From contig NZ_JAHLEM010000049.1 of assembly GCF_018883605.1 (NCBI RefSeq), positions 1 to 64,000 of the forward strand: a stretch of 64,000 nt of DNA, given 5' to 3'. The notes beneath the pieces were generated by a model. That model was not told the origin of the DNA. It saw nothing but the letters and a program-made list of their open reading frames with translations, and made no database searches. Every line of letters begins with the position of its first letter. Within the stretch, counting starts at the first letter, position 1. Source of the stretch: Streptomyces niphimycinicus (GTDB lineage Bacteria; Actinomycetota; Actinomycetes; Streptomycetales; Streptomycetaceae). Made by a program: the position numbers and the translations under genes. Positions 1 through 64,000 of this stretch are shown here, one piece after another.

Positions 1-1
1 C

Positions 2-631
2 CAGCGGGTCGCCCTCGCCCGCGCCCTCGCCACCCGCCCCCGGCTGCTCCTGCTGGACGAGCCGCTGGCCGCCCTGGACGCCCGCACCCGCCTCGACGTG
101 CGGGCCGGGCTCCGCCGCCATCTGGCCGAGTTCGAGGCGGTGGCCGTCCTGGTCACCCATGACCCGCTGGACGCGATGGTGCTCGCCGACCGGCTCGTGG
201 TCGTGGAGGAGGGCCGTACCGTCCAGGAGGGCGCCCCCTCGGACATCTCCCGCCGCCCCCGCACCGACTACATCGCCAGCCTCGTCGGCCTCAACCTCTA
301 CCAGGGCCGTGCCGACGGCCACACCGTACGGCTCGACGGCGGCGCCACCATCACCACCACCGAGGACCTCACCGGCCCGGTCTTCGTCGCCTTCCCGCCC
401 GCCGCGGTCACCCTTCACCGCGACCGCCCCGACTCCAGCGCACGCAACCTGTGGCGGCTGGAGGTCGCCGGTTTGGAGTCGCACGGCGACCAGATCCGCG
501 TCGACCTCACCGGCGAACTCCCCCTGCTGGCCGACCTCACGACGGTGGCGGTGGCCGAACTGTCCCTGCACCCCGGCCGCACCGTCTGGGCCACCCTCAA
601 GGCGACCCAGACCCACGCGTATCCGGCCTGA
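2..631 (+). CDS. modC: Molybdate-type ABC transporter ATPase, C-terminal part (cut by window edge)
   Basis: The visible 209 residues start just after the signature motif of an ABC ATPase. The Walker B and D-loop (LLLLDEPLAALD) fall near residues 15-26 and the switch histidine (VTHDP) near residue 53. After the nucleotide-binding domain comes a tail of about 130 residues resembling the TOBE (molybdate/sulfate-binding) domain of ModC proteins, ending in an ARNLWR...VWATLKATQTHAYP stretch typical of molybdate importers. The protein would energise uptake of molybdate or a similar oxyanion at the inner face of the membrane. The permease and binding protein would lie left of the window. It converges on the P-type ATPase gene with 34 bases between stops. 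Sulfate, tungstate or another oxyanion remains possible. Confidence 0.8.
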   Translation, partial: QRVALARALATRPRLLLLDEPLAALDARTRLDVRAGLRRHLAEFEAVAVLVTHDPLDAMVLADRLVVVEEGRTVQEGAPSDISRRPRTDYIASLVGLNLYQGRADGHTVRLDGGATITTTEDLTGPVFVAFPPAAVTLHRDRPDSSARNLWRLEVAGLESHGDQIRVDLTGELPLLADLTTVAVAELSLHPGRTVWATLKATQTHAYPA

Positions 632-665
632 TACTTGCTCCACCGGGCCGGGAAGTGCCGATCCA

Positions 666-3386
666 TCAGGTGTCTCTTGAGCGACGGGCCAGGAACTTTC
701 CCAGTTCCCACACGAGCAGGAGCCCGAGGGCGGCCAGCAGCGCCCAGCCGAACTGCCGCGCGTTGATCTGGGCCGTTCCGAGGATGCGGCGGAAGCCGTC
801 CATCTGAGTCACCAGTACCGCGAGCACGAACTGGGCCAGCGCCACCCAGTTCATCTGCCTGCTGTCGAAGGTGGACGTCGTCAGCACCGAGTCCGTCTCG
901 CTGCGGCACTCGAACGCGGCCACGATCAGACAGAGGGCGAAGGCGGTGAACGCGATCGACTGGCCGGTGCCGACGCTGTCGAAGCGGGTCTGACCGAGCT
1001 TGATCAGTCCGAGCAGGACGACGGTGATCGCCAGCCCGCCGAGTCCGACCGTGACCAGTACGGGCCGGGTGAGCACGGACTCGCCTCGCGGTCGCGGCAT
1101 GCGTCGCATGAGCCCGGGGCTCTCCTGGTCGAAGCCGAGCGCGAAGCCGAAGGAGGCGTTGACGACGAAGTGGATCCACAGCACCTGCGGCGGGGTGAAC
1201 GGCTCACCGGCGGTGATGTTGAAGACGGTGGCCCCGAGAAAGGTCAGCACGAAGGTGACCAGCAGGAGCAGTACGAATCGGATGTACTTGGTGAGGTTGT
1301 CGTAGATTCTGCGGCCCTGCTCCACGGCGTAGACGATGGTGGCGAAGCGGTCGTCGGAGAGGATCATGCGTCCGGCGTTCTTCGCCACGTCCGTGCCGCT
1401 GCCCATGGCGATACCGATGTCGGCGACCTTGATGGCGGGCGCGTCGTTGACGCCGTCCCCGGTCATCGCCACGACCTCGCCCTTCTTCTTGAGCGTGCCG
1501 GCGAGCAGTACCTTGTGCTCCGGCGCGACGCGCCCCACCACACCGATGCCGTCGATCCGGGCGAGCTGCTCGTCCTCACTCATGGCGGCGAAGTCGGCGC
1601 CGAGGACCGCCTCGCCGGGGATGCCGAGCTGCCGGGCGATCGCCGCGCCGGTGGTGACGTCGTCACCGGTCACCATACGGACCCGGATGTGCCCCGCCTG
1701 CGCGCCGGCCACGGCTGCCCCGGCGTCCTCGCGCGGCGGATCGACCATGCCGACGAGACTGGTCATCCGCAGTCCGGTGATGTACGCGAGGAGGTCGCCG
1801 TCCGGCTCGAAGCCGGCCGGGTCCAGATCACGGGTGGCCGCGGCCATCACCCGGCGTCCCTCACCGCCCATCCGCTCGGTCTGCGCGTCGGCGCGCGCGC
1901 TCAGTTCGGCGTCCCACCGTACGGTCTCGCCCGCCGCGAGCGCGGTGGCGGCCCGTTCCACCACTGCCGGGACCGCGCCTTTGACGAAGCACCGGACGAT
2001 CGGCTGCCCGGAGGCGTCGACCGCTGAGTTGAAGGTGGCCATCAGCTTGTAGTCCGGGTCGAATGGCAGCGTGGCGAGCCGGGGAAGTCCCTCCCTGGTG
2101 GCGTCGATGTCCAGACCGGCCTTGTGCGCGAGCACCAGCAGCGCGCCCTCGGTGGGATCGCCCACCACCTTGCCGTCCACCAGCTTCGCGTCGCTGGCCA
2201 CCACGTACGGCAGGATCGCGTCCTCGATGCCCGCGGAGGACCCCGCGGCATGGTGGATCTTCCCGTCGAGCCCGTAGCCGGTGCCCGAGACGGTGTACCG
2301 GTCGGTGGGACTCACGACTTCGACGGCGGTCATCTGGTTCATGGTCAGGGTGCCGGTCTTGTCCGAGTTGATCGCCGATGTGAACGCCAGGGTCTCGACG
2401 GACGGCAGTTCCTTGACGATGGCGTTCCGCTTCGCCAGGTTGAGGCTGCCGACGGACAGGATCGCCTGGGTCACGGTCGGCAGGGCCTCGGGGATGGCGG
2501 CGATGGCCAGCGAGACCGCGCTGACGAACAGGACGTCCCAGCTCTCGCCCCGCCCGCGCCCCAGGGCGAACATCACGATCATGGTCAGGGCCGCCGCCCC
2601 CGTGATCCACAGCGTCAGGGTGTTGAGTTCCCTGGTGAGTGGCGGTACCTCTTTCTCGGTGGCCGACAGCATCCCGGAGATCTTGCCGACCTCGGTTCCG
2701 GCGCCGGTCGCGGTGACGACGAGCACGCCGCTGCCGTGGGTGACCGGGGTGTTCATGAACGCCATGTTCGTCCGGTCGCCAGGTGCCGGCAGGGGGCCCG
2801 GGAGCGTGCCGGCGTCCTTCGCGGCGGGGACGCTCTCGCCGGTGAGCGCCGACTCGTCGATTTGCAGGGCACTGGCCTCGATGATGCGTCCGTCCGCCGC
2901 CACCTGGTCACCGGCGGCGATGAGCACGATGTCGCCGACGACCAGATGTTCCGCGGGGATCTCGGCCTCCGTGCCGTCCCTGCGTACCCGTGCCGTCGCC
3001 TTCATCATCGATTGCAGCGCGTTCATCGCGCTCTCGGCCTTGCCCTCCTGGCGCAGGCCCACGATCGCGTTCAGCAGGGTCAGGACGATCAGCAGGACCG
3101 CGGTGGTCCACTCCTTGATGAGCAGCGAGACCACCGCCGCGGCCACGAGGACGATCTGCATGTAACTGCGGTACTGCCTGAGGAACCGGCGCCAGGCCGC
3201 AGGCCGCTTCTCCTCGGGCAGCGAGTTCGGGCCGTGCGCGGTCAGCAGCTTCGTGGCCTGTGCCGCGGAGAGACCGGCCGCCGGATCGACACCGAACGCC
3301 GCTACGACCTCCTCGGGAGCGTGTGCGTACCAGCCGTCGTCCGAAGACGGAGGCGGTTCTCCCACGGAATTCGAACGCACCGTCAT
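666..3386 (-). CDS. P-type cation-transporting ATPase (Ca2+/Mg2+-like, P2 type)
   Basis: A 906-residue P-type ATPase. An N-terminal cation-ATPase domain is followed by a first membrane pair (about 75-110), the actuator loop with TGES near 182, a TM4 containing IPEALP, the phosphorylation site SDKTGTLT with Asp near 342, a nucleotide-binding domain, the hinge MTGDGVNDAP, and six C-terminal membrane helices. This is the layout of SERCA/PMR1-like pumps. PEALP replaces the PEGLP/PEGL of many calcium pumps, so the ion is uncertain. I chose the ATG at 3386 because GGAGG lies 6-10 bases upstream; earlier in-frame starts lack such a site. The PPK2 kinase gene lies upstream on the same strand with a 64-base gap and could be co-transcribed. 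Confidence 0.88.
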   Translation of the reverse strand: MTVRSNSVGEPPPSSDDGWYAHAPEEVVAAFGVDPAAGLSAAQATKLLTAHGPNSLPEEKRPAAWRRFLRQYRSYMQIVLVAAAVVSLLIKEWTTAVLLIVLTLLNAIVGLRQEGKAESAMNALQSMMKATARVRRDGTEAEIPAEHLVVGDIVLIAAGDQVAADGRIIEASALQIDESALTGESVPAAKDAGTLPGPLPAPGDRTNMAFMNTPVTHGSGVLVVTATGAGTEVGKISGMLSATEKEVPPLTRELNTLTLWITGAAALTMIVMFALGRGRGESWDVLFVSAVSLAIAAIPEALPTVTQAILSVGSLNLAKRNAIVKELPSVETLAFTSAINSDKTGTLTMNQMTAVEVVSPTDRYTVSGTGYGLDGKIHHAAGSSAGIEDAILPYVVASDAKLVDGKVVGDPTEGALLVLAHKAGLDIDATREGLPRLATLPFDPDYKLMATFNSAVDASGQPIVRCFVKGAVPAVVERAATALAAGETVRWDAELSARADAQTERMGGEGRRVMAAATRDLDPAGFEPDGDLLAYITGLRMTSLVGMVDPPREDAGAAVAGAQAGHIRVRMVTGDDVTTGAAIARQLGIPGEAVLGADFAAMSEDEQLARIDGIGVVGRVAPEHKVLLAGTLKKKGEVVAMTGDGVNDAPAIKVADIGIAMGSGTDVAKNAGRMILSDDRFATIVYAVEQGRRIYDNLTKYIRFVLLLLVTFVLTFLGATVFNITAGEPFTPPQVLWIHFVVNASFGFALGFDQESPGLMRRMPRPRGESVLTRPVLVTVGLGGLAITVVLLGLIKLGQTRFDSVGTGQSIAFTAFALCLIVAAFECRSETDSVLTTSTFDSRQMNWVALAQFVLAVLVTQMDGFRRILGTAQINARQFGWALLAALGLLLVWELGKFLARRSRDT

Positions 3387-3450
3387 CGTTCTGCCTCCGA
3401 TCCGTGGCCGCGGATGCGTCCGGGCCGGTCGCACGCCGCTCCGACAGGTC

Positions 3451-4440
3451 CTAGCCGCGCTTCTTCTTCGGCCGGTCTCTCCGCCCAGTGGCCCGCGCGG
3501 CTGATGGATGCCGGTCGGCGTACGGATCGGCCGGGACCCCCGCAGGGGCCTCCCGCGCCAGGTCCCGTCTGGTGACGAGCAGGTCCTTCCGCGCCTCTTC
3601 CCCGACGTCGGGGTACTGAGGATCGATGTCCATCAGGGTGTGCCCGAGGATCGCCGCCGCGCAGATCCGCGCGAACCACTTCCGGTCCGCCGGCACGACG
3701 TACCACGGCGCCCACTGCGTACTCGTGGCCGACAGCATCTCGGAGAACGCGTGCTGGTAGTCGTCCCAGTGGCGCCGCTCCCGGACATCGGCCGCGGAGA
3801 ACTTCCAGTTCTTCTCCGGCCGGTCGATCCGCTTCAGGAAGCGGATGCGCTGCTCCTCCTTGGACATGTTCAGGAAGATCTTCACCACCTTGAATCCGTT
3901 GTCCGTGAGGTAGCGCTCCCAGTGGTTGATCTCCCGGTAGCGCCGCTCCCAGATGCCCGGCCCGAGCGTGTCGTCCGGCAGTTTCTGCCGGACCAGGTTC
4001 TCGGGGTGGACGCGCACGACGAGAACTTCCTCGTAGTGCGAGCGGTTGAAGATGGCGATCTCGCCGCGCGTGGGCAGGCGCTGGGCGTAGCGCCACAGGT
4101 AGTCGTGGCGGAGTTCCTCGGCGGAGGGCACCTTGAAGCTGCTGACCCGCACGCCCTGGGGATTGACGCCGCTCATCACATGGCGGATCGTCCCGTCCTT
4201 GCCACCGGCGTCGAGTGCCTGGAGGCACAGGAGTACGCCGTAGGAGTCCTGGGCGGCCAGCCGCTCCTGGTACTCGGCCAGCAGCGACACCCCGGTCCGC
4301 AGCAGCTCGATCCCGTCCCGCTTCTTCAGACCCGCCCTGTAGCGAGGATCGAAGTCCCGGTCGAGGCGCACCTTCGACCCCGGTTTCACCCGGAGTGGCG
4401 CGATGAAGTCCGCGATGCGTTCGGCTCTCTCGTCCGACAT
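3451..4440 (-). CDS. ppk2: Polyphosphate kinase 2 (PPK2 family)
   Basis: A 329-residue single-domain PPK2 protein, which interconverts polyphosphate and nucleoside di/triphosphates (family knowledge). The Walker A-like loop DAGGKDG is near residues 77-83. The PQGVRVSSFK and SAEELRHDYLWR segments and the second acidic motif GEIAIFNRSHYEEVLV (127-142) follow. The C-terminal tail is rich in Arg/Lys. The start at 4440 begins the conserved MSDERAERIADFI region and has GAAGGAC upstream; the frame stays open further left but that part has no family resemblance. It is cytosolic. The P-type ATPase gene follows 64 bases downstream on the same strand. Confidence 0.9.
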   Translation of the reverse strand: MSDERAERIADFIAPLRVKPGSKVRLDRDFDPRYRAGLKKRDGIELLRTGVSLLAEYQERLAAQDSYGVLLCLQALDAGGKDGTIRHVMSGVNPQGVRVSSFKVPSAEELRHDYLWRYAQRLPTRGEIAIFNRSHYEEVLVVRVHPENLVRQKLPDDTLGPGIWERRYREINHWERYLTDNGFKVVKIFLNMSKEEQRIRFLKRIDRPEKNWKFSAADVRERRHWDDYQHAFSEMLSATSTQWAPWYVVPADRKWFARICAAAILGHTLMDIDPQYPDVGEEARKDLLVTRRDLAREAPAGVPADPYADRHPSAARATGRRDRPKKKRG

Positions 4441-4813
4441 CACGATCAGTCCTTCTCTGGTCCGGGGTGAGCGCGGCGCGTCTCGGGGCCGCTCCGCTCT
4501 GCGGTCGACAGCCGGACCGGGAGCGGCGCGGCAGGCTGCACGGACCCATCTCCCACGACCTCCAGACCGCGGAACCACACATCCCGCCGCAGCCGTGACA
4601 GGATCCCTCTCGCTCATTGTCTGTTCGCCCGGACAAGATCGCCCCCTGAGGCCGGGGGCGGGAAACCGCCGAGGCGCCATCGCCGTCGTCGCTCCGCCGA
4701 ACGAGACCAGCTCGCCGAAGCTGGAGTGGCCGTGGGGCGCACTCCTCGACCAGCGAGCCGCCACCCACCCGGCCACGTTCGTGAACCCCATCGGCTGACC
4801 GTCTCGGCGTTGC
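4441..4813. other. Intergenic region, promoter area of the PPK2 gene; no gene recognised
   Basis: These 373 bases separate the PPK2 start from the stop of a small gene on the same strand. Frames remain open on both strands because of the high GC content, but the translations are Arg/Pro/Ala-rich and match no family I know. A purine-rich GGAGAGAGG-type stretch lies near 4600. I see no tRNA, repeat or clear terminator. Confidence 0.5.
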
Positions 4814-5050
4814 CTACGCGCCACCGGGGGCCTCGCGGCAGAGCGGCCGGCACACCCACAGTTCGACCTCCTGGGGCCTGCTGCCGCGGGCCCACACCAC
4901 CGTGCCGAGCAACTGATCGGCGTACAGCCGCCGCCCGCACAGCGCGCAGTGCCAGCCCTCCAGTTGGGGCCCGGTCAGCGTGTCGGGATCCGGCAACTCG
5001 ATCCCGCCCAGCGCGACGTCCCGCTGCGCGGCCAGGGAGCCCTCGCTCAC
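4814..5050 (-). CDS. Small protein with Cys pairs, unknown function
   Basis: A 78-residue protein. The middle holds WHCALCGRRLYAD and the end has WVCRPLCREAPGG, giving two CxxC/Cx3C-like cysteine pairs that could bind zinc. It follows LPDPDTLTGPQLEG at the N-terminus. Its ATG overlaps the stop of the upstream gene by four bases (ATGA), so the two are translationally coupled. Genes of this type often sit downstream of XRE regulators in Streptomyces, as here. No catalytic role can be proposed. Confidence 0.72.
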   Translation of the reverse strand: MSEGSLAAQRDVALGGIELPDPDTLTGPQLEGWHCALCGRRLYADQLLGTVVWARGSRPQEVELWVCRPLCREAPGGA

Positions 5051-5490
5051 CGGTCCGCCCCCTCATCGGTGCCCAACTCGGCAACGGCCGCCCGGGCGAG
5101 GGCCTCGCGAAGCCGGCCGGCATCGGTGAGATACCGACCCGGCCCGAGCGGCACGCGCCAGTGCGGATACGGCCCGCTGGTGCGGTCGACGGGGGGAACC
5201 CCGATATACGAGGTCTCGACGCGCCCCGTGCCGAGCGTCTGCACCTGCCGGATGCGTCGCCAGCACTGGGCGCTTCCCGGCCGGATCAGCCAGTACATGA
5301 GGTTGTAGTCGGCGATGACGGCCCCGGAGGCCCCACCGAGTAACTCCAACGCCCGCCCGCCGAGCGCCTCCGGCGCCCGTACGACGTCCCAGTGCGGGCC
5401 GACCCGCACCATCTCTACGTCGGCGCCGCGCGGTGGCGCCCATGTTTGTGGGTTAGGGGTGCTGGTGTGCACGGAAGCCCCCGGCGTCAT
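5047..5490 (-). CDS. Conserved hypothetical protein of an XRE-regulator cassette
   Basis: A 147-residue protein. The central part reads WDVVRAPEALGGRALELL, followed by a segment around NLMYWLIRPG, and it ends with RYLTDAGRLREALARA. The pattern resembles small Streptomyces proteins that occur beside XRE/TPR regulators and loosely recalls bifunctional primase/polymerase N-terminal-like proteins, but I do not assign a function. No signal peptide or membrane segment is seen. It overlaps the downstream 78-residue gene by four bases and starts 84 bases after the XRE regulator on the same strand. The true start may be one of several in-frame codons in the first 27 residues. Confidence 0.7.
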   Translation of the reverse strand: MTPGASVHTSTPNPQTWAPPRGADVEMVRVGPHWDVVRAPEALGGRALELLGGASGAVIADYNLMYWLIRPGSAQCWRRIRQVQTLGTGRVETSYIGVPPVDRTSGPYPHWRVPLGPGRYLTDAGRLREALARAAVAELGTDEGADR

Positions 5491-5574
5491 GGGTGGTCAG
5501 ATGATGACTGACCGTAGAGACACCGGCGGCTGCCCACCCGAGCTGTCAGTTCGGGCGAACCACGGGCTCGGTGG

Positions 5575-6774
5575 TCAGAAGACTCCGACCCGCTCCGCCA
5601 GCTTCTCAGCCTGCCGGGCATGCATCGTCCGGCCTCGTCGGATCACCGTGAGCATGAGCTTTCGCGCCAGGGGCGTACGTGCCAGGTCCTCCGGGGCCAA
5701 GTCCTCAAGTTCCAGCAGGTTCAGGAGCACTGCCGCGTCGTCGCGGCGCAAGTGGTGACAGCGCGCTACCTCCAGATTGAAAGTGAACGATCGCTCCATG
5801 GACGGCAGATCACTGGTGTCCACATCGTCTGCCACCTGTAGCGCCTCGCTTGTGTCGCCTGCTTCCATCTCGATGCTGACCTCGTGCAAGGCCACGTTCG
5901 TCGGCCCGAAAACGGTCCACATGATGTTGCCTTCTCCGACGCTCCGAGCCGCTGGACGGGCGTGGTTCCTGAGTCTGTCCCGTGCCGCAGACCAGTCACG
6001 ACGCCGGGCCTCCGCGACGACCGCCACGAGTTGGAGCGCCCCTGACATCGCGACCCTGTCCGGCTCCGCAATGGGCGATCGGCGTAGCTCCTCGACCGCG
6101 CGGAGCGCGACCTGCTCGGCGCCGTCCAGTTCCTGAGCGGCCAGTAGAACGTGTCCCAGGTTCCACTGAGCGGCCGCCATGCGCAGCGGGTCATCCGCTT
6201 CCTCGGCTGCCCGTACGGCCCGATCGGCGGCCATCATGGACAGATCCACCCGGCTGGTACGCCGCAGGTACGACCGCAACAGGAAGTAGAGGTCAGCCCT
6301 CACACGCATGATGCTTCGGCGCTGGGCGGGGTCCATGGCCGAGCGGGCGGTCCGGGCAGCGTGCTCGGCATCCGCGATCAGGCCGGGCAGAACGCCTGCC
6401 ATGTCGGTGAATCGGGTCTTTCTGCTCTGCCAGATCCGCCAGGCGCTCTCCACACGCTCGCGCAGTGCTGTCGGCTCGGCGGAGGAAGGGCTACAAGGCG
6501 ACCCGTAGCCCATCAAAGCCCGCACGATCGCGGGCTCGGTCGTGTCCAGGGACGCGCGGCTGCCTACGGCCATGTCGGCAAGCAGCGCGGTGGTGGGCAC
6601 TCCGAGTTCCTGGGCGATGGCGTGCAGGATGGGCAGCGAGGGCACCTTTAAGCCCCGTTCGATCTGGGACAGGTAATCGGGAGCGATGCCGACGAGCCCA
6701 GCCACGACATCTTGTCGCCGCTCGCCGCGGTAGTGCCTGATCCTGTCGCCGATGGGCAGATCGGATGCGACCAT
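5575..6774 (-). CDS. XRE-family regulator with C-terminal TPR-like region
   Basis: A 399-residue protein. The N-terminal 70 residues form a lambda-repressor-type HTH (IGDRIRHYRGERRQDVVAGL, then SQIERGLKVPSLPILHAIA). The rest is a long helical region with AAxWNLGHVLLAAQELDGAE-type repeats, as in Streptomyces regulators that sense ligands through TPR-like domains. I chose ATG 6774 because earlier in-frame codons lie outside the domain. The divergent HAD gene begins 83 bases away, so this short region probably holds both promoters. Two small genes follow on the same strand. The ligand is unknown. Confidence 0.82.
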   Translation of the reverse strand: MVASDLPIGDRIRHYRGERRQDVVAGLVGIAPDYLSQIERGLKVPSLPILHAIAQELGVPTTALLADMAVGSRASLDTTEPAIVRALMGYGSPCSPSSAEPTALRERVESAWRIWQSRKTRFTDMAGVLPGLIADAEHAARTARSAMDPAQRRSIMRVRADLYFLLRSYLRRTSRVDLSMMAADRAVRAAEEADDPLRMAAAQWNLGHVLLAAQELDGAEQVALRAVEELRRSPIAEPDRVAMSGALQLVAVVAEARRRDWSAARDRLRNHARPAARSVGEGNIMWTVFGPTNVALHEVSIEMEAGDTSEALQVADDVDTSDLPSMERSFTFNLEVARCHHLRRDDAAVLLNLLELEDLAPEDLARTPLARKLMLTVIRRGRTMHARQAEKLAERVGVF

Positions 6775-6857
6775 GCCTACCTCCGTACGTATGCCCACTC
6801 AGCGTATGGCGCCCGTCACCAACGGGGGTCGGTATCCAACGATCGGAAGGCAATACA

Positions 6858-7529
6858 GTGCCGCTGCTCGTGTTGTGGGACATCGACCACACACTCGTGG
6901 ATACCCAGGGAGTCGGCCGCGAGATCTGGACCGAAGCGTTCGAAGAGGTCACCGGTCAGCCCATGCGGGAGCAGGTGAAGATCGACGGATCGACCGAGCC
7001 GGTCATCCTCCGGGAAACGCTGAGGCTCCACGGACTGCACGACAGCCGTGACCTGTTCGAGCGGTTCGCCCAGGCGCTCGGAGCGGCCCACGTACGGCGC
7101 GCGGCCGACCTTCGCGAACGCGGGCGTGCCCTCCCCGGAGCGTCACTGCTGCTCGCGGCCCTGGCGGCGCGGGCCGGGGTCACGCAGACCGTGATGACCG
7201 GCAACGTCCGGGCCGCCGCAGAGGTGAAGTTGGCCGCGTTCGGTCTCGACCACTACATCGACCTCTCGATCGGAGCCTTCGGCGAGGACGCGGACGAACG
7301 CCCGCAACTGGTGCGCACTGCTCTGCGGCGTGCGCAGATGCCCTCGGAGAACGCTGTCCTTGTCGGGGATACGCCATACGACGTCGAGGGCGGCCTGAGC
7401 TGCGGCGTCCGCGTCATCGGCGTGGCCACCGGGCGTACCGATGCGGACGATCTACAGGCCGCCGGAGCTGCGGAAGTCGTCGAAGATCTTGCGGACACGG
7501 AGAAGCTGATGAAGCTCCTGACGAAGTGA
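6858..7529 (+). CDS. HAD-superfamily hydrolase (phosphoglycolate phosphatase-like)
   Basis: A 223-residue HAD phosphatase with a cap domain. Motif I is DIDHTLVDT near the N-terminus with both catalytic Asp residues. Motif II is around MTGN, and motifs III/IV are near LVGDTPYDVEGG. This is the layout of PGP/Gph-type phosphatases acting on small phosphorylated metabolites. The start is GTG at 6858, with GGAAGG 9 bases upstream, so the longer upstream in-frame ATG is not needed. It is divergent from the XRE regulator and converges with a second HAD gene. Confidence 0.87.
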   Translation: MPLLVLWDIDHTLVDTQGVGREIWTEAFEEVTGQPMREQVKIDGSTEPVILRETLRLHGLHDSRDLFERFAQALGAAHVRRAADLRERGRALPGASLLLAALAARAGVTQTVMTGNVRAAAEVKLAAFGLDHYIDLSIGAFGEDADERPQLVRTALRRAQMPSENAVLVGDTPYDVEGGLSCGVRVIGVATGRTDADDLQAAGAAEVVEDLADTEKLMKLLTK

Positions 7530-7555
7530 GCGAAGCCTTGCCCCGACCCCGAGTC

Positions 7556-8194
7556 CTACAGGGCGGCGAGCCGTACGAGATCGTGCAGCGAGTCGATCTG
7601 CCAGTCGGCACCGGCCGCCTCACCTGTGCCGGACCACAGATGACCCCACGGCCCACGGCGCAGATGCGCGACGCGCAGTCCCGCCTCCTTTGCCGGACGG
7701 ATGTCGTTCGCGGGGTGGTCCCCCACGTACACCGTCTCGTCGGGCGGAGTGGCCACGAGGTCCAGGACGCGGGCGAAGAAGCGGGGGTCGGGCTTGGCCA
7801 CGCCCCACTCTCCCGACGTGGCGATCTCGTCAATCGGGAGGTCCAGCTCCTGTAGCAACTGGCCGACGTGCGCGGTCTGGTTGCCCGCGATGACGACCCG
7901 GATCCCCTTCTCACGGAGGGCCGCGAGGGCCGGACGCACATCCGGGTAGAGATCGACCTCGCTCAGTTCCTCACCCACCCCGGCGGCCTCCATCGCGGCT
8001 CGCTCTGCCGCGATGTCGATGTCGGGCCGAATGAGCCGCAGGGCATCGGCGTTGTCGCGGCCCTGAGCGACGACCGCCCCGACGAGTGCGGAGAGCGTAT
8101 GGCGGGGGACGTTCAGCCAGTCCGCCCACATGGCCCACCCACGGTCATCCCGGATCAAGGTCTCGCCGACGTCGAAGACCACTGCGCGCATCAT
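7556..8194 (-). CDS. HAD-superfamily hydrolase, second copy
   Basis: A 212-residue protein. Motif I is VFDVGETLIRD: the nucleophile Asp is present, but the usual second Asp (general acid) is replaced by Gly, as in a known DxGET subgroup. Later motifs are VVIAGNQT and GDHPANDIRPAKEAG. It is therefore a HAD-fold protein that may hydrolyse phosphate esters by a variant route or have a shifted role. It faces the other HAD gene tail to tail with a 26-base gap and shares little sequence with it beyond motifs. Two adjacent Met codons could start it. Confidence 0.82.
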   Translation of the reverse strand: MMRAVVFDVGETLIRDDRGWAMWADWLNVPRHTLSALVGAVVAQGRDNADALRLIRPDIDIAAERAAMEAAGVGEELSEVDLYPDVRPALAALREKGIRVVIAGNQTAHVGQLLQELDLPIDEIATSGEWGVAKPDPRFFARVLDLVATPPDETVYVGDHPANDIRPAKEAGLRVAHLRRGPWGHLWSGTGEAAGADWQIDSLHDLVRLAAL

Positions 8195-8259
8195 GCGGGC
8201 AGCGTAGGCGGGTGGCCCGGGCCCACGCCTGTCCGGCCTGAAGCGGCCCCGGTTGGGGC

Positions 8260-9042
8260 ATGCTGGGGCACATGAGGCAGGGGGAGCCCGGGGAGGGCGA
8301 GGGGTATTCGGGGCGGGGCGCGGGGCGTCGGTACATTGTCGCGTCCGTGGTGAGCGGCGTGGCTGTCGCGGTGGCCGTCACCCATGTGCTGGCACCGGAT
8401 CTGAAGATAGACAACGTCACCGTGGCGCTCCTGGTCGTGGCGGTCGTGCCCTGGCTGCGCGATCTGCTCAACAGCATCGAACTGCCGGGCGGGGTCCGCC
8501 TGGAGTTCAAGGAGGCGGTCGAGCAGCGCATCGAGGCCGCCGAGCGCATCGCCGACGCCGCCCTCGTCGGTAGCGGCGACGACGGACCGGAGACCGACGA
8601 CGCCACGGCGCTGGCGGACGTGCGCCGACTGGCCGCCGAATACCTCGGGGTCCGTAGGTCGATGGCCAGTGGATCCGCCCGTACGCAGCGCATGAGCGGC
8701 ATCTTCGCGCGGCTGGTGCGCGCCACCCAGCGGCTCGCGGACCCCGACCTCGACGGCTGGCTCACCTCCCCGGACGGCGGTCTGCGGCTGGCCGCCTACG
8801 CGCGGCTCTACGCGGTGCCGGTACCCGACGCGCTGACCCTGCTCGCCGACGCCGTCGTCAGGGAGCCGATCGCCTTCAACCAGTACTGGGGCATCCACGC
8901 GCTCGACAAGGTCGTTGACGCCGTCGGGGTCGAGGACGTACCGCCAGGTGTCGTCCGCCGGCTGGAGGACTGCCGACCGCGTGGCAGCGACCGGGTGGCC
9001 CTCCTGCGCCGTCTGATCACCAAGCTCCACGGCCTCCGATAG
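8260..9042 (+). CDS. Membrane protein of unknown function with helical cytoplasmic domain
   Basis: A 260-residue protein. A Gly/Glu-rich head is followed by two membrane segments (about residues 28-45, and 55-70 around VALLVVAVVPWLRDLL), then an ELPGGVRLEFKE linker and a long soluble helical domain. The motif of a hydrophobic helix followed by SIELPGGV+EFK recurs in small actinobacterial anchored effector-associated proteins, but no specific role follows. Either ATG 8260 or ATG 8272 may be the start; ribosome sites are weak. It diverges from the HAD gene with 65 bases between starts. Confidence 0.68.
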   Translation: MLGHMRQGEPGEGEGYSGRGAGRRYIVASVVSGVAVAVAVTHVLAPDLKIDNVTVALLVVAVVPWLRDLLNSIELPGGVRLEFKEAVEQRIEAAERIADAALVGSGDDGPETDDATALADVRRLAAEYLGVRRSMASGSARTQRMSGIFARLVRATQRLADPDLDGWLTSPDGGLRLAAYARLYAVPVPDALTLLADAVVREPIAFNQYWGIHALDKVVDAVGVEDVPPGVVRRLEDCRPRGSDRVALLRRLITKLHGLR

Positions 9043-9050
9043 GCCCCTCC

Positions 9051-9119
9051 GGGTACCCCCCCAAAAAACGCTTGATCTGAAGCAACTAATTTGTCAAGCA
9101 TTTTCAAGAGGGGTACCCC
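9051..9119. repeat. Inverted repeat GGGTACCCC / GGGGTACCC enclosing an AT-rich island
   Basis: Nine-base arms lie at 9051-9059 and 9110-9118; each also contains the palindrome GGTACC. Between them, 9063-9107 is strikingly AT-rich for this genome and holds a second inverted pair (GCTTGA at 9070 and TCAAGC at 9094) plus TTGACA on the minus strand. It could be a terminator for the preceding gene, an operator, or a nucleoid-protein target. Confidence 0.6.
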
Positions 9120-9276
9120 AACCCCCTCCGGATGCCCGGCACCTACCCCGGCCCCCGACCAGCGCAGCCGCCACCGGCGCCCACCCCACCGACCCGGCGC
9201 CCGGCAGCGGCGCCGCGCCCCCCACCTCCGCCGCCGCTGCTCAATTGCGCCGAAGGCGCGAAACGGCGCCGCACCC

Positions 9277-9392
9277 GATCACCCCGACCAGCCCGATCAC
9301 CCCGACCAGCCCGATCACCCCGACCAGCCCAACCCCGACCACCCCAACCCCGACCACCCCGACCACCCCGACCACCCCGATCACCCCGAGAA
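9277..9392. repeat. Tandem repeats, 18-base unit then about 9-base unit
   Basis: Three near-perfect copies of GATCACCCCGACCAGCCC are followed by shorter GACCACCCC-type units up to the GAGAACCCC end. No reading frame over it resembles a known protein. Confidence 0.85.
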
Positions 9393-9562
9393 CCCCCACA
9401 GGGTCCGTCGTACCAGCGGCTGACCCCCTCGCCCCCTCCGTACTGCGTTCTCAGTAGCCGGAAGTGTCGGCAGGCGCATGACGACACGACCGCCCCCTCC
9501 CAGCGAGCCTGGACGGACAGTCGGCACCAGATGTTCGGCACCAGATGTGGAGACCTCCTGCC

Positions 9563-11938
9563 GTGGCTACTTTCCTTTACCGAGTGGGCCGTCTGGCCTT
9601 CCGGCGACGCTGGTACGTCGCCCTGGTCTGGGCGGCCGTGCTGGCTGCCGTCGGGCTGGGCGCCCTCAAGGCTCCGGGAGCCTCCGACGACGGGTTCTCC
9701 ATGCCGGGCATCGAGGCCCAGAAGGCGTTCGACCTGATGGAACAGCGCTTCCCCGGAACCTCCGCCGACGGCGCGACCGCCCGGGTCGTCTTCGTCGCGC
9801 CGGGCGGTGAGAAGGTCACCGCCGCCGAGAACAAGCGGGCCGTCGAGAAGGCCGTGGCCGACCTGGCCGACGGCCCACAGGTCGCGAGTGCTGTCGACCC
9901 GTTCCAGGCGAAGGCCGTCAGCAAGGACGGCTCGACGGCGTACGCGTCCGTCACCTACAAGGTCGCCGCCAACGACCTCACCGACGCCGGCAAGACCCGT
10001 CTGGAGCGGGCCATCGACACGGCCCGGGACTCCGGGCTGACCGTCGAGGCGGGCGGAAGCGCGATGGACGACGGTGCCGGGCCCGGCGGCGTGGCCGAGG
10101 TGATCGGGGTCGCGATAGCCGCCGTCGTACTGCTGGTCACCTTCGGTTCGCTGGCCGCCGCCGGACTGCCGCTGCTGACCGCCCTCATCGGCGTCGGCGT
10201 GAGCATGGCCACCATCCTGACCCTGTCCCAGGCGCTGGGCCTGTCCACGACGACCGGCACCCTGGCGATGATGCTGGGCCTCGCGGTCGGCATCGACTAC
10301 GCCCTGTTCGTCGTCTCCCGCTACCGCGAGGAACGCGCCAAGGGCCGTGTGCCGCAGGAGGCGGTCGGTCTGGCGGTCGGCACGGCCGGTTCCGCGGTCG
10401 TGTTCGCCGGGCTCACCGTGGTCATCGCGCTGGCCGGACTCGCGGTGGTCGGCATCCCGATGCTCACCAAGATGGGCCTGGCCGCGGCGGGCGCGGTCGT
10501 CGTCGCCGTACTGATCGCGCTGACGCTGGTCCCGGCGTTCCTCGGGTTCTGGCCGAACGCCGTGCTCCGGCGGCGGGCCCGCAAGACCGGACGGATCGAG
10601 GAGGAGGGCACCCGGAACAACGGGGGCAGCCGCTGGGCGCGGTTCGTACTGCGGCGTCCGCTGCCCGTGCTGCTGCTCGGCGTGGTGGGCCTCGGAGCCC
10701 TCGCGGTGCCGATGACGGCCCTGCAACTCGGCATGCCCGGGGACGAGGCCAAGTCGACCTCCACCACCGAGCGCCGGGCCTACGACGCGCTCGCCGAGGC
10801 GTTCGGGCCGGGCTTCAACGGGCCGCTGACCGTCGTCGTGGACGCGAAGGGGGACGCCGGCGCGAAAGGGGACGCCGGCGCGAAAGGGGCCGACGGCGCG
10901 AAGGGTGCCGCCGACGCGAAGCGCGCCGCCGAAACCGTCGCGAAGCGGATCGGCGGCACCGAAGGCGTCATCTCCGTCTCCCCGCCCCGCTTCAACCAGG
11001 CCGGTGACACGGCCGTCTTCCAGGTCGTGCCGGCCACGTCGCCGACCGACGAGAAGACCAAGGACCTGGTCACGACCATTCGGGGCGAGCGGCCGGGAGT
11101 CGAGTCCGAGACCGGGGCGACCTTCGAGGTCACGGGCACCACCGCGCTGAACATCGACATCTCCGACAAGGTGCAGGCCGCGCTGATCCCTTATCTGGTC
11201 GTCGTCGTGGGCCTCGCGATCGTGCTCCTGCTGGTGGTCTTCCGGTCCCTGCTCGTCCCGCTGAAGGCGGCCCTCGGCTTCCTGCTGTCGGTGCTGGCCT
11301 CCCTCGGCGTGGTCGTCCTCGTCTTCCAGCAGGGCCATGGCGCCGGACTCCTGGGCGTGGAACAGACCGGCCCGATCATGAGCCTGATGCCGATCTTCCT
11401 GGTGGGCATCGTCTTCGGCCTGGCCATGGACTACGAGGTGTTCCTGGTCTCGCGGATGCGGGAGGCGTACGTCCATGGCGAGAGGCCCGGCGAGGCGATC
11501 ACCTCCGGCTTCCGGCACAGCGCCCGCGTGGTGGTGGCCGCCGCGCTGATCATGATCGCGGTGTTCGCCGGGTTCATCGGCGAGAGCGACTCCATGATCA
11601 AGATGATCGGGTTCGGACTCGCCTGCGCCGTCCTGTTCGACGCCTTCGTCGTACGGATGGCGATCGTGCCCGCCGTGCTCGCCCTGCTCGGCGACAGGGC
11701 CTGGTGGCTGCCGAAGTGGCTGGACCGGCTGCTGCCCAACGTCGACGTGGAGGGCGAGGCCCTCAGCCGCCGACAGGAAGCGGGCCAGGAAGCGGGCCGG
11801 GCAGCGGACCAGGGAACAGACCCGCAAGCCGACCCGGAGGCGGACCCGGAGGCCGACCCGGAAGCGGACCCGGAGGCGGACCCGGAGGCGGGCCCGCATC
11901 CGGCCGGGACGCCCGGCCGCGAAGTGGCCCGTACCTGA
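9563..11938 (+). CDS. MMPL/RND-family transporter
   Basis: A 791-residue membrane protein of the MMPL class, which exports lipids or drugs using the proton gradient (family knowledge). It has an N-terminal helix, a first extracellular loop, five helices with GLAVGIDYALFVVSRYREER, a second loop, and a second set of helices with GLAMDYEVFLVSRMREAY. Both halves keep the G...DY proton-relay signature. The second loop carries a collagen-like insert (GDAGAKGDAGAKG and relatives), and the C-terminal tail has repeated DPEA units. I use GTG 9563 because GGAG lies 10 bases upstream; ATG 9545 has no ribosome site. A kinase/regulator pair follows on the same strand. Confidence 0.88.
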   Translation: MATFLYRVGRLAFRRRWYVALVWAAVLAAVGLGALKAPGASDDGFSMPGIEAQKAFDLMEQRFPGTSADGATARVVFVAPGGEKVTAAENKRAVEKAVADLADGPQVASAVDPFQAKAVSKDGSTAYASVTYKVAANDLTDAGKTRLERAIDTARDSGLTVEAGGSAMDDGAGPGGVAEVIGVAIAAVVLLVTFGSLAAAGLPLLTALIGVGVSMATILTLSQALGLSTTTGTLAMMLGLAVGIDYALFVVSRYREERAKGRVPQEAVGLAVGTAGSAVVFAGLTVVIALAGLAVVGIPMLTKMGLAAAGAVVVAVLIALTLVPAFLGFWPNAVLRRRARKTGRIEEEGTRNNGGSRWARFVLRRPLPVLLLGVVGLGALAVPMTALQLGMPGDEAKSTSTTERRAYDALAEAFGPGFNGPLTVVVDAKGDAGAKGDAGAKGADGAKGAADAKRAAETVAKRIGGTEGVISVSPPRFNQAGDTAVFQVVPATSPTDEKTKDLVTTIRGERPGVESETGATFEVTGTTALNIDISDKVQAALIPYLVVVVGLAIVLLLVVFRSLLVPLKAALGFLLSVLASLGVVVLVFQQGHGAGLLGVEQTGPIMSLMPIFLVGIVFGLAMDYEVFLVSRMREAYVHGERPGEAITSGFRHSARVVVAAALIMIAVFAGFIGESDSMIKMIGFGLACAVLFDAFVVRMAIVPAVLALLGDRAWWLPKWLDRLLPNVDVEGEALSRRQEAGQEAGRAADQGTDPQADPEADPEADPEADPEADPEAGPHPAGTPGREVART

Positions 11939-12067
11939 TACGACCACCCTGCCCACCCCACCGACCGGGGCCACCCGTGGCGAACGCCATGGGCGGTCCC
12001 GGCAGCCGTTCGCGCGGGGAGCGGGGAAACGGTCACGATGGCCCGAGAGCAACGACCGGAGAGCCCG

Positions 12068-13396
12068 ATGAGCACCAGCCTTGAGCGTTACACGGACCGT
12101 TTCGAGCACTACGCCGACCGTTACCCCCGTGTCGTCGACGTGGCGCTCGTCCTGGCACTGATGGGCGGTGCGACCCTCGGCAGCAATCTCAGCCTGCCCG
12201 GCGCCAACCCACCCGACCAGGACAGGACCGCCGTCGTCCTCATGGGCGTGTCCTGCCTCGCCCTGCTGAAGTACCGCAGCCATCCGCGCACCGCCGTCGT
12301 CGTGACCGCGGTCTGCACCGTGATCGCGATCTCGCGGGGGTATCTGCTCACCCCCCTGCTGCTGGGCCCCGTCATGGCGGCGCTCTACTGGCTGGCCACG
12401 CTCAGCGACCGCAAGACCACCCGCGTCTTCGGCGTCACCACCATGGTGGCGCTGATGGCCGCGGCGGTGTTCGCCGACTCCATGGACGGCCTCCCCCTGC
12501 TGCTCAGGACGATCGGCCCCTTCTTCTGGCTGATGCTGCCGCTCGCCGCGGGCAACATGACCCGGCTGCGGCGCGTCTACCTGGCATCGGTGCAGGCCCG
12601 CGCCGAACACGCCGAGCGCACCCGGGAGGAGGAGGCCCGGCTGCGCGTCACCGAGGAGCGCATGCGCATCGCCCGCGAGCTGCACGACGTCGTGGCCCAC
12701 CACATGGCCCTGGCCAACGCGCAGGCCGGTACGGCCGCCCACCTCGCGCTCACCAGCCCCGAGCAGACGAAGAAGATCCTCACCGACCTGACCGGCACCA
12801 CCTCCTCCGCGCTGCGCGAGCTGAAGGCCACGCTGGGACTGCTGCGCCAGAACGACGACCCGGCCGCCGCGTCGCTGGAGCCGTCCCCCGGCCTCGCCCG
12901 GCTGCCCGAACTGGTCTCGGCGTGTGCGTCCGCGGGGCTCGCCGTCACGGTCACCACGACGGGGGAGCCCCGCCCGCTCTCCCCCGGGGTGGACCTGACC
13001 GCGTACCGGATCGTGCAGGAGGCGCTCACCAACGTCTCCAAGCACGCCGCCGCGGACGCCGCACACGTACGCATCGCCTACGCCGGATCCCGCCTGCTGA
13101 TCACGGTCAGCAACGACGGCCCGGACGCCATGGGCAGCCCGGACGCCACGGGCACCACCGCTGCCGCCGAGCCCGGGCCGAACCGGGGCTTCGGCGTCAT
13201 GGGCATGCGCGAACGCGCCCACACCATCGGCGGCGAACTCCGTGCGGGCCCCCGCCCGGAAGGCGGCTTCGAGGTCACCACCGCACTGCCGCTCCAGCCC
13301 TCGGCACCCGAGACGCCACCCCAGGCGGCGCCCGAAGCGGCCCCCCAGGCGGCCGCAGCGGCCACAGACGTTCCAGCAGCAGGAGAAGAGTCATGA
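12068..13396 (+). CDS. Sensor histidine kinase (HisKA_3/NarL-partner type)
   Basis: A 442-residue kinase. Four to six membrane segments occupy residues 25-160, then a coiled linker and the HisKA_3 dimerisation helix ERMRIARELHDVVAHH with the phospho-accepting His near 206. The N-box EALTNVSKH and the G-rich segment GFGVMGMRERA follow, so the ATPase domain is intact. The C-terminus is an Ala/Pro/Glu-rich tail. ATG 12068 has GGAGAG upstream. Its stop overlaps the response-regulator start by four bases, so they form a two-component pair. The pair lies 129 bases after the MMPL gene and may respond to envelope stress or exported compounds; the signal is unknown. Confidence 0.88.
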   Translation: MSTSLERYTDRFEHYADRYPRVVDVALVLALMGGATLGSNLSLPGANPPDQDRTAVVLMGVSCLALLKYRSHPRTAVVVTAVCTVIAISRGYLLTPLLLGPVMAALYWLATLSDRKTTRVFGVTTMVALMAAAVFADSMDGLPLLLRTIGPFFWLMLPLAAGNMTRLRRVYLASVQARAEHAERTREEEARLRVTEERMRIARELHDVVAHHMALANAQAGTAAHLALTSPEQTKKILTDLTGTTSSALRELKATLGLLRQNDDPAAASLEPSPGLARLPELVSACASAGLAVTVTTTGEPRPLSPGVDLTAYRIVQEALTNVSKHAAADAAHVRIAYAGSRLLITVSNDGPDAMGSPDATGTTAAAEPGPNRGFGVMGMRERAHTIGGELRAGPRPEGGFEVTTALPLQPSAPETPPQAAPEAAPQAAAAATDVPAAGEES

Positions 13397-14073
13397 CCAT
13401 CAGGGTGCTGCTCGCCGACGACCAGGCCCTGCTGCGGGCCACCTTCCGGATACTGATCGACTCCTGCGAGGACATGACGGTGGTCGGCGAGGCATCGGAC
13501 GGCGCGGAGGCGCTGGAACTGACCCGCGCCCACCACCCCGACATCGTCCTCATGGACATCCGGATGCCGGGCACCGACGGTCTCGCCGCCACCTCCGCGA
13601 TCTGCGCCGACCCGGAGCTGGCCGCCACCCGCGTCCTCATCCTGACGACGTTCGAGACCGAGGACTACGTCGCCCAGGCGCTGCGCGCCGGTGCCAGCGG
13701 CTTCCTCGGCAAGGACGTCACCGCCGACGCCCTGCTGGCCGGTCTGCGCACGGTGGCCTCCGGCGAGGCGCTGCTGTCACCCGCCGCGACCCGCACCCTC
13801 ATCACGAACTTCCTCATGTCCCCCGCCCCCGACACCCACCTCGCGCCCCCGGAGCGCCTGTCGGAGCTCACCGGCCGTGAGCGCGAGGTGATGGGCCTGG
13901 CCGCCGAGGGCAGGTCCAACACCGAGATCGCCGAGATCCTCACGCTCAGCCCGCTGACCGTGCGCACCCATATCCACCGCGCGATGACGAAGCTGGGCGC
14001 CCGCGACCGCGCCCAACTGGTCGTCATCGCCTACCAGACGGGCCTGGCACAGGCGGCTCCGCCCGCACCGTGA
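13393..14073 (+). CDS. NarL/LuxR-type response regulator
   Basis: A 226-residue regulator. The receiver domain begins MTIRVLLADDQ, with the phosphorylated Asp near 55 in IVLMDIRMPG and the conserved Thr and Lys in LTTFE and LGKD. The C-terminal LuxR HTH spans about 155-215 (LTGREREVMGLAAEGRSNTEIA, TVRTHIHRAMTKLGARDR). It is coupled to the preceding kinase by an ATGA overlap. The likely targets are this operon and perhaps the MMPL gene. Confidence 0.9.
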   Translation: MTIRVLLADDQALLRATFRILIDSCEDMTVVGEASDGAEALELTRAHHPDIVLMDIRMPGTDGLAATSAICADPELAATRVLILTTFETEDYVAQALRAGASGFLGKDVTADALLAGLRTVASGEALLSPAATRTLITNFLMSPAPDTHLAPPERLSELTGREREVMGLAAEGRSNTEIAEILTLSPLTVRTHIHRAMTKLGARDRAQLVVIAYQTGLAQAAPPAP

Positions 14074-14075
14074 CC

Positions 14076-14134
14076 GCCGAGGCCGAGGCCGAGGCCGAGG
14101 CCGGTGTCACGGTGTCACGGTGTCACGGTGTCAC
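14076..14134. repeat. Two adjacent short tandem repeats (GCCGAG and GGTGTCAC)
   Basis: A six-base unit GCCGAG repeats over 14076-14102, and then GGTGTCAC repeats exactly four times (14103-14134). They lie between the convergent response-regulator and PhzF genes, where slippage would be tolerated. Confidence 0.85.
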
Positions 14135-14157
14135 GCGTCGGTGTTTCGCACCGCGCC

Positions 14158-15093
14158 TCACCCGCTCTGCGGGATCCGGACGGCCTGCCCGCTGACCCGC
14201 ACCCGGGGCTCGTCGGGCGTGACGTCGAGCAGGAGATCGCTGGGGCGGCCCATGCCCTCGCCCTGGCGGATACGGACCCGGGTCGGGCCGTCGACCAGGC
14301 CGAGAGCCCGCAGATAGCCGCCGAAGGCGGCGGCCGCGGCGCCGGTGGCCGGGTCCTCGACCACCCCGCCGACCGGGAACGGATCGCGGGCGTGGAAGAC
14401 GAAGCCGTTCGTAACGCCGTCCGCCGAGCCACGCGCGGAGCCGTCCCCCGCCTCGCGCCACACCAGATGCACCGTCGTCCAGCCGTGCCGCCGCATCACC
14501 GCCTCCAGCGCGTCGTAGTCGTAGTCGAGGTCCGCCAGCCGCTCGCGGGTGGCGGCGGCGAGGACGAGGTGGTCGTTGCCCGCGAAGGCGACATGCGGGG
14601 GCAGGGCCGGGTCCAGGTCGTCCGCGGACCAGCGCAGCGCGGCCAGCGTCGGTTCGACCTCCGTGCCCGGGTCGGCGGGGCGCGACCGGGTGGGAACGCT
14701 GGTGAGCGTGGCCCGGGACGGGCCGTCGCCGTCGCCGTCACCGTCGGCCGTGGTCTCGACGCGGATCTCGCCCGAGGCGGTGTCGAAGACCAGCTCGCCC
14801 GGGCCGTCGCGGTCGGCGAGGGCGACGGCCGTGGCGATGGTGGCGTGTCCGCAGAAGGCGACCTCGGCGAGCGGGCTGAAGTACCGCAGCCGGTAGCGGC
14901 GCGCGGCCTCGTCCCGCTCGGTGATGAACGCGGTCTCCGAGTAGCCGACCCGTGCGGCGACGGCGGTCATGGCCGCGTCGTCGTCCGCGAGGGCCGCGGC
15001 GTCGAGGACCACACCGGCGGGGTTGCCGCCGTCGGGGTGGGTGGTGAAGGCGGAGTAGTGCAGAACGTCGATGTCCGTCGTGGGTGCCGTCAT
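14158..15093 (-). CDS. PhzF-family isomerase-like protein
   Basis: A 311-residue protein of the diaminopimelate-epimerase fold. It opens with VLHYSAFTTHPDGGNPAGVVLD, has YSETAFI (the position of the catalytic Glu) near 54, and SPLAEVAFCGHATIATA near 75-90, with a second GGVVEDPATGAAAAAFGGYL block in the C-terminal half. PhzF acts in phenazine synthesis, but many homologues, including stand-alone ones like this, have unknown substrates; no other phenazine genes are nearby. The start at 15093 is preferred; a GTG nine bases earlier is possible. A LysR regulator diverges from it across about 107 bases and may control it. Confidence 0.82.
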   Translation of the reverse strand: MTAPTTDIDVLHYSAFTTHPDGGNPAGVVLDAAALADDDAAMTAVAARVGYSETAFITERDEAARRYRLRYFSPLAEVAFCGHATIATAVALADRDGPGELVFDTASGEIRVETTADGDGDGDGPSRATLTSVPTRSRPADPGTEVEPTLAALRWSADDLDPALPPHVAFAGNDHLVLAAATRERLADLDYDYDALEAVMRRHGWTTVHLVWREAGDGSARGSADGVTNGFVFHARDPFPVGGVVEDPATGAAAAAFGGYLRALGLVDGPTRVRIRQGEGMGRPSDLLLDVTPDEPRVRVSGQAVRIPQSG

Positions 15094-15200
15094 GCCGTCC
15101 ACCGTTCCACCGCGGCCGGTATCGCGTCCAACGATTCCTTTCGCTGGAGGCGATCGAGAAACCCGATGGAGCCAGGTGGGGGCTGCCTATCCTGACCGTC

Positions 15201-16100
15201 GTGGACACACGACTCCTGAGGACGTTCGCGGCGCTGGCGAGAACCGGCAGCTTCACCGCGACCGCCGCCGATCTCCATCTCGCCCAGTCCACCGTCACCG
15301 TCCAGATACGCACCCTGGAACGGGAACTGGGCACCCGCCTCTTCGACCGGCTGCCGTCAGGCGCCCTGCCGACCAGCGCCGGCCGCCGGCTGCTGAAGGA
15401 GGCCGAGGAGGTGCTGGACGCCGAGGCCCGGCTGCGCGCGGTGGCGGCGGCCGGAAACGGCGACGGCGCGGACGGCACGGTGGAGGGCCCCGTCGCCCTC
15501 GGCGCGGGCGAGTCCCTCTGCGCCTCGCACCTCCCCCGCGTGATCGCCTCCCTGCGCCGCAGCCACCCCGGTATCGACCTCCACCTCCACCCCGCGGGCA
15601 CCGCGGCGGCCGTCGAGGGCCTGCGTACGGGCCGGCTCGACCTCGCCCTCCTCCTCGAACAGGAGGTGACCGACGCCGACTTGGTCGCCCGCCCCATCGC
15701 CCGCGAACCCCTCGTCTACCTCGCCGCCCCCGGCCATCCGCTGGCCGGCCGCGAGGCGGACTGGGACGAACTGGCCGCGCAGAGCTTCTTCGTCCACGAA
15801 CAGGGCTGCTCCTACAGCGACCACCTCGTCCGCACCCTGCTCACCCTCCCCGGCCCGCCACCCCGCCTCACCCGCTTCGGCAGCATCGAGGCCGCCCGCT
15901 CCTGCGTCGCCGCCGGGCTCGGCCTGACGCTGCTGCCCCGCGCCACGGTGGAACGCCAGCTCGCCGACGGCCAACTCGCCGAAGTCCACGGCCCACCCAT
16001 CCCCCCGGTGCCCGTGCACCTCACCCGGCACCGCCGCCGCTGGACCAGCCCGGCGGCGCGGGCGGTGGCGGACGAGCTGACGCGGTTGCTTCCGGGGTGA
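15201..16100 (+). CDS. LysR-family transcriptional regulator
   Basis: A 299-residue LysR protein. The N-terminal HTH is LLRTFAALARTGSFTATAADLHLAQSTVTVQIRTLE, followed by a linker helix and a substrate-binding domain beginning near residue 90. GTG 15201 places the usual 3-5 residues before LLRTF, so the longer upstream open frame is not used. The Asp/Gly-rich NGDGADG hinge near 90 is slightly unusual. It is divergent to phzF-like and probably regulates it and itself through LysR T-N11-A sites in the shared 107 bases. Confidence 0.87.
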   Translation: MDTRLLRTFAALARTGSFTATAADLHLAQSTVTVQIRTLERELGTRLFDRLPSGALPTSAGRRLLKEAEEVLDAEARLRAVAAAGNGDGADGTVEGPVALGAGESLCASHLPRVIASLRRSHPGIDLHLHPAGTAAAVEGLRTGRLDLALLLEQEVTDADLVARPIAREPLVYLAAPGHPLAGREADWDELAAQSFFVHEQGCSYSDHLVRTLLTLPGPPPRLTRFGSIEAARSCVAAGLGLTLLPRATVERQLADGQLAEVHGPPIPPVPVHLTRHRRRWTSPAARAVADELTRLLPG

Positions 16101-16112
16101 GCCGTGGGGGCG

Positions 16113-16163
16113 CATCCAGCCCGTCCGGCGATTGAGGACACGCCCGAAGGGCGTCCGGGGTCA
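16113..16163. repeat. Streptomyces-type extragenic repeat with hairpin (candidate bidirectional terminator)
   Basis: The run CCAGCCCGTCCGGCGATTGA resembles the extragenic sequence found many times in Streptomyces genomes (recalled, not searched). It carries a stem ACGCCC-GAA-GGGCGT (16140-16154) followed by a G-rich stretch. It lies between the convergent LysR and flotillin genes. Confidence 0.6.
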
Positions 16164-16217
16164 GGGGAGCGGCCCGCCGCAGCCGTCACGACCCGCCGGA
16201 CGCCCCCGGGACGCCCC

Positions 16218-17366
16218 CTAACGGACCTCGACCGCGCCGTCGTCCGCCCCGCCCTGTCGCTTCGGCTTCGGCTCGTCCTGCGGCCCCGGCGTGCCCATGT
16301 TGCGCCGCACCGCGTCCAGGATGGTCAGCCCCTGGCCGACCAGGCCCGCCGCGATCTCGCTCAGCCCATCGGCCCCGTTGAGGACGTTGACGTTCGCCCC
16401 GGACAGCCCGGCGGCGGCCTCCTTGACGATCTGCGGAAGCTGGTCGATCAGCATGCGGTCGAGCGCCACCCGGCCGTGCGAGGCCGCCGCCTCGGCCTGG
16501 ATCTTCATCCGCTCCGCCTCGGCCATGGCCACGACCCGGATCCGCTCGGCCTCCGCCTCCGCCGGTTTCACGATCTCGGCCACGAGCTGCTGCTGCCGCA
16601 GATCGGCCGCCCGCTGGGCCAACTCGGTCCGCGCCGCCAGCACTTCCCGCTGGGCGTGTGCCTCCGCCAGCGGCCCCGCCTGGGCGGCCTCGGCCTGGGC
16701 GCGGTCCACCTCGGCGGTGTACTGGGCCTGGACCACCGCCGTCTGCCGCGCGTACTCGGCCTGGTTGCGCGCCGCCTCCTGCTCCGCCTCGGCCGATGCC
16801 TGGCTGGCCTGCGCCTGGGCGATCTGGGCCTGCCGCTGGATGGCGGCCTTGTGCGGGGCGGACATCGCGTCGATATAGCCGGTGTCGCCGTCGTCGATCG
16901 ACTGGATCTGCAACGAGTCCACGATCAGACCGATCTTCGCCATCTCCGCCTTGGAGGTGTCCAGCACCTCGGTGGCCAGCTTCTGCCGCTCGGTGATGAT
17001 CTCCTCGACCGTCATCGAGCCGATGATGGACCGCAGATGGCCCGCGAAGATCCGGCCCGTCAGCACCGCCATCTGCTCCTGGTCGGAGAGGAACCGCTGC
17101 CCCGCGTTGACGATGGACTCGGTGTCATTGCCCACCTTGAACGCGATCACCGAGCGCACCGTCAGCGTGATGCCCTGCCGGCTGACGCACTTCTCCTCGA
17201 CCTCCGCCTCACACATCGCCAGCGTCAGGAAGCGGACCTTGCGGAAGACCGGAAGCACGAACTTGCCGTGCCCGGTCACCACGCGAAACGGCGCACCCCC
17301 CTGCCCACGCCTGCCCCCCGAGATCAGCATCGCCTGGTCGGGTGCGGGCACGCGGTAACCGAACAT
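16218..17366 (-). CDS. Flotillin-like SPFH/band 7 protein
   Basis: A 382-residue protein. The N-terminal SPFH domain (MFGYRVPAPDQAMLISGG to about residue 180) is followed by a long Ala/Glu/Gln-rich coiled coil with EAEAERIRVVAMAEAERMKIQAEAAA repeats, and a C-terminal segment LSEIAAGLVGQGLTILDAV as in flotillins. Such proteins scaffold ordered membrane patches (family knowledge). There is no obvious N-terminal membrane helix, so attachment may be peripheral. ATG 17366 has GAGGAGA upstream. The small partner gene starts upstream on the same strand with an 11-base gap, so they form an operon. Confidence 0.87.
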   Translation of the reverse strand: MFGYRVPAPDQAMLISGGRRGQGGAPFRVVTGHGKFVLPVFRKVRFLTLAMCEAEVEEKCVSRQGITLTVRSVIAFKVGNDTESIVNAGQRFLSDQEQMAVLTGRIFAGHLRSIIGSMTVEEIITERQKLATEVLDTSKAEMAKIGLIVDSLQIQSIDDGDTGYIDAMSAPHKAAIQRQAQIAQAQASQASAEAEQEAARNQAEYARQTAVVQAQYTAEVDRAQAEAAQAGPLAEAHAQREVLAARTELAQRAADLRQQQLVAEIVKPAEAEAERIRVVAMAEAERMKIQAEAAASHGRVALDRMLIDQLPQIVKEAAAGLSGANVNVLNGADGLSEIAAGLVGQGLTILDAVRRNMGTPGPQDEPKPKRQGGADDGAVEVR

Positions 17367-17377
17367 CCTTCGTCTCC

Positions 17378-17629
17378 TCAGCCGGCGCCGCCGGCCGTGC
17401 CGGACGACGCGTTCAATGGATCGGTCCACTCGATGACGTCGACCTGGCGGGAGCCACGGAAGTCGATCACGAGGACGGACGCGCCTTGGGGCAACGGGTC
17501 GGCAGACCAGGCGAGGAACGTCTCCGAACCGCCTCTGACCCGCACCAGGACCTCACCGGGACCACCGGCTCCCCGGGTGCCGAGTACCAGCACCCCGGTG
17601 CAACCGATCACAGGATCATCCGGTGTCAT
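17378..17629 (-). CDS. Small NfeD-like/OB-fold partner of the flotillin
   Basis: An 83-residue protein. The core VLVLGTRGAGGPGEVLVRVRGG...GASVLVIDFRGSRQVDVIEW matches the short beta-rich domain that accompanies flotillin genes (NfeD-like partner, e.g. YqiJ/YqiK and YuaF/FloT pairs). No membrane helix is seen. It precedes the flotillin gene by 11 bases in the same operon. Confidence 0.7.
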   Translation of the reverse strand: MTPDDPVIGCTGVLVLGTRGAGGPGEVLVRVRGGSETFLAWSADPLPQGASVLVIDFRGSRQVDVIEWTDPLNASSGTAGGAG

Positions 17630-17747
17630 ACGGCGGCCGCCCCCCAGTCGTTCCGCTGCTGAAATCCGACGTTAGACCGTTTTCCCGGCGCCGGATACGG
17701 TTGTGCGCTGCGAGGACCGGATGAACCGCCACCCGCGCGGATGGCCG

Positions 17748-18389
17748 CTACGAGGTGGCGTCCTTGGCTTCGGTGTCGGTGTCGGTGTCGGTGTCGCCCT
17801 TGGCGTCCGCTTCGGCCTCGCCGTCCGCCGAGTCCTCGAAATACGCGTCGAGCACCGCGTCGAGCTCCGCCGTCCATTCCTTGAGGAACTTACGGGCGGG
17901 TGCCTCGACATCGGCCGTGTACCAACGCCGGTTGGTCGTATAGACCGTGATCCCGAAGCGCTTCCCGAACCGCGGGGAGTCGACCTCCACCGCGCCGATC
18001 TCGTCCCATCCGAACTCGGCCTTCTCGCCGTCGAGTTCGAACACGACACCATGGCGTCCGGCCCGGATCGCACCGCGCCGGTCGGACACGTCGAAGGTGA
18101 CGCCGCCGTCCTCCTCCTCGCCGTCCTCCTTCCCTTCCGCTTCCTCGCCGTCGTCGTCCGCTTCCCCGTCGGACCCGACGTCGCCCTTCGCATCGGCTTC
18201 GTCGTCGGACTCCGCCTCGGCGTCGGCGCCTTCTCCCTCGGCGCCCTTCACCTGGTCGGCTTCGTCCTCGGCGGTGACTTCCTCGGGCGGCCGCTCTGCT
18301 GCGTTGTCCGGTGCGTCCTCCTCCACTTCGGCAGGGCGCGGGGACGTCAGGCCGGGGACATACCCCGGATCCGTCCCGGCTGTGTGCAT
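17748..18389 (-). CDS. Very acidic protein with a C-terminal PH-like fold region, unknown function
   Basis: A 213-residue protein. The N-terminal half is an Asp/Glu/Ala low-complexity tract. A compact domain follows (about 95-185: RRGAIRAGRHGVVFELDGEKAEFGWDEIGAVE ... FGITVYTTNRRWYTADVEA), then another acidic tail with DTDTDTDT. The domain resembles small PH/YokE-like sheets. No signal peptide is seen. The start is uncertain because no strong ribosome site precedes ATG 18389 and the frame is open upstream. It lies alone, on the same strand as the flotillin operon. Confidence 0.66.
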   Translation of the reverse strand: MHTAGTDPGYVPGLTSPRPAEVEEDAPDNAAERPPEEVTAEDEADQVKGAEGEGADAEAESDDEADAKGDVGSDGEADDDGEEAEGKEDGEEEDGGVTFDVSDRRGAIRAGRHGVVFELDGEKAEFGWDEIGAVEVDSPRFGKRFGITVYTTNRRWYTADVEAPARKFLKEWTAELDAVLDAYFEDSADGEAEADAKGDTDTDTDTEAKDATS

Positions 18390-18818
18390 GGGCGGGATGA
18401 TCGGTCCAGTGCTCTGCTCCACGGCGGGAAGTATTGCCGATAAACCTGTGCCGACGACAGGCAACCCCGTCCCCAATCGAGCCGACCCGGAAAAGCCGCA
18501 GGTTGCGCGGAGCGAATCCGGACGCGGGCCGCGGTGCGGGCCGGAGCCCGCACCTTTACCGTCCCTTTACTATGGGTGGAGGGACACTGCCTTCCCCGGA
18601 CATGTGGGGATCGACCGGACGTCCCGGCGAGCCACCTACCAGCGACGAAGGAGCACCAGACCCGCGATGGGCGACCCTGACCCTCCCAGTACCACCCGTG
18701 CCACCCTCCGCCCGCCCCTCACGAGGACGCCCCTCACGAGGACGCCTCTCACGAGGACGCACCTCACCACGGCATCCCTCACCAGGGAGCCCCTGAGCGG
18801 GCAGACGGCGGTGGCACG
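18390..18818. other. 430-base spacer before the CNNM operon, with a short repeat and a possible leader ORF
   Basis: The left part is the divergent promoter region for the acidic protein, with a pyrimidine-rich TTTACCGTCCCTTTACTATGG near 18553. The right part holds a 15-base tandem repeat and a small open frame that ends on the CNNM start codon (both annotated). Nothing else is recognised. Confidence 0.5.
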
Positions 18819-18822
18819 GTGA
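18667..18822 (+). CDS. Possible 51-residue leader ORF coupled to the CNNM gene
   Basis: An ATG follows AAGGAG at a rather long distance (13 bases). The frame encodes MGDPDPPSTTR and then three PLTRT repeats, and stops at TGA 18820-18822, overlapping the GTG of the next gene (GTGA). The overlap suggests translational coupling, but the repeat-derived sequence argues for chance. Low confidence. Confidence 0.25.
   Translation: MGDPDPPSTTRATLRPPLTRTPLTRTPLTRTHLTTASLTREPLSGQTAVAR
18715..18759 (+). repeat. Three tandem copies of a 15-base unit CCCCTCACGAGGACG
   Basis: The first two copies are identical and the third differs at one base. In the possible leader frame each encodes PLTRT. Confidence 0.85.
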
Positions 18823-20183
18823 CCGAGATCCTGTTGCTTCTCCTCGCGCTGGCGCTCACGCTCGCCTGCGCGCTCTTCGTGGCCGCCGAGTTCTCCCTCA
18901 CCACCGTCGAACGTGGTGACCTGGAGCGCGCCGCCGAAGCCGGTGAGCGCGGGGCCGACAGCGCGCTGACGGCGGTGCGCCGGCTGACGTTCCAGCTCTC
19001 CGGGGCCCAACTGGGCATCACCGTCACCTCCTTGGTGATCGGCATGCTCGCCGAGCCCTCGCTGGCCGCCCTGCTCCAGGGCCCGCTCACCGCGACCGGC
19101 CTGCCCGAGGGCGCGGCCTCGACGACCGCGCTGGTGCTGGGCGTGGCCCTCTCCACGGTGGTGCTGATGGTCGCCGGGGAGCTGGTGCCCAAGAACTGGG
19201 CGATCTCCCGCCCCCTGCACGTGGCCAAGGCGGTGGCCGCCCCGCAGCGCGCCTTCACCGCCGCCTTCGCCCCGCTGATCCACCACCTCAACAACACGGC
19301 CAACCGCCTGGTGCGCCGTCTGGGCCTGGAGCCCGCCGAGGAGCTGGCCTCCGCCCGTACCCCGGACGAACTGGTCGCGCTGGCGCGCCACTCGGCCGCC
19401 GCGGGCGCGCTGGAACAGGACGCGGCCGAGCTGTTCGTCCGTACGCTGCGTCTGAGCGAGCTGACCGCCGAGAACGTGATGACCCCGCGCGTGGACGTCC
19501 AGGCGCTGGAGGCCCACGCCACGGCCGCCGACGCCGCCAACCTCACCCTGGCGACGGGCCGGTCCCGTTTCCCCGTCTACCGCGACACCCTGGACGAGGT
19601 CGTCGGCACCGTACACATCCGCGATGTCCTCGCCCTGGCCGCCGCCGACCGCGCCACCACCCCCGTCACCGACCTGGCCACGCCCCCGCTCCTGGTCCCC
19701 GACAGCCTCCCGGTGGACCGGCTGCTGGACCGGCTGCGCAGGGCGCACACCATGGCCGTCGTGATCGACGAGTACGGGGGCACGGCGGGTGTCGCCACCC
19801 TGGAGGACATCGTCGAGGAGATCGTCGGCGACGTACGCGACGAACACGACACCGACGAGACCCCCGGCCTGGTGCCCCTCGGCCCCGGCACCTGGGAGGC
19901 GGACGGCAGCGTACGGCTGGACGAGCTGACCGGCATCGGCCTGACCGCCCCCGAGGGTCCGTACGAAACGGTGGCGGGCCTCCTGGCCACCGCCCTGGAG
20001 CGCATCCCGGCCGCCGGGGACACCGTCGAGACCGACGGCTGGCGGCTCACGGTCCTGAAGGTGGACCACCACCGCGCCGACCGCGTACGGATCACCAAGA
20101 CCTCCAATACCACCGAGACCTCCAACACCAGCGAGACCTCCAACACCGGCGAGCCCGCCGAGATCACCGAGGCCACCCGATGA
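18819..20183 (+). CDS. CNNM/CorC-family membrane protein with CBS pair (long form)
   Basis: A 454-residue protein. The DUF21/CNNM membrane domain (residues 1-180, 3-4 helices, with VAAEFSL and GELVPKNWAI) is followed by a CBS pair (NVMTPRVDV ... VVGTVHIRDVL; AHTMAVVIDEYGGTAGVATLEDIVEEIVGD), then the CorC_HlyC domain (residues 350-430) and a Ser/Thr/Asn repeat tail. Such proteins are linked to Mg2+ or Co2+ efflux (family knowledge). The start is GTG 18819. The next CNNM gene overlaps it by four bases, so the two are coupled and may form a heteromer. Confidence 0.86.
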   Translation: MTEILLLLLALALTLACALFVAAEFSLTTVERGDLERAAEAGERGADSALTAVRRLTFQLSGAQLGITVTSLVIGMLAEPSLAALLQGPLTATGLPEGAASTTALVLGVALSTVVLMVAGELVPKNWAISRPLHVAKAVAAPQRAFTAAFAPLIHHLNNTANRLVRRLGLEPAEELASARTPDELVALARHSAAAGALEQDAAELFVRTLRLSELTAENVMTPRVDVQALEAHATAADAANLTLATGRSRFPVYRDTLDEVVGTVHIRDVLALAAADRATTPVTDLATPPLLVPDSLPVDRLLDRLRRAHTMAVVIDEYGGTAGVATLEDIVEEIVGDVRDEHDTDETPGLVPLGPGTWEADGSVRLDELTGIGLTAPEGPYETVAGLLATALERIPAAGDTVETDGWRLTVLKVDHHRADRVRITKTSNTTETSNTSETSNTGEPAEITEATR

Positions 20184-21199
20184 CCGTCATCCAACTCGCC
20201 ATCGGCGCCCTCACCCTCCTCACCAACGCCTTCTTCGTCGGTGCCGAATTCGCCCTGATCTCCGTGCGCCGCAGCCAGATCGAACCGCGCGCACAGGCGG
20301 GGGAGAAGCGGGCGCGCGGTGTGCTGTGGGCGCTGGAGCATCTGTCCGCGCTGATGGCCACGGCCCAGCTCGGCATCACCATCTCCTCGCTCGCCCTGGG
20401 CGCGGTCGCCGAACCGGCCATCGCCCATCTGCTGGAGCCCGTCTTCGACACCGTTCATGTGCCGCACGCCCTGGTGCACCCGATCGCCTTCGTCGTCGCG
20501 CTCACGGCGGCCACCTATCTCCACATGCTCATCGGCGAGATGGTCCCCAAGAACATCGCCCTGGCCGCCCCCGAGCGCACCGCACTCCTCCTCGGCCCGC
20601 CGCTGGTGGCCCTCACCCGCCTCCTGCGCCCGGTCGTCTTCGGCGTCAACGCCTTCGCCAACGCGGTGCTGCGGCTGCTGAAGGTCGAGCCCAAGGACGA
20701 GGTCGAGTCGGTCTTCACCGACGATGAACTCATCCGGCTGGTACGGGACTCCAGCGACGCCGGGCTGCTCGACAAGTCCGGCGGCGACCGGCTGCGCGAC
20801 GCCCTGGAGCTGGGCACCCGGCGGGTCGGCGACATCCTCGTCCCCCTCGACGCGATGGTCACCGTCGACCATCGCGTCACCCCCGCCCAACTGGAACGCA
20901 CGGCCGCCGCCTCCGGCTACTCCCGGCTGCCGGTCACCGGCCCCGGCGGCGCCATCCTGGGCTACCTCCACATCAAGGACACCCTGGGCGCCGTCGACCG
21001 GGACCGCCCGTTCCCCCGTACCGCCGTCCACACCATCTCCCGGGTGCGGGCCGACACCCCGCTGGACGACACCCTCACCACCATGCGCGCCACCGGCACC
21101 CACCTGGCCGTCGTGACGGCCGACACCGGTACGGCGGTCCTCGGCTTCGTCACGATGACGGACGTCCTGGACGAACTCGTGGGCCCGGCCGCGGTGTAG
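20180..21199 (+). CDS. CNNM-family membrane protein with CBS pair (short form)
   Basis: A 339-residue paralogue of the preceding gene. It has the CNNM membrane domain (FFVGAEFALISVRRSQ, GEMVPKNIAL) and two CBS motifs but ends right after the second (GFVTMTDVLDELVG), lacking the CorC_HlyC domain. The first CBS lacks the usual MTPR stretch (RRVGDILVPLD instead). Its start overlaps the upstream stop by four bases. It converges with the kinase gene at 17 bases. Confidence 0.85.
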   Translation: MTVIQLAIGALTLLTNAFFVGAEFALISVRRSQIEPRAQAGEKRARGVLWALEHLSALMATAQLGITISSLALGAVAEPAIAHLLEPVFDTVHVPHALVHPIAFVVALTAATYLHMLIGEMVPKNIALAAPERTALLLGPPLVALTRLLRPVVFGVNAFANAVLRLLKVEPKDEVESVFTDDELIRLVRDSSDAGLLDKSGGDRLRDALELGTRRVGDILVPLDAMVTVDHRVTPAQLERTAAASGYSRLPVTGPGGAILGYLHIKDTLGAVDRDRPFPRTAVHTISRVRADTPLDDTLTTMRATGTHLAVVTADTGTAVLGFVTMTDVLDELVGPAAV

Positions 21200-21216
21200 G
21201 GCCCCAGCCGCGCCGA

Positions 21217-23556
21217 TCAGGACGGGTGCCGCGCCGAAGGGCGGTCCGGGCGCACGGAGAACGCCGTGTCCCCGGCCGTCCCCACGATCGCGTCCCGCAC
21301 GAGCACCACCCTCGGCTCGGTGTCCTCCGCCGCCGTCCCGGGGTTGTCCAGCGCGGCCGTACGCCACGCCTCCGTGCCGTTGTCCACGTTCAGCGCCAGC
21401 AGCCGGCCGAAGCGGTTGGAGAAGTACAACTGCCCGTACCGTCCGGAGAGCACGGGCGTGGACAGGTTCTCCGTCTCCGTCGCCCGCTGCCACAGCTCCC
21501 GGCCGCTGTCCGCCGAGACCGCGGTGACCGTGCCGTTGGCACGGACGAAGTAGACGACACCGCGCAGCAGGGTCGGCTTGCCCAGCACCGGGCGGCGCAG
21601 CGGGATCCGCTTGGTCTCGCCGGTGCTCGGATCGACCCGGAGCATGGCGGTGTACGGGCGCTCGTAGCCCGATTCGTACACCTCCTTCGCGGTCTGCGGT
21701 ATCAGGAACAGCGGCTTGCCCGCTGCCGCGCCGACGGTCAGTGTCTTCTTCGGCAGCGTGGTGAGTTCGTGCTGCTTGCCGTCCGAGGCGTCGAACCGCA
21801 GCAGTTCGTACGGGCCCTCGGCGGCCAGGCCGTTGGCGGCAACGGGTGAGCACAGGCCGTACGGTTCGCCGCCCAGTACCGTCGGCTCGCAGTACTTCCC
21901 CTGGGGCGCCGGTGACTGCCACAGCCGCTTACCCGACGTCCCGTAGGCGACGAGCTGACCGCCGTCCGGCGACAGCGTCAGCACCCCGCCGCGGAACAGC
22001 TCCACCGGGGCCGAGCCGTTGATCCGCTGCTCCCACCGCTGTCGCTTGGTGGCGGCGTCCAGGGCCACCACCGACCGGTGGCCGTCCTCCGACGCCCGGT
22101 AGGCGTAGGCGATTCCGTCCCGCACCCCGACCGGGCGCGCCGCCTGGGGGCGGGTGCCCCAGCGCCACAGTACGCGGCCGGTGGCGGCGTCGACCTTGGC
22201 GACCGTGAACCCGTTTCCGGCGCAGTACAGGGTCCGGCCGTTGTCCGGGACACATCCGGACTGCTGGTAGACGAAGGGCGGCCCCTCGGTCTCGACCCGC
22301 AGATCCGTTCGCCACGGCTTCCAGCCCTCGGGGAGCGACGCGGGCTTCTGGGACGGCGCGGTGGCGGAGGCGGAGGACGCGTCGCCCGACGACTCCGTCA
22401 TGTCCGGCGCGAAGACCGCCGCCGCGACGATCAGCCCGGTGACGGCCAGGGCCACCCCGGCGGAGGTGACGACGAGCCGCCGCCGAGCGCCCCGGCCGGG
22501 GCCGATGCGCCCGGGGGCGGGGGGTTGCGAGCCGGGGGGCTGGGGAGCGGGCCGCGGATCGTGGGCCGAGGAGGCGGGAGGACGCCCAGCGGCAGCCGCT
22601 CCGACGTCGGCAACCCTCGCGGGACCCCCGGCTGCTCCGGGACCCCCGGCTGCTCCGGGACCCCCGGCCGCTCCGGGACCCCCGGCCGACCCGGGACCAG
22701 CGGCCGACCCCGGACCACCGGCCGTTTCGACGCGCTCCGCCGCGGGAAAGTCCGGCAGCGCACGCAGCATTTGATGCAGTTCGTCCAGCTTCGGCCGGGC
22801 CTCCGGCTCCTTGGCCAGACAGCGTTCGGCGATGCCCCGCAGGGGTGCCGGGACCTCGTCGAGCGTCGGATGCTCGTACATCACCTGGTAGCCCGACAGA
22901 TACGGGCTGTCGGACTCGAACGGGCTGCTGCCGCGCGCCGCGAACACCAGCAGCGACCCCAGCGAGAACACATCAGACGCCGCCGTGACGTCCCGCGGAC
23001 TGCGCAACTGCTCAGGCGACATGAACGGCGGGGTGCCCAGCACCCGCCCGATGGTGACGGTGAGCGTCTGGCTGTCGACGGCGCGGGAGATGCCGAAGTC
23101 GATGACGCGCGGCCCGTCCTCGGCCATCAGGATGTTGGCGGGCTTCAGATCCCGGTGCACCACCCCGGCCCGGTGGATCTCGCGCAGCGCCTCGACCAGC
23201 CCGAGGCCCAGCGTCCGCAAGGTGTGCCCGTCCAAGGGGCCGTTCTTCCGTACGACCTCCGAGAGGGTGCGCCCCGGCACATACAGCGTGGCCATCCACG
23301 GCCGGTCGGCCTCCGGATCGGCGTCCACGACGGGTGCGGTGAACGCCCCGCTCACCCGGCGCGCCGCCGCGACCTCCTGCCGGAAACGGGTCCGGAACTC
23401 CTCGTCCTGCGCGTACTGCTCGTGGACCAGCTTGAGCGCGACCTGCCGCCCCGACGCCGAACGCCCGAGATAGACGACGCCCATGCCGCCCGACCCCAGC
23501 CGGTCGACCAGGGCGTAGCCGCCTATGGATTCCGGATCCCCGGTGGCCAGCGGCAT
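21217..23556 (-). CDS. Ser/Thr protein kinase with extracellular PQQ-type propeller
   Basis: A 779-residue Hanks-type kinase. It shows the glycine loop GSGGMG (21-26), Lys42, HRDLKPAN (134-141), the DFG near 155 and SPEQ in the activation region. A Gly/Pro/Ala repeat linker (GGPGAA units, 18-base DNA repeat near 22621-22690) leads to one membrane helix around residue 365, and then an outside part of about 380 residues with VLWRWG, LWQS and LYFSNRFGRLLALN motifs of a PQQ-like propeller. Such kinases sense a ligand outside and phosphorylate cytosolic proteins. It is monocistronic, facing away from the DUF4232 lipoprotein gene. Confidence 0.9.
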   Translation of the reverse strand: MPLATGDPESIGGYALVDRLGSGGMGVVYLGRSASGRQVALKLVHEQYAQDEEFRTRFRQEVAAARRVSGAFTAPVVDADPEADRPWMATLYVPGRTLSEVVRKNGPLDGHTLRTLGLGLVEALREIHRAGVVHRDLKPANILMAEDGPRVIDFGISRAVDSQTLTVTIGRVLGTPPFMSPEQLRSPRDVTAASDVFSLGSLLVFAARGSSPFESDSPYLSGYQVMYEHPTLDEVPAPLRGIAERCLAKEPEARPKLDELHQMLRALPDFPAAERVETAGGPGSAAGPGSAGGPGAAGGPGAAGGPGAAGGPARVADVGAAAAGRPPASSAHDPRPAPQPPGSQPPAPGRIGPGRGARRRLVVTSAGVALAVTGLIVAAAVFAPDMTESSGDASSASATAPSQKPASLPEGWKPWRTDLRVETEGPPFVYQQSGCVPDNGRTLYCAGNGFTVAKVDAATGRVLWRWGTRPQAARPVGVRDGIAYAYRASEDGHRSVVALDAATKRQRWEQRINGSAPVELFRGGVLTLSPDGGQLVAYGTSGKRLWQSPAPQGKYCEPTVLGGEPYGLCSPVAANGLAAEGPYELLRFDASDGKQHELTTLPKKTLTVGAAAGKPLFLIPQTAKEVYESGYERPYTAMLRVDPSTGETKRIPLRRPVLGKPTLLRGVVYFVRANGTVTAVSADSGRELWQRATETENLSTPVLSGRYGQLYFSNRFGRLLALNVDNGTEAWRTAALDNPGTAAEDTEPRVVLVRDAIVGTAGDTAFSVRPDRPSARHPS

Positions 23557-23895
23557 CGCCGATCCCCTTTCCCGCGCTGTCTCCGCGTCTTGAACGGCCC
23601 TACCGGCCTCCTAGATTAGGTCGGCGGGGGCATCGGCGGACCAGGCGGCCCAGGGCGTGGCGGAACGGTTACCAGCGCAGCGCCCTCCGGCGGCGGGACA
23701 AACGGACGGACCGGCGAACGGGCGGGGCGGCCAACTGGAGGTGGGACCCGTGCCGTTGCGTTAGTGCCGCGTTAGCGGAACGGCGTTTCGGCAGCAGCTT
23801 TACGCCAGCGGATCACGGCAGGCTCATAGCCATACCGAGGGCCGGAGCGGAACACCGGCCGGACCGCCGACCCGACGCAAGGGGAGAAACCCACC
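23557..23895. other. Divergent promoter region between the kinase and lipoprotein genes
   Basis: 339 bases with both promoters. The lipoprotein side holds a direct repeat GTTAG spaced 11 bases apart (annotated) and a clear GGGGAGAA ribosome site before ATG 23896. Nothing else is recognised. Confidence 0.55.
23760..23775 (+). promoter_or_regulatory. GTTAG-N6-GTTAG direct repeat upstream of a DUF4232 lipoprotein gene
   Basis: GTTAG at 23760 and again at 23771, an 11-base period typical of OmpR-family response-regulator sites. It lies about 120 bases before the start. Related repeats precede the other two DUF4232 genes here. Confidence 0.55.
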
Positions 23896-24552
23896 ATGAA
23901 CGTCACCGCCTACCGCCGCGGCCGCACCGTCCGTACCATCGCCGCCTCGATGCTGGCCGTCGCCGCGCTGGGCCTGACGGCGGCGTGCGGCGGCAGCGGA
24001 GACGGAGGTTCGGACAACGAGGGCAAGGCGAAGTCGTCGGCCTCGGCTCCGGCGGACAAGACGGCCAAGGGGGGCAGCGCGGACGCCAAGGACGCGAAGA
24101 CGCAGGCCCAGAAGATCGGGGCGGCGCCCGAGGACGAGCCGATCGGCGACTGCGACGTCAACAAGACGGCCTTCTCCCTCCAGAAGGTCAAGAACCCGAT
24201 CAACCACCTGCTGCTCAAGGCGACCAACGGGGCCGGCGTGGACTGCAAGCTGGTCGGCTACCCCGGTCTGAAGTTCGGCGAGGACGCGCAGTCCGCCACT
24301 CCGGTGAACGAGGACAGCCAGCCGCAGTCCGTCGTCGTGCTCGCCCCGGGCGAGAGCGCCTACGCGGGCATCACCACCTCCTCGGGGGACGGCTCGGGTT
24401 CGGAGGGCAGCGAGGTCAACTCCCTCGAGGTGTTCATCGACGGCAGCGAGGACCCCGCGAGCGTCGAACTGCCCGGCGGCTCGGTCTACATCGACAGCGC
24501 CGCCCAGGTCACGTACTGGCAGACGACCGCGCAGGACGCCCTGACCTGGTAG
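23896..24552 (+). CDS. DUF4232 lipoprotein
   Basis: A 218-residue secreted lipoprotein. A basic n-region, hydrophobic core AASMLAVAALGLTAAC with lipobox Cys near 31, a Ser/Ala/Lys linker, then a DUF4232-type domain containing CDVNKTAFSLQKVKNPINHLLLKATN and ending VTYWQTTAQDALTW. Cell-surface role unknown. It differs from the other two copies mainly in the linker. A remnant of a transporter gene follows directly after its stop. Confidence 0.82.
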   Translation: MNVTAYRRGRTVRTIAASMLAVAALGLTAACGGSGDGGSDNEGKAKSSASAPADKTAKGGSADAKDAKTQAQKIGAAPEDEPIGDCDVNKTAFSLQKVKNPINHLLLKATNGAGVDCKLVGYPGLKFGEDAQSATPVNEDSQPQSVVVLAPGESAYAGITTSSGDGSGSEGSEVNSLEVFIDGSEDPASVELPGGSVYIDSAAQVTYWQTTAQDALTW

Positions 24553-24813
24553 GCCCGAGCAATCGCGGCGCTGGGCGGCGCGGTCGGGGCCGCCCTGCTG
24601 CTGGGAACCCCGTCCTCCGCCTTCGAGACCGTCGTACCGTGGCTGATCGCCCTCGGCTCGGTGCTGATCCTGGTCCGCGATCCGCTCCGCCGACTCGTGG
24701 CCTCCCGCTCAGGGTCCCTCGCGCGGACCGCCCGGCCCACCCTCCCGCTCGCCATCGCCCTCGGCGGCCTGGGCCTGGCCATCTCCCTGTGGCGCTGGCC
24801 GGCGACCTCTTGA
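24553..24813 (+). pseudogene. Remnant of a TSUP (TauE/SafE) permease gene
   Basis: Immediately after the lipoprotein stop, the in-frame translation begins RAIAALGGAVGAALLLGTPS and continues FETVVPWLIALGSVLILV, a pattern characteristic of TauE/SafE-type permeases. It then shifts to a different segment (LPLAIALGGLGLAISLW) and stops after 86 codons. There is no start codon or ribosome site, and the N- and C-terminal halves of the family are missing. I read this as a decayed internal fragment. Confidence 0.5.
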
Positions 24814-24855
24814 CGTACGCCAGGCGAGCCGGCGGAGCGCCACCACCGCACGGGA

Positions 24856-25413
24856 TCAGCGCGCGAGCAGGGACTCCACCCGGGACAAGGTGTCCAGCAC
24901 ATTGGCCTCGGTGATCGCCATGCGTGCCTCGTCCGGCGTCAGCCAGCGCAGCGGCGCGTCCGGGTTCTCCGGCCGTACCGCCTCGGGAACGCTGGTGGCC
25001 AGCACATACCGCACATCGGCGTGCTCATGCGCCGGCTCCCGGCTGCTCGCGGGGACCGGGACGATCACCACATGCCGTACGTCCGCGTCCGGCCACGGCG
25101 CCAGATCGGGCAGCCCCGTCTCCTCCCGCCCCTCCCGCAGCGCGATGGCGAGCGGATCGTGCTCGCCCGGGTCGCCGTGCCCGCCCACCAGCAGCCACGA
25201 CTGGTGGCGCTGGTGCCAGCGCAGCAGCACGCGGCCGCTGTCGGGATGCACGATCAGGGCGGATGCGGTGATGTGAAGGGGCGTCGACCGGTCCCAGGGT
25301 GCGCCGTCCGCCTCGACAACGCCGAGCACCCGCTCGAGGTCGACGCATTCCGCGGTGGTCTTCGGCCGGTAGCCCGTAAGGACATGGGCAACTGCGTGGT
25401 CGGCTGTGGCCAT
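24856..25413 (-). CDS. Nudix hydrolase
   Basis: A 185-residue protein. The Nudix box GHGDPGEHDPLAIALREGREETGL lies at about residues 78-101 with all expected Glu residues (REGREETG). It starts MATADHAVAHVL and ends in a helical C-terminus. Substrates in this family are nucleoside diphosphate derivatives; which one is unknown. ATG 25413 follows a plausible but weak ribosome site. It is transcribed on the same strand as the SARP and peptide genes but separated by a strong stem-loop. Confidence 0.87.
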   Translation of the reverse strand: MATADHAVAHVLTGYRPKTTAECVDLERVLGVVEADGAPWDRSTPLHITASALIVHPDSGRVLLRWHQRHQSWLLVGGHGDPGEHDPLAIALREGREETGLPDLAPWPDADVRHVVIVPVPASSREPAHEHADVRYVLATSVPEAVRPENPDAPLRWLTPDEARMAITEANVLDTLSRVESLLAR

Positions 25414-25516
25414 GCGCCGGATCCTAACGACGCGAGGCCGCCTAGGGCGCGGGGTTTTTGCCAGGGAGAGAGCCGCGGCACCGCCAGGAGCGCATGCCCG
25501 ACGGTACGGACACGAG

Positions 25517-25541
25517 AGGCCCGGGTCGGTGACCCGGGCCT
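25517..25541 (-). terminator. Strong stem-loop, likely terminator of the SARP-peptide unit
   Basis: An 11-base stem (AGGCCCGGGTC / GACCCGGGCCT) with a GGT loop. It sits just after the peptide stop and before the Nudix start on the same strand, so it would end transcription of the SARP-peptide unit. Confidence 0.75.
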
Positions 25542-25567
25542 TGAATCATCGTGGCCGACTGGAAATC

Positions 25568-25768
25568 CTAGTCCTCTGCGGAGGATATCCGGTGGGTGAT
25601 GGTTACGGCGGCGATGTCTTCGGTATGCCGCACCACGCTGTACTGACTTCGGTCATTCGCCGGGGTTGCCGGATTGCTGGATGTCCATACGTTGAACAGC
25701 GTTGGCATGCATGCCAACGCTACCAAGAGAAACGTCACTGCTCGAAGCCGACCGGTACGGATTTTCAA
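25568..25768 (-). CDS. Candidate small exported peptide gene downstream of the AfsR-like regulator
   Basis: A 66-residue frame on the same strand as the SARP gene and 153 bases downstream of it. A TTG start has GAGGACAGG upstream, and an in-frame TGA just before excludes longer forms. Residues 1-9 are basic (KIRTGRLR), residues 10-25 hydrophobic (AVTFLLVALACMPTLF), and the rest is polar (SSNPATPANDRSQYSVVRHTED...). This is the shape of a secreted pro-peptide. It recalls afsS (63 aa) downstream of afsR, and the phr genes after rap genes in Bacillus, but has no sequence likeness to either that I can see. It contains a 24-base perfect palindrome. It could instead be chance. Confidence 0.5.
   Translation of the reverse strand: MKIRTGRLRAVTFLLVALACMPTLFNVWTSSNPATPANDRSQYSVVRHTEDIAAVTITHRISSAED
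25698..25721. promoter_or_regulatory. 24-base perfect palindrome inside the peptide frame
   Basis: The half AGCGTTGGCATG is followed directly by its exact reverse complement; the next outward bases do not pair. It corresponds to residues about 16-24 of the small peptide. It could be an operator, a cruciform/hairpin controlling expression, or a coincidence of codons. Confidence 0.55.
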
Positions 25769-25921
25769 CGTGCACCTGTCCTCGCGGATTCTGCGGGGGC
25801 GTCAAGATCGCCGCCTGGCGAGGATATTAGACCTGTCGCCCCGCAAGATCAAACAGAAGAGCGGGGAGCAAGTGTTCGGTCGTCAGTCTAAGGGCTACCG
25901 GAGGTTAACTTACCGACCAGT

Positions 25922-28900
25922 TTAAAATTCTGTTTCTCCGTGATCGATTCTGGTCAGGAGTTTGTGCAATCTGTTCGCTTCTCGATCGTTCAGCCCGCGT
26001 AGCGTGGAAATCGCCCGCCGCAGCAGCTCCCTGGCTTCCATGGCGTCGCCTGCTGTCGCGCGTACCTCGGCGAGGATCGCTTGTGCCTTGGCTTCCTCGT
26101 CGCGGGCGTTGGCCCTGTTCGCGGCGGCTATGGCCGCTTCCAGGTGCTCGGCCGCGGCCTCGAGTCGGCCGCTGGCGAGTTCGCTTTGGCCCAGCCCGCG
26201 CAGGGCGCGCGTGACTTCCTGGGTTGTTCCGATGTCGCGGGCGATGTCCAGGGCCTTCAGGTGGTTCTCGATGGATGCGTCAACAGAGCCCTCCTTGAAG
26301 TACGCTTCCCCGAGACCGTTGTACGCTGTCGCCTGGCTTTTTCTGTCCCCGAGCATGCGAAATTCCGTCAATGCCCGATGGTGAAGCGCCAGTGCCCGGT
26401 CGATTTCGCCGGTTTCGGCAAGACTCGCGGCCAAATTGGTACGCACCATCGCCTGGGTGTAGGCATTTCCGGTGGACTCCGTCAGGGGAAGTAATTCCTC
26501 GAAAGCCTTCCGGGCCTGTGTGTAGTCGCCTCGGTGTGTGTAGAGGTCGCCTACGTTGTTGAGTGTTCTAATAACCCCGGCCTCATCCCCTGCGGACCGG
26601 AAACCGGATATCGCGTTCTGGAAGTGGTCCAGTGCGCGCTCCAGTTCCCCGAGGGCGAGAAGGGATATCGCGGTGTTGTTTCGAGCTCTGGCCTGATTCA
26701 GGACGTTGCCGGTCGCGATGCCGATCGCGAATGCTCTCTGGTGCATCACCACCGCGGTCTCGTTCTCACCTATATGCCAATGAATCACCCCAAGGCTCCG
26801 GTACGCCTCCCACTCCGCCTCCCGGTCCCCGATCGCCCGCGCGATCTCCAGTGCCCGCTCGCCCGCCTCCACGGCCCGCGCATAGCGGCCCGTGTTGGCG
26901 TGGTTGGAGCTGAGGCAGAGCAGGGCGTGGCACTGGGCCGGTTGGTCGCCGGTGTGTGACCAGTGGTCGGCGGCGTGCTGGAGGATGTCGATGGCGTCCT
27001 GCCAGTGGCACTCGGACTCCAGGAATCCCGCCAAGGCGTGGGCGAGCCGGGCCGCGGACGGCCGGGAGTCGTGGGTGCGGGCGTGGCGTTCGACGGCCAG
27101 GAGGTTGCCGTGCTCGGCGGCGAACCAGGCGCGCGCCTCATGGGCGTTGCGCATCCGGGAGAGGGCCAAAGGCTCCTGCGCGTTCTCCGGCGCGAGCCGG
27201 ATCCTCCGCGGGTACGCCACCCGGTCGGCCTCCTCCGCGGTCCGAAGGTAGGAGGCGATGAGCCGTTCCAGGGCCTGCTCGCGCTCCCGCGCGCTGTCTT
27301 CCGAAAGGGCGAGCATCCGGGCGTATTCGCCCAGCAGGTCATGAAACCGGTACCGCTCGGGCGCCGGTTCCCGGAGGAGGTGGCACTCCAGCAGGGATTC
27401 GATCAGCCGTTCGGTATCCTCGGCGGGAAGGTCGAGCAGCGCGGCGGCCGATTCGGTTGTGAAGTCGGGCCCCGGATGCAGCCCCAGGCGCCGGAACGTG
27501 GTGCGCTGGGTGGCGTCGAGGGTCCGGTAGGAAAGGGCGAAGGCGCGCAGAATCTCCTGATCCGCGTTGCGGATCTCGCCGAGGGGGCCGGGGCTGCGCG
27601 CCAGGCGCTCGCCCAGGGTGGTCAGGCTCCAAGAGGGGCGGGAGCGGAAGCGGTTGGCCACCAATTCGATGGCAAGCGGCAAATAGCCGCATAGGCGCAC
27701 GATACGGGCGGTCTCCGTGATGTCCTGGGTCCGTGCCGCACCCGCGAAACTCCGGAAAAGGGTGATCGCGTCATCGGTCGGCAGCACATCCAGGGCAAGC
27801 GGCACCGCATGCGGAAGCCCCGTCAGATGCCGACGGCTGGTGACGATGGTCAGGCATGGCGAATTGCCGGGCAGCAGCGGTGCGACCTGATCGGGCCCCG
27901 CCGCGTCGTCCAGCACGATCACGGCCCGGCGGTCGGCGATGGTGGTCCGCCACAGGGCGATCAACTCGTCCAGCCGGACGGGGATCGAATCGGCGGGCGC
28001 GCCGAACAGCCGCAGGAGCATGGCGAGGGCCGCGCCGGGACTCAGCGGTTCCTGGGAGGGGGAGTGGCCCCGCAGGTCCACGAAGACCTGACCGGCGGGG
28101 AATCGAGGAGCCAGCGTCCTGGCCGTGTCCACGGCGACCGCCGTCTTGCCGACCCCCGCCATGCCACTGACCGTTTCCAGCGTCAGCACGGCCCCTTCGC
28201 CCGGCTCCGTGTCGATGGACGCCATCAAGACGTCGAGCTCGGAGCGCCTGCCGATGAGCGGGGGTTGGTACGGCAGATTGCGCGGCGGAGGCTGCGCGGA
28301 GGAATGCCCTCCGGGAGAAGGCCCGGAGGACGCCGCGGGGGCGGCGGTCCGCAGGAGCCGGTCCACGGGTGTCCGGTCGAGGACGCCGCGGTGTATTCGG
28401 TCCAGTTCGTCCCCCGGCCGGGAGCCGAATTCCGACATCAGCAGTCGGCGGGCCCGCTGATGCACCCGTAAGGCGTCCGTGTACCGGCCGCTGCCGTAGT
28501 ACGCCAGCATCAACTGTCCTGCCAGCGTCTCGTCCTCCGGGTGGTGGCGCACCATCGCCGACAGCTCCCCGATCGAGTCGGCGAAACGGCCGAGCCGGTG
28601 CAGAGCCGCGATGCGGGAAATGGCCGCCTGGAGACGGCGCTCGGCGAGCGTGCTGCGTACGGTTTCGGCCCAGGTGCCGGGGAGCCCGGCGAGGGCCTCC
28701 CCCTGCCAGAGGTGTTCGGCGCGAGTGAGGAGGTCCACGACGCGTTCGTCCTCGCCGCTTGTCGCCACCGCTCCGGCCAGCTCGGTGAGGCGTTGGAAGC
28801 GGTTCAGGTCCACCGAGTCGGGGTCGGTGTTCAGCACGTAGGTGTGGGCCCGGCTGGTGATGTGCGGGGAGCCCGGCCCGGTGCCGGCGAGGCGGAGATG

Positions 28901-29113
28901 CTTACGCACCCGTGAGATGTACGTGTGGGTGTTCTCGCGGGCGCGTGGTGGAGCCTTACCGTCCCAGAGCCGCTCCAGGAGCGAGTTCATGGAGACGGGG
29001 CGGCCGACTTCCAGCGCCAGCGCGGCCAGCAGAGCCCGTTCCTTGTCCGAACCGAGCTTCAGTTGCCGGCCCTCCAGCCGAAGCTCCACCGGCCCGAGTA
29101 AATGGATGTCCAC
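25922..29113 (-). CDS. AfsR-like SARP regulator with NB-ARC and TPR domains
   Basis: A 1063-residue regulator. Residues 1-95 are an OmpR-like winged helix (MDIHLLGPVEL, TYISRVRKHL); 100-245 are the bacterial transcriptional activator domain; the P-loop GMAGVGKT is near 317-324, with LVIVLDDAAGPDQ-type Walker B and TSRRHL sensor; and residues from about 700 onward are helical TPR repeats (HWHIGENETAVVMHQRAF, ALALHHRALTEFRMLG). AfsR-type proteins activate secondary-metabolite genes (family knowledge). The TPR half has lower GC than neighbours. A short exported peptide frame lies downstream, and a STAND/TPR gene diverges from its promoter. Confidence 0.9.
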   Translation of the reverse strand: MDIHLLGPVELRLEGRQLKLGSDKERALLAALALEVGRPVSMNSLLERLWDGKAPPRARENTHTYISRVRKHLRLAGTGPGSPHITSRAHTYVLNTDPDSVDLNRFQRLTELAGAVATSGEDERVVDLLTRAEHLWQGEALAGLPGTWAETVRSTLAERRLQAAISRIAALHRLGRFADSIGELSAMVRHHPEDETLAGQLMLAYYGSGRYTDALRVHQRARRLLMSEFGSRPGDELDRIHRGVLDRTPVDRLLRTAAPAASSGPSPGGHSSAQPPPRNLPYQPPLIGRRSELDVLMASIDTEPGEGAVLTLETVSGMAGVGKTAVAVDTARTLAPRFPAGQVFVDLRGHSPSQEPLSPGAALAMLLRLFGAPADSIPVRLDELIALWRTTIADRRAVIVLDDAAGPDQVAPLLPGNSPCLTIVTSRRHLTGLPHAVPLALDVLPTDDAITLFRSFAGAARTQDITETARIVRLCGYLPLAIELVANRFRSRPSWSLTTLGERLARSPGPLGEIRNADQEILRAFALSYRTLDATQRTTFRRLGLHPGPDFTTESAAALLDLPAEDTERLIESLLECHLLREPAPERYRFHDLLGEYARMLALSEDSAREREQALERLIASYLRTAEEADRVAYPRRIRLAPENAQEPLALSRMRNAHEARAWFAAEHGNLLAVERHARTHDSRPSAARLAHALAGFLESECHWQDAIDILQHAADHWSHTGDQPAQCHALLCLSSNHANTGRYARAVEAGERALEIARAIGDREAEWEAYRSLGVIHWHIGENETAVVMHQRAFAIGIATGNVLNQARARNNTAISLLALGELERALDHFQNAISGFRSAGDEAGVIRTLNNVGDLYTHRGDYTQARKAFEELLPLTESTGNAYTQAMVRTNLAASLAETGEIDRALALHHRALTEFRMLGDRKSQATAYNGLGEAYFKEGSVDASIENHLKALDIARDIGTTQEVTRALRGLGQSELASGRLEAAAEHLEAAIAAANRANARDEEAKAQAILAEVRATAGDAMEARELLRRAISTLRGLNDREANRLHKLLTRIDHGETEF

Positions 29114-29304
29114 CAGCGTCCTCCCGCTGGTCTGTCCTTTTCAGCGAGCATGGCATGAGGGCATCGAGAGCCGCCATACGCCGTTGGCGGCGCACTGGCC
29201 GAATCACGTCATCGGGCGTTCCCGGGTGCATCGTCGAAGCCCCCTCGAGGGTAGAACCGGGCTGATCCACACAAACGGCAACCGACTGACCGGGGGGCAG
29301 ACGG

Positions 29305-31428
29305 ATGGGCCAGGCACCCGGGGATGCCCACGAGAACCTGATCGGCGGCCAGGCCCGGATTCTCGGTCCCGCGGTACAGGCGCGCGACATTCACGGCGGC
29401 ATTCACGTGCACACGGGAGCGGCCACCGCGGTGCCGCCACCCCGGCAGCTCCTGCCGGTCCCCGCCCACTTCACCGGCCGTGGGGACGACCTGGCGGCGC
29501 TCGATGGACTGTTGACCGGCGGTGGGCACGGCGGCCCGGCCCGCTCGCTGATCGTGGTCAGCGGCCCGGCCGGGATCGGCAAGACGACCTTGGTGTGCGA
29601 CTGGCTGCACTCGCTCGCGCCCGAGTTCCCCGACGGACAGCTCTACGCCGACCTGCGGGGGCATTCCACCGAGGGCCCCGCGGGCCCTGGCGAGATTCTG
29701 AGCCAGTTCCTGCGGGCGCTCGGTGCCGGCTCGGTGCCCGCCGATATGGCCGAAAAGGCGTCGCTGTGGCGGTCTTGGACCGCTGATGCCCGGATCGCGG
29801 TAGTCCTGGACAACGCGTTCACCGCTGCCCAGGTCCGTCCGCTGCTGCACGCGGGCCCGGGTGGCCTCACCGTGGTCACCAGCCGCCGCCGGCTGACCGG
29901 CCTGCGCATGGACGGAGCGGCGATGCACCAACTCGAGGCGCTGGAACCGGCCGCCGGGGCCGAGCTGCTCAGCCGTGCGATCGGCGACGACCGCGTCGCG
30001 AACGAGCCGCAGGCGGCGCGCCAGGTCGTCGCGCTGTGTGCGGGATTGCCCCTTGCCGTCTGCCTTGCCTCCGCGCGCCTGGCGTCGAGGCCGCGACAGT
30101 CCGTGAAGACACTGGCCGATGCCCTGACCCGGGACACCGAGCGGCTGGCCGCGCTGCAAGTGGAAGGGGAGACCACGGTGAGCAACGCTCTGGACGCCTC
30201 GTACGCCGTACTCACCGAGGGCGCCGCCCTCCTCTACCGCAGGCTCGGCCCACTGCCCTTGCGGACCTTCGACGCGAGAAGCGCCGCCGCGGCCTGCGCC
30301 GCCTCCCTCGCGTGGGCGGAGTCCCGGCTGGACGAGCTCGTCGAGGCCAACCTGATGGAGGACATCGGCCCGGGCATCTGCCGCCACCACGACCTGGTGC
30401 GCGTCCACGCCCACGGCCGGGCGATCGCGGAGGAGAGCGCCACGACGCGTGCGGAGGCACTGCGGCGGGTCTGCGACTGGTATCTGGAGACGGCCACCGA
30501 AGCGGAGAAGCTGATCACACCCGCGCAGTTCACCCTCGACAGGGACGTGGCCCACCCCTCCGGGCTCCCCATCCCCTTCACCGACGATCCGGGCGCGCTC
30601 GCCTGGCTGGATGCCCACCGGATGAACCTCATGGCGGTGATACGCGCCGCCGCGGCAGCCGAGTGGCATGCGATGACCTGGCAGCTCGTGGACGCCATGT
30701 GGCCGGTCTTCCTTCGGCTGCGCTACTACGATCTGTGGATCGAGGCTCATGAGATCGGGCTGGCAGCGGCCCGAAGAGACGGTAACGCCGAGGCCGAGCG
30801 CCAGATGCTCAACTCCGGCGCCATCGGCCTCGGCGCCGCCGGCCGTGTCGACGACGCGGCCGAGTGGTACGAGGAGTCCCGCCGGGCGGCGCGCGAGGCG
30901 GGCGATGTACGGGACGAGGGACAGGCGTTGCTGGGCCTCGGCGGCTGCCACCGCGAGGCCGGGCGGATGGTGGCCGCCGTGGACCATCTCCACCAGGCCA
31001 TCACCCTGTGGGAGGCGTGCGGCTACCCACGCGGTGTGGCCCTGGCCGGGATCGTCCTCGGGGAGATCGCACTCGCCCAGGACGACACCGGCCGGGCCGT
31101 CGAGTACTTCACGCACGCGCGCGCCGGTCTGCTGGCCGTCGACGACCCCCATGACGCGGCGCGCGCCCTGGTCTTTTCGGGGCGTGCCCGTGCGCGTGCC
31201 GGTGAACACGAGGCGGGTGTGACGGCGATGGAAGAGGCCCTCGCGGTGTTCACCTCGTCCGGGGCCGCGCACTGGCAGGCCCGTACCCTCGAGATGCTCG
31301 GAGACAGCGCCCGGGAACGCGGCGAGGAGACGGCGGCACGGGACTTCCGCGCCCGGGCGCTTGCGCTGTTCGAGGTCACCAGCCCCGCCGACGCGCGTCG
31401 GCTCAGGGAATCGCCGAGCGGTAGGTGA
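29305..31428 (+). CDS. STAND/NB-ARC-TPR protein lacking a DNA-binding domain
   Basis: A 707-residue protein. An N-terminal segment with VQARDIHGGIHVHTG, common in Streptomyces STAND proteins, precedes a P-loop GPAGIGKT near 87-94, Walker B IAVVLDNAF and TSRRRLTGL sensor, and C-terminal TPR helices from about residue 520. No HTH is seen, so it is likely a signalling or effector-recruiting NTPase rather than a direct DNA binder. Its start is 191 bases from the divergent AfsR-like gene. Its last 26 bases overlap the opposite-strand gene that follows. Confidence 0.83.
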   Translation: MGQAPGDAHENLIGGQARILGPAVQARDIHGGIHVHTGAATAVPPPRQLLPVPAHFTGRGDDLAALDGLLTGGGHGGPARSLIVVSGPAGIGKTTLVCDWLHSLAPEFPDGQLYADLRGHSTEGPAGPGEILSQFLRALGAGSVPADMAEKASLWRSWTADARIAVVLDNAFTAAQVRPLLHAGPGGLTVVTSRRRLTGLRMDGAAMHQLEALEPAAGAELLSRAIGDDRVANEPQAARQVVALCAGLPLAVCLASARLASRPRQSVKTLADALTRDTERLAALQVEGETTVSNALDASYAVLTEGAALLYRRLGPLPLRTFDARSAAAACAASLAWAESRLDELVEANLMEDIGPGICRHHDLVRVHAHGRAIAEESATTRAEALRRVCDWYLETATEAEKLITPAQFTLDRDVAHPSGLPIPFTDDPGALAWLDAHRMNLMAVIRAAAAAEWHAMTWQLVDAMWPVFLRLRYYDLWIEAHEIGLAAARRDGNAEAERQMLNSGAIGLGAAGRVDDAAEWYEESRRAAREAGDVRDEGQALLGLGGCHREAGRMVAAVDHLHQAITLWEACGYPRGVALAGIVLGEIALAQDDTGRAVEYFTHARAGLLAVDDPHDAARALVFSGRARARAGEHEAGVTAMEEALAVFTSSGAAHWQARTLEMLGDSARERGEETAARDFRARALALFEVTSPADARRLRESPSGR

Positions 31429-31945
31429 TCCGCGGGCGGGCCGCCAACATTCCGCTCAGCGGGAGCCCCGCCACCAGCCAGGCGTGCAGGCAGGACACGA
31501 AGAGCCAGTGCTCCGGTGGTACTCGGCAGGGCAGGGCCACCACGTCCGGGTCGGTACCGCCGCGCGCCACCCAGCCGCCACCGGTCAGCGGTACGGCGGC
31601 CAGGCGGCACCCCGGTCCGGCGGGTCCGACCTCCGCCAGCCACCGCACCGCCTCGGCGACCGACCGCGGGCGGCTGCCACGCAGCACATCGGCGCAGTCC
31701 AGCCCGCGTGCGTCGGCGCAGGCATCGGCGTCCACCGTCAGGTGCTCGTCGAGGACGGTCGCCCGGCGGGTGCCCGCGAGACCGGTACGGGCCACGCGGG
31801 TGCCCGCGAGACCGGTACGGGCCAGCAGGACGCCTCCGCCCGCCGCCCGGCCCGTCCACAGGCATACGGACGGCGTCGGCGCTGGATCCGGTGGAGTCTC
31901 CTCCCACCACTCCACGGTGACGAAACACCCGGCCGGACGGCTCAT
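31403..31945 (-). CDS. Hypothetical protein with an in-frame duplicated segment
   Basis: A 180-residue protein starting MSRPAGCFVTVEWWEETPP. The middle carries a duplicated decapeptide ARTGLAGTR, produced by a 30-base DNA repeat. C-terminal segments are LLFVSCLHAWLVAGL-like and hydrophobic, possibly one membrane helix. It overlaps the upstream glycosyltransferase-like gene by four bases (ATGA), so they are coupled, and it overlaps the opposite STAND gene by 26 bases. Function unknown. Confidence 0.68.
   Translation of the reverse strand: MSRPAGCFVTVEWWEETPPDPAPTPSVCLWTGRAAGGGVLLARTGLAGTRVARTGLAGTRRATVLDEHLTVDADACADARGLDCADVLRGSRPRSVAEAVRWLAEVGPAGPGCRLAAVPLTGGGWVARGGTDPDVVALPCRVPPEHWLFVSCLHAWLVAGLPLSGMLAARPRITYRSAIP
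31767..31824 (-). repeat. 30-base in-frame direct duplication
   Basis: Two copies of a 28-base block including TGCCCGCGAGACCGGTACGG, 30 bases apart (31767-31794 and 31797-31824). It encodes the duplicated ARTGLAGTR segment of the overlapping gene. Confidence 0.85.
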
Positions 31946-33168
31946 GCCGATGCCTCCCCACGATCGGAGGACCACGTTCGCAGTGTCGGCGGCTCCGGGA
32001 GCGGTATCACCCGCGGTTCATGGGCGGGCTGGCCCAATCCCATCAGCCGGTACATCAGCCGCCGCATATTGCGATGGAAGCGGCCGGGTTCGGAGGTGAT
32101 GCGCCCGGCGATGGCGGCGTACTCCTCCGGGCGGTATTCGGCGGCGGCGTAGTCGAGTTGCTCGGGGAGCGGATGAGCCGGGGACAGCGCCGGCGCGGTG
32201 ACGGCGAGCGTGGCGGCCGGAGAGCCCGGGTTGATTTCCGGCTCCGGGGACCCGGTCAGAAGGATCGGCACCCCGGTGAGCGTTCCGTAGAGGGTGACCG
32301 AGCCATGGTCGCCGACGATGTAGTCGGCGGCGATCAGGACGCTGCGCCAGTCGGCCTCCGGCGGCACCACACTGACCCCCAGCCGACCGCACCACGCCAA
32401 CCACGTCCTGACCTGCCACGGCCCATGGCCCGACCACACGTTGGGGTGGACAAGGATGGCCGTACGGAACCGTCCGGAGGGAAGCTCCCCGACCATGCGG
32501 GGCAGCAACATCTCGAAACGGCCGAAGAACGAGTTCGGACCCCAGGTGGAGACGGCGAGCACCAGCCGCTCCCCGTCCGCGAGACCCAGCGCACGGCGAT
32601 ACGCGGTGCGCCGCGGCAGGCTCGCGGTGATCCGGTCGTGCGCGGGGTCGCCGACCACATGCGCCAGCTCAAGCGCCTCGGGGCAATGACGGCCCAGCTC
32701 TCGCAGGTCGGCGTGGTGCGGTACGACCACGGCGGCCGGCGGCTTGCCGCCGGGCATGAGGTCCCGCCTGCGGAGCCCCGCCACGCCCGGGTCCGACATC
32801 CCGGGCAGGCGTTTGAGGTAGTTGGCGCCGTGCGGCATCGTGATCAGGGGCGCCTGCACCTGCTCCACCCCACGCGGGCCTGCCGCCACCGCGAGGTCGA
32901 ACGTCATGCGGGTGGCCTCTGCCCAGGGAAGTACGGGGCTTCCGAGCTGTTGGAGGAAACGCGGTACTTCGTCCCCGAAGACATGGGGTGGCGTGGTGAA
33001 CACCACCTGGAGCCGGAAGTCGGCCTCCAGCAGCGACAGGACATCGAGAAGTCGCTTGGCGTAGGTGACGGTGTGGACGACGGCCAGTACCTTCTTGCGT
33101 TCCACCAGTGTGAGCCACTGGCGTGGCTCGTCCGACGAAGACTCTGCGATCGTGCTGAACGCCGACAT
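31942..33168 (-). CDS. Glycosyltransferase-fold protein (CDP-glycerol/teichoic-type-like), unknown substrate
   Basis: A 408-residue protein. It starts at ATG 33168 with a GGGGGG purine run upstream. The two-domain layout and the C-terminal motif DYIVGDHGSVTLYGTLTGVPILL resemble GT-B proteins of the CDP-glycerol glycerophosphotransferase group; some Streptomyces relatives carry misleading annotations. No signal peptide is seen, so it acts in the cytosol. It is coupled to the downstream 180-residue gene. Its divergent promoter region is shared with a lipoprotein gene. Transferred group unknown. Confidence 0.65.
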   Translation of the reverse strand: MSAFSTIAESSSDEPRQWLTLVERKKVLAVVHTVTYAKRLLDVLSLLEADFRLQVVFTTPPHVFGDEVPRFLQQLGSPVLPWAEATRMTFDLAVAAGPRGVEQVQAPLITMPHGANYLKRLPGMSDPGVAGLRRRDLMPGGKPPAAVVVPHHADLRELGRHCPEALELAHVVGDPAHDRITASLPRRTAYRRALGLADGERLVLAVSTWGPNSFFGRFEMLLPRMVGELPSGRFRTAILVHPNVWSGHGPWQVRTWLAWCGRLGVSVVPPEADWRSVLIAADYIVGDHGSVTLYGTLTGVPILLTGSPEPEINPGSPAATLAVTAPALSPAHPLPEQLDYAAAEYRPEEYAAIAGRITSEPGRFHRNMRRLMYRLMGLGQPAHEPRVIPLPEPPTLRTWSSDRGEASA

Positions 33169-33508
33169 GGCGCCCCCCGTTGATCTCGCATCCGGAATTC
33201 GGGCATGGACTTTCGTGGGTCTCGCGTCCGTCCTCTGCCCGGCCCGGCGGACAGAAGGCTTGCCGACCCCTTGCGGAAACCTTGCGGGGCCGCCCGGAAG
33301 CAGATGCCGGTGGCGCCGCCCTTGGGGCTCGTGGCCGTTGACCACAAACGGAGGGCACAACACCGCATAGCGGTCAGAGCGGCAAAATGCGAGGTCACAG
33401 CGTTGCAAGCCTGTTAACAGGGCGTTAGTTGATCGTCAGCGGGAGCGGACAGACTTGTTGTCATGGCCCCGGGGGACGGGGCCAACGCTCACGACAACTG
33501 AGGGGCTC
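33169..33508. other. 340-base divergent region between the glycosyltransferase-like and lipoprotein genes
   Basis: It contains a run of 11-base-spaced GTTAG-type repeats (annotated separately) on the lipoprotein side and a GAGGGG ribosome site 6-7 bases before ATG 33509. On the other side, nothing is recognised beyond a possible promoter for the minus-strand gene. Confidence 0.55.
33402..33439 (+). promoter_or_regulatory. Four GTTAG-type repeats with 11-base period upstream of DUF4232 gene
   Basis: GTTGC at 33402, GTTAA at 33413, GTTAG at 33424 and GTCAG at 33435, each exactly 11 bases apart. Same pattern as near 23760 and 41498. Suggests tandem dimers of an OmpR-family regulator. Confidence 0.6.
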
Positions 33509-34126
33509 ATGTCGCACCGCATCACCACTCGTCACGCACGCAAGGTCGCCGCCGCCGCCGTCGTCGCCGTGGCCGCGTTCGGTCTGACCGCGTGCCAGGA
33601 CAACGCGGATGCCGGCGGGGACTCGTCCTCCGCAGCCTCGTCCAGTTCCGGCGGTTCGGACTCCTCCGACTCGGGTTCGTCCGGTTCCTCCGGTTCGGGT
33701 TCCTCGGGCTCCGGTGGTGGCGGCAACGCCGGTTCCGATGCCTGCGCGACCTCGCAGCTCGGGTTCCGCAGCACCCACGGCATGGGTGAGGGCACCCTGA
33801 TCGTCGACCTCAAGAACAACGGGTCGGCCACCTGCACGCTCCAGGGCTTCCCGGGCGTCGACCTGAAGAGCAAGAACGGCACCCTGAGCGCCGAGCGCAG
33901 CGACCTCGCGGCGCCGAAGACGAGCGTCAAGCCGGGCGAGGAGACCCGCTTCACGCTCTACTACCCGCCGAACAACTCCGGCGGCTCCGGCGAGACCTTC
34001 ACCACGCTCGTCGTCACCCCGCCCAACGAGACCCACTCGCACTCCCTGCCCGTCAGCATCAACGTCCCCGTCACCGACGGCTCCGGCTCCGCGATCAAGG
34101 TGGACCCCGTCGGCACCGGCAAGTAG
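33509..34126 (+). CDS. DUF4232 lipoprotein
   Basis: A 205-residue lipoprotein. The signal core AAAAVVAVAAFGLTAC places the lipobox Cys near residue 29. A long Ser/Gly linker follows, then a DUF4232 domain (QLGFRSTHGMGEGTLIVDLKN, GSATCTLQGFPGVDL, LVVTPPNETHSHSLPVSI). The linker suggests the domain is held away from the membrane. It is monocistronic with a strong terminator after the stop. It shares its promoter motif with two other lipoprotein genes. Confidence 0.85.
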   Translation: MSHRITTRHARKVAAAAVVAVAAFGLTACQDNADAGGDSSSAASSSSGGSDSSDSGSSGSSGSGSSGSGGGGNAGSDACATSQLGFRSTHGMGEGTLIVDLKNNGSATCTLQGFPGVDLKSKNGTLSAERSDLAAPKTSVKPGEETRFTLYYPPNNSGGSGETFTTLVVTPPNETHSHSLPVSINVPVTDGSGSAIKVDPVGTGK

Positions 34127-34149
34127 CCACCGGCACGTAGACAACCGGC

Positions 34150-34187
34150 AGCAAAGCAGCCCCGGGCCGCCGGCCTGGGGCTTTGCT
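34150..34187 (+). terminator. Stem-loop terminator after the lipoprotein gene
   Basis: Arms beginning AGCAAAG and ending CTTTGCT pair with inner CCCC/GGGG and GGCC/GGCC segments, with a small bulge (CAG) on the left and one mismatch. It lies 23 bases after the stop. Confidence 0.75.
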
Positions 34188-34339
34188 ATGAGCACCGGGA
34201 GTCATGCGCTCGACCGATATCGATCACATGTTTGATTCTCGGTGTACCCGGCGTGCGCACTCGCCGGTGACGGCCGACCCTGGAGGGTGGACGCGCCCCG
34301 CGCAGGAGCCCGGATTCGAACTGGAAGGTGGACGTCACG

Positions 34340-35065
34340 ATGAAGACACCCCCGGTCGTTTCGCCGCAGGAGTGGGAGGCCGCGCGCCGGCGGCTGCTCG
34401 GGGAGGAGAAGGAGCTGACCCGCGCCCGTGACGCACTGGCCGCCAAGCGTCGGCGGATGCCGTGGCTGGCGGTGGAGAAGGAGTACGCGTTCGAGGGTCC
34501 CGAGGGCAGGGTGAGTCTGCTCGACCTGTTCCAGGGCCGTCGCCAACTGATCGTCTACCGCGCCTTCTTCGAGCCCGTCGTCTACGGCTGGCCCGACCAC
34601 GCCTGCCGCGGCTGCTCCATGGTCGCCGACCATGTGGGCCACCTCGCCCATCTCAACGCCCGCGGCACCACCCTCGTCTTCGCCTCGCGCGCGCCGCAGC
34701 CGGAGATCGAGCAGGTGAAGGCGCGGATGGGCTGGACGATGCCCTGGTACACGATCACCGACGACTTCGACGCCGACTTCGGTGTGGACGAGTGGCACGG
34801 CACGAACGCGTTCATCCGCGATGGCGACCGCGTATTCCGCACCTACTTCATCAACGCCCGCGGTGACGAGGCGCTGGGGAGCACCTGGAGCTACCTCGAC
34901 ATGACGGCGCTCGGGCGGCAGGAGGAGTGGGAGGACTCGCCGAAGGACTACCCGCAAACCCCGCCGTACGCATGGTGGAACTGGCACGACGCGTACGACG
35001 ACGCCGAGCCCGCGCCGGAGTGGGTGGCCCAGACCCGACGCGGCACCCGGGCCCAGCCGGGCTGA
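34340..35065 (+). CDS. DUF899-family protein (thioredoxin-fold-like)
   Basis: A 241-residue protein. The conserved stretch WPDHACRGCSMVADHVGHLAHLNARG carries the two Cys of a CxxC motif, followed by MGWTMPWYTITDDFDADFGVDEWHG and FRTYFINARGDEALG. This matches DUF899 proteins, which are thought to have a thioredoxin fold and may act as a redox partner or dehydratase-like protein; the role is not settled. ATG 34340 has GGAAGGTGGA upstream, so an in-frame GTG four codons earlier is not required. GNAT gene follows 22 bases after its stop. Confidence 0.85.
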   Translation: MKTPPVVSPQEWEAARRRLLGEEKELTRARDALAAKRRRMPWLAVEKEYAFEGPEGRVSLLDLFQGRRQLIVYRAFFEPVVYGWPDHACRGCSMVADHVGHLAHLNARGTTLVFASRAPQPEIEQVKARMGWTMPWYTITDDFDADFGVDEWHGTNAFIRDGDRVFRTYFINARGDEALGSTWSYLDMTALGRQEEWEDSPKDYPQTPPYAWWNWHDAYDDAEPAPEWVAQTRRGTRAQPG

Positions 35066-35087
35066 GCCATGCGCCAAACTGTGTGGC

Positions 35088-35564
35088 ATGGACAACCACA
35101 GCCATGTCCGCCCCGCGACCCCGCCCGACGTTGACGCGGTAAGGGCCGTCACCGACGCGGCATACCGCCCCTACATCGCCCGGATCGGCGTCCGCCCCGC
35201 GCCGATGGACGCGGACCACGCGGCCGATATCGCGGCGGGGCGCGTCTTCGTCACCGGCGACCCGGTCGTGGTGGGGGTGCTGGTCCTGGTGGCCGAGCCC
35301 GGCCATCTCGTCCTGGAGAGCATCGCCGTGGACCCGGACGCGCACCGGCAGGGCGTGGGCAGACGGCTGCTCGCCTTCGCCGAGCTGCACGCCCGCGCCC
35401 TCGGCCTCCCGGAGATCCGGCTCTACACCAACGCCCTCATGCGGGAGAACCAGGAGATCTACCCGAGGTACGGGTACGAGGTGACCGAGCGCCGCCAGGA
35501 CGGCGCGTACGACCGGATCCACTACCGGAAGCGCATCCCCGAGGCGGCGCCCGACGAGCGGTGA
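35088..35564 (+). CDS. GNAT N-acetyltransferase
   Basis: A 158-residue acetyltransferase. The pyrophosphate-binding loop of acetyl-CoA appears in VDPDAHRQGVGRRLLAFAELHARALG, and IRLYTNALMRENQEIYPRYGYEVTERR follows, as in typical GNAT enzymes. The substrate is unknown. It lies 22 bases after the DUF899 gene, possibly the same operon, and ends 72 bases before the convergent response-regulator gene. No signal peptide. Confidence 0.87.
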   Translation: MDNHSHVRPATPPDVDAVRAVTDAAYRPYIARIGVRPAPMDADHAADIAAGRVFVTGDPVVVGVLVLVAEPGHLVLESIAVDPDAHRQGVGRRLLAFAELHARALGLPEIRLYTNALMRENQEIYPRYGYEVTERRQDGAYDRIHYRKRIPEAAPDER

Positions 35565-35636
35565 GGGGCCCGCTGCCGCGGGGGGCCGCGATGGGCGGGG
35601 GCCGCGATGGAACGAGGACGGCCGCGTCATACGCCC

Positions 35637-36275
35637 CTAAGGCCGCCGCAGAAGCCCCCGCTCCATGGCCACCACCACCGCCCTCGTCCGGTCGTTCACA
35701 TCGAGCTTGGCGAACAGCCGCAGCAGATGCGTCTTCACCGTGGCCTCGGCGATCACGAGGCGTCGTCCGATCTCGGCGTTGGTGAGACCGTCCGCCACGG
35801 CGCCCAGGACCTCGGTCTCGCGGTCGGTCAGCGGCTCCTGAACGGGCCGCCGCATCCGCGCGACCAGCTTCTCGGCGACCCGGGGGGCGAGCACCGTCTC
35901 GCCCCGGGCCGCCGCGTGGATGGCGTCGACGAGTTGCTCACGGGTGGTGTCCTTGAGCAGATAGCCGATGGCACCGGCCTCCACCCCGCGCTCGATCTCC
36001 GTATCGGTGTCGTACGTCGTCAGGATCAGCACCCGGGTACGCGGATACCGGGCGACGATCTCGGTCGTCGTCGCCACCCCGTCGAGTACCGGCATCCGCA
36101 GATCGACCAGGGCCACATCGGGGTCGTACCGCTCGACGAGTCCGAGTGCCGCGCGTCCGTCGCCCGCCTCGCCGACGATCTCGATGCTGTCCTCGGCGGC
36201 GAGCAGGGCGATCACTCCGGCCCGCATCACGGTGTGATCGTCCACCACGACGATGCGCAGACCTCCCTCGCTCAT
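35637..36275 (-). CDS. NarL/LuxR-type response regulator
   Basis: A 212-residue regulator. Receiver domain with Asp near 58 (DVALVDLRMPVLDG), Thr in LILTTYDT and Lys in YLLKDTT. The LuxR HTH occupies the last 70 residues (LTDRETEVLGAVADGLTNAEIG, TVKTHLLRLFAKLDVNDR). Start ATG 36275 overlaps the kinase stop (ATGA), so kinase and regulator are coupled. With the MMPL gene upstream they form a three-gene operon. Related in kind to the pair near 13.4 kb but not a recent duplicate. Confidence 0.9.
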   Translation of the reverse strand: MSEGGLRIVVVDDHTVMRAGVIALLAAEDSIEIVGEAGDGRAALGLVERYDPDVALVDLRMPVLDGVATTTEIVARYPRTRVLILTTYDTDTEIERGVEAGAIGYLLKDTTREQLVDAIHAAARGETVLAPRVAEKLVARMRRPVQEPLTDRETEVLGAVADGLTNAEIGRRLVIAEATVKTHLLRLFAKLDVNDRTRAVVVAMERGLLRRP

Positions 36276-37471
36276 GCCTCCACCTCGCCCACCATGGGGA
36301 TCATCGCCAGGATGCGTGTCCCGTCGCCCACCGAACTCGTCACCGTGAGCCTCCCGCCCAGCTCCGCCAGTCGCTTGCGCATGCCGTCGAGTCCGAAACC
36401 CGTCGACTCCCCCACCCGGAACCCGGCTCCATCGTCGGTGATCTCCAGCTCCACCCCGTGCGGACGCCGCGCCAGCACCACGCCGACCATGGACGCGCGG
36501 GCGTGTTTGCGCACATTGGCCAGGGACTCCTGGGTGCAGCGCAGCAGCGCGATACGGGTCTGCTGGTCGCACTCGATGTCTGCCAGGTCGGCGTCGACCG
36601 CCAGGCCGGTGTCCTCGGCGAAGCGGTCCAGCGTACGGCGCAGCGTCCGCGCCACCGATCCGGCCGCCACCTGGCCCGGACCCGGCTGCCCCGCCGAGCC
36701 GACCAACTCCCTGGCCTCGGCGAGGTTTTCCCGGGCGGTGGACTCGATCGACCGCAGTTGCTGGGCGCTGGTGGCCGGATGATGGTCAATGCCCGCCTGG
36801 GCCGCCTCCGCGAGCACGATGATCGACGCGAAGCCCTGCGCGAGCGTGTCGTGGATATCGCGTGCGATGCGTTCCCGTTCGTCCGCCGCGCCCTGGCGCT
36901 GATGGGCCTCGGAAAGCTGTGCCTGCGTCCGCTCCAACTCCTCGATCAGCCGCGCCCGTTCACTGCTCTGCGCGACGACCGAATGTGCCCACAGCCCGAT
37001 CAGTACGCCCACCGCGACCACGATCAGGGTGGACATCAGCGTCTCGCCGAAGAACTCCGCCGACCAGCCCTGCCGGACCAGACTCCCGGCCAGCGTGGCA
37101 CCGGTGGCCAGCCCGAGGAACCACATCGAGGCCCGCGGGCTGCGCCCGAACATCCAGTAGTGCGGCAGCGTCACCATGAACAGCGCCGCATAACTGCTGC
37201 CCAGATAGGCCAGCCCGCCGAGCGCGACCACGAGCACCGAGAGATAGCCCTGCGGCCGTACGACCGGGTTCCCCGGGAAGCGGTCGAGCACCGCGTAGCT
37301 CAGCACCACGCAGCCCAGCAGCGCGATGGCCCGGTACTTGCTCCCCCCGGCCGGAGCCGTGGTCACCAGCCCGACGGCCATCGCGGCGAACAGGCCCCAG
37401 CACACGGCGTTCCACCGGCGCAGCGAAGTGGCCCAGAAGGCGTCGGCCAGGGGGCTGGCGAGAGCGGTCAT
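36272..37471 (-). CDS. Sensor histidine kinase (HisKA_3 type) of the second MMPL operon
   Basis: A 399-residue kinase. Five or so membrane helices in residues 20-165, a short coiled linker, then ERERIARDIHDTLAQGFASI with the His near 207, the N-box RCTQESLANVRKHARA, and DDGAGF and GFGLDGMRKRL of the ATPase domain, all intact. ATG 37471 lies five bases after the MMPL stop, so translation is coupled. The upstream in-frame codons overlap the MMPL gene. Confidence 0.88.
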   Translation of the reverse strand: MTALASPLADAFWATSLRRWNAVCWGLFAAMAVGLVTTAPAGGSKYRAIALLGCVVLSYAVLDRFPGNPVVRPQGYLSVLVVALGGLAYLGSSYAALFMVTLPHYWMFGRSPRASMWFLGLATGATLAGSLVRQGWSAEFFGETLMSTLIVVAVGVLIGLWAHSVVAQSSERARLIEELERTQAQLSEAHQRQGAADERERIARDIHDTLAQGFASIIVLAEAAQAGIDHHPATSAQQLRSIESTARENLAEARELVGSAGQPGPGQVAAGSVARTLRRTLDRFAEDTGLAVDADLADIECDQQTRIALLRCTQESLANVRKHARASMVGVVLARRPHGVELEITDDGAGFRVGESTGFGLDGMRKRLAELGGRLTVTSSVGDGTRILAMIPMVGEVEA

Positions 37472-37476
37472 ACCGA

Positions 37477-39675
37477 TCAACGTACGTCGACCGCCGGTCG
37501 TCCGTCGGCCGGATGCGCCGAGGACGCCGCCGTTCGCCCCGCCGTCCGCGAGGGCCACCAGCTCGCCTCACCGAGCAGCAGCATCGCCGACGGCAGGACC
37601 ATGATCCGGACGATGAAGGCATCGAGCAGCACGGCCGCCGCGAGGACGAAGCCGATCTGCTTCATCTCGATGATGTGCAGAAAGACGAAACTCACGAAGA
37701 CGGTCGTCATCACCACGGCCGCACTTGTCACCACACTCGCCGACCTGCGGATTCCCTCGAGTACGGCCTGCCGGGTGGGCACGCCCGTAAGGACGGCCTC
37801 CCGGATCCGGCTCACCACGAACACCTGGTAGTCCATCGAGAGCCCGAAGAGGATCACAAAGAGGAACAGCGGGACGCGCGATCCAATCGAACCCGTGGAG
37901 TGGAAGTCCAACAGCCCCTCGGCCCAGCTCCCCTGGAAGACCAGGACGAGCAGTCCGAGCGCCGCCGCGGCGGACAGCAGATTCAGTACGACGCCGATCA
38001 GGCCCAGCACCACCGAGCGGAACGCGTACGTCGTCATCGCGAAGGTGACCAGCAGCAACGCCCCGAGGACCAGCGGGAGTTTGCTGTTCTGGTGGGCGGG
38101 ATAGTCGGCGTACCGGGCGACGTCCCCGCTCACCCCGGACTCCGCCCCCTCGACCCGGCCGACGGTGGCGGGCAGATAGTCCTCGCGCAGGTGGTCCAGG
38201 GAGTCGTACGCCTGGTCTGAGTTGCCCAGGTACGGCACCCTCAGCTCGAGCGCGCTGATCCGGTGGTCGGCGGAGGTCCGCACGCGCGAGGCGCCGGCGA
38301 ACAGCGGGTCGGCGTCGGCGCGCCGGGCCAGCTCGCGCAGCGCCCCGCCGACCTCACCGGAGCGCTCGGCGTCGGCCCGTACGACGACCTGGTGGGTGAC
38401 CCGTCGCTCCGGGAACGCCGCGTTGAGCCGGTCGTACACCCGCATGGCGGCGATGTCGCGGGAGTGGGTGTCCCGGCTCATCTCCGTGATCTTCAGCCCG
38501 GCCAGCGGGGTGACGAGCGCGAGCAGGGCGAGAACCGAGACGCACAGGGTGGCCAGGGGGTGCCGGCTCGCGGGTCGCAGCAGAGCGGCCCATACGCGGC
38601 CACCGCCCTCGTCCCGGGTCCGGCGCGCGGGCTTTCCCCGCTCGGCACGGCGCCGCGCCCCGCGCTCCTCCCGCTTTCCCAGCTTGACGAGCATCGCGGG
38701 CAGCGCCGTCAGCGAACTGGCCACCGCGACCAGGACGACCACGATCGTGCCGGTGGCGAGCGAGGAGAAGATGACATCGGAGGCGAGATAGAGCGTCGCG
38801 GTGGAGGCCACGACCGCGAGTCCGGAGATCATGACGGCCCGGCCGGAGGTCGCCGCGGCCAAATCCACCAGCGCCTCGGAGCTGAGCCGGCCGCCCGAGC
38901 GGGCGCGCTCCTCGCGCTCCCGCTTGAGGTAGAAGAGCGTGTAGTCGACGCCGACCGCGAGGCCGATCATCAGGATGACGTTGGTGCCGACCCCGGCGTC
39001 GGGGGAAAGGTGTGAGGCCACCATCGAAAGCCCGATGGCCGCCGCGATGGACGACAGCGCGAGCAGCAGCGGCACCCCCGCCATGGTCACGGAGCCGAAC
39101 ACGACCAACAGGGTGACCAGGGTGATGGGAAGCGTGATCTTCTCGGAGAGCGCCAGGTCGTCACCGCGCTGCTGGTCGACTCCCTTGCTGATGGAGGGAC
39201 TCCCGGTCTCCTCCAGCCGCAGCCCCGGATACGCCTTCGCCACGGCGTCGGTCTGTCCGGCCAGCGCGTCGACCTTGTCCTTGGCGTCCCGCTCCTCGCC
39301 CTTCAGGGCCACCTCGACCATCAGAATCCGGCGGTCCTCGGACAGCAGCGGATCGGCGACGCCCGCGACCTCGGGCAGCCGCTTCATCCGGGCGGTCAGC
39401 TCCCCGGCGGCGGCCTCGGCGGCGTCCCGGTCGAAGGGTCCCGACCGGGAAGAGATCAGCACTTGTTCGGCGGCTCTGCGCTCCAGACCTCCCTCGGCGG
39501 CGATCGCCTCCGCCCGTCCGGCCTCGCCGACCCGGTAGTCGGCCGTGGTCGCGCTGTGGGTGCCGACGGCACTGCCGATGCCCAGACACAGCACCACGAA
39601 CACCAGCCAGCCGACGATGGCCCGCCAGGGGTGCCGGGCGCTCCAGCGCGCCATGCGCACAGTGAATGAGTTCAT
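37477..39675 (-). CDS. MMPL/RND-family transporter, second copy
   Basis: A 732-residue MMPL protein. After an N-terminal helix (WLVFVVLCLGIGSAVG), a first outside loop with a coiled RMKRLPEVAGVADP, and helices carrying GLAVGVDYTLFYLKREREER; a second loop and helices carrying GLSMDYQVFVVSRIREAVLTG. It lacks the collagen-like insert and the DPEA tail of the other copy. ATG 39675 is used; ATG 39654 (MARWSARHPW) is possible. It is the first gene of an operon with a kinase and a response regulator. A 26-base palindrome lies 56 bases upstream. Confidence 0.88.
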   Translation of the reverse strand: MNSFTVRMARWSARHPWRAIVGWLVFVVLCLGIGSAVGTHSATTADYRVGEAGRAEAIAAEGGLERRAAEQVLISSRSGPFDRDAAEAAAGELTARMKRLPEVAGVADPLLSEDRRILMVEVALKGEERDAKDKVDALAGQTDAVAKAYPGLRLEETGSPSISKGVDQQRGDDLALSEKITLPITLVTLLVVFGSVTMAGVPLLLALSSIAAAIGLSMVASHLSPDAGVGTNVILMIGLAVGVDYTLFYLKREREERARSGGRLSSEALVDLAAATSGRAVMISGLAVVASTATLYLASDVIFSSLATGTIVVVLVAVASSLTALPAMLVKLGKREERGARRRAERGKPARRTRDEGGGRVWAALLRPASRHPLATLCVSVLALLALVTPLAGLKITEMSRDTHSRDIAAMRVYDRLNAAFPERRVTHQVVVRADAERSGEVGGALRELARRADADPLFAGASRVRTSADHRISALELRVPYLGNSDQAYDSLDHLREDYLPATVGRVEGAESGVSGDVARYADYPAHQNSKLPLVLGALLLVTFAMTTYAFRSVVLGLIGVVLNLLSAAAALGLLVLVFQGSWAEGLLDFHSTGSIGSRVPLFLFVILFGLSMDYQVFVVSRIREAVLTGVPTRQAVLEGIRRSASVVTSAAVVMTTVFVSFVFLHIIEMKQIGFVLAAAVLLDAFIVRIMVLPSAMLLLGEASWWPSRTAGRTAASSAHPADGRPAVDVR

Positions 39676-39730
39676 GGCCAAAAGCGTTGCTGGCCAGGGT
39701 GGTTGGCCGACAGAGGTGCCCGGTTGAACT

Positions 39731-39756
39731 TCCCGTCCACCGATCGGTGGACGGGA
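39731..39756. promoter_or_regulatory. 26-base perfect palindrome upstream of the MMPL-kinase-regulator operon
   Basis: The half TCCCGTCCACCGA is followed directly by its exact reverse complement. It lies 56-81 bases before the MMPL start and abuts the terminator of the opposite neighbour. It looks like an operator for a dimeric regulator such as a TetR-type repressor or the operon's own NarL-type protein. Confidence 0.75.
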
Positions 39757-39790
39757 CAGGGCCAGGTCCCGGGATGGGGACCTGGCCCTG
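39757..39790 (-). terminator. 14-base stem-loop terminator after the FG-GAP gene
   Basis: Arms CAGGGCCAGGTCCC and GGGACCTGGCCCTG pair perfectly around the six-base loop GGGATG. It lies 22 bases after the FG-GAP gene stop on the same strand and directly next to the palindrome. Confidence 0.85.
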
Positions 39791-39811
39791 GATGGTGCGC
39801 CGGGGGTGAGG

Positions 39812-40558
39812 TCAGGCGCAGGACTTGTAGAAGTGCTTCCAGCCGTCGCCGGGCATGGCGGGCGGCTCGGCCGTGCTGCCGAACTCCCCGTACTTCTGCT
39901 GTGTCGCGTAGTCGTAGTCCCCCGGGCCGCTGCCCGCGGTCGACAGGCGCACATCCCGGTCGAGCTGCCCGTCACCGGGGTTGTTGAGGATCGCGAGGTC
40001 CGGGTACGGGTCGTCGCCGTAGTTGGCGATCCGGAGCTGCTGGGCCTCGCCCTGGTCGCCGATGTCGGAGTGCCGTGCGTCGGGGGAGCTCAGGTTCTTC
40101 CGTGCGAGGGGGCCGGGGCGGTATTCCGCGACGCGCGCGGTCGAGGCGTCGTCCCCGTCGGCCGGCTCGACGATGTTGACGACCATGTCCAGGGTGCCGT
40201 CGTTCTGGAAGTCGGCGACCGCGGCGGTCGCGACCTCCCCCTTCTTCGCGCCGAGAAGTTTGCTGACGGCCTGCTTCGCGCCGAACGTGCCGTCCGCGGC
40301 GCCCCACTGGATGGTCATCTTGGTTCCGGTGTGCCCGGGGTTCGAGATCTTGTCCGGGTTGCCGTCGCCGTCGAGATCGCCGACCAGCGTCGTGGCGTCG
40401 GCCAGACACGGGCCCGCCGCCTCGCCGGCCTTGCCGGACCGTTCCGCGCCGCTCGAGTGCGACGACCCGGCCGCACTGGCCTGGTAACCGGCGATGGTCA
40501 GGGTCAGGGCGACAGCCGCGATCGGGGCGGCGATCAGACGTGACCGTTTGCGAAGCAT
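39812..40558 (-). CDS. Secreted FG-GAP/VCBS-repeat protein
   Basis: A 248-residue exported protein. The signal peptide has MLRKRSRLIAAPIAAVALTLT and a likely Ala-x-Ala cut near residue 30. The rest contains calcium-loop DGDGNPDK and similar repeats (TTLVGDLDGDGNPDKISN, ADFQNDGTLDMVVNI, NYGDDPYPDLAILNN), typical of FG-GAP/VCBS beta-propeller proteins. Role outside the cell unknown. A minus-strand GTAAC-N3-GTTAG lies immediately before the ribosome site. A perfect stem-loop follows the stop. Confidence 0.8.
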   Translation of the reverse strand: MLRKRSRLIAAPIAAVALTLTIAGYQASAAGSSHSSGAERSGKAGEAAGPCLADATTLVGDLDGDGNPDKISNPGHTGTKMTIQWGAADGTFGAKQAVSKLLGAKKGEVATAAVADFQNDGTLDMVVNIVEPADGDDASTARVAEYRPGPLARKNLSSPDARHSDIGDQGEAQQLRIANYGDDPYPDLAILNNPGDGQLDRDVRLSTAGSGPGDYDYATQQKYGEFGSTAEPPAMPGDGWKHFYKSCA

Positions 40559-40718
40559 CTGCGAACTCCTAACGTCGTTACTGCGAAGTGAGAGGGTGGC
40601 GACGCCCCGCGAGCGCGTACCGAAGGTGCCGTACCGCGTAGTCGCGGTGTGCGACCGGGGAGAGCGGGCGTGCGCGCTCCCCGTCGACCACCGTCACCGG
40701 ACTGGGTGGCCCGGCCGG

Positions 40719-41405
40719 TTACTGGTCCGTTCCGCCGCCGAAGGGGACGGCGTCCGCCGGGGAGGTGTGCCAGTTGGTGACGACGGGCCTGTCGACGGTC
40801 ATGGCGCTGACCGGCAGGGAGACCGGGTTGGGGTCCTTGTCACCGACGGCGACGATGATGCTGTCCAGTTCCTTGCCGTTGTTGTCGTTGGTGGTCTTCG
40901 GGTTCACCCCGGCATAGGCGGTGGTGCTCCCGCTCAGCGTGACCGCCGGTCCTACGGCCTGCTCCGCGGGACCCGCCTCGGTGCCGTCCGACCCGAAGGC
41001 CACCGTGGGCAGCGCGGCGGGCAGGTCACAGGTGATCCCCGCCTTGGCCTTCGCCATGACCAGGATGTATCCACCGGCCTGCGTCTCTTCCCGGGTGCTC
41101 CAGGAAATGTCGTTGGCCCCGCACACCTGCCCGACCTTGCCGCGCTCGCCGTTGCCGGTGTCGGCTCCGGAACCGTCCTGGGCTCCCTTGTCCTTGGCAC
41201 CGGGGGTCTTGGCCGACGAGCCGCCGGCGGTGTCCTTGTCGGCCGCGGCATCGCCCGCGGCCCCGGTCGTGGCCTTGGCCGAGGCGGACGAGTCACTGGA
41301 CCCGCTGCTCTTCTCGTCCGACTGGCAAGCGGTGGCGAACATCGCGGCAGTCACCAGCAGGCTGGCACCGGCGAACATACGGACCCGGGGGCGGCTGATA
41401 AGCAT
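40719..41405 (-). CDS. DUF4232 lipoprotein
   Basis: A 228-residue lipoprotein. Signal core LLVTAAMFATAC gives a lipobox Cys near 27; a linker rich in Ser, Ala, Lys and Asp follows, and then the DUF4232 domain (CGANDISWSTREETQAGGYILVMAKAK, ITCDLPAALPTVAFG, SIIVAVGDKDPNPVSLPVSAM). Third member of the family in this window. Its promoter region, shared with the divergent DUF1707 gene, carries the same 11-base-spaced repeats. Confidence 0.83.
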   Translation of the reverse strand: MLISRPRVRMFAGASLLVTAAMFATACQSDEKSSGSSDSSASAKATTGAAGDAAADKDTAGGSSAKTPGAKDKGAQDGSGADTGNGERGKVGQVCGANDISWSTREETQAGGYILVMAKAKAGITCDLPAALPTVAFGSDGTEAGPAEQAVGPAVTLSGSTTAYAGVNPKTTNDNNGKELDSIIVAVGDKDPNPVSLPVSAMTVDRPVVTNWHTSPADAVPFGGGTDQ

Positions 41406-41497
41406 GGGAAGTCCTTCTTCGTCATCAGTGGTCTAGTGCTCCCGGCGATGTTTCGCTCGGTGTGCAACTCACTGTGCCGGTGCCCGCTACCGTTCTG

Positions 41498-41524
41498 TTA
41501 GCGCTCCGCTAACGAAGCGCTGAC
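41498..41524 (-). promoter_or_regulatory. Three GTTAG-type repeats with 11-base period between lipoprotein and DUF1707 genes
   Basis: On the minus strand GTCAG (from 41524), GTTAG (from 41513) and GCTAA (from 41502) are each 11 bases apart. The plus strand shows GTTAGCG-CTC-CGCTAAC. It lies 93 bases before the lipoprotein start and 59 before the DUF1707 start. Confidence 0.6.
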
Positions 41525-41582
41525 GCGATCTCGGACCGGCCGACCCACCTGCGTATCGCCGGGGCGCCAGTAGAGTGAAACG

Positions 41583-42125
41583 GTGACTTCTCTGCCGGAA
41601 GACCCGCCGTTACTGGTCAGCGAGGACGACCGCGACGCGGCCGTGCGGCGCGTGCAGGAGGCGTACGCCGAGGGGCGTATCTCGCACGAGGACATGGACG
41701 AACGCCTCCACCAGGTGCTCACCGCCAAGACCCGCGGCGAACTGGTGTCGGCTCTGGCCTCGCTCCCGGAGGAGAACGCGGGCACCACGTCCACGATCGC
41801 CGCCGCCGGCGGGCGGATCAAGCGGCGCGGCGCATGGCAGGTGCCCCGGGTCCTCAAGGTCGCGTCCGCGTTCGGAAGGGTGCGCCTGGACCTGTCCCGG
41901 GCGGTCATCGAACATCCGGTAGTCGACATCGAGCTGCAACTCGGCACCGGCAGGGCCAGGATCACGGTGCCGCGCGACGCCATCGTCGACCTCGAGGATC
42001 TGCACACCGGGTGGAAGGACACGCACTACAAGCCCCGGCAGAGCCCCGGCCCCGGCGGGCCGAGGATCCGCATCTCCGGGACCATGGGATTCGGACGGCT
42101 GAAGATCCGCCACGCGCGGCGGTGA
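41583..42125 (+). CDS. DUF1707-domain protein
   Basis: A 180-residue protein. The N-terminal DUF1707 (VSEDDRDAAVRRVQEAYAEGRISHEDMDERLHQVLTAKTRGEL) is followed by a beta-rich region with RARITVPRDAIVDLEDLHTGWKD. No signal peptide or membrane helix. Proteins of this kind are common in Streptomyces and often bind membranes or DNA weakly; function unknown. GTG 41583 lies 8 bases after a plausible AGAGTGAAA ribosome site. It diverges from a DUF4232 lipoprotein gene and converges on kdpD-like with 7 bases. Confidence 0.75.
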   Translation: MTSLPEDPPLLVSEDDRDAAVRRVQEAYAEGRISHEDMDERLHQVLTAKTRGELVSALASLPEENAGTTSTIAAAGGRIKRRGAWQVPRVLKVASAFGRVRLDLSRAVIEHPVVDIELQLGTGRARITVPRDAIVDLEDLHTGWKDTHYKPRQSPGPGGPRIRISGTMGFGRLKIRHARR

Positions 42126-42132
42126 GGCGGCG

Positions 42133-44637
42133 TCAGCGTCCCGGGCGGTGTGTCGGGAAGGTGAGCGTGACCGCGAAGGCGCGGGGGCCGGTGGTGTGGT
42201 CCAGGGTGCCGCCCATGGCCTCGGTGAGATCGCGGGAGAGCCGCAGGGGCAGGGTGTCGGCTCGGGAGCCGTTCGGCTCCGAGGTGGTTCCGTCGGTGAT
42301 CCGGACCGTGAGCCGTTCCGGCCGGGCCTCGGCGGTGAGGGCCGGCGGGGTGTCGGGGGTGCTGTGGCGCAGTGCGTCGGCTCCCAGTGCGGTGAGGACT
42401 CGGGTGAGCAGGGCGGCGTCGGCGATCACGTACGGGAGCTGTTCCGGCAGGTGGAGGGCGATGGTGCGGCCGCTGGTGCCGAGGTCGTCCAGCGCGGCGG
42501 TCAGTGCCTCGTCGAGGTCGACCGGCCGGAGGTAGAGGTCCAGGGCTCCGGCGTGCAGCCGGCTCAGATCGTCCAGGTCGGTGACGAGCTGGGCGGCGCG
42601 GCGCACTGCTGACCGGGCGGCGGCCAGGAGGCGGCTCGCCTCCCGGGACGGGCCGGTGGGCCGGAGGTCGCGCAGGCGTACGAGGGCGTCTTCGGCCGAG
42701 CGCAGCGGGGCCCGCAGATCGTGGCTCGCGGTGAGGAGCAGCGAGGCGCGGGTGCGTTCGGCGGCGGCCAGGGTGTCGGTTTCGGCGGCGTGGCGGGTGA
42801 GCGCGCCATGGGTGTGGGCGATGCCGATCTGCGTGGCGCATGCGGAGAGGATGCGCTGGTCGTCGCCGCTGAGTCCGTGGCCGTAGGCGGCCAGGGTGAG
42901 GTGGTCGCCGATGGGGACCTCGACGTCGCCTTGGTGGGGCCGCTCGGGTGGCCGTTCGCCGGTGCTGGCGACGACGTACCAGCGCGGCTCGCGGGCGTGT
43001 TCCGGCTCAGGGGCGTGTTCCGGCTCGCGTACGGGGCCCGGTCCGCGTTCCAGCAGGCTGACCGAGGTCAGGGAGAAGTTCTCGCGCACCTGTTCGAGGA
43101 GGGCGGGCAGGTCCTGGCCGCGCATCATGGCGGCCGCCAGCCGGCTCAGCACCCGGGCCTCGGAGGTGGCGCGCCGGGCCTGACCGGTCCGGCGGGCGGC
43201 GGCCCCGGATGCGGTGCCGACCAGCCACGCGGCGGCCAGGAAGACGGCCAGCGCCACGACGTCGATGGTGTGCACGACGTCCAGCGAACGCAGGGGCTGG
43301 GTGAAGTAGTAGTCGGCGAGCAGTCCCGCCGCCACGGCGGTGACGAGCGCGGGCAGGACGCCGCCGACCAGGGCGGTCAGCACGACGGCCAGCATGTAGA
43401 TCACCAGGGCGCCGGGGAGGCCCATCCGGTCGCGCAGGGCGATCAGGACCAGGGTCAGCAGGGGCAGCAGCCCCGCGGCTCCGGCCAGCGCCGACCACAG
43501 CCGCGCCGGGCCGGTGCCGCGGGCGGGCTGCGGCAGCCGGAGGGAGGGGCCCTTCGCCGCCTGCTCATGGGTGACGATGTGGACGTCGATGGGCCCGGAC
43601 CGGTGGATGGTCCGCTGCCCCACTCCCGCCCGCAGCAACAGCGAGAACCGTCCTCGGCGGCTGGCGCCGAGCACGATCTGGGTGACGTTCTCGTCCTCGG
43701 CGAACCGCAGCAGCGCCTCGGGGACGTCCTCGCCGACCGTCTGGTGGTAGCTGCCGCCCAGCGACTCCACCAGCGCCCGCTGCCGGGCCAGCACGCCCAG
43801 GCGGTTGGGCTGGGCGAGCCCGTTGCCGGGGACGACATGCAGGGCCAGCAGCTCGCTGCCGGGGGTCCGGGTGGTGATGCGGGCGGCGCGGCGGATCAGC
43901 GTCTCGCCCTCGGGGCCGCCGGTCAGGCCGACCATGATGCGCTCCCGGGTCTCCCAGGGGGCGGTGATGCCGTGTTCGGCGCGGTAGCGCTGGAGCCCCT
44001 CCTCGACACGGTCGGCGAGCCACAGCAGGGCCAGTTCGCGCAGCGCGGTGAGATTGCCCAGCCGGAAGTAGTGGGTGAGGGCTCCCTCGACGCGGTCCTG
44101 CGGATAGACATCGCCGTGCACCAGACGGCGGCGCAGCGTCTCGGGCAGCAGGTCCACCAGCTCGATCTGGTCGGCGCGGCGCGCCACCTCATCGGGCAGC
44201 GTCTCGTGCTGGGTGACGCCGGTGATCTGCCGTACGACGTCGTTCAGCGACTCCAGGTGCTGGATGTTGAGCGTGGTGACGACATCGATCCCGGCGTCGA
44301 GGAGTGCGTCCACGTCCTGCCAGCGCTTGGTGTTGCGTGACCCCGGAACGTTGGTGTGGGCCAGCTCGTCGACCAGCGCCACCTGGGGGCGGCGGGCCAG
44401 GACGGCGTCGAGATCCATCTCGGTGAAGGCCGTACCCCGGTGGACCAGGGTGTGCCGGGGGACCGTCTCCAGCCCTTCGGCCAGGGCCGCCGTCAGCCGC
44501 CGCCCGTGCGGTTCGACCAGCCCGATGACCACGTCGGCGCCCTGGCCGCGTAGCCGTTGGCCCTCCTGGAGCATGGCGTACGTCTTCCCGACCCCGGGAG
44601 CGGCCCCGAGGTGGATCCGCAATCGTCCACGCGCCAT
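42133..44637 (-). CDS. KdpD-like sensor kinase with atypical ATPase domain
   Basis: An 834-residue KdpD homologue. It has the N-terminal KdpD ATP-binding domain with GAAPGVGKT (11-19) and DELAHTNVPG, a universal-stress domain, four membrane helices (LLPLLTLVLIALRD to FLAAAWLVG), a GAF-like stretch, and HisKA SHDLRAPLRS. The C-terminal ATPase domain is degenerate: the N-box reads LGADALRHS (Asp where Asn is usual) and the G1 region reads DGTTSEPNG without DxGxG. There is no kdpE, kdpA, kdpB or kdpC near. ATG 44637 has AGGAG. It lies 113 bases after an APC permease gene. Confidence 0.82.
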   Translation of the reverse strand: MARGRLRIHLGAAPGVGKTYAMLQEGQRLRGQGADVVIGLVEPHGRRLTAALAEGLETVPRHTLVHRGTAFTEMDLDAVLARRPQVALVDELAHTNVPGSRNTKRWQDVDALLDAGIDVVTTLNIQHLESLNDVVRQITGVTQHETLPDEVARRADQIELVDLLPETLRRRLVHGDVYPQDRVEGALTHYFRLGNLTALRELALLWLADRVEEGLQRYRAEHGITAPWETRERIMVGLTGGPEGETLIRRAARITTRTPGSELLALHVVPGNGLAQPNRLGVLARQRALVESLGGSYHQTVGEDVPEALLRFAEDENVTQIVLGASRRGRFSLLLRAGVGQRTIHRSGPIDVHIVTHEQAAKGPSLRLPQPARGTGPARLWSALAGAAGLLPLLTLVLIALRDRMGLPGALVIYMLAVVLTALVGGVLPALVTAVAAGLLADYYFTQPLRSLDVVHTIDVVALAVFLAAAWLVGTASGAAARRTGQARRATSEARVLSRLAAAMMRGQDLPALLEQVRENFSLTSVSLLERGPGPVREPEHAPEPEHAREPRWYVVASTGERPPERPHQGDVEVPIGDHLTLAAYGHGLSGDDQRILSACATQIGIAHTHGALTRHAAETDTLAAAERTRASLLLTASHDLRAPLRSAEDALVRLRDLRPTGPSREASRLLAAARSAVRRAAQLVTDLDDLSRLHAGALDLYLRPVDLDEALTAALDDLGTSGRTIALHLPEQLPYVIADAALLTRVLTALGADALRHSTPDTPPALTAEARPERLTVRITDGTTSEPNGSRADTLPLRLSRDLTEAMGGTLDHTTGPRAFAVTLTFPTHRPGR

Positions 44638-44750
44638 CAGCGGGCTCCTGTCGGCTCGGCCGCGATCATGCGCCCCGCACTTCCATGGTGCGCCGGGGAG
44701 CGCGGGACGGCGGCCGGGTGCGGTACGCGCCGAAGGGCAGCGGCCGGTAC

Positions 44751-46724
44751 TCAGCCGACGTGGACGTGGGGCCGCCGGGCCCGGTCGGGTTCGGCCTCGC
44801 GGAGCACTTCCCGGGTGACGGGGGCGACCTCTCCCTGGCCGAACAGGAAGAACCGCAGGAACTGGGCGAAGGGGCTGCCCTCGGTCCACTCGAAGTAGAT
44901 ATGCGGCCTGCACCCGGTCACATCCCGTACGTGCAGCAGCAGCGCGGCCAGCGAGTTGGGGATGGAGGAGCCGTCGAGGGTCAGGACGCGGTAGCGGCCG
45001 TGCAGCACCTCGCCATGCACACGCAGCGCCGATTCGAAGTCGGACGGGTCGCGGACGGTGACCTCGACGAAGATCAGATCCTCGTCGTCCGGGATGTCGT
45101 TGTCGGCCCGTATCTGCTGGGTCTTGTCGCGGTACTCGGCCACGTCCCGGCGGTCCGGCTCGTTGGCGATGAACCGTATGCGGCGGGTGGCGCTGTCGCG
45201 GACGAAGCGCTCGGCCAGGTCGTCCAGATCCATGTCGGTGACGCGTAGCTCGAAGGCACGGGCGAGCCGGGACAGCAGGGACACCGCGATGATGCCGGCG
45301 ATGAAACAGGCGCCGATCTTGACGCCGTCGGGGCGTTCCGCGACGTTGACCGCCGTGGTGTAGCCGAAGACCACCGAGATCACGCCGAAGCCGATGGTCC
45401 AGCCCCGCTGCCCGGCGCGGCGGGCGGCGATGGTGACGGCGACCGCGGCGGAGGTCATCAGGACCAGCACCCCGGTGGCGTAGGCACCGCCCTGGGCGTC
45501 CACATCGGCGTCGAAGAGCCAGGTGACCAGGAAGGCGATCAGGGTGAAGACGAGCACCATGGGGCGCACCGCCCGGGCCCAGTGCGGGGCCATGCCGTAG
45601 CGGGGCAGATAGCGGGGCATGAGGTTGAGCAGTCCGGCCATGGCCGAGGCGCCCGCGAACCACAGGATGCCGATGGTCGCGGCGTCGTAGACGCTGCCGA
45701 AGACGGAGCCCAGGTAGTGGTGCGCGAGATAGGCGAGGGCCCGTCCGTTGGCCTGGCCGCCGGCCTTGAACTCGTCCTGCGGGATGAGCACGGTGGTGAT
45801 GAAGCTCGTGGTGATCAGGAAGACGCTCATGATCACGGCGGCGGTGGTGAGCAGCTTCCGGGTGTCCCGGATCCGTCCGGTGAGACGCTCCTCGGTGTCG
45901 CCGGGGCCGCCGTCCACATGCGGCATGACGGCCACCCCGGTCTCGAAACCGGACAGGCCGAGCGCCAGCTTGGGGAACACCACCAGCGCCAGGCCGACCA
46001 TGACCAGCGGATTGCTGTGCTCGGCGGTCAGCGCCCGCGACCAGTCGGTGACCACGTGGGACGCGGTGGCCACATGCCACAGTCCGACGATCACGACGAC
46101 CGCGTTCAGCGCCAGGTAGCCGCCGACGAGCACCACCGCCACCCCGATGGCCTCCATGAAGCCCTTGAGGAAGACGGCGCCGAGAAGGGCGACCAGCCCC
46201 AGCGTGATCGGCACCTCATGGCCGTGCAGCGCGCTGGTGAAGTGCGGGTTCTCCACCAGGTGGGTGGAGGCGTCGGCGGCCGAGAGGGTGATGGTGATCA
46301 GGAAGTCGGTGGCCGCGAACCCCAGCAGCGTCAGAACGAAGAGCTTGCCCTTCCAGAACGACAGCAGCCGCTCCAGCATCGCGATCGACCCCTCGCCATG
46401 CGGGCTCTCCTTGGCCACCCGCCGGTACACCGGCAGCGCCCCGGCCAGGGTCACGGCCACCAGCACGACGGTGGCGATGGGGGACAGCAGCCCGGCGGCG
46501 AGGGCGGCGATGCCGGGCTGGTAGCCGAGCGTGGAGAAGTAGTCCACTCCGGTCAGGCACATCACCCGCCACCACCGCTGCCCCCGGTGCCCCTCGGGGA
46601 CCTGGGCATGCGGTCCGGGCTGCTGTTTGGCCATCTCGGACAGGCCCTGGAGCAGCCAGGTCCGCAGACGGCCTCCCGTGGGGGCCTCCGCCGGGCGGGG
46701 CTCCACATCGGGGGAGATGGCCAT
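44751..46724 (-). CDS. APC-family permease with C-terminal cytosolic domain (possible K+ transporter)
   Basis: A 657-residue membrane protein with about 12 helices ([69 protein letters not shown]) and a soluble C-terminal region of about 150 residues ([11 protein letters not shown], then [22 protein letters not shown]). The layout resembles KimA-like potassium importers of the APC superfamily, and its neighbour is a KdpD-like sensor, so potassium is a reasonable guess; amino acids remain possible. ATG 46724 has CCAGGAG upstream. Confidence 0.75.
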
Positions 46725-46834
46725 GGTGCACTCCTGGTCAGATCGCGATACCGAACACACCGTCGAAAAGAATCGGCCGAATCAGGGTAGACAGGGCCGC
46801 AGGCAGGGCCATCTCCGGGCCTACCAGTGGCATG

Positions 46835-46848
46835 CCCGGACTTCCGGG
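46835..46848 (-). terminator. Short hairpin after the DrrB-type gene
   Basis: CCCGGA and TCCGGG arms separated by CT, 7 bases beyond the permease stop. A weak but well placed terminator candidate. Confidence 0.4.
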
Positions 46849-46854
46849 AGCCGC

Positions 46855-47646
46855 TTACTTCGGGTCGCGCTTGAACGACGCCGTCGACCAGCGGTAGCCG
46901 AGCGCGGTCAGGCCGATGGACCAGCCGAGGGCGAGCCACCCGTTGTGGCCGATTCCGGTGCCCAGCAGCAGACCGCGCAGGGTCTCGATGGCCGGGGTGA
47001 ACGGCTGGTATTCGGCGATGGGCTGGAACCAGCCCGGGATCGAGTCGATCGGGATGAAGGCGCTGGAGATGAGCGGCAGCAGGATCAGCGGCATCGCGCT
47101 GTTGCTGGCGGCTTCGGCGTTCGGGCTGGCCATGCCCATCCCGACCGCGATCCAGGTGAGGGCCAGGGCGAAGAGCACCAGCAGTCCGAACGCCGCGAGC
47201 CACTCCAGGGCGGTGGCGTCCGTGGAGCGGAAGCCGATGGCCACGGCGATGGCGCCGACGAGGACCACGCTGGCGATGGACTGAAGCACGCTGCCGATGA
47301 CATGCCCGATGAGCACGGATCCGCGGTGGATGGCCATGGTGCGGAAGCGGGCGACGATCCCCTCGGACATGTCGGTGGCGACGGACACCGCGGCCCCGAT
47401 GACCGTGGAGCCGATGGTCATCAGCAGGATGCCGGGGACGACATAGGCGATGTAGTCGGAGCGGTCGGCGCCGCTGCCGGCGATGCCCGCGCTCATCGTG
47501 TCGCCGAAGAGGTAGACGAAGAGGAGGAGCAGCATGACCGGTGTGAGCAGCAGGTTCAGGGTCAGCGACGGGTAGCGGCGGGCGTGCAGGAGATTGCGGC
47601 GCAGCATCGTGGCCGAGTCGCGGACGGCGAGAGAGAGGGCGCTCAT
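46855..47646 (-). CDS. ABC-2 type permease (DrrB-like)
   Basis: A 263-residue six-helix ABC-2 permease. The first soluble stretch is DSATMLRRNLLHARRYPSLTLNLLLTPVMLLLLFVYLFGD, followed by SDYIAYVVPGILLMTIGSTVIGAAV and PLILLPLISSAFIPIDSIPGWFQPIAEYQPFTPAIE, the DrrB/daunorubicin-exporter signature. Its start overlaps the ATPase stop by four bases. With the ATPase it would export a drug or lipid-like compound. Confidence 0.87.
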   Translation of the reverse strand: MSALSLAVRDSATMLRRNLLHARRYPSLTLNLLLTPVMLLLLFVYLFGDTMSAGIAGSGADRSDYIAYVVPGILLMTIGSTVIGAAVSVATDMSEGIVARFRTMAIHRGSVLIGHVIGSVLQSIASVVLVGAIAVAIGFRSTDATALEWLAAFGLLVLFALALTWIAVGMGMASPNAEAASNSAMPLILLPLISSAFIPIDSIPGWFQPIAEYQPFTPAIETLRGLLLGTGIGHNGWLALGWSIGLTALGYRWSTASFKRDPK

Positions 47647-48644
47647 CGGGCGGTCTCCTTGGACTGGTCGTTCTGGGCGGCGGGCACGGTGGGGCCGGTG
47701 GAGCTGGTGGAGCTGGTGGAGCCGGTCGGGCCGGTCAGGGCGAAGAACACGTCGTCGAGGTCGGGAGTGTGCACGGTCAGCTCGTCGGCCTCGACGCCGA
47801 CCGAGTCCAGCCAGTTGAGAATGGAGCGCAGTTCACGCTGGCTGCCGTCGCTGGGGAGTTGCAGCGACAGCGCCTCGTCGTCCCGTGTCACCTCGCGCAG
47901 GGCGGCGGAAGCGGACCGGTAGGCGGCCGGGTCGGCGAAGCGCAGCCGGACATGCCCGCCGGGGATGAGCCGCTTCAGCTCGTCGGCGCTGCCCTCGGCG
48001 GCGATCTTGCCGTCGCTCAGCACCGCGATGCGGTCGGCGAGTTCATCGGCCTCGTCCAGGTACTGGGTGGTGAGGAAGACGGTGACGCCGTCGGAGACCA
48101 ACTCGCGGATGATGCCCCACATGTTGTGGCGGCTGCGCGGATCCAGGCCGGTGGTCGGCTCGTCGAGGAAGATGATCCGCGGGCTGCCGACCAGCGTCAT
48201 GGCGATGTCCAGGCGGCGCTTCATGCCACCGGAGTAGCTGGCGGCGGGCTTTTTCGCGGCCTCGACCAGGTCGAACCGCTCCAGCAGCTCGGTGGCGACC
48301 CGCCGCCCCTCGCGCTTGGAGAGATGGTGCAGATCCGCCATGAGGAGCATGTTCTCCTCGCCGGTGATCAGCCCGTCGACGGCCGAGAACTGCCCGGTGA
48401 CACCGATCGCGGCCCGCACCGCCTGCGGGTCGGCGGCGAGGTCGTGGCCGGCGACGTGCAGGTCGCCGCCGTCGGCGCTGATGAGGGTGGAGAGGATCTT
48501 GACGGCGGTGGTCTTGCCGGCGCCGTTCGGGCCGAGCAGGGAGAAGACCGTGCCTGCCGGCACCGCCAGGTCGATGCCGTCGAGGACGACCTTGTCGCCG
48601 TAGGACTTGCGCAGCCCGTTCGCCGCGATGGCCAAGCTGGTCAT
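47643..48644 (-). CDS. ABC exporter ATPase (DrrA-like)
   Basis: A 333-residue ATPase. Walker A GPNGAGKTT near 39, signature YSGGMKRRLDIAMTL, Walker B IIFLDEPTTGLD, and a DrrA-type C-terminal domain of about 100 residues followed by a Gly/Ser/Thr tail (TGPTGSTSSTSSTG). The start ATG 48644 has GGAGG-like bases. It is the first gene of a two-gene exporter operon with the DrrB-like permease. A DUF4097 gene lies upstream on the same strand, separated by tandem repeats. Confidence 0.9.
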   Translation of the reverse strand: MTSLAIAANGLRKSYGDKVVLDGIDLAVPAGTVFSLLGPNGAGKTTAVKILSTLISADGGDLHVAGHDLAADPQAVRAAIGVTGQFSAVDGLITGEENMLLMADLHHLSKREGRRVATELLERFDLVEAAKKPAASYSGGMKRRLDIAMTLVGSPRIIFLDEPTTGLDPRSRHNMWGIIRELVSDGVTVFLTTQYLDEADELADRIAVLSDGKIAAEGSADELKRLIPGGHVRLRFADPAAYRSASAALREVTRDDEALSLQLPSDGSQRELRSILNWLDSVGVEADELTVHTPDLDDVFFALTGPTGSTSSTSSTGPTVPAAQNDQSKETAR

Positions 48645-48676
48645 GAGAGGTGCTCCTTCTGGAAGCCGCGGATCGG

Positions 48677-48735
48677 AGGTTGCGGGGCAGAGGCTGTGGG
48701 GTCAGAGGTTGTGGGGCCAGAGGTTGTGGGGTCAG
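48677..48735 (-). repeat. 15-base tandem repeats that overlap the DUF4097 stop codon
   Basis: Four copies of AGGTTGTGGGGTCAG with single-base variants, the first one base short. The last copy contains the TCA that is the DUF4097 stop on the minus strand; every unit would give a stop in that frame. Confidence 0.8.
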
Positions 48736-49394
48736 AGGCTGCGGGCGGCGATGTCGCCCCGGGAAGTGGTCGCGTGGATGTCGAGCTCGGCGGTTCCCGC
48801 GTTCTTGAGGCCGTTGCTGACGCGGCCGTAGGAGGTACCGGCGTCCAGGGAGGCCGAGACCCCGGCGGCGGCGGTGACCGAGATGTCGCCCTGCTGGGTG
48901 CTCAGCACGACCTTGCCGCGTACGGCCTCGGCGATCCGGATGTCACCCCTCGCGGTGCTGATCTCCGCGGGTCCGTTGAGCCGGCCGACCTCGACATCGC
49001 CGTCGACCGCGGTGAGGCGGACACTCGCGGCCTCATCGATCTTGATCTGGCGGTACGCACCCTCGAAGGCGATGTCGCCGAGGCGGCCGACGGCCCGGAA
49101 TTCGGTGCTGGCCGCCTTCGCCTCGATGTGGGAACCGGCGGGGAGTTGGACGGTCACCTCGATGGATCCGGAGGGGCCGAGGTACTGGTTCTTCACCGGG
49201 AACTCGATCCGCAGGGCTCCGTCGGCGTACTCGACGGTGGTCTGCTCCGCCGCCTCCACATCGCGGCTCTTCGAGGCATTGGTGGGCCGGATCTCGACCG
49301 CGGTGTCGGCGCGATCGGCGGCGATGATCTGGATCCGCCCCGCGGGGATGTTCAGGACGGCGGCGATCGGGGCGGGGGTCTCGAACTTGCGCAT
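48732..49394 (-). CDS. DUF4097 beta-helix-like protein
   Basis: A 220-residue protein with alternating short beta segments (GDVEVGRLNGPAEISTARGDIRIAEAVRGKVVLSTQQGDISV), typical of DUF4097/DUF4098 adhesin-like proteins. No signal peptide, so likely intracellular. ATG 49394 has AAGGAGA upstream. It heads the unit that continues with the DrrAB-like exporter, and its promoter faces the HTH_38/MarR-type regulator over a region with five CGTTGC motifs, so it is likely under that regulator. Confidence 0.75.
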   Translation of the reverse strand: MRKFETPAPIAAVLNIPAGRIQIIAADRADTAVEIRPTNASKSRDVEAAEQTTVEYADGALRIEFPVKNQYLGPSGSIEVTVQLPAGSHIEAKAASTEFRAVGRLGDIAFEGAYRQIKIDEAASVRLTAVDGDVEVGRLNGPAEISTARGDIRIAEAVRGKVVLSTQQGDISVTAAAGVSASLDAGTSYGRVSNGLKNAGTAELDIHATTSRGDIAARSL

Positions 49395-49438
49395 CGTGCT
49401 CTCCTTGCGACTCGTTGTTTCCGACATTGGAAAAGCTA

Positions 49439-49560
49439 CGTTGCGTTCAAGGAGCTGGCAACGAAGTTGTTGCATCAGATTTCCATCGATGCAGGTGAGG
49501 GCCGAGTAATCGTTGCGATGACCCTGAAACATAATGCAACGAGGATGCGCCGAACGTTGC
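49439..49560. promoter_or_regulatory. Array of five CGTTGC/GCAACG motifs in the divergent promoter
   Basis: Exact CGTTGC at 49439, 49511, 49555 and GCAACG at 49458, 49536, arranged as inverted pairs with centre spacings of 19, 25 and 19 bases. The pair at 49535-49561 has arms TGCAACG/CGTTGCA. A strong operator candidate for the adjacent regulator. Confidence 0.7.
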
Positions 49561-49629
49561 AATGGATTGCGGGTGAACGCTATGCTGGGCCATCAGACAA
49601 CGCCATCGGACAACACGAAGGAGGGCGCG

Positions 49630-50373
49630 ATGCCGGGCGGCAGGCTCACCCAGAAGGACCGTCAGCAGATCGCGCTGGGGCTGGCCGACAACCTCCCCTA
49701 TGCCGAGATCGCCCGCCGCCTGGAGCGTCCGACCTCGACGGTCACGCGTGAGGTGATGCGCAACGGCGGCCCCACCGGCTATCGCGCGGAGCCGGCCCAC
49801 CGCGCCACCGAACGCCGCGCCCACCGGCGCAAGCCCGCCTCGTCCCGGGGAGCGGAGCCGGCCGCCCTGCCGCATGGACGCGACCCCGAGGCCGTGGCCG
49901 AATACGAAGAGCGGCTCACCGCCGTCATGATGCAATCGGGCCTGTCCAACAAGATGATGGCGCGGGTGATGGTCTGCCTCCTGACCACCGATTCCGGCAG
50001 CATGACCGCCGCCGAACTGGTCCAGCGCCTTCAGGTCAGCCCGGCGTCCATCTCCAAATCGATCACCTTCCTGGAGAGCCAGGCCCTCGTCCGCAGGGAA
50101 CGCGACGAACGCCGCCGGGAGCGCTACGTCATCGACCACAACCTCTGGTACCAGTCGATGGCCGCCAGCGTCCGCGCCCTCACCCAGCAGGTCGAGATCT
50201 CACGCCAGGGCGTCGGCATCCTCGGCCCCGGCACCCCGGCCGCCGTCCGTCTGGAGAACATCGCCCGCTTCCTCGACTTCGTCGCCGAAAGCCTCGCCCG
50301 CGCCACGGAACAGGCCCGCGACATCCTCTACACGAGCGCCGAAGCGCCCTCGGACGGCCCCGCCACACCGTGA
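49630..50373 (+). CDS. Two-HTH regulator: HTH_38 (IS30-like) plus MarR/GbsR-type domain
   Basis: A 247-residue protein. The N-terminus GRLTQKDRQQIALGLADNLPYAEIARRLERPTSTVTREV is the HTH_38 type that also starts IS30 transposases. From about residue 95 a MarR/GbsR-like winged helix follows (LLTTDSGSMTAAELVQRLQVSPASISKSITFLESQALVRRERDERRRERYVID), then helices for dimerisation. No transposase catalytic DDE part is present. ATG 49630 has GAAGGAGG. It diverges from the DUF4097-exporter unit and is its likely repressor, probably also autoregulating. Confidence 0.8.
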   Translation: MPGGRLTQKDRQQIALGLADNLPYAEIARRLERPTSTVTREVMRNGGPTGYRAEPAHRATERRAHRRKPASSRGAEPAALPHGRDPEAVAEYEERLTAVMMQSGLSNKMMARVMVCLLTTDSGSMTAAELVQRLQVSPASISKSITFLESQALVRRERDERRRERYVIDHNLWYQSMAASVRALTQQVEISRQGVGILGPGTPAAVRLENIARFLDFVAESLARATEQARDILYTSAEAPSDGPATP

Positions 50374-50419
50374 TCGACGCTCACCATCCCCTCTCCACAT
50401 GGGGCTTGGCCCGGATCTG

Positions 50420-50429
50420 TATCGCGATA
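50420..50429. promoter_or_regulatory. TATCGCGATA palindrome in the DUF1707 promoter
   Basis: A ten-base perfect palindrome, 113 bases before the DUF1707 start, followed by TATAGCGTTAGC. Such TATCGCGATA motifs are seen near PadR-type regulated genes in actinobacteria (recalled). Confidence 0.4.
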
Positions 50430-50470
50430 TAGCGTTAGCCTTCCACTCGCGCCGCTGTCTCCATCGAGCG

Positions 50471-50512
50471 GAGACGGCGGAGACGGCGGAGACGGCGGAG
50501 ACGGCGGAGACG
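50471..50512. repeat. 9-base tandem repeat GAGACGGCG, about 4.7 copies
   Basis: Four perfect copies plus a partial one, ending 29 bases before the DUF1707 start, so copy number could alter expression. Confidence 0.9.
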
Positions 50513-50541
50513 TTCGTCAGGACCAGGACCAGGACGGAAGC

Positions 50542-51204
50542 ATGTCGGGAGAGATCTCGCCCGCCGGGGAGCACTCCGGCCCCGCCTCGTCGCCCGAGCT
50601 GCGGGCCTCTCATGCGGACCGGGACCGGGCGGTGGATGTGCTGCGTATCGCGGCGGGGGACGGCCTGCTGACCGCGGACGAGTTGGACGAGCGCCTGGAA
50701 GCCGCCCTGTCGGCGCGGACCCTGAGCGAACTGGCCGCCCTCACCGCCGACCTGCCGTCCGTATCGGCTACGGGCGGCGGCATGGCCGGAGTTGAGGTCA
50801 AGGACGTAGTCCGGATCGAACAGGTCCACAGCGGCGCGGTCGAGCGCGCGGGGCACTGGGTGGTGCCGCGGAGGCTGGAACTCGCCGTGACGTACTGCAA
50901 GGTGACCCTCGACTTCACGGACGCCGTGATCACGCACGACACCTTGCGGATCGACGTGGCCATGACGGGCAAGACCCTGAAGCTGATCACGAGGCCGGGC
51001 GTCGTGGTCGACACCGATGAGCTGCGGCTGGTGCACAGCAGCGTCAAATACCGTCGGACTCCAGCGAATCCTGATGCGCCGGTCACCCTGCGCGTGGAGT
51101 TGGTCGGTCAGAAGGCCCACGGCCGCGTAGTGGTGCGGCCCGCGCGCCGGACGTTCGGACAGTGGCTACTGCGCAGGCCCCCGTCCCTTCCCGCAGGTGA
51201 TTGA
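50542..51204 (+). CDS. DUF1707-domain protein, second copy
   Basis: A 220-residue protein with DUF1707 at residues 19-75 (LRASHADRDRAVDVLRIAAGDGLLTADELDERLEAALSARTLSEL) and a beta-rich C-terminal part with LDFTDAVITHDTLRIDVAM. Related in layout to the gene at 41583 but with a longer tail. Neither signal peptide nor membrane helix. ATG 50542 follows AGGACGGAAGC. A perfect tandem repeat sits in its leader. Confidence 0.77.
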   Translation: MSGEISPAGEHSGPASSPELRASHADRDRAVDVLRIAAGDGLLTADELDERLEAALSARTLSELAALTADLPSVSATGGGMAGVEVKDVVRIEQVHSGAVERAGHWVVPRRLELAVTYCKVTLDFTDAVITHDTLRIDVAMTGKTLKLITRPGVVVDTDELRLVHSSVKYRRTPANPDAPVTLRVELVGQKAHGRVVVRPARRTFGQWLLRRPPSLPAGD

Positions 51205-51260
51205 CGCCACGCCTGGTCTGGTTGACCTGCGCCGGGTCACGCGTCGGGTCACGCGTTCAG

Positions 51261-51464
51261 TCATACGTCCAGTTGTGCGCGAATGAGCACGTCGAGCCGC
51301 TGCCATGCCGGGGACGAGGCATTGACCGTGCCCTGGATGAGGGCGGGAATCGCGGAGGCCGCGTCCAGCTCGGGCAGTTCGCCGGGGCCGTAGCGTTCCC
51401 GGGTCGCCTCGGCGATCCGGCGGGCGAGGCCGTCGAGGCGGGGATCGTCGGCGTTGAGATCGTG
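51261..51464 (-). pseudogene. C-terminal remnant of an unknown gene
   Basis: The translation DPRLDGLARRIAEATRERYG, then AASAIPALIQGTVNASSPAWQRLDVLI, has normal Streptomyces composition and ends at TGA 51261, but there is no start and upstream of about 51464 the frame becomes Arg/Pro-rich nonsense. It abuts a second, oppositely oriented fragment. Family unknown. Confidence 0.5.
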
Positions 51465-51736
51465 CGCTGCGCGAGCTGGCCGATCAGGGCAATGAGACCG
51501 CCTTGGACCGGCTGGCCGACCTCGCCGATGCAGCCGGCGACCTCGGCGAACTGAGCGGGCTGCTGGACGAGGGATCCACACACGCCGGATTCCTGCTCAC
51601 CCGCCGCGCCGCCGCGACCGCCGACCTGCGCGAACTGCAACGGATCGCCGACGCCGGATACGACGAGGCCGGGCACGAGCTGGCCCGGCTGTTGAAGACA
51701 CCGGCCGACGGGCATGGGGCTTGCCCGGGCCCGTGA
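51464..51736 (+). pseudogene. C-terminal remnant with TPR/Sel1-like helices
   Basis: From about 51464 the plus strand reads LRELADQGNETALDRLADLADAAG, then HAGFLLTRRAAATADLRELQRIADAGYDEAGHELARLL, a helical repeat pattern like short Sel1/TPR units. It has no start and ends after GACPGP. The sense changes abruptly at about the same point where the opposite fragment starts, so the two are joined ends. Confidence 0.5.
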
Positions 51737-51845
51737 CCTGTGCCTTTACATGGAGCGGGCAACCGTCAACATACACCTACCCAGCGGCGCAAGAGGCGAT
51801 CATGGCTGCCGGACGACCCGCGGGCACCACTCCCACGACCTGCCC

Positions 51846-53471
51846 CTAAGCCTCCTGTCCGGCGGCGGATGAACCACCATGCTGCACGGCTCCTGTCTCC
51901 GCCTCCTCCGTGACCGTGATGGCGGAGGCTGAGTCCTTCGGGCCGCGAAAAGCGATGTAGACGAGCAGCACGCCCATCAGGGCGGCGCCTGCCCACATGG
52001 CTTGCTGCCAGCCGTCCACGAAGGACTGCTGCGCGGCGTGGATCAGGTCCTGGGAGTGCGTGCCGGTGCTGGGTGCCACCTCGACGGCGTTGGCGATGCC
52101 TTCGCGTGCGGTGTCCGCGGCCCCCTGGGGGATGCCGTCGAGCTTGTCGTCGATGGCGCTGCGGTAGCCGGCCGACAGGAGTGCGCCGAGCATGGCCACA
52201 CCGAGGGCGGTGCCGAACTCGCGGGTGACGTCGTTGAGCGCGGAGGCGACTCCCTGCTTGGCGCGGGGCAGCGAGCTGGTGATGGCCTCGGTGGAGGGCG
52301 TCATCGACAGACCCATACCGGCACCCATGGCGAGCATGCCGGCCAGGATGGAGAGGTAGCCGCCGTCGACGGAGACGAACAGAGCCATCAACGCGAGGCC
52401 GAGGGTGGCCAGGGCGACGCCCATGGTCATGGTGGAGCGGGCGCCGATGCGTGCGGCCATCTTGGGGGCCAGGCCGGACGTCATCATCATCATGACGGCC
52501 ATGGGCATCATCGCCACGGTGGACAGCAGCCCGGACCAGCCCAGGACGGCCTGGAAGAACGGAAAGAGGACCACGGCGATACCCGCCTGGACCCCGAAGA
52601 CGACCAGCAGCGTGATGGAGCCGCCGGCCAGGTCGCGCTCACGGAACAGGCGAACATCCAGCAGCGAGGCGTCTTGGCGGTGCAGCTCCCAGGCCACGAA
52701 TCCGACAGTGGCGATGACACCGACGATCACGCTGATCAGAGTCACCGGGGCGGTCCAGCCGCGCTCGGGGCCTTCCTGTAGAGCGGAGATCAGACCGATC
52801 ACGGCGACGGCGGACAGCAATGCGCCTGTGGTGTCGAAGGAATGAGCGGAGTGCTCGCGGGAGTTCGGCACCGACTTCAGCGTCATCGCCAGTGCTACCA
52901 CGACCAGGACCACGGGCAGCACGAACAGCCAGCGCCAGTCGGCGACATCGACCAGCAGCGCGGACAGGAACATGCCCAGAATGCCGCCGCCCCCGGCGAC
53001 ACCGGTCCACACGCCGATCGCCTTGCCCCGCTGCTGCTCCGGGAACGTACTGGTGATGACGGCCAGCGTGATCGGCATGATCATCGCAGCGCTCACACCG
53101 GCGGCCACGCGCGCGGCGATCATCACCTCGGCCGATGGGGCCAGGCCCGCGACGGCGCCGGCGGTACCGAAGATGGTCAGTCCGGTGATCAGCATGGGCT
53201 TACGGCCCAGCCGGTCACCGATGGCGCCGAGCGGCAGCAGGAGCGCGGCCAGGGCCAGGGTGTAGATATTGATGATCCACAGAACGGTGTTCTGCGAGGC
53301 ACCGAACTCCACGGCCATGTGGGTCTGGGCGACGTTCAGCCCGGACACCGACGCGATGACGGCCATCAGCGCGATGGAGACGGCGATCAGGATCGAGCGC
53401 AACTGACGCGCATCCGGTGTCCCCGCGTCGTTCATTGGAGCCGCCGCTCGGGGAGGTTCGATCGTACTCAT
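51846..53471 (-). CDS. MFS drug exporter (DHA2/EmrB-QacA type, 14 helices)
   Basis: A 541-residue transporter. The N-terminal SIALMAVIASVSGLNVAQTHMAVEFGASQNTVLWIINIYTL, then LLLPLGAIGDRLGRKPML (motif A) and VWTGVAGGGGILGMFLSALLVD (motif C) place it in the DHA2 group of multidrug exporters. The C-terminal tail is Glu/Ala-rich. ATG 53471 has GGAAGGA upstream. The XRE-cupin regulator gene diverges across 349 bases, with a short palindrome in between. Confidence 0.88.
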   Translation of the reverse strand: MSTIEPPRAAAPMNDAGTPDARQLRSILIAVSIALMAVIASVSGLNVAQTHMAVEFGASQNTVLWIINIYTLALAALLLPLGAIGDRLGRKPMLITGLTIFGTAGAVAGLAPSAEVMIAARVAAGVSAAMIMPITLAVITSTFPEQQRGKAIGVWTGVAGGGGILGMFLSALLVDVADWRWLFVLPVVLVVVALAMTLKSVPNSREHSAHSFDTTGALLSAVAVIGLISALQEGPERGWTAPVTLISVIVGVIATVGFVAWELHRQDASLLDVRLFRERDLAGGSITLLVVFGVQAGIAVVLFPFFQAVLGWSGLLSTVAMMPMAVMMMMTSGLAPKMAARIGARSTMTMGVALATLGLALMALFVSVDGGYLSILAGMLAMGAGMGLSMTPSTEAITSSLPRAKQGVASALNDVTREFGTALGVAMLGALLSAGYRSAIDDKLDGIPQGAADTAREGIANAVEVAPSTGTHSQDLIHAAQQSFVDGWQQAMWAGAALMGVLLVYIAFRGPKDSASAITVTEEAETGAVQHGGSSAAGQEA

Positions 53472-53585
53472 ATCTTCCTTCCAGGAAGGGCATGCGGGAT
53501 CAGCGCCGGAGCAGGGCCGGTCGCCGAATGGATGAGATGAGGGCTCGTACTCGCTCACCGCGTGGACCGTTGGGTGCGGCCGCGC

Positions 53586-53656
53586 GGTTCAGCGGCGGGC
53601 CGGGGGTCAGCAGCGGCCGGGGTTCAGCGGCGGGCCGGGGTTCAGCGACGGGCCGG
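53586..53656. repeat. Four GC-rich 16- to 19-base tandem repeats
   Basis: Units close to TTCAGCGGCGGGCCGGGG, with the second shortened and the last with GAC for GGC. It lies between divergent promoters. Confidence 0.8.
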
Positions 53657-53804
53657 GGTTCAGGCGGTGGTGTTCTCGCTCCGTGCGGCAGCGAGGGCCG
53701 TGCCGGGCGCTCTCGTAGCGGGAAGTCTGCGCAGACACCTCGCGCCCTTTCGTCGTGCGTGGCCCCCCGTCCGGACCACCTGCCTTCGACGTTAAGCCCG
53801 CATT

Positions 53805-53812
53805 GCGGCAAG
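53805..53812 (+). promoter_or_regulatory. GCGGCAAG motif before the XRE-cupin gene
   Basis: The same eight bases occur at 54506-54513 before the methyltransferase gene, there inside the imperfect inverted repeat CTTGC-N7-GCAAG (54497-54513). May be the operator of this regulator. Confidence 0.4.
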
Positions 53813-53820
53813 GGCATATC

Positions 53821-54435
53821 ATGTTGCCCATGACGCAAGAAGATGGGCAGTTGGACGGCCTCGTACGCAAACGCATCCGCGCCCTGCGGGTCGCCCAGGG
53901 CTGGTCCCTGGAAGAGCTGGCCACCCGCGCGCACCTCAGCCAGTCCTCGCTCAGCCGCATCGAGAACGGCCGGCGCCGCCTCGCCCTGGACCAGCTCGTC
54001 ACCCTCGCCGGCGCCCTGGACACCACGCTGGACCAGCTAGTGGAGAACGCCGCCGACGATGTCGTCATCAGCCCGATGATCGATGGCACCCACGGTCTGA
54101 TGCGCTGGCCGGTGAACGGCGACCCCGGCGTGAGCGTGATGCGGCAGCGGATGACCGAACCGCCGCCCGACAACCCTGCCCGCATGCGTGCCCATCCCGG
54201 CCGCGAATGGCTTGTGGTCCTGTCCGGCACCGCCATCCTCATGCTCGGCCACCGCAGGTTCCGCATCGAGACCAACCAGGCCGCCGAGTTCCCCACCATG
54301 ATGCCGCACGCGATCGGCGCCGAGGGCGGGCCGTGCGAGATCATGGGCATCTTCGACCGCGACGCCCGCCGCGGCCACCTGCGCGAGGCCGCCGAGGCGG
54401 GCGACTGCGGCGACGCTCAGGGTCCCTGTCAGTGA
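53821..54435 (+). CDS. XRE-family regulator with C-terminal cupin
   Basis: A 204-residue protein. The HTH (VRKRIRALRVAQGWSLEELATRAHLSQSSLSRIENGRRRLALDQLV) is at residues 12-60, and a cupin domain (MRAHPGREWLVVLSGTAILMLGHRRFRIETNQAAEFPTMMPHAIG) at 125-175. Cupin-type sensors of this class bind small ligands. ATG 53821 has AAGGG upstream; ATG 53830 is an alternative. It is upstream of a methyltransferase gene with a 118-base gap and divergent to the MFS exporter, and may regulate both. Confidence 0.87.
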   Translation: MLPMTQEDGQLDGLVRKRIRALRVAQGWSLEELATRAHLSQSSLSRIENGRRRLALDQLVTLAGALDTTLDQLVENAADDVVISPMIDGTHGLMRWPVNGDPGVSVMRQRMTEPPPDNPARMRAHPGREWLVVLSGTAILMLGHRRFRIETNQAAEFPTMMPHAIGAEGGPCEIMGIFDRDARRGHLREAAEAGDCGDAQGPCQ

Positions 54436-54496
54436 CGGTGTCGGAGGCCCGGCGCGGGCGGGATCTTGCGTGATGGGCAGCGGGCGAAGCGACCTT

Positions 54497-54513
54497 CTTG
54501 CGTAAGCGGCAAG
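54497..54513 (+). promoter_or_regulatory. Inverted repeat CTTGC-N7-GCAAG before the methyltransferase gene
   Basis: Contains the GCGGCAAG motif shared with the XRE-cupin promoter. It lies about 41 bases before the methyltransferase start. Confidence 0.45.
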
Positions 54514-54553
54514 ATGCTGTGCCGTTGGCGCATGAGCGTCGTACGGTCTTGCC

Positions 54554-55420
54554 ATGACCCAAATCCACCAGCACACCCCGCACGGCGAAGGCGGCCACCA
54601 CCAGGCGCACGATCATGGCGGCCAGGCGGAGATCCTCGACCTCGATGCCGAGGTGCTCGCCGAGCACATCGCATTCATCACCGACTGGCTGCCGCTGAAG
54701 GCTGAGCCGCGCCAGATCGTGGATCTGGGCTGCGGCACGGGGGCGGGCACCTTCGCGCTCCTCGAGCGTTTCCCCGAGGCACACGTCACCGCCGTCGACA
54801 CCTCGGTCGGGCACCTTGAGCTCCTGCGCGAGAAGGCGTGCACCCGTGGAGTGGAGGAGCGCGTGCGCACCGTACAGGCCGACCTCGACGCCGCTGACTG
54901 GCCCGATCTCGGGACGCCGGACCTGGTGTGGGCCTCCGCCTCGATGCACCACATGGCCCACCCCGACCGCGCCCTGACCAGCGTCCACGACCTGCTCGCC
55001 CCAGGCGGCCTGTTCGCCGTCGTCGAGCTGGACGGCTTCCCCCGCTTCCTGCCCGCCGACGCCCCCGAGAATCGGCCCGGTCTCGAAGAACGCTGCCACA
55101 GGGCGACCGACAGCTTCCACGCCGAACACGTTCCGCACCGCGGCGCCGACTGGGGACCGATGCTGTCCGCCGCCGGTTTCACCGTCGAAGACGAGCGCAC
55201 CATCACCGTGAACATCGAAGGCGACCGCAGCGCAGCCATCGGCCGCTATGCCCACGGCAGCTTTCTGCGCATCCGCGGCGCCGCCGCACCAGCGCTCAGC
55301 CCCGAAGACCTTGCCGCACTCGACGAACTACTCGACACCGACAGCCCGCACAGCATCCTGCGCCGCGGCGACCTCGCCGTACGCACCGAACGCACCGTCT
55401 GGGCAGCCCGCCGCGCCTGA
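54554..55420 (+). CDS. SAM-dependent methyltransferase with His-rich N-terminus
   Basis: A 288-residue class I methyltransferase. The N-terminal MTQIHQHTPHGEGGHHQAHDHGG is a His-rich tail that could bind metal. The SAM motif VDLGCGTGAGTFALLERFP is at about 55-75, with VTAVDTS and VWASASMHHMAHPD following, and a C-terminal region ending VRTERTVWAARRA. The substrate is unknown. It follows the XRE-cupin gene on the same strand and shares a short promoter motif with it, so it is probably in its regulon. Confidence 0.85.
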   Translation: MTQIHQHTPHGEGGHHQAHDHGGQAEILDLDAEVLAEHIAFITDWLPLKAEPRQIVDLGCGTGAGTFALLERFPEAHVTAVDTSVGHLELLREKACTRGVEERVRTVQADLDAADWPDLGTPDLVWASASMHHMAHPDRALTSVHDLLAPGGLFAVVELDGFPRFLPADAPENRPGLEERCHRATDSFHAEHVPHRGADWGPMLSAAGFTVEDERTITVNIEGDRSAAIGRYAHGSFLRIRGAAAPALSPEDLAALDELLDTDSPHSILRRGDLAVRTERTVWAARRA

Positions 55421-55599
55421 GTCGTGGCCGCGCAGCTCCAGCACGCCACGACAATGATCGATGCGGTGGCAGGGGCTCGCCTTGAACCCGGAGTGATGGC
55501 CCGGTACTTCAGCCTGAGGCCGCCCTGTCGGCGCGGATCGTACATGAGATCATCCAGTGGCATTGATCTGGGTAGATGCCGACCAAGGGGGATCTGGGC

Positions 55600-56292
55600 A
55601 TGGCAGACGCGGAGACGAAGCGGGTTGCGGGGCTGGTTGCCGCGCAGGAGAAGGCGATCGCGCTGTTCGGCGAAGTGGAGGCACGCGGGATCGTGGCTCC
55701 AGGGCGCGGGGAGCGCGAGGTGAGCGACCACATCCGGGACCTGGCGAACGAGATGTTCGGCACCACCAAGCACTGGCACAAGCGGATCATCCGGTCCGGC
55801 CCCAACACACTGCTGCCCTACCGGGACAACCCTCCGGACCGGATCATCAGCGAGGACGACGTCGCCTTCGCCGACTTCGGCCCGATCTTCGAGGAGTACG
55901 AGGCCGACTTCGGGCGCACCTACGTCTTCGGGCAGGATCCCGACAAGCATCGCCTCCTGGCCGACCTCCCCCGTATCTTCGACGCCGGCCGCGCCGCATT
56001 CCAGGCCGACGAGACGATCACCGGGGCCCGTCTGTACGAGACGGTCGAGAAGCTCGCCGCCGAGGCCGGCTGGGAGATCGGCATCTGGCACACCGGCCAC
56101 CTGGTCGGCGAGTTCCCTCACGAGACCAACGACGGAGCCAAGGCCGAGTCGTACATCACTCCCGAGAACCACACCCCTCTGCGCCGCACCGACCGGTCCG
56201 GACGGCCCTGCCACTGGATCCTCGAACTCCACTTCGTCGACCGCGAGAAGGGCTTCGGAGGCTTCTACGAGCAACTCCTGGACCTGGCCTGA
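55600..56292 (+). CDS. M24-family (aminopeptidase P-like) metalloprotein
   Basis: A 230-residue protein of the M24 fold. Its metal-ligand region looks kept: VAFADFGPIFEEYEADFGRTY supplies two Asp, IWHTGHLVGEFPHE a His, and WILELHFVDREKGFGGFYE a Glu. The N-terminal aminopeptidase P domain is missing, as in many short Streptomyces relatives, so it may be a small amidohydrolase. ATG 55600 has a GGGG run upstream; ATG 55576 is possible. It lies 179 bases after the methyltransferase gene. Confidence 0.8.
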   Translation: MADAETKRVAGLVAAQEKAIALFGEVEARGIVAPGRGEREVSDHIRDLANEMFGTTKHWHKRIIRSGPNTLLPYRDNPPDRIISEDDVAFADFGPIFEEYEADFGRTYVFGQDPDKHRLLADLPRIFDAGRAAFQADETITGARLYETVEKLAAEAGWEIGIWHTGHLVGEFPHETNDGAKAESYITPENHTPLRRTDRSGRPCHWILELHFVDREKGFGGFYEQLLDLA

Positions 56293-56527
56293 CACCGACC
56301 GGCGCCTGTTCAGCCTGAGACCCGCGCCGAAGCTGAAACGCCACCCGGTGCGGCGGCTGGGTCCTGACGAGACACCGCGTGGCAGACTGACGGCACATTG
56401 AAGCACCGTTGCAGCCAGACGACTTGGGAAGGTCATCTGCGTCAACGGTGCTTCGTTGCGTCAGGCACGGCCATCCGGCTGCGACGGTACGAGATCACGC
56501 GGGTCCGGCCCTGAGGAAGGCGAGGCG
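56293..56527. other. Spacer with inverted repeat, before decayed genes
   Basis: Contains the inverted repeat annotated next and no recognisable gene. It is followed by an oxidoreductase remnant. Confidence 0.5.
56400..56454. repeat. 12-base inverted repeat GAAGCACCGTTG / CAACGGTGCTTC with 31-base loop
   Basis: Perfect arms at 56400-56411 and 56443-56454. A related sequence GAAGCGCGGTTGCAGCC lies at 56838. It could be a terminator for the M24 gene, or the end of a former mobile element. Confidence 0.7.
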
Positions 56528-56797
56528 GTACGGCGGCTCCTTGACCGGCGCGGCACCACCTCCACCGCACCGGACCGGCACACCAAGCTCTACCCCAACT
56601 ACCTCGGCCGCATCGCACCGCAGGACCGCGACCTGGTCCTGCCCTCGTTGATGAACTCCCTGGCCCTGGTCGGCAGCCGCGACGACCTCCTCACCCGCAT
56701 CACCGCCCTGGAACAGGCCGGCATCGACGAACTCCTCATCCAGCCGGTGATCGACCCGCCCACCGAGATGGCCCGGCTCGCGAAACTCCTCACCTGA
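56528..56797 (+). pseudogene. C-terminal remnant of a luciferase-like (LLM) flavin oxidoreductase
   Basis: From about codon 56580 the frame reads HTKLYPNYLGRIAPQDRDLVLP and SLALVGSRDDLLTRITALEQAGIDELLIQPVIDPPTEMARLAKLL, the end of an F420/FMN luciferase-like oxidoreductase. The N-terminal 250 residues are missing. No start with ribosome site is seen. Confidence 0.6.
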
Positions 56798-57055
56798 GCG
56801 AACCCGCCCGCCGCACGTCCAGGACGGCGCTTGATTCGAAGCGCGGTTGCAGCCGATGGACGGATGGCAGGAGGGCGGCTCCGCCGGTGCAGCACCCTCC
56901 GGCGTCCCGCCTCGGGGGTGCAACGGGCGGTGTGGACGACGGGCATCAATGTTCCGTAGGGAGCGCGTAAGGGTCATGTAAAGTGCCGTGCGGTGTGCCG
57001 GGAAGCCTGGTCGGCGGTAGGGGATTGCTCTCTTCACCGATCGGGGACGGTATTC
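56798..57055. other. 258-base spacer between two remnants
   Basis: No gene recognised. Contains GAAGCGCGGTTGCAGCC (from 56838), similar to the left arm of the inverted repeat at 56400, and a possible ribosome-site-like GGGGACGG just before the next remnant. Confidence 0.45.
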
Positions 57056-57491
57056 ATGGTGCTCATCGCGGTCTTCGGCGTGGCGCTTCTCATCGCGGTC
57101 CTGGTCTCGGGGCCGGCGGCCCGCTCGATTCTCTCCACCTCGCTGCTCTTCGCGTCGGCGATCGTGGGCCGTAAGGACGGCGGGCGCGGTGCTCGCCTCC
57201 GTCTCGCCGGAGTCCGGCCGCGCGTTCGAGCCGTTGGGCGAGGCCGTGGCGGAGTTGCGCAAGTTCGCGGCGCTGCTGGTGTTCGGCGCGCTGCTGACGC
57301 CTCGGCTGTTCGGGGACCTGTCAGCCGGGGGCTACGTGGCCGTGGTGCCGGCCATCGTTCTGGTCGAGGACCTCGTCGGCATCCCGGACGACGATGACGA
57401 GGACGGCCACGATGGGGGCAGGGAGAAGCAGACCGCCGGGTCGGTCCGGACGGCGTCCCGAGCGAAGGAGGACGACGATGCGCGCACGTGA
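57056..57491 (+). pseudogene. Decayed Na+/H+ antiporter gene (CPA1/NhaP-like)
   Basis: Frame 1 starts MVLIAVFGVALLIAVLVSG and reads to about RSILSTSLLF, an antiporter first helix; the frame then breaks. Frame 2 resumes at VLASVSPESGRAFEPLGEAVAELRKFAALLVFGALLTPRLFGDLSAGGYVAVV and joins directly to a cytosolic end VEDLVGIPDDDDEDGHDGG. The middle helices are missing, so there is at least one frameshift and one large internal deletion. It overlaps the CBS gene start by 14 bases. Confidence 0.6.
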
Positions 57492-57948
57492 TCTGGCGGT
57501 GGAGTACGAGTCGGTCCGCGTCGATGACGACGCGCTGGAGGCGGCCCGCCTCATGGCCGAGCACCAACTGCCCGGGCTGCTGGTGCTGGACCGTAACGGG
57601 GAGCCGAAGGCGATCCTGCCCGCCTCCCAGGTGATCAAGGCACTCGTCCCGGGCTATGTGATCGAGGACCCCGCACTTGCGGCGGTCATCGACGAGAAAC
57701 ACGCAGACCGGCTGTGCGAGGCATTGCGTGGCCGCCGGGTCGGCGACCTGCTGTCCGACAAGGCGGCCCGGCCGCCGATCGCCGATCCCGACGACACCGC
57801 GCTGGAGGTGGCCGCGCTGATGGCGCAGGCGCGCAGCCCGCTGGTGGCGGTGGCGAGGCGGGACAAGGCGGGCCTGTATCTGCTCGGGGTGATCACCGCC
57901 TCGCAGCTCCTCCATCGACTCCTCGGATATGCGGAGCCCCATGAGTGA
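57478..57948 (+). CDS. CBS-domain pair protein
   Basis: A 156-residue protein of two CBS motifs (DDDALEAARLMAEHQLPGLLVLDRNGEPKAILPASQVI; PDDTALEVAALMAQARSPLVAVARRDKAGLYLLGVITASQLL). CBS pairs bind adenosine nucleotides and control transporters (family knowledge). ATG 57478 has GAAGGAGG. Its end overlaps the ArsB/NhaD-like transporter by eight bases, so the pair are coupled and the CBS protein probably regulates it. Confidence 0.87.
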   Translation: MRARDLAVEYESVRVDDDALEAARLMAEHQLPGLLVLDRNGEPKAILPASQVIKALVPGYVIEDPALAAVIDEKHADRLCEALRGRRVGDLLSDKAARPPIADPDDTALEVAALMAQARSPLVAVARRDKAGLYLLGVITASQLLHRLLGYAEPHE

Positions 57949-59242
57949 CTGGCACAGTTGGGCGGCGATCGCCGTTTTCGTCGTCGCCTACGTGGCGATC
58001 ATCAGTGAACGTGTCCACCGGACGGCCGCCGCCCTGGGAGGGGCGGCGGTCATGCTCACCATCGGTGCCACCGACGACAAGGCCGCCTTCTTCGACGAGC
58101 GTTCCGGGATCGACTGGAACGTCATCTTCCTGCTGCTGGGGATGATGGCGATCGTCGGGGTCCTGCGGCAGACGGGCCTGTTCGAGTATCTGGCGATCTG
58201 GGCGGTCAAACGCGCCCACGGCAAGCCCTTCCGCGTGATGACCATGCTCATAGTCATCACCGCGACCGCCTCCGCGCTGCTGGACAACGTCACCACGGTC
58301 CTGCTGGTCGCCCCGGTCACCCTGCTGGTGTGCGAACGTCTCGCGCTGCCGGCGGCGCCCTTCCTGATCGCGGAGGTGATGGCGTCCAACATCGGCGGCA
58401 CCGCCACGCTCGTCGGTGACCCGCCGAACATCATCATCGCCAGCCGGGGCGGGCTGACCTTCAATGACTTCCTCGTCCACCTCGCCCCGATCGCCGTGCT
58501 CCTGACCGCCGTGCTGGTGCTGCTGTGCCGGGTGATGTTCCGCAAGGCGCTGGTGTACGACGAGGACCGGGCCACCGAGGTGATGGCGCTGGAGGAGCGC
58601 GAGGCCATCCGCGATCACCGGCTGCTGTACCAGGGCCTGGCCGTCCTGGCCCTGGTGGTCGTCGGGTTCGTGGCGCATCCGGTGCTGCACTACGCGCCGA
58701 GCGTGGTGGCCCTGCTCGGTGCCGGACTGCTCATCGCCGTCTCCAAGGTGGAGACGGGTGAGGCGCTGAAGGAGGTGGAGTGGCCGACCCTGGCGTTCTT
58801 CGCCGGGCTGTTCATCATGGTCGGGTCGCTCATCGAGACCGGTGTCATCGGGGAGATCTCCCGCGCGCTGGCGGACGCCACCGGCGGCAGCGAACTCGGC
58901 GCGGTGATGCTGCTGCTGTTCGGCTCGGCCGTGCTGTCGGGGGTCGTCGACAACATTCCCTACGTCGCCACCATGGCCCCCATCACCGCCGACCTGGCCC
59001 ACGGCTTCGGCGGCGGCGACGGTGTCCACGTGCTGTGGTGGGCCCTGGCGCTGGGCGCCGACCTGGGCGGCAACGCCACCGCCATCGGCGCCTCCGCCAA
59101 CGTGGTCGTCCTGGGCATCGCCGAACGCAACCGCCAGCCCATCTCCTTCTGGCAGTTCACCCGGTACGGCCTGATCGTCACCGCCGTCACGGTGGTGCTG
59201 TCCGCCGGCTACCTGTGGCTGCGGTACTTCGCCTTGAGCTGA
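57941..59242 (+). CDS. ArsB/NhaD-family transporter
   Basis: A 433-residue protein with about 11 helices. The ITATASALLDNVTTVLLVAPVTLL and LGGNATAIGASANVVVLGIAERN segments are the hallmark of the ArsB/NhaD ion-transporter superfamily; VGDPPNIIIASRGGLTFNDFL is the expected central motif. Na+/H+ antiport is more likely than arsenite export because no ars genes are near and a CBS regulator is coupled. ATG 57941 has GGAG four bases upstream; ATG 57929 is possible. Confidence 0.85.
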   Translation: MSDWHSWAAIAVFVVAYVAIISERVHRTAAALGGAAVMLTIGATDDKAAFFDERSGIDWNVIFLLLGMMAIVGVLRQTGLFEYLAIWAVKRAHGKPFRVMTMLIVITATASALLDNVTTVLLVAPVTLLVCERLALPAAPFLIAEVMASNIGGTATLVGDPPNIIIASRGGLTFNDFLVHLAPIAVLLTAVLVLLCRVMFRKALVYDEDRATEVMALEEREAIRDHRLLYQGLAVLALVVVGFVAHPVLHYAPSVVALLGAGLLIAVSKVETGEALKEVEWPTLAFFAGLFIMVGSLIETGVIGEISRALADATGGSELGAVMLLLFGSAVLSGVVDNIPYVATMAPITADLAHGFGGGDGVHVLWWALALGADLGGNATAIGASANVVVLGIAERNRQPISFWQFTRYGLIVTAVTVVLSAGYLWLRYFALS

Positions 59243-59271
59243 CGCTACGACGATCACAGGGAGCGGACCCG

Positions 59272-60384
59272 ATGAGACAACCCCGGATACCTGATGACTT
59301 CCTCGGCGGGTACGAGCGGATGCTCACCGACGTCGCCGAGACCGGCCGACTGCTGCTCCGTCCCGAACTGGACGAACTGCGAGATCTGGGGGAGCGGGCG
59401 GCCGAGGCCGGATACGGGCTCGGGCCGCTCATCGGGCTGTACCTGGGCGAGACCCGCAGGCTGTGGGGGGCGCTGCCCGGCGCCGTCCGGGCGTCCGGCG
59501 CGTCGCTGTCGGCCCGTACCGCTGACGCGCTGCTCGGCGCCGTGGACACCGCCGTCGCCGCTCTCGGCGAGGGGCATGAGCGGGCACAGCGCCTGGCGGT
59601 GCGGCAGGAGGAGGCGGCGCGCCGTGAGTTCGTGGACGACCTGCTCTACGGGCGCAGTGACTTGGGGCGGCTGGCCGAGCGGGCGGAGCGGTTCGGGCTG
59701 CGGCTGGCGCGGAGCCACGCGGTGGCGGTCGCCGAGGGTGAGGAGTCGTACGACGTCGTGCATCCGATGGCGCGGCGGGTCGAGCGCGAGCTGATCGCCC
59801 GGTTCGGGGAGCACGATGTGCTGCTGACCACGAAGGAGGGGCGGCTGGTGTGCATCGCGGTCGGCGGCGAGCCTGGGTACGCGATCCTGGATGCCTTCGC
59901 GAGCTGGGTGCACGATCCCGGCAGTGGGCACGTGGGAGCGCGGACGGTGGCCGTCGGCCGTGATCATCCGGGGGCCGGTGGCGTGGTGCGCAGTTACGAG
60001 GAAGCCCTGAGCGCCCTGGAGCTCGCCGACCGTCTGGAGCTGCCCGGCCCTGTTCTGCGCGCCGCCGACCTGCTGGTCTTTCCGGTGCTCCTGCGCGACC
60101 GGGCGGCCATGGCCGACCTGGTGCGCACGGTGCTCGGCCCGCTCACGCGGACCCGTGGCGGGGCCGGGCCGCTCCTGGAGACGCTCACCGCGTGCGCGGC
60201 GGCCGGGTACGTCAACGCCGAGGCGGCACGGCGGCTGAACATCGGGGTCCGCACACTCTCCTACCGGCTGGAGCGCATCAAGGCCCTGACGGGTTACGAC
60301 CCGGGCGACGCGTTGCAGCGCTTCACCTTGGAGACGGCCGCCATGGGGGCGCGGCTGCTCGGCTGGCCGGGGATCCCGTTGTAG
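59272..60384 (+). CDS. PucR-type regulator
   Basis: A 370-residue protein. The N-terminal half is helical; a GGDEF-like middle part (RTVAVGRDHPGAGGVVRSYEEALSALELA) and the C-terminal HTH_30 of the PucR/CdaR type (LLETLTACAAAGYVNAEAARRLNIGVRTLSYRLERIKALTGYDPGD) follow. ATG 59272 has GGGAG upstream, 29 bases after the transporter stop, so it can be transcribed with it and may regulate that operon. Confidence 0.85.
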   Translation: MRQPRIPDDFLGGYERMLTDVAETGRLLLRPELDELRDLGERAAEAGYGLGPLIGLYLGETRRLWGALPGAVRASGASLSARTADALLGAVDTAVAALGEGHERAQRLAVRQEEAARREFVDDLLYGRSDLGRLAERAERFGLRLARSHAVAVAEGEESYDVVHPMARRVERELIARFGEHDVLLTTKEGRLVCIAVGGEPGYAILDAFASWVHDPGSGHVGARTVAVGRDHPGAGGVVRSYEEALSALELADRLELPGPVLRAADLLVFPVLLRDRAAMADLVRTVLGPLTRTRGGAGPLLETLTACAAAGYVNAEAARRLNIGVRTLSYRLERIKALTGYDPGDALQRFTLETAAMGARLLGWPGIPL

Positions 60385-60514
60385 GCGCCGTTCCGCCGTT
60401 CGGTTTCGGTGTCACCAAGCCATCAGGAACGCGTAAAGATTGCCGGGATCCGGCAATGCGCGGCGCGTTGTCCCGGTGTCACGATGTGCCCGGCACCGAG
60501 ACGGGGGAAGCGCT

Positions 60515-60901
60515 GTGGCTGAGTTCCTGCGGGGCGCGCCGGAGCGTCCGGCGGTCCGGTCCGGCCTGACGCTCCTCGTCGTGGCCGGGCACCGGCTGGC
60601 GGTGCGGATCGGCGGGGCCGGCGGCCGGGCTCACGGGGGAGACGGAGTCCGCGCCGGCACCGTCGGCACACGGCGCACCGCCGTGGCCGTGGCCGGAATC
60701 GCGCTGGCCTGGTTCGTCGCGCTCGCCGGGGACGCGCTGACGGATCGGCACTGGCTGCGTATCGCCGTGCTGCCGGCCGTGGCGGGAGCGGGCTGGGCCG
60801 GTGTCAGGTTGCAGCGACGGCTGCCCCACCGCCCCTTTCCGCCCGCCGGGCCGCTCGATCGCCCCCGGGCCGGCGTCGATCGCGTCGTGTCCGGGATGTG
60901 A
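60515..60901 (+). CDS. Small membrane protein, unknown
   Basis: A 128-residue protein with two hydrophobic helices (VAGIALAWFVALAGDAL, LRIAVLPAVAGAGWAGV). Arg/Gly-rich ends. GTG 60515 has GGGGGAAG upstream. It may be real because it has a clean start and helices, but no relatives are recalled and a frame by chance is possible. Confidence 0.45.
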   Translation: MAEFLRGAPERPAVRSGLTLLVVAGHRLAVRIGGAGGRAHGGDGVRAGTVGTRRTAVAVAGIALAWFVALAGDALTDRHWLRIAVLPAVAGAGWAGVRLQRRLPHRPFPPAGPLDRPRAGVDRVVSGM

Positions 60902-61006
60902 CCCGCACAACCACCCCCGTTGCTCAGGGTCAAAGGGCCTGTCCTGGCCTGTGCCCTGCCCCGGTGGCAGCGGCACAGGCCGACGCGACGCCCTCGGGAG
61001 GGTTCA

Positions 61007-61366
61007 TTGGCTCAGGAAAGTGGTCCGAAGGACTCTCTTCTCCTGTCTCTCCTGCCGTTCGGGGTCATGGCGGTGGTGGCCGCGGTGGACCTCACCACGG
61101 GGCCTGGAGTGGGGCTCCTGCCACTGGTGTCCCTGGGACCGGCCTTCGCGGGTCTCACCGGTGGATGGCGGCGCACGGTCGCCATAGGGGTGATCGCCGT
61201 CGCCCTGTGCCTCGTGCTGAGCGTGTACGACGGGCTGTTCGGCACCCGCCGCGGTTTCACCGCGCTGCTCTCGGTGGCGGGTGTCACCGCCGCGGGTCTC
61301 GCGGCGGCGGTGCGGCGACAGCGGCGCGAGGCGGAGCTGGCCAGTGTCCGCTCGGCTCGACAGTGA
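61007..61366 (+). pseudogene. Truncated SpoIIE-type phosphatase gene (membrane part only)
   Basis: A 119-residue frame. TTG 61007 has GGGAGGG upstream. It reads LLLSLLPFGVMAVVAAVDLTTGPGVGLLPLVSLGPAFAGLTGGWRRT, then TALLSVAGVTAAGLAAAVRRQRREAELASVRSA, the three-helix N-terminus of Streptomyces PP2C/SpoIIE phosphatases, but it stops just where the phosphatase domain should begin (ELxxVRSxAE). Either a remnant or a small membrane protein. Confidence 0.55.
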
Positions 61367-61511
61367 TAGAGAGCCCGACCTGATCGTGCGGCACCACGGG
61401 CCGGGCGATGAGTTTGGCGGATGTCGGAAGTCCACCCACGTGGGTCGCGGCTATTCGGCCGGCCCTTGCCGGGGCTACGTCCCTGGGGACGTGAGAGAAG
61501 GGGAAAGCGGA

Positions 61512-61805
61512 GTGTCGGTGATCGTTGCCGGTAAGTTGTATGTGGATCCCAAGGACAGGGACCGCTTCATCGAGGGGCACCGCCCCATCGTGGAGGCGGC
61601 CCGCAGTCGCCCAGGCTGCCTCGACCTGTCCATCTCGCCCGACCCGATCGAGCCGGGCCGCGTGAACAACTTCGAGCACTGGGAGTCGCAGGAGGCCCTC
61701 GACGCCTTCCGGGCGGTGGCACCGCGCCCCTCCGTATCCGTGGACATCAAGGACGACCAGGTATTCAAGCACCAGATCTCGCATACCGGGCCGCCCTTCG
61801 ACTGA
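61512..61805 (+). CDS. Antibiotic biosynthesis monooxygenase (ABM)-fold protein
   Basis: A 97-residue ABM-domain protein. It reads VIVAGKLYVDPKDRDRFIEGHRPIVEAARSRPGCLDLSISPDP, NNFEHWESQEALDAFR, a dimeric ferredoxin-like fold. It may degrade or oxidise a small quinone or haem-like compound. GTG 61512 has GGGGAAAG upstream. It stands alone between two decayed genes. Confidence 0.85.
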   Translation: MSVIVAGKLYVDPKDRDRFIEGHRPIVEAARSRPGCLDLSISPDPIEPGRVNNFEHWESQEALDAFRAVAPRPSVSVDIKDDQVFKHQISHTGPPFD

Positions 61806-62348
61806 TGGGTTTTGCCGCAGATGCCGCCCTCGCCTGTGGTGCGATCGTCCGGCGAGGGAGTTGCGGTCATCCGAGAGGACGCCCCGCCCGCGCGCGACGC
61901 GGCCAAATGAGATCAGCTCGGCCGTCATCGCGCGGTCGCGCAGGATTTCCTCGCCGAAGCGAAGAACATTGCCCGCTAGGTGACCCTCGATCGCCCCGAC
62001 GCGTGGGCCAACTTCAGTCCCGCCAATGTCGAGTTGCACGCCGTCAGCACCTCCGTTGCGCTCGGGGACGCGGGTGTGGCTCTGGAGTCGGCCCGGCCGC
62101 TCATGCGTCGGCCGATCCCTGTCCCTGAACGGCGTGCGGCCCTGTGGGTCGATACCGCCCGTGCGTACAGTCAGCAAGGCAGGCTCGCCGACGGCTACCG
62201 GGCCTTGCGAGTCGCCGAAGGCTGTGCGGCCCAGGACGTCCGACGGCCGGCCGTACGTGAGCTGGTGGCGGACATGGCGGCCCGTGACCGCCGCAGGGCC
62301 GTGCCTGAGCTGCATCACTTCAGCCGACAACTGGGAGTGCCCGCATGA
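61806..62348 (+). pseudogene. XRE/TPR regulator remnant with in-frame stops
   Basis: In one plus frame DQLGRHRAVAQDFLAEAKNIAR, TAG, then VTLDRPDAWANFSPANVELHAVSTSVALGDAGVALE and AYSQQGRLADGYRALRVAEGCAAQDVRR, ending LHHFSRQLGVPA. This is the TPR-like C-terminal half of Streptomyces XRE regulators (as at 5575). There are TGA and TAG stops near 61907 and 61977, and the HTH is missing. Its TGA overlaps the flavoprotein start. Such regulators are often paired with this flavoprotein, so the pair has lost its regulator. Confidence 0.6.
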
Positions 62349-62878
62349 GCGAGCGGAGCAAGTCGTTCCTGTACGTCGTCGTCTGCGCGGGCGGGATCGC
62401 CGATGACGTCGGCAAGCTGATCACTGCGGCGCAGGAACGGGACTGGGACGTGGGCGTCATCGCCACTCCGCAGGGTCTGGGGTTCATCGATGCCCAAGCG
62501 GTCGAGGCCCAGACCGGCTATCCGATCCGCTCCGCCTGGCGCTCGCCCGGCGATCCGCGCCCGCTCCCGCCGCCGGATGCCATCGCCGTCGCCCCGGCGA
62601 CCTTCAACACGATCAACAAGTGGGCCGCCGGGATCTCGGACACTTTGGCGGTGGGCATCCTGTGCGAGGCGTACGGCTTGGGCGTCCCCACCGCTGTCCT
62701 GCCTTATCTGAACGCCGCCCAGGCCGCCCATCCGGCATACCGGCAGAGCCTGGAGCGGCTACGGGGCATGGGCGTGCTGGTCGCCGAGTACGAGCCGCAT
62801 CAGCCGAAGGCGGGTGGCGGTCGCGACACGTTCCGGTGGGAGCAAGCGCTGGAGTTGCTGAGCCCCAAGGTGCGATGA
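62345..62878 (+). CDS. Flavoprotein (PPC-decarboxylase/EpiD-like)
   Basis: A 177-residue protein of the HFCD flavoprotein fold. FLYVVVCAGGIADDVGKL at the N-terminus is the FMN loop; PDAIAVAPATFNTINKWAAGISDTLAVGIL matches the PxMNxxMW-like signature region in altered form; PTAVLPYLNAAQAAHPAYRQSLERLRGMGV follows. Similar proteins accompany XRE regulators; the substrate is unknown. ATG 62345 overlaps the pseudogene stop by four bases. Confidence 0.85.
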   Translation: MSERSKSFLYVVVCAGGIADDVGKLITAAQERDWDVGVIATPQGLGFIDAQAVEAQTGYPIRSAWRSPGDPRPLPPPDAIAVAPATFNTINKWAAGISDTLAVGILCEAYGLGVPTAVLPYLNAAQAAHPAYRQSLERLRGMGVLVAEYEPHQPKAGGGRDTFRWEQALELLSPKVR

Positions 62879-63437
62879 GCGGGGAAAGCATTCCGGAAGG
62901 GCTATGAGCAGTGTGCCGCTTCATGGCACTTGGAACTGCTCAGGTTCAGCAGGAGGTCCACAGATGGTGCGGATCTGGCACGCGGGCAGGCATGCGGGCG
63001 TAGGAGGTCTGGACAACAAACAAGCCCCGGGCCGGTGGGCGGCTGTCCGAGCGGCGCGTTTGCGTGCGCAAGCTGTCGGCGCGTCCTCAGCCAGGAAGGG
63101 GCGTTCGACCAACCCGGATCCTGGCCGATCTGGCGGTGGCCGGGGCAGCCCCAAGGGCGCCGTGAAAGTGCCGAGTGTCGGTGCCTTGCGCCGCGGACGC
63201 CGTGGTCCGGGGCGCGCCGGGCCGCTGGTGTCGTCGGTCGAGCAGGGTGCGGGCGATCTCCAGGGCGAGGCGAAGTTGGCGAATCCAGTATGACCGCGGC
63301 GCCCTCGCGGCGCTCTCTGCTCGTGGCCACGTTGGTGCGCAGATGCTCGGCGGCTGGGGTATCCGGTCATGGAGCTCTGAGAGCGGGAGCAGGTGGCCGA
63401 CGGGGGGAATTTGCGTGGTCAGATGGATGGGTGTTGC
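62879..63437. other. 559-base region without recognised gene
   Basis: Open frames exist on both strands but give Arg/Gly/Pro-rich low-complexity proteins. It contains TTGCG-TG-CGCAA (near 63060). I see no terminator, tRNA or repeat. Confidence 0.5.
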
Positions 63438-64000
63438 TCAGTTCGTCGCCCGCAGCGTGCCGCTATCGGGCTTGGGCAGCCACCAGTTGGCGCTCGGGGG
63501 GCGGTGCCAGTGATGGGTCCGGGCGTAGGTGTGGATGAGTTCCAGGGCTCGGTTGGTGGCGGGGTGCGCGGTGGTCGTGTTCCAGACGGCGTGCCAGGGG
63601 TAGAGCGGGACGGGGTCGTTCAGGGGCCGGGCGGTGAGGCCGGCGGGGAGGTGTGCGGAGGTGCGGCCGAAGGCCGGGTGGCGGAGGGCCTGGACGGCGG
63701 CCAGCGCGGAGGTGCGGCCGTGTCCGCGTATGCGTGTCGCCACCTTCAGGCCGAAGGCAGCGACGGCTTGGTCGACCCAGTCGTGCCACTCGGCGGACTC
63801 GTCCGCTGAGTGGATGAGGAGCGGGTGTTCGGCGAGGGCGGCGAGGGGGACCTCGTCCCGGTCGGCGAGGGGGTGGTCGGTGGGGAGGATGACGCCGATG
63901 GGGTCCAGGCCCACGGGCATGGTGGCGAGAGCGGCTCCGAGGGGGCGGCCGAGGCCGAAGGGGCGGCCGAAGGCGATGTCGAGGTCGCCGGTGAGGAGGC
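63438..64000 (-). CDS. LysR-family regulator, C-terminal part (cut by window edge)
   Basis: The window shows about 187 residues of the LysR substrate-binding domain: LLTGDLDIAFGRPF, then VGLDPIGVILPTDHPLADRDEVPLAALAEHPLL and VAAFGLKVATRIRGHGRTSALAAV. The HTH lies beyond position 64000. Ends PKPDSGTLRATN. Targets cannot be inferred. Confidence 0.82.
   Translation of the reverse strand, partial: LLTGDLDIAFGRPFGLGRPLGAALATMPVGLDPIGVILPTDHPLADRDEVPLAALAEHPLLIHSADESAEWHDWVDQAVAAFGLKVATRIRGHGRTSALAAVQALRHPAFGRTSAHLPAGLTARPLNDPVPLYPWHAVWNTTTAHPATNRALELIHTYARTHHWHRPPSANWWLPKPDSGTLRATN

Follow-up and report, generated by a model that had tools for sequence, protein, structure and literature searches.

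A cysteine-core small ORF family accompanies a subfamily of SARP-NB-ARC-TPR regulators in Streptomyces and may encode a peptide signal

The window, the whole 64,000-nucleotide stretch of Streptomyces niphimycinicus DNA that was analysed, carries on its minus strand a gene for a 1063-residue SARP-NB-ARC-TPR regulator (25922..29113, ORF call with a GTG start), the proposed receptor. Its Pfam domains, all above cut-off, are Trans_reg_C, BTAD, NB-ARC and TPR, the order of large (AfsR-type) SARPs. Orthology to AfsR was rejected, the score against the AfsR equivalog NF053617 being 510.6 bits against a cut-off of 1430. The regulator also stays under the cut-offs of the HaaA and FxSxx RiPP families (HaaT, 440.6 against 1125 bits; FxSxx_TPR, 111.2 against 300 bits). 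Its subfamily was found in 41 of 315 Streptomyces genomes, its own genome counted. A class-wide search with the single sequence (197 genomes, E <= 1e-55) returned, besides its own genome, only a single further genome of that genus, and a plasmid collection gave one regulator match, in an unannotated stretch.

The regulator gene is followed on the same strand, after 153 nt, by a 66-residue ORF (25568..25768). As the initial annotation had stated, both frames and their spacing hold, and the small product has a basic start (four Arg/Lys among residues 1-9), a hydrophobic stretch (Kyte-Doolittle mean of the best 12 residues 2.64, starting at residue 10), followed by a polar tail. The exact start is unproven because it is a TTG preceded by only a weak ribosome-binding site. 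Within the ORF the codons for a Cys-Met-Pro-Thr core lie at 25700..25711 (minus strand), and this core is kept in loci L031, L032, L033 and L148. Pfam found no domain in the 66 residues. A lipobox has the form [LVI][ASTVI][GAS]C. A lipoprotein signal peptide was rejected by eye, the window reading VALAC and the CIAY clade LTC, neither of them a proper lipobox.

Two further elements flank the ORF on the minus strand. A promoter-like TTGATC-17-TAATAT (25824..25852) lies between the regulator gene and the ORF and is matched in L031 and L033; the pattern, picked after viewing the window and these two loci, occurs in 13 of 62 loci, whereas shuffles give 1.7. A hairpin with a perfect 10-bp GC stem (25518..25540), found by folding, stands 3' of the ORF and is a probable terminator. 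The 51-nt stretch that contains it folds at -27.8 kcal/mol (z -4.2). The hairpin is strong, as had been proposed, but lacks a T-run and is absent from the output of the terminator scan.

Upstream of the regulator lie the other members of a conserved cassette, which consists of gene A, gene B, a second NB-ARC-TPR protein (TPR2) and the SARP, and which ends at the peptide. TPR2 (29305..31428, plus strand) has no DNA-binding domain by Pfam. Gene B (31403..31945, minus strand, ends approximate), placed by tblastn and the ORFs at this position, encodes a small protein of unknown function. Gene A (31942..33168, minus strand) is predicted to have a GT-B fold from a structure model (pLDDT 82.3) and a fold search; on Pfam, 2 of 36 members of its family matched Glyphos_transf weakly, with a best E of 0.3. 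Over 45 loci, tblastn matched TPR2 in 42 (43 with L140) and gene B in 21 at E <= 1e-4, and gene A was matched in 39. A defence system was considered and rejected: in PADLOC the two TPR proteins matched nothing more specific than a generic TPR model, and neither gene A nor the ORF had any match.

The family to which the small ORF belongs was missed by similarity searches. Over 150 Streptomyces genomes the sole significant match of the 66-residue sequence was its own copy, the other matches listed having E >= 0.007; a search of 21 genomes at E <= 0.1 likewise yielded nothing beyond the own copy; and among 30 loci fetched from such matches the only one beside the regulator was its own. This failure taken alone would refute a family, a verdict that synteny overturned. 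When the position downstream of the regulator was inspected, partly by eye, a small ORF with a Cys core could be assigned in 62 of 68 subfamily loci, the window included. The similarity searches had failed because conservation hardly exceeds four residues. An illustration is L031 (S. hygroscopicus NBRC 13472), where a 66-residue relative with 65% identity over 55 residues follows the orthologous regulator. Conservation of the ORF beside its regulator had been set as a check beforehand, and it held. Because of the L031 relative and the recurrence of a Cys-core ORF at this position (62 of 68 loci), the small ORF is, judged by sequence comparison, a real gene beyond chance.

The core reads C-[I/M/L]-x-x, with Thr at the second place in one locus; it is CMPT in the window and CIPS, CIPT, CIMI or CIAY elsewhere. 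It sits in or behind the hydrophobic segment of the precursor. The precursor looks exported in most cases, as judged by its hydrophobic stretch; L118 and L126 have no convincing one (best 12-residue means 0.93 and 0.90). The polar tail had been proposed as the signal, and this part of the proposal is not supported: the tail drifts almost freely, is shortened in L033, and is absent from 11 of the 62 precursors, where the core is the very C-terminus (L111, L112 and L113 are examples). A Cys tetrapeptide at the C-terminus resembles a CaaX box. The assignments are of uneven quality. Those of CTPS, CMVD, CLYA and CIPC are loose or by eye, and in L162, a strict match in the second set, CLAH probably lies in the wrong ORF and FTCIAC in another frame the likelier core. 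Six loci (L125, L130, L143, L145, L166 and L181) have no clear core; L143 has, by eye, a transposase-like ORF after the regulator, and L181 is the only locus from another genus.

The association was counted with a motif derived from discovery loci and applied to two further sets of 22 loci each; the broader pattern and the by-eye cores were kept out of these counts. (The 23 newly found genomes gave 22 loci, G686 giving none; L039 and L040 were omitted from row set A1, and L120, which has an internal stop in the regulator frame, from A2.) The motif occurs in 13 of 22 loci in each further set, compared with 37 of 2861 control windows. When a hydrophobic stretch is also demanded, the counts are 11 of 22 in both sets and 1 of 2861 in the controls; under this strict rule the successive locus sets give 20/23, 11/22 and 11/22. 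Beside other SARP-TPR regulators the motif was found in 1 of 30 loci, and together with a hydrophobic stretch in none of the 30. The pairing with a Cys-core ORF is thus specific to this regulator subfamily.

Selection on the ORF is concentrated in the core. Its pN/pS is 0.07 (14 pairs), against 0.83 before and 0.84 after it, a contrast that is partly built in since the cores were recognised by motif. Core type also follows the receptor clades, as far as the sequences tell: on the receptor tree (41 rows; L125, L130, L143 and L145 without a core label) the class of the fourth core residue changes 4 times, whereas all of 500 shuffles needed at least 12. Such agreement would also follow from simple linkage.

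In structural alignments the model of the regulator's TPR domain matches Rap-pheromone complexes and NprR with Z values of 27-29 (8rsv, Z 29.1, rmsd 5.0, 350 aligned residues; 5dbk, Z 27.0, rmsd 5.2). Unrelated TPR proteins align higher (8jal, Z 32.1; 1hz4, Z 31.1), and MalT as well as eukaryotic TPR proteins such as APPBP2 and LGN have this fold too. The proposal that this domain reads a peptide is compatible with the model, which resembles Rap and NprR, but the model resembles MalT and the eukaryotic proteins likewise.

Taken together, the 66-residue ORF is probably the precursor of a Cys-centred peptide signal paired with the SARP-NB-ARC-TPR regulator. That the regulator would read the peptide is suggested because the Cys core is kept while the rest drifts. 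After export, the precursor would be processed to a short peptide that spans the core (in the window around ACMPT). An oligopeptide permease would return this peptide to the cell, where the TPR domain would bind it in its groove. Binding may then release an ATP-dependent STAND switch, and the freed SARP domain would activate the cassette, possibly along with other genes. Each of the core clades (CxPT, CxPS, CIMI/CIII, CxxY/F) could be a signal type of its own. Of the peptide-TPR circuit that had been proposed, the linkage of ORF and regulator and its restriction to the subfamily stand, with the signal moved from the polar tail to the core.

It seems unlikely that the product instead stays in the membrane or at the cell surface, as a small peptide with a local effect on the regulator (anchor, inhibitor or membrane-state sensor), and never diffuses. 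In the CIAY clade, whose products have 28-38 residues, the Cys does lie within the sole hydrophobic segment or at its end, and no permease or peptidase was seen among the conserved cassette genes. In other clades, however, the core follows an AxA-type site, is separated from the hydrophobic stretch by 10-30 residues and can form the C-terminus, and the flanks are nearly unconstrained, unlike those of a protein packed in a membrane.

There is a slim chance that the peptide pairs with TPR2 or is a substrate of gene A or B, giving a modified product, while the SARP merely regulates the cassette, for TPR2 and gene A are as constant as the peptide. Two loci, one case each, speak against it: L144 keeps the SARP and the peptide with gene A and TPR2 absent within 17 kb, and in L153 a relative of gene A and a TPR2-like protein occur, whereas this SARP is missing and no core peptide lies within 19 kb. 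An antimicrobial or toxic peptide switched on by the regulator is quite improbable. Small hydrophobic products beside a SARP, a member of an antibiotic-gene activator family, would fit it, but constraint on four residues alone is easier to reconcile with a ligand than with a membrane-active peptide, and the conserved neighbours of the ORF include no gene for immunity, transport or modification. Least credible, to the point of being nearly dismissed, is an operator or attenuator with an incidental ORF: a perfect 24-bp palindrome (25698-25721) does span the core codons in the window and the hairpin stands behind the ORF, but L031 and L033 keep CMPT with only an imperfect form of the palindrome, the synonymous core sites vary (pS 0.70) while the amino acids do not, and an Rfam search for an RNA element gave no match.

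If the peptide-signal reading is true, large SARPs gain a natural ligand, and a peptide circuit exists in roughly one of every eight sampled Streptomyces genomes. The circuit would be testable with synthetic peptides and might turn on silent genes. The reading bears on the signal to which the TPR domain of large SARPs responds; the AfsR structure paper describes that domain as a tentative sensor (PMC10936776), and a SARP review states that signalling compounds are probably needed and calls for them (PMC10972967). Signalling in Streptomyces is described as relying mainly on enzyme-made small molecules, and TPR-pheromone pairs as coming from Bacillota (PMC10075063). A report of the peptide family was not found in the open-access literature (open-licence PMC papers, preprints excluded), and an earlier description is possible. 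With chances a little better than even, the family represents an undescribed class of actinomycete pheromones, a Cys-centred tetrapeptide read by STAND-type SARPs, with clade-specific types and possibly a modified Cys.

The RRNPP systems of Bacillota (Rap-Phr, NprR-NprX) likewise have a small precursor gene with an export-type hydrophobic segment adjoining the gene for a TPR protein. Their receptors carry an N-terminal domain of the HTH or phosphatase type, whereas the receptor here is by Pfam a SARP-NB-ARC-TPR protein; moreover, the core here contains Cys, and the system was found only in Streptomyces and in a single further genus of the Streptomyces family. The TPR proteins of the FxSxx-COOH and HaaA RiPP systems share the NB-ARC-TPR region, but the regulator falls under both family cut-offs, and their precursors are not known to have a C-I-x-x-like core. 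AfsR and other large SARPs have the identical domain order, but the regulator scores below the AfsR equivalog cut-off; AfsS is a cytosolic regulator. In AfsR the NOD and TPR domains are reported to inhibit the SARP domain, and ATP to relieve the inhibition (PMC10936776). An imported oligopeptide signal has a precedent in Streptomyces in BldK / Bld261 of S. coelicolor (PMC11303876); no gene for the Bld261 signal was linked to the Cys-core family in this analysis, and no identity is claimed. The nosiheptide SARP NosP is reported to respond to peptidyl ligands from a precursor peptide (PMC10972967) and is thus, like the regulator proposed here, a SARP responding to a peptide; its peptide comes from a thiopeptide precursor, whereas the regulator gene described here is accompanied by a separate family of small ORFs.

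As the initial annotation proposed, a SARP-NB-ARC-TPR regulator of 1063 residues (25922-29113, minus strand; Trans_reg_C, BTAD, NB-ARC and TPR domains) is separated by 153 nt from a downstream 66-residue ORF with a TTG start (25568-25768, minus strand), behind which lies a hairpin. The strong terminator claimed there is a GC hairpin with a 10-bp stem on the minus strand (25518-25540; -27.8 kcal/mol, z -4.2); it has no T-run and is absent from the terminator scan's list. The ORF had no match in Pfam, NCBIfam or PADLOC. When it was searched against 150 Streptomyces genomes, the only significant match was its own copy. Orthologues of the regulator were therefore gathered and the DNA behind them was read. 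The small ORF is conserved by place, without sequence similarity detectable in the search.

The conservation on which the initial proposal depended was found, with a small ORF at the same place behind orthologous regulators. In S. hygroscopicus NBRC 13472 (locus L031; regulator 86% identical) it also has 66 residues, with 65% identity across 55 residues. The S. endocoffeicus ORF (L033) is only 32 residues long but retains RLRAVTF...ACMPTL. In S. samsunensis (L032, ~8313-8501) the precursor differs: it has an AxA-type site, and its core occurs twice, as VSMPTKASD and VCMPTKVSD, with a period of 11 residues (VSMPTKASDEA, VCMPTKVSDRQ); Ser replaces Cys in the first copy. Small ORFs behind regulators 42-55% identical to that of the window carry CIMI, CIII, CIPS, CIPT and similar cores in place of the window's CMPT (codons 25700-25711). 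At one locus, L143, an ORF that looks transposase-like by eye occupies the expected peptide place; its sister L133 carries a CITY peptide. In L120, from the same genome as L039, the regulator frame has an internal TGA and the ICIPT peptide downstream is intact.

With a TPR-region profile, the regulator turned up in 41 of 315 genus genomes, own included, and order-wide in 31 of 293, one of these from another genus. The window, 45 loci of a first set and 22 new loci (from 22 of 23 newly found genomes) were read, 68 in total, and a core was assigned in 62, partly by eye. The second residue is Ile in 41, Met in 17, Leu in three and Thr in one. CIAY is commonest (10), followed by CIPS (7), CIPT (6), CMPT and CMPS (5 each) and CIMI (4); CTPS (L172), CMVD (L141), CIPC (L182) and CLYA (L183, ~570 nt behind the regulator) are loose assignments.

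The motif C[IML][PIMTSA][TSIYH], derived from the discovery-locus residues, was sought in ORFs of at least 20 residues within 450 nt behind the regulator. It was present in 22/23 discovery loci, in 13/22 of the next set, which had been inspected before the motif was written, and in 13/22 of the last set, unseen at that point, where one match (L162) is probably the wrong ORF. With a hydrophobic stretch also required, the counts were 20/23, 11/22 and 11/22. Control windows from the same loci gave 37/2861, or 1/2861 with the stretch, and reverse complements of the same regions 2/45 and 0/45. The binomial tail for the pooled 26/44 against the control windows, 7e-38, overstates the strength because related loci are not independent. 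A paralogue from the window's own genome served as the query for collecting other SARP-NB-ARC-TPR regulators (matches in 41 of 101 genomes); the 30 loci used gave the motif once, and never with the stretch. These observations establish a conserved ORF and core, linkage to the regulator and subfamily specificity.

In 14 related pairs anchored on Cys, pN is 0.048 and pS 0.70 over the four core codons, a ratio of 0.07; the low pN is partly built in because the motif was used to recognise cores. The free drift of the flanks (ratio 0.83 in the 16 codons before the core, 0.84 in the 14 after) is not built in that way. The polar tail, initially taken for the signal, is therefore hardly constrained; the core itself is the C-terminus in 11/62 precursors. 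Aligning the window's ORF with that of L031 gives pN 0.172 and pS 0.185, and the six codons of LACMPT show no amino-acid change. A perfect 24-bp palindrome, AGCGTTGGCATGCATGCCAACGCT (25698-25721), overlaps the core codons; it is imperfect in L031 and L033, and is thus probably a chance product of the Cys-Met-Pro codons. A promoter-like TTGATC-17-TAATAT between regulator and ORF (25824-25852), matched in L031 and L033, would fit separate expression of the small ORF. This pattern, picked after the window, L031 and L033 had been seen, occurs between regulator stop and core in 13/62 loci versus 1.7 in shuffles (maximum 6).

The genes upstream of the peptide keep one order: gene A (31942-33168), gene B, an NB-ARC-TPR protein without DNA-binding domain (TPR2, 29305-31428, divergent from the SARP) and the SARP regulator, with the peptide last. 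Gene A was found in 39/45 loci, gene B in 21/45 (E <= 1e-4) and TPR2 in 42/45, or 43/45 counting L140, whose copy a filter had dropped. In five of the six loci missing gene A, the contig or fetched stretch stops before its place. Downstream of the peptide, a Nudix gene recurs most widely, in 4 loci. Gene A, whose relatives are 50-93% identical, has no Pfam family and is modelled as a GT-B fold (pLDDT 82.3); MshA-type glycosyltransferases come first by E-value (TM ~0.45) and TagF is best by TM (at most 0.61). Its relatives are also found in plasmid records from Streptomyces and Embleya.

Two loci bear on the peptide's partner. L144, the only locus that truly lacks gene A (17 kb), has no TPR2 either and keeps SARP and peptide. 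Plasmid locus L153 (NZ_CP045548.1, 9040-12829) has a longer gene A relative beside a convergent TPR2-like NB-ARC-TPR gene; the cassette's SARP is absent, as is a core peptide within 19 kb, and a shorter BTAD regulator lies 7 kb off. The locus is perhaps a related cassette with a different output. Since L144 retains SARP and peptide and L153 lacks both, the pattern favours the SARP as partner, with one case each way.

Core type was mapped onto a phylogeny of 45 TPR regions (28/42 inner branches well supported). The class of the fourth residue changes 4 times over 41 labelled rows, against at least 12 in 500 shuffles, and the C-x-P-[S/T] subset (18 rows) needs one Ser/Thr change where shuffles need 3 or more. 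For the third residue there are 10 changes (15 or more in shuffles); the second tracks the tree least, its 9 changes being matched by 1/500 shuffles. Joint inheritance of adjoining genes explains this agreement as well as direct fit does.

For a peptide sensed by the SARP, the precursor may be exported, and the L118 and L126 precursors, without a convincing hydrophobic stretch, count against export as a general rule. It would then be trimmed to a short peptide, possibly taken up through a permease such as BldK (cf. PMC11303876), and may bind the regulator's TPR domain to activate it. In AfsR, according to PMC10936776, the SARP domain is inhibited by the NOD and TPR domains and activity is restored by ATP preincubation. 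The model of the TPR region (residues 641-1063; pLDDT 94.8) aligns with the Rap-pheromone complexes 8rsv (Z 29.1, rmsd 5.0, 350 aligned) and 4i9c (Z 28.2, rmsd 4.9, 351), and NprR 5dbk (Z 27.0, rmsd 5.2, 350), but also with MalT domain III 1hz4 (Z 31.1, rmsd 3.9, 356) and APPBP2 8jal (Z 32.1, rmsd 3.5, 417); Foldseek ranked LGN first. The modelled fold is one that can bind peptides, which on its own proves nothing.

Large SARPs, and TPR-pheromone pairs in Bacillota, are already known; searches of an open-licence library turned up no account of a family of Cys-core peptides with a fixed place behind SARP-type STAND regulators. The gene layout is like that of RRNPP systems, but the N-terminal domains of the regulator differ from the RRNPP feature, and the cassette is therefore not classed as an RRNPP member.
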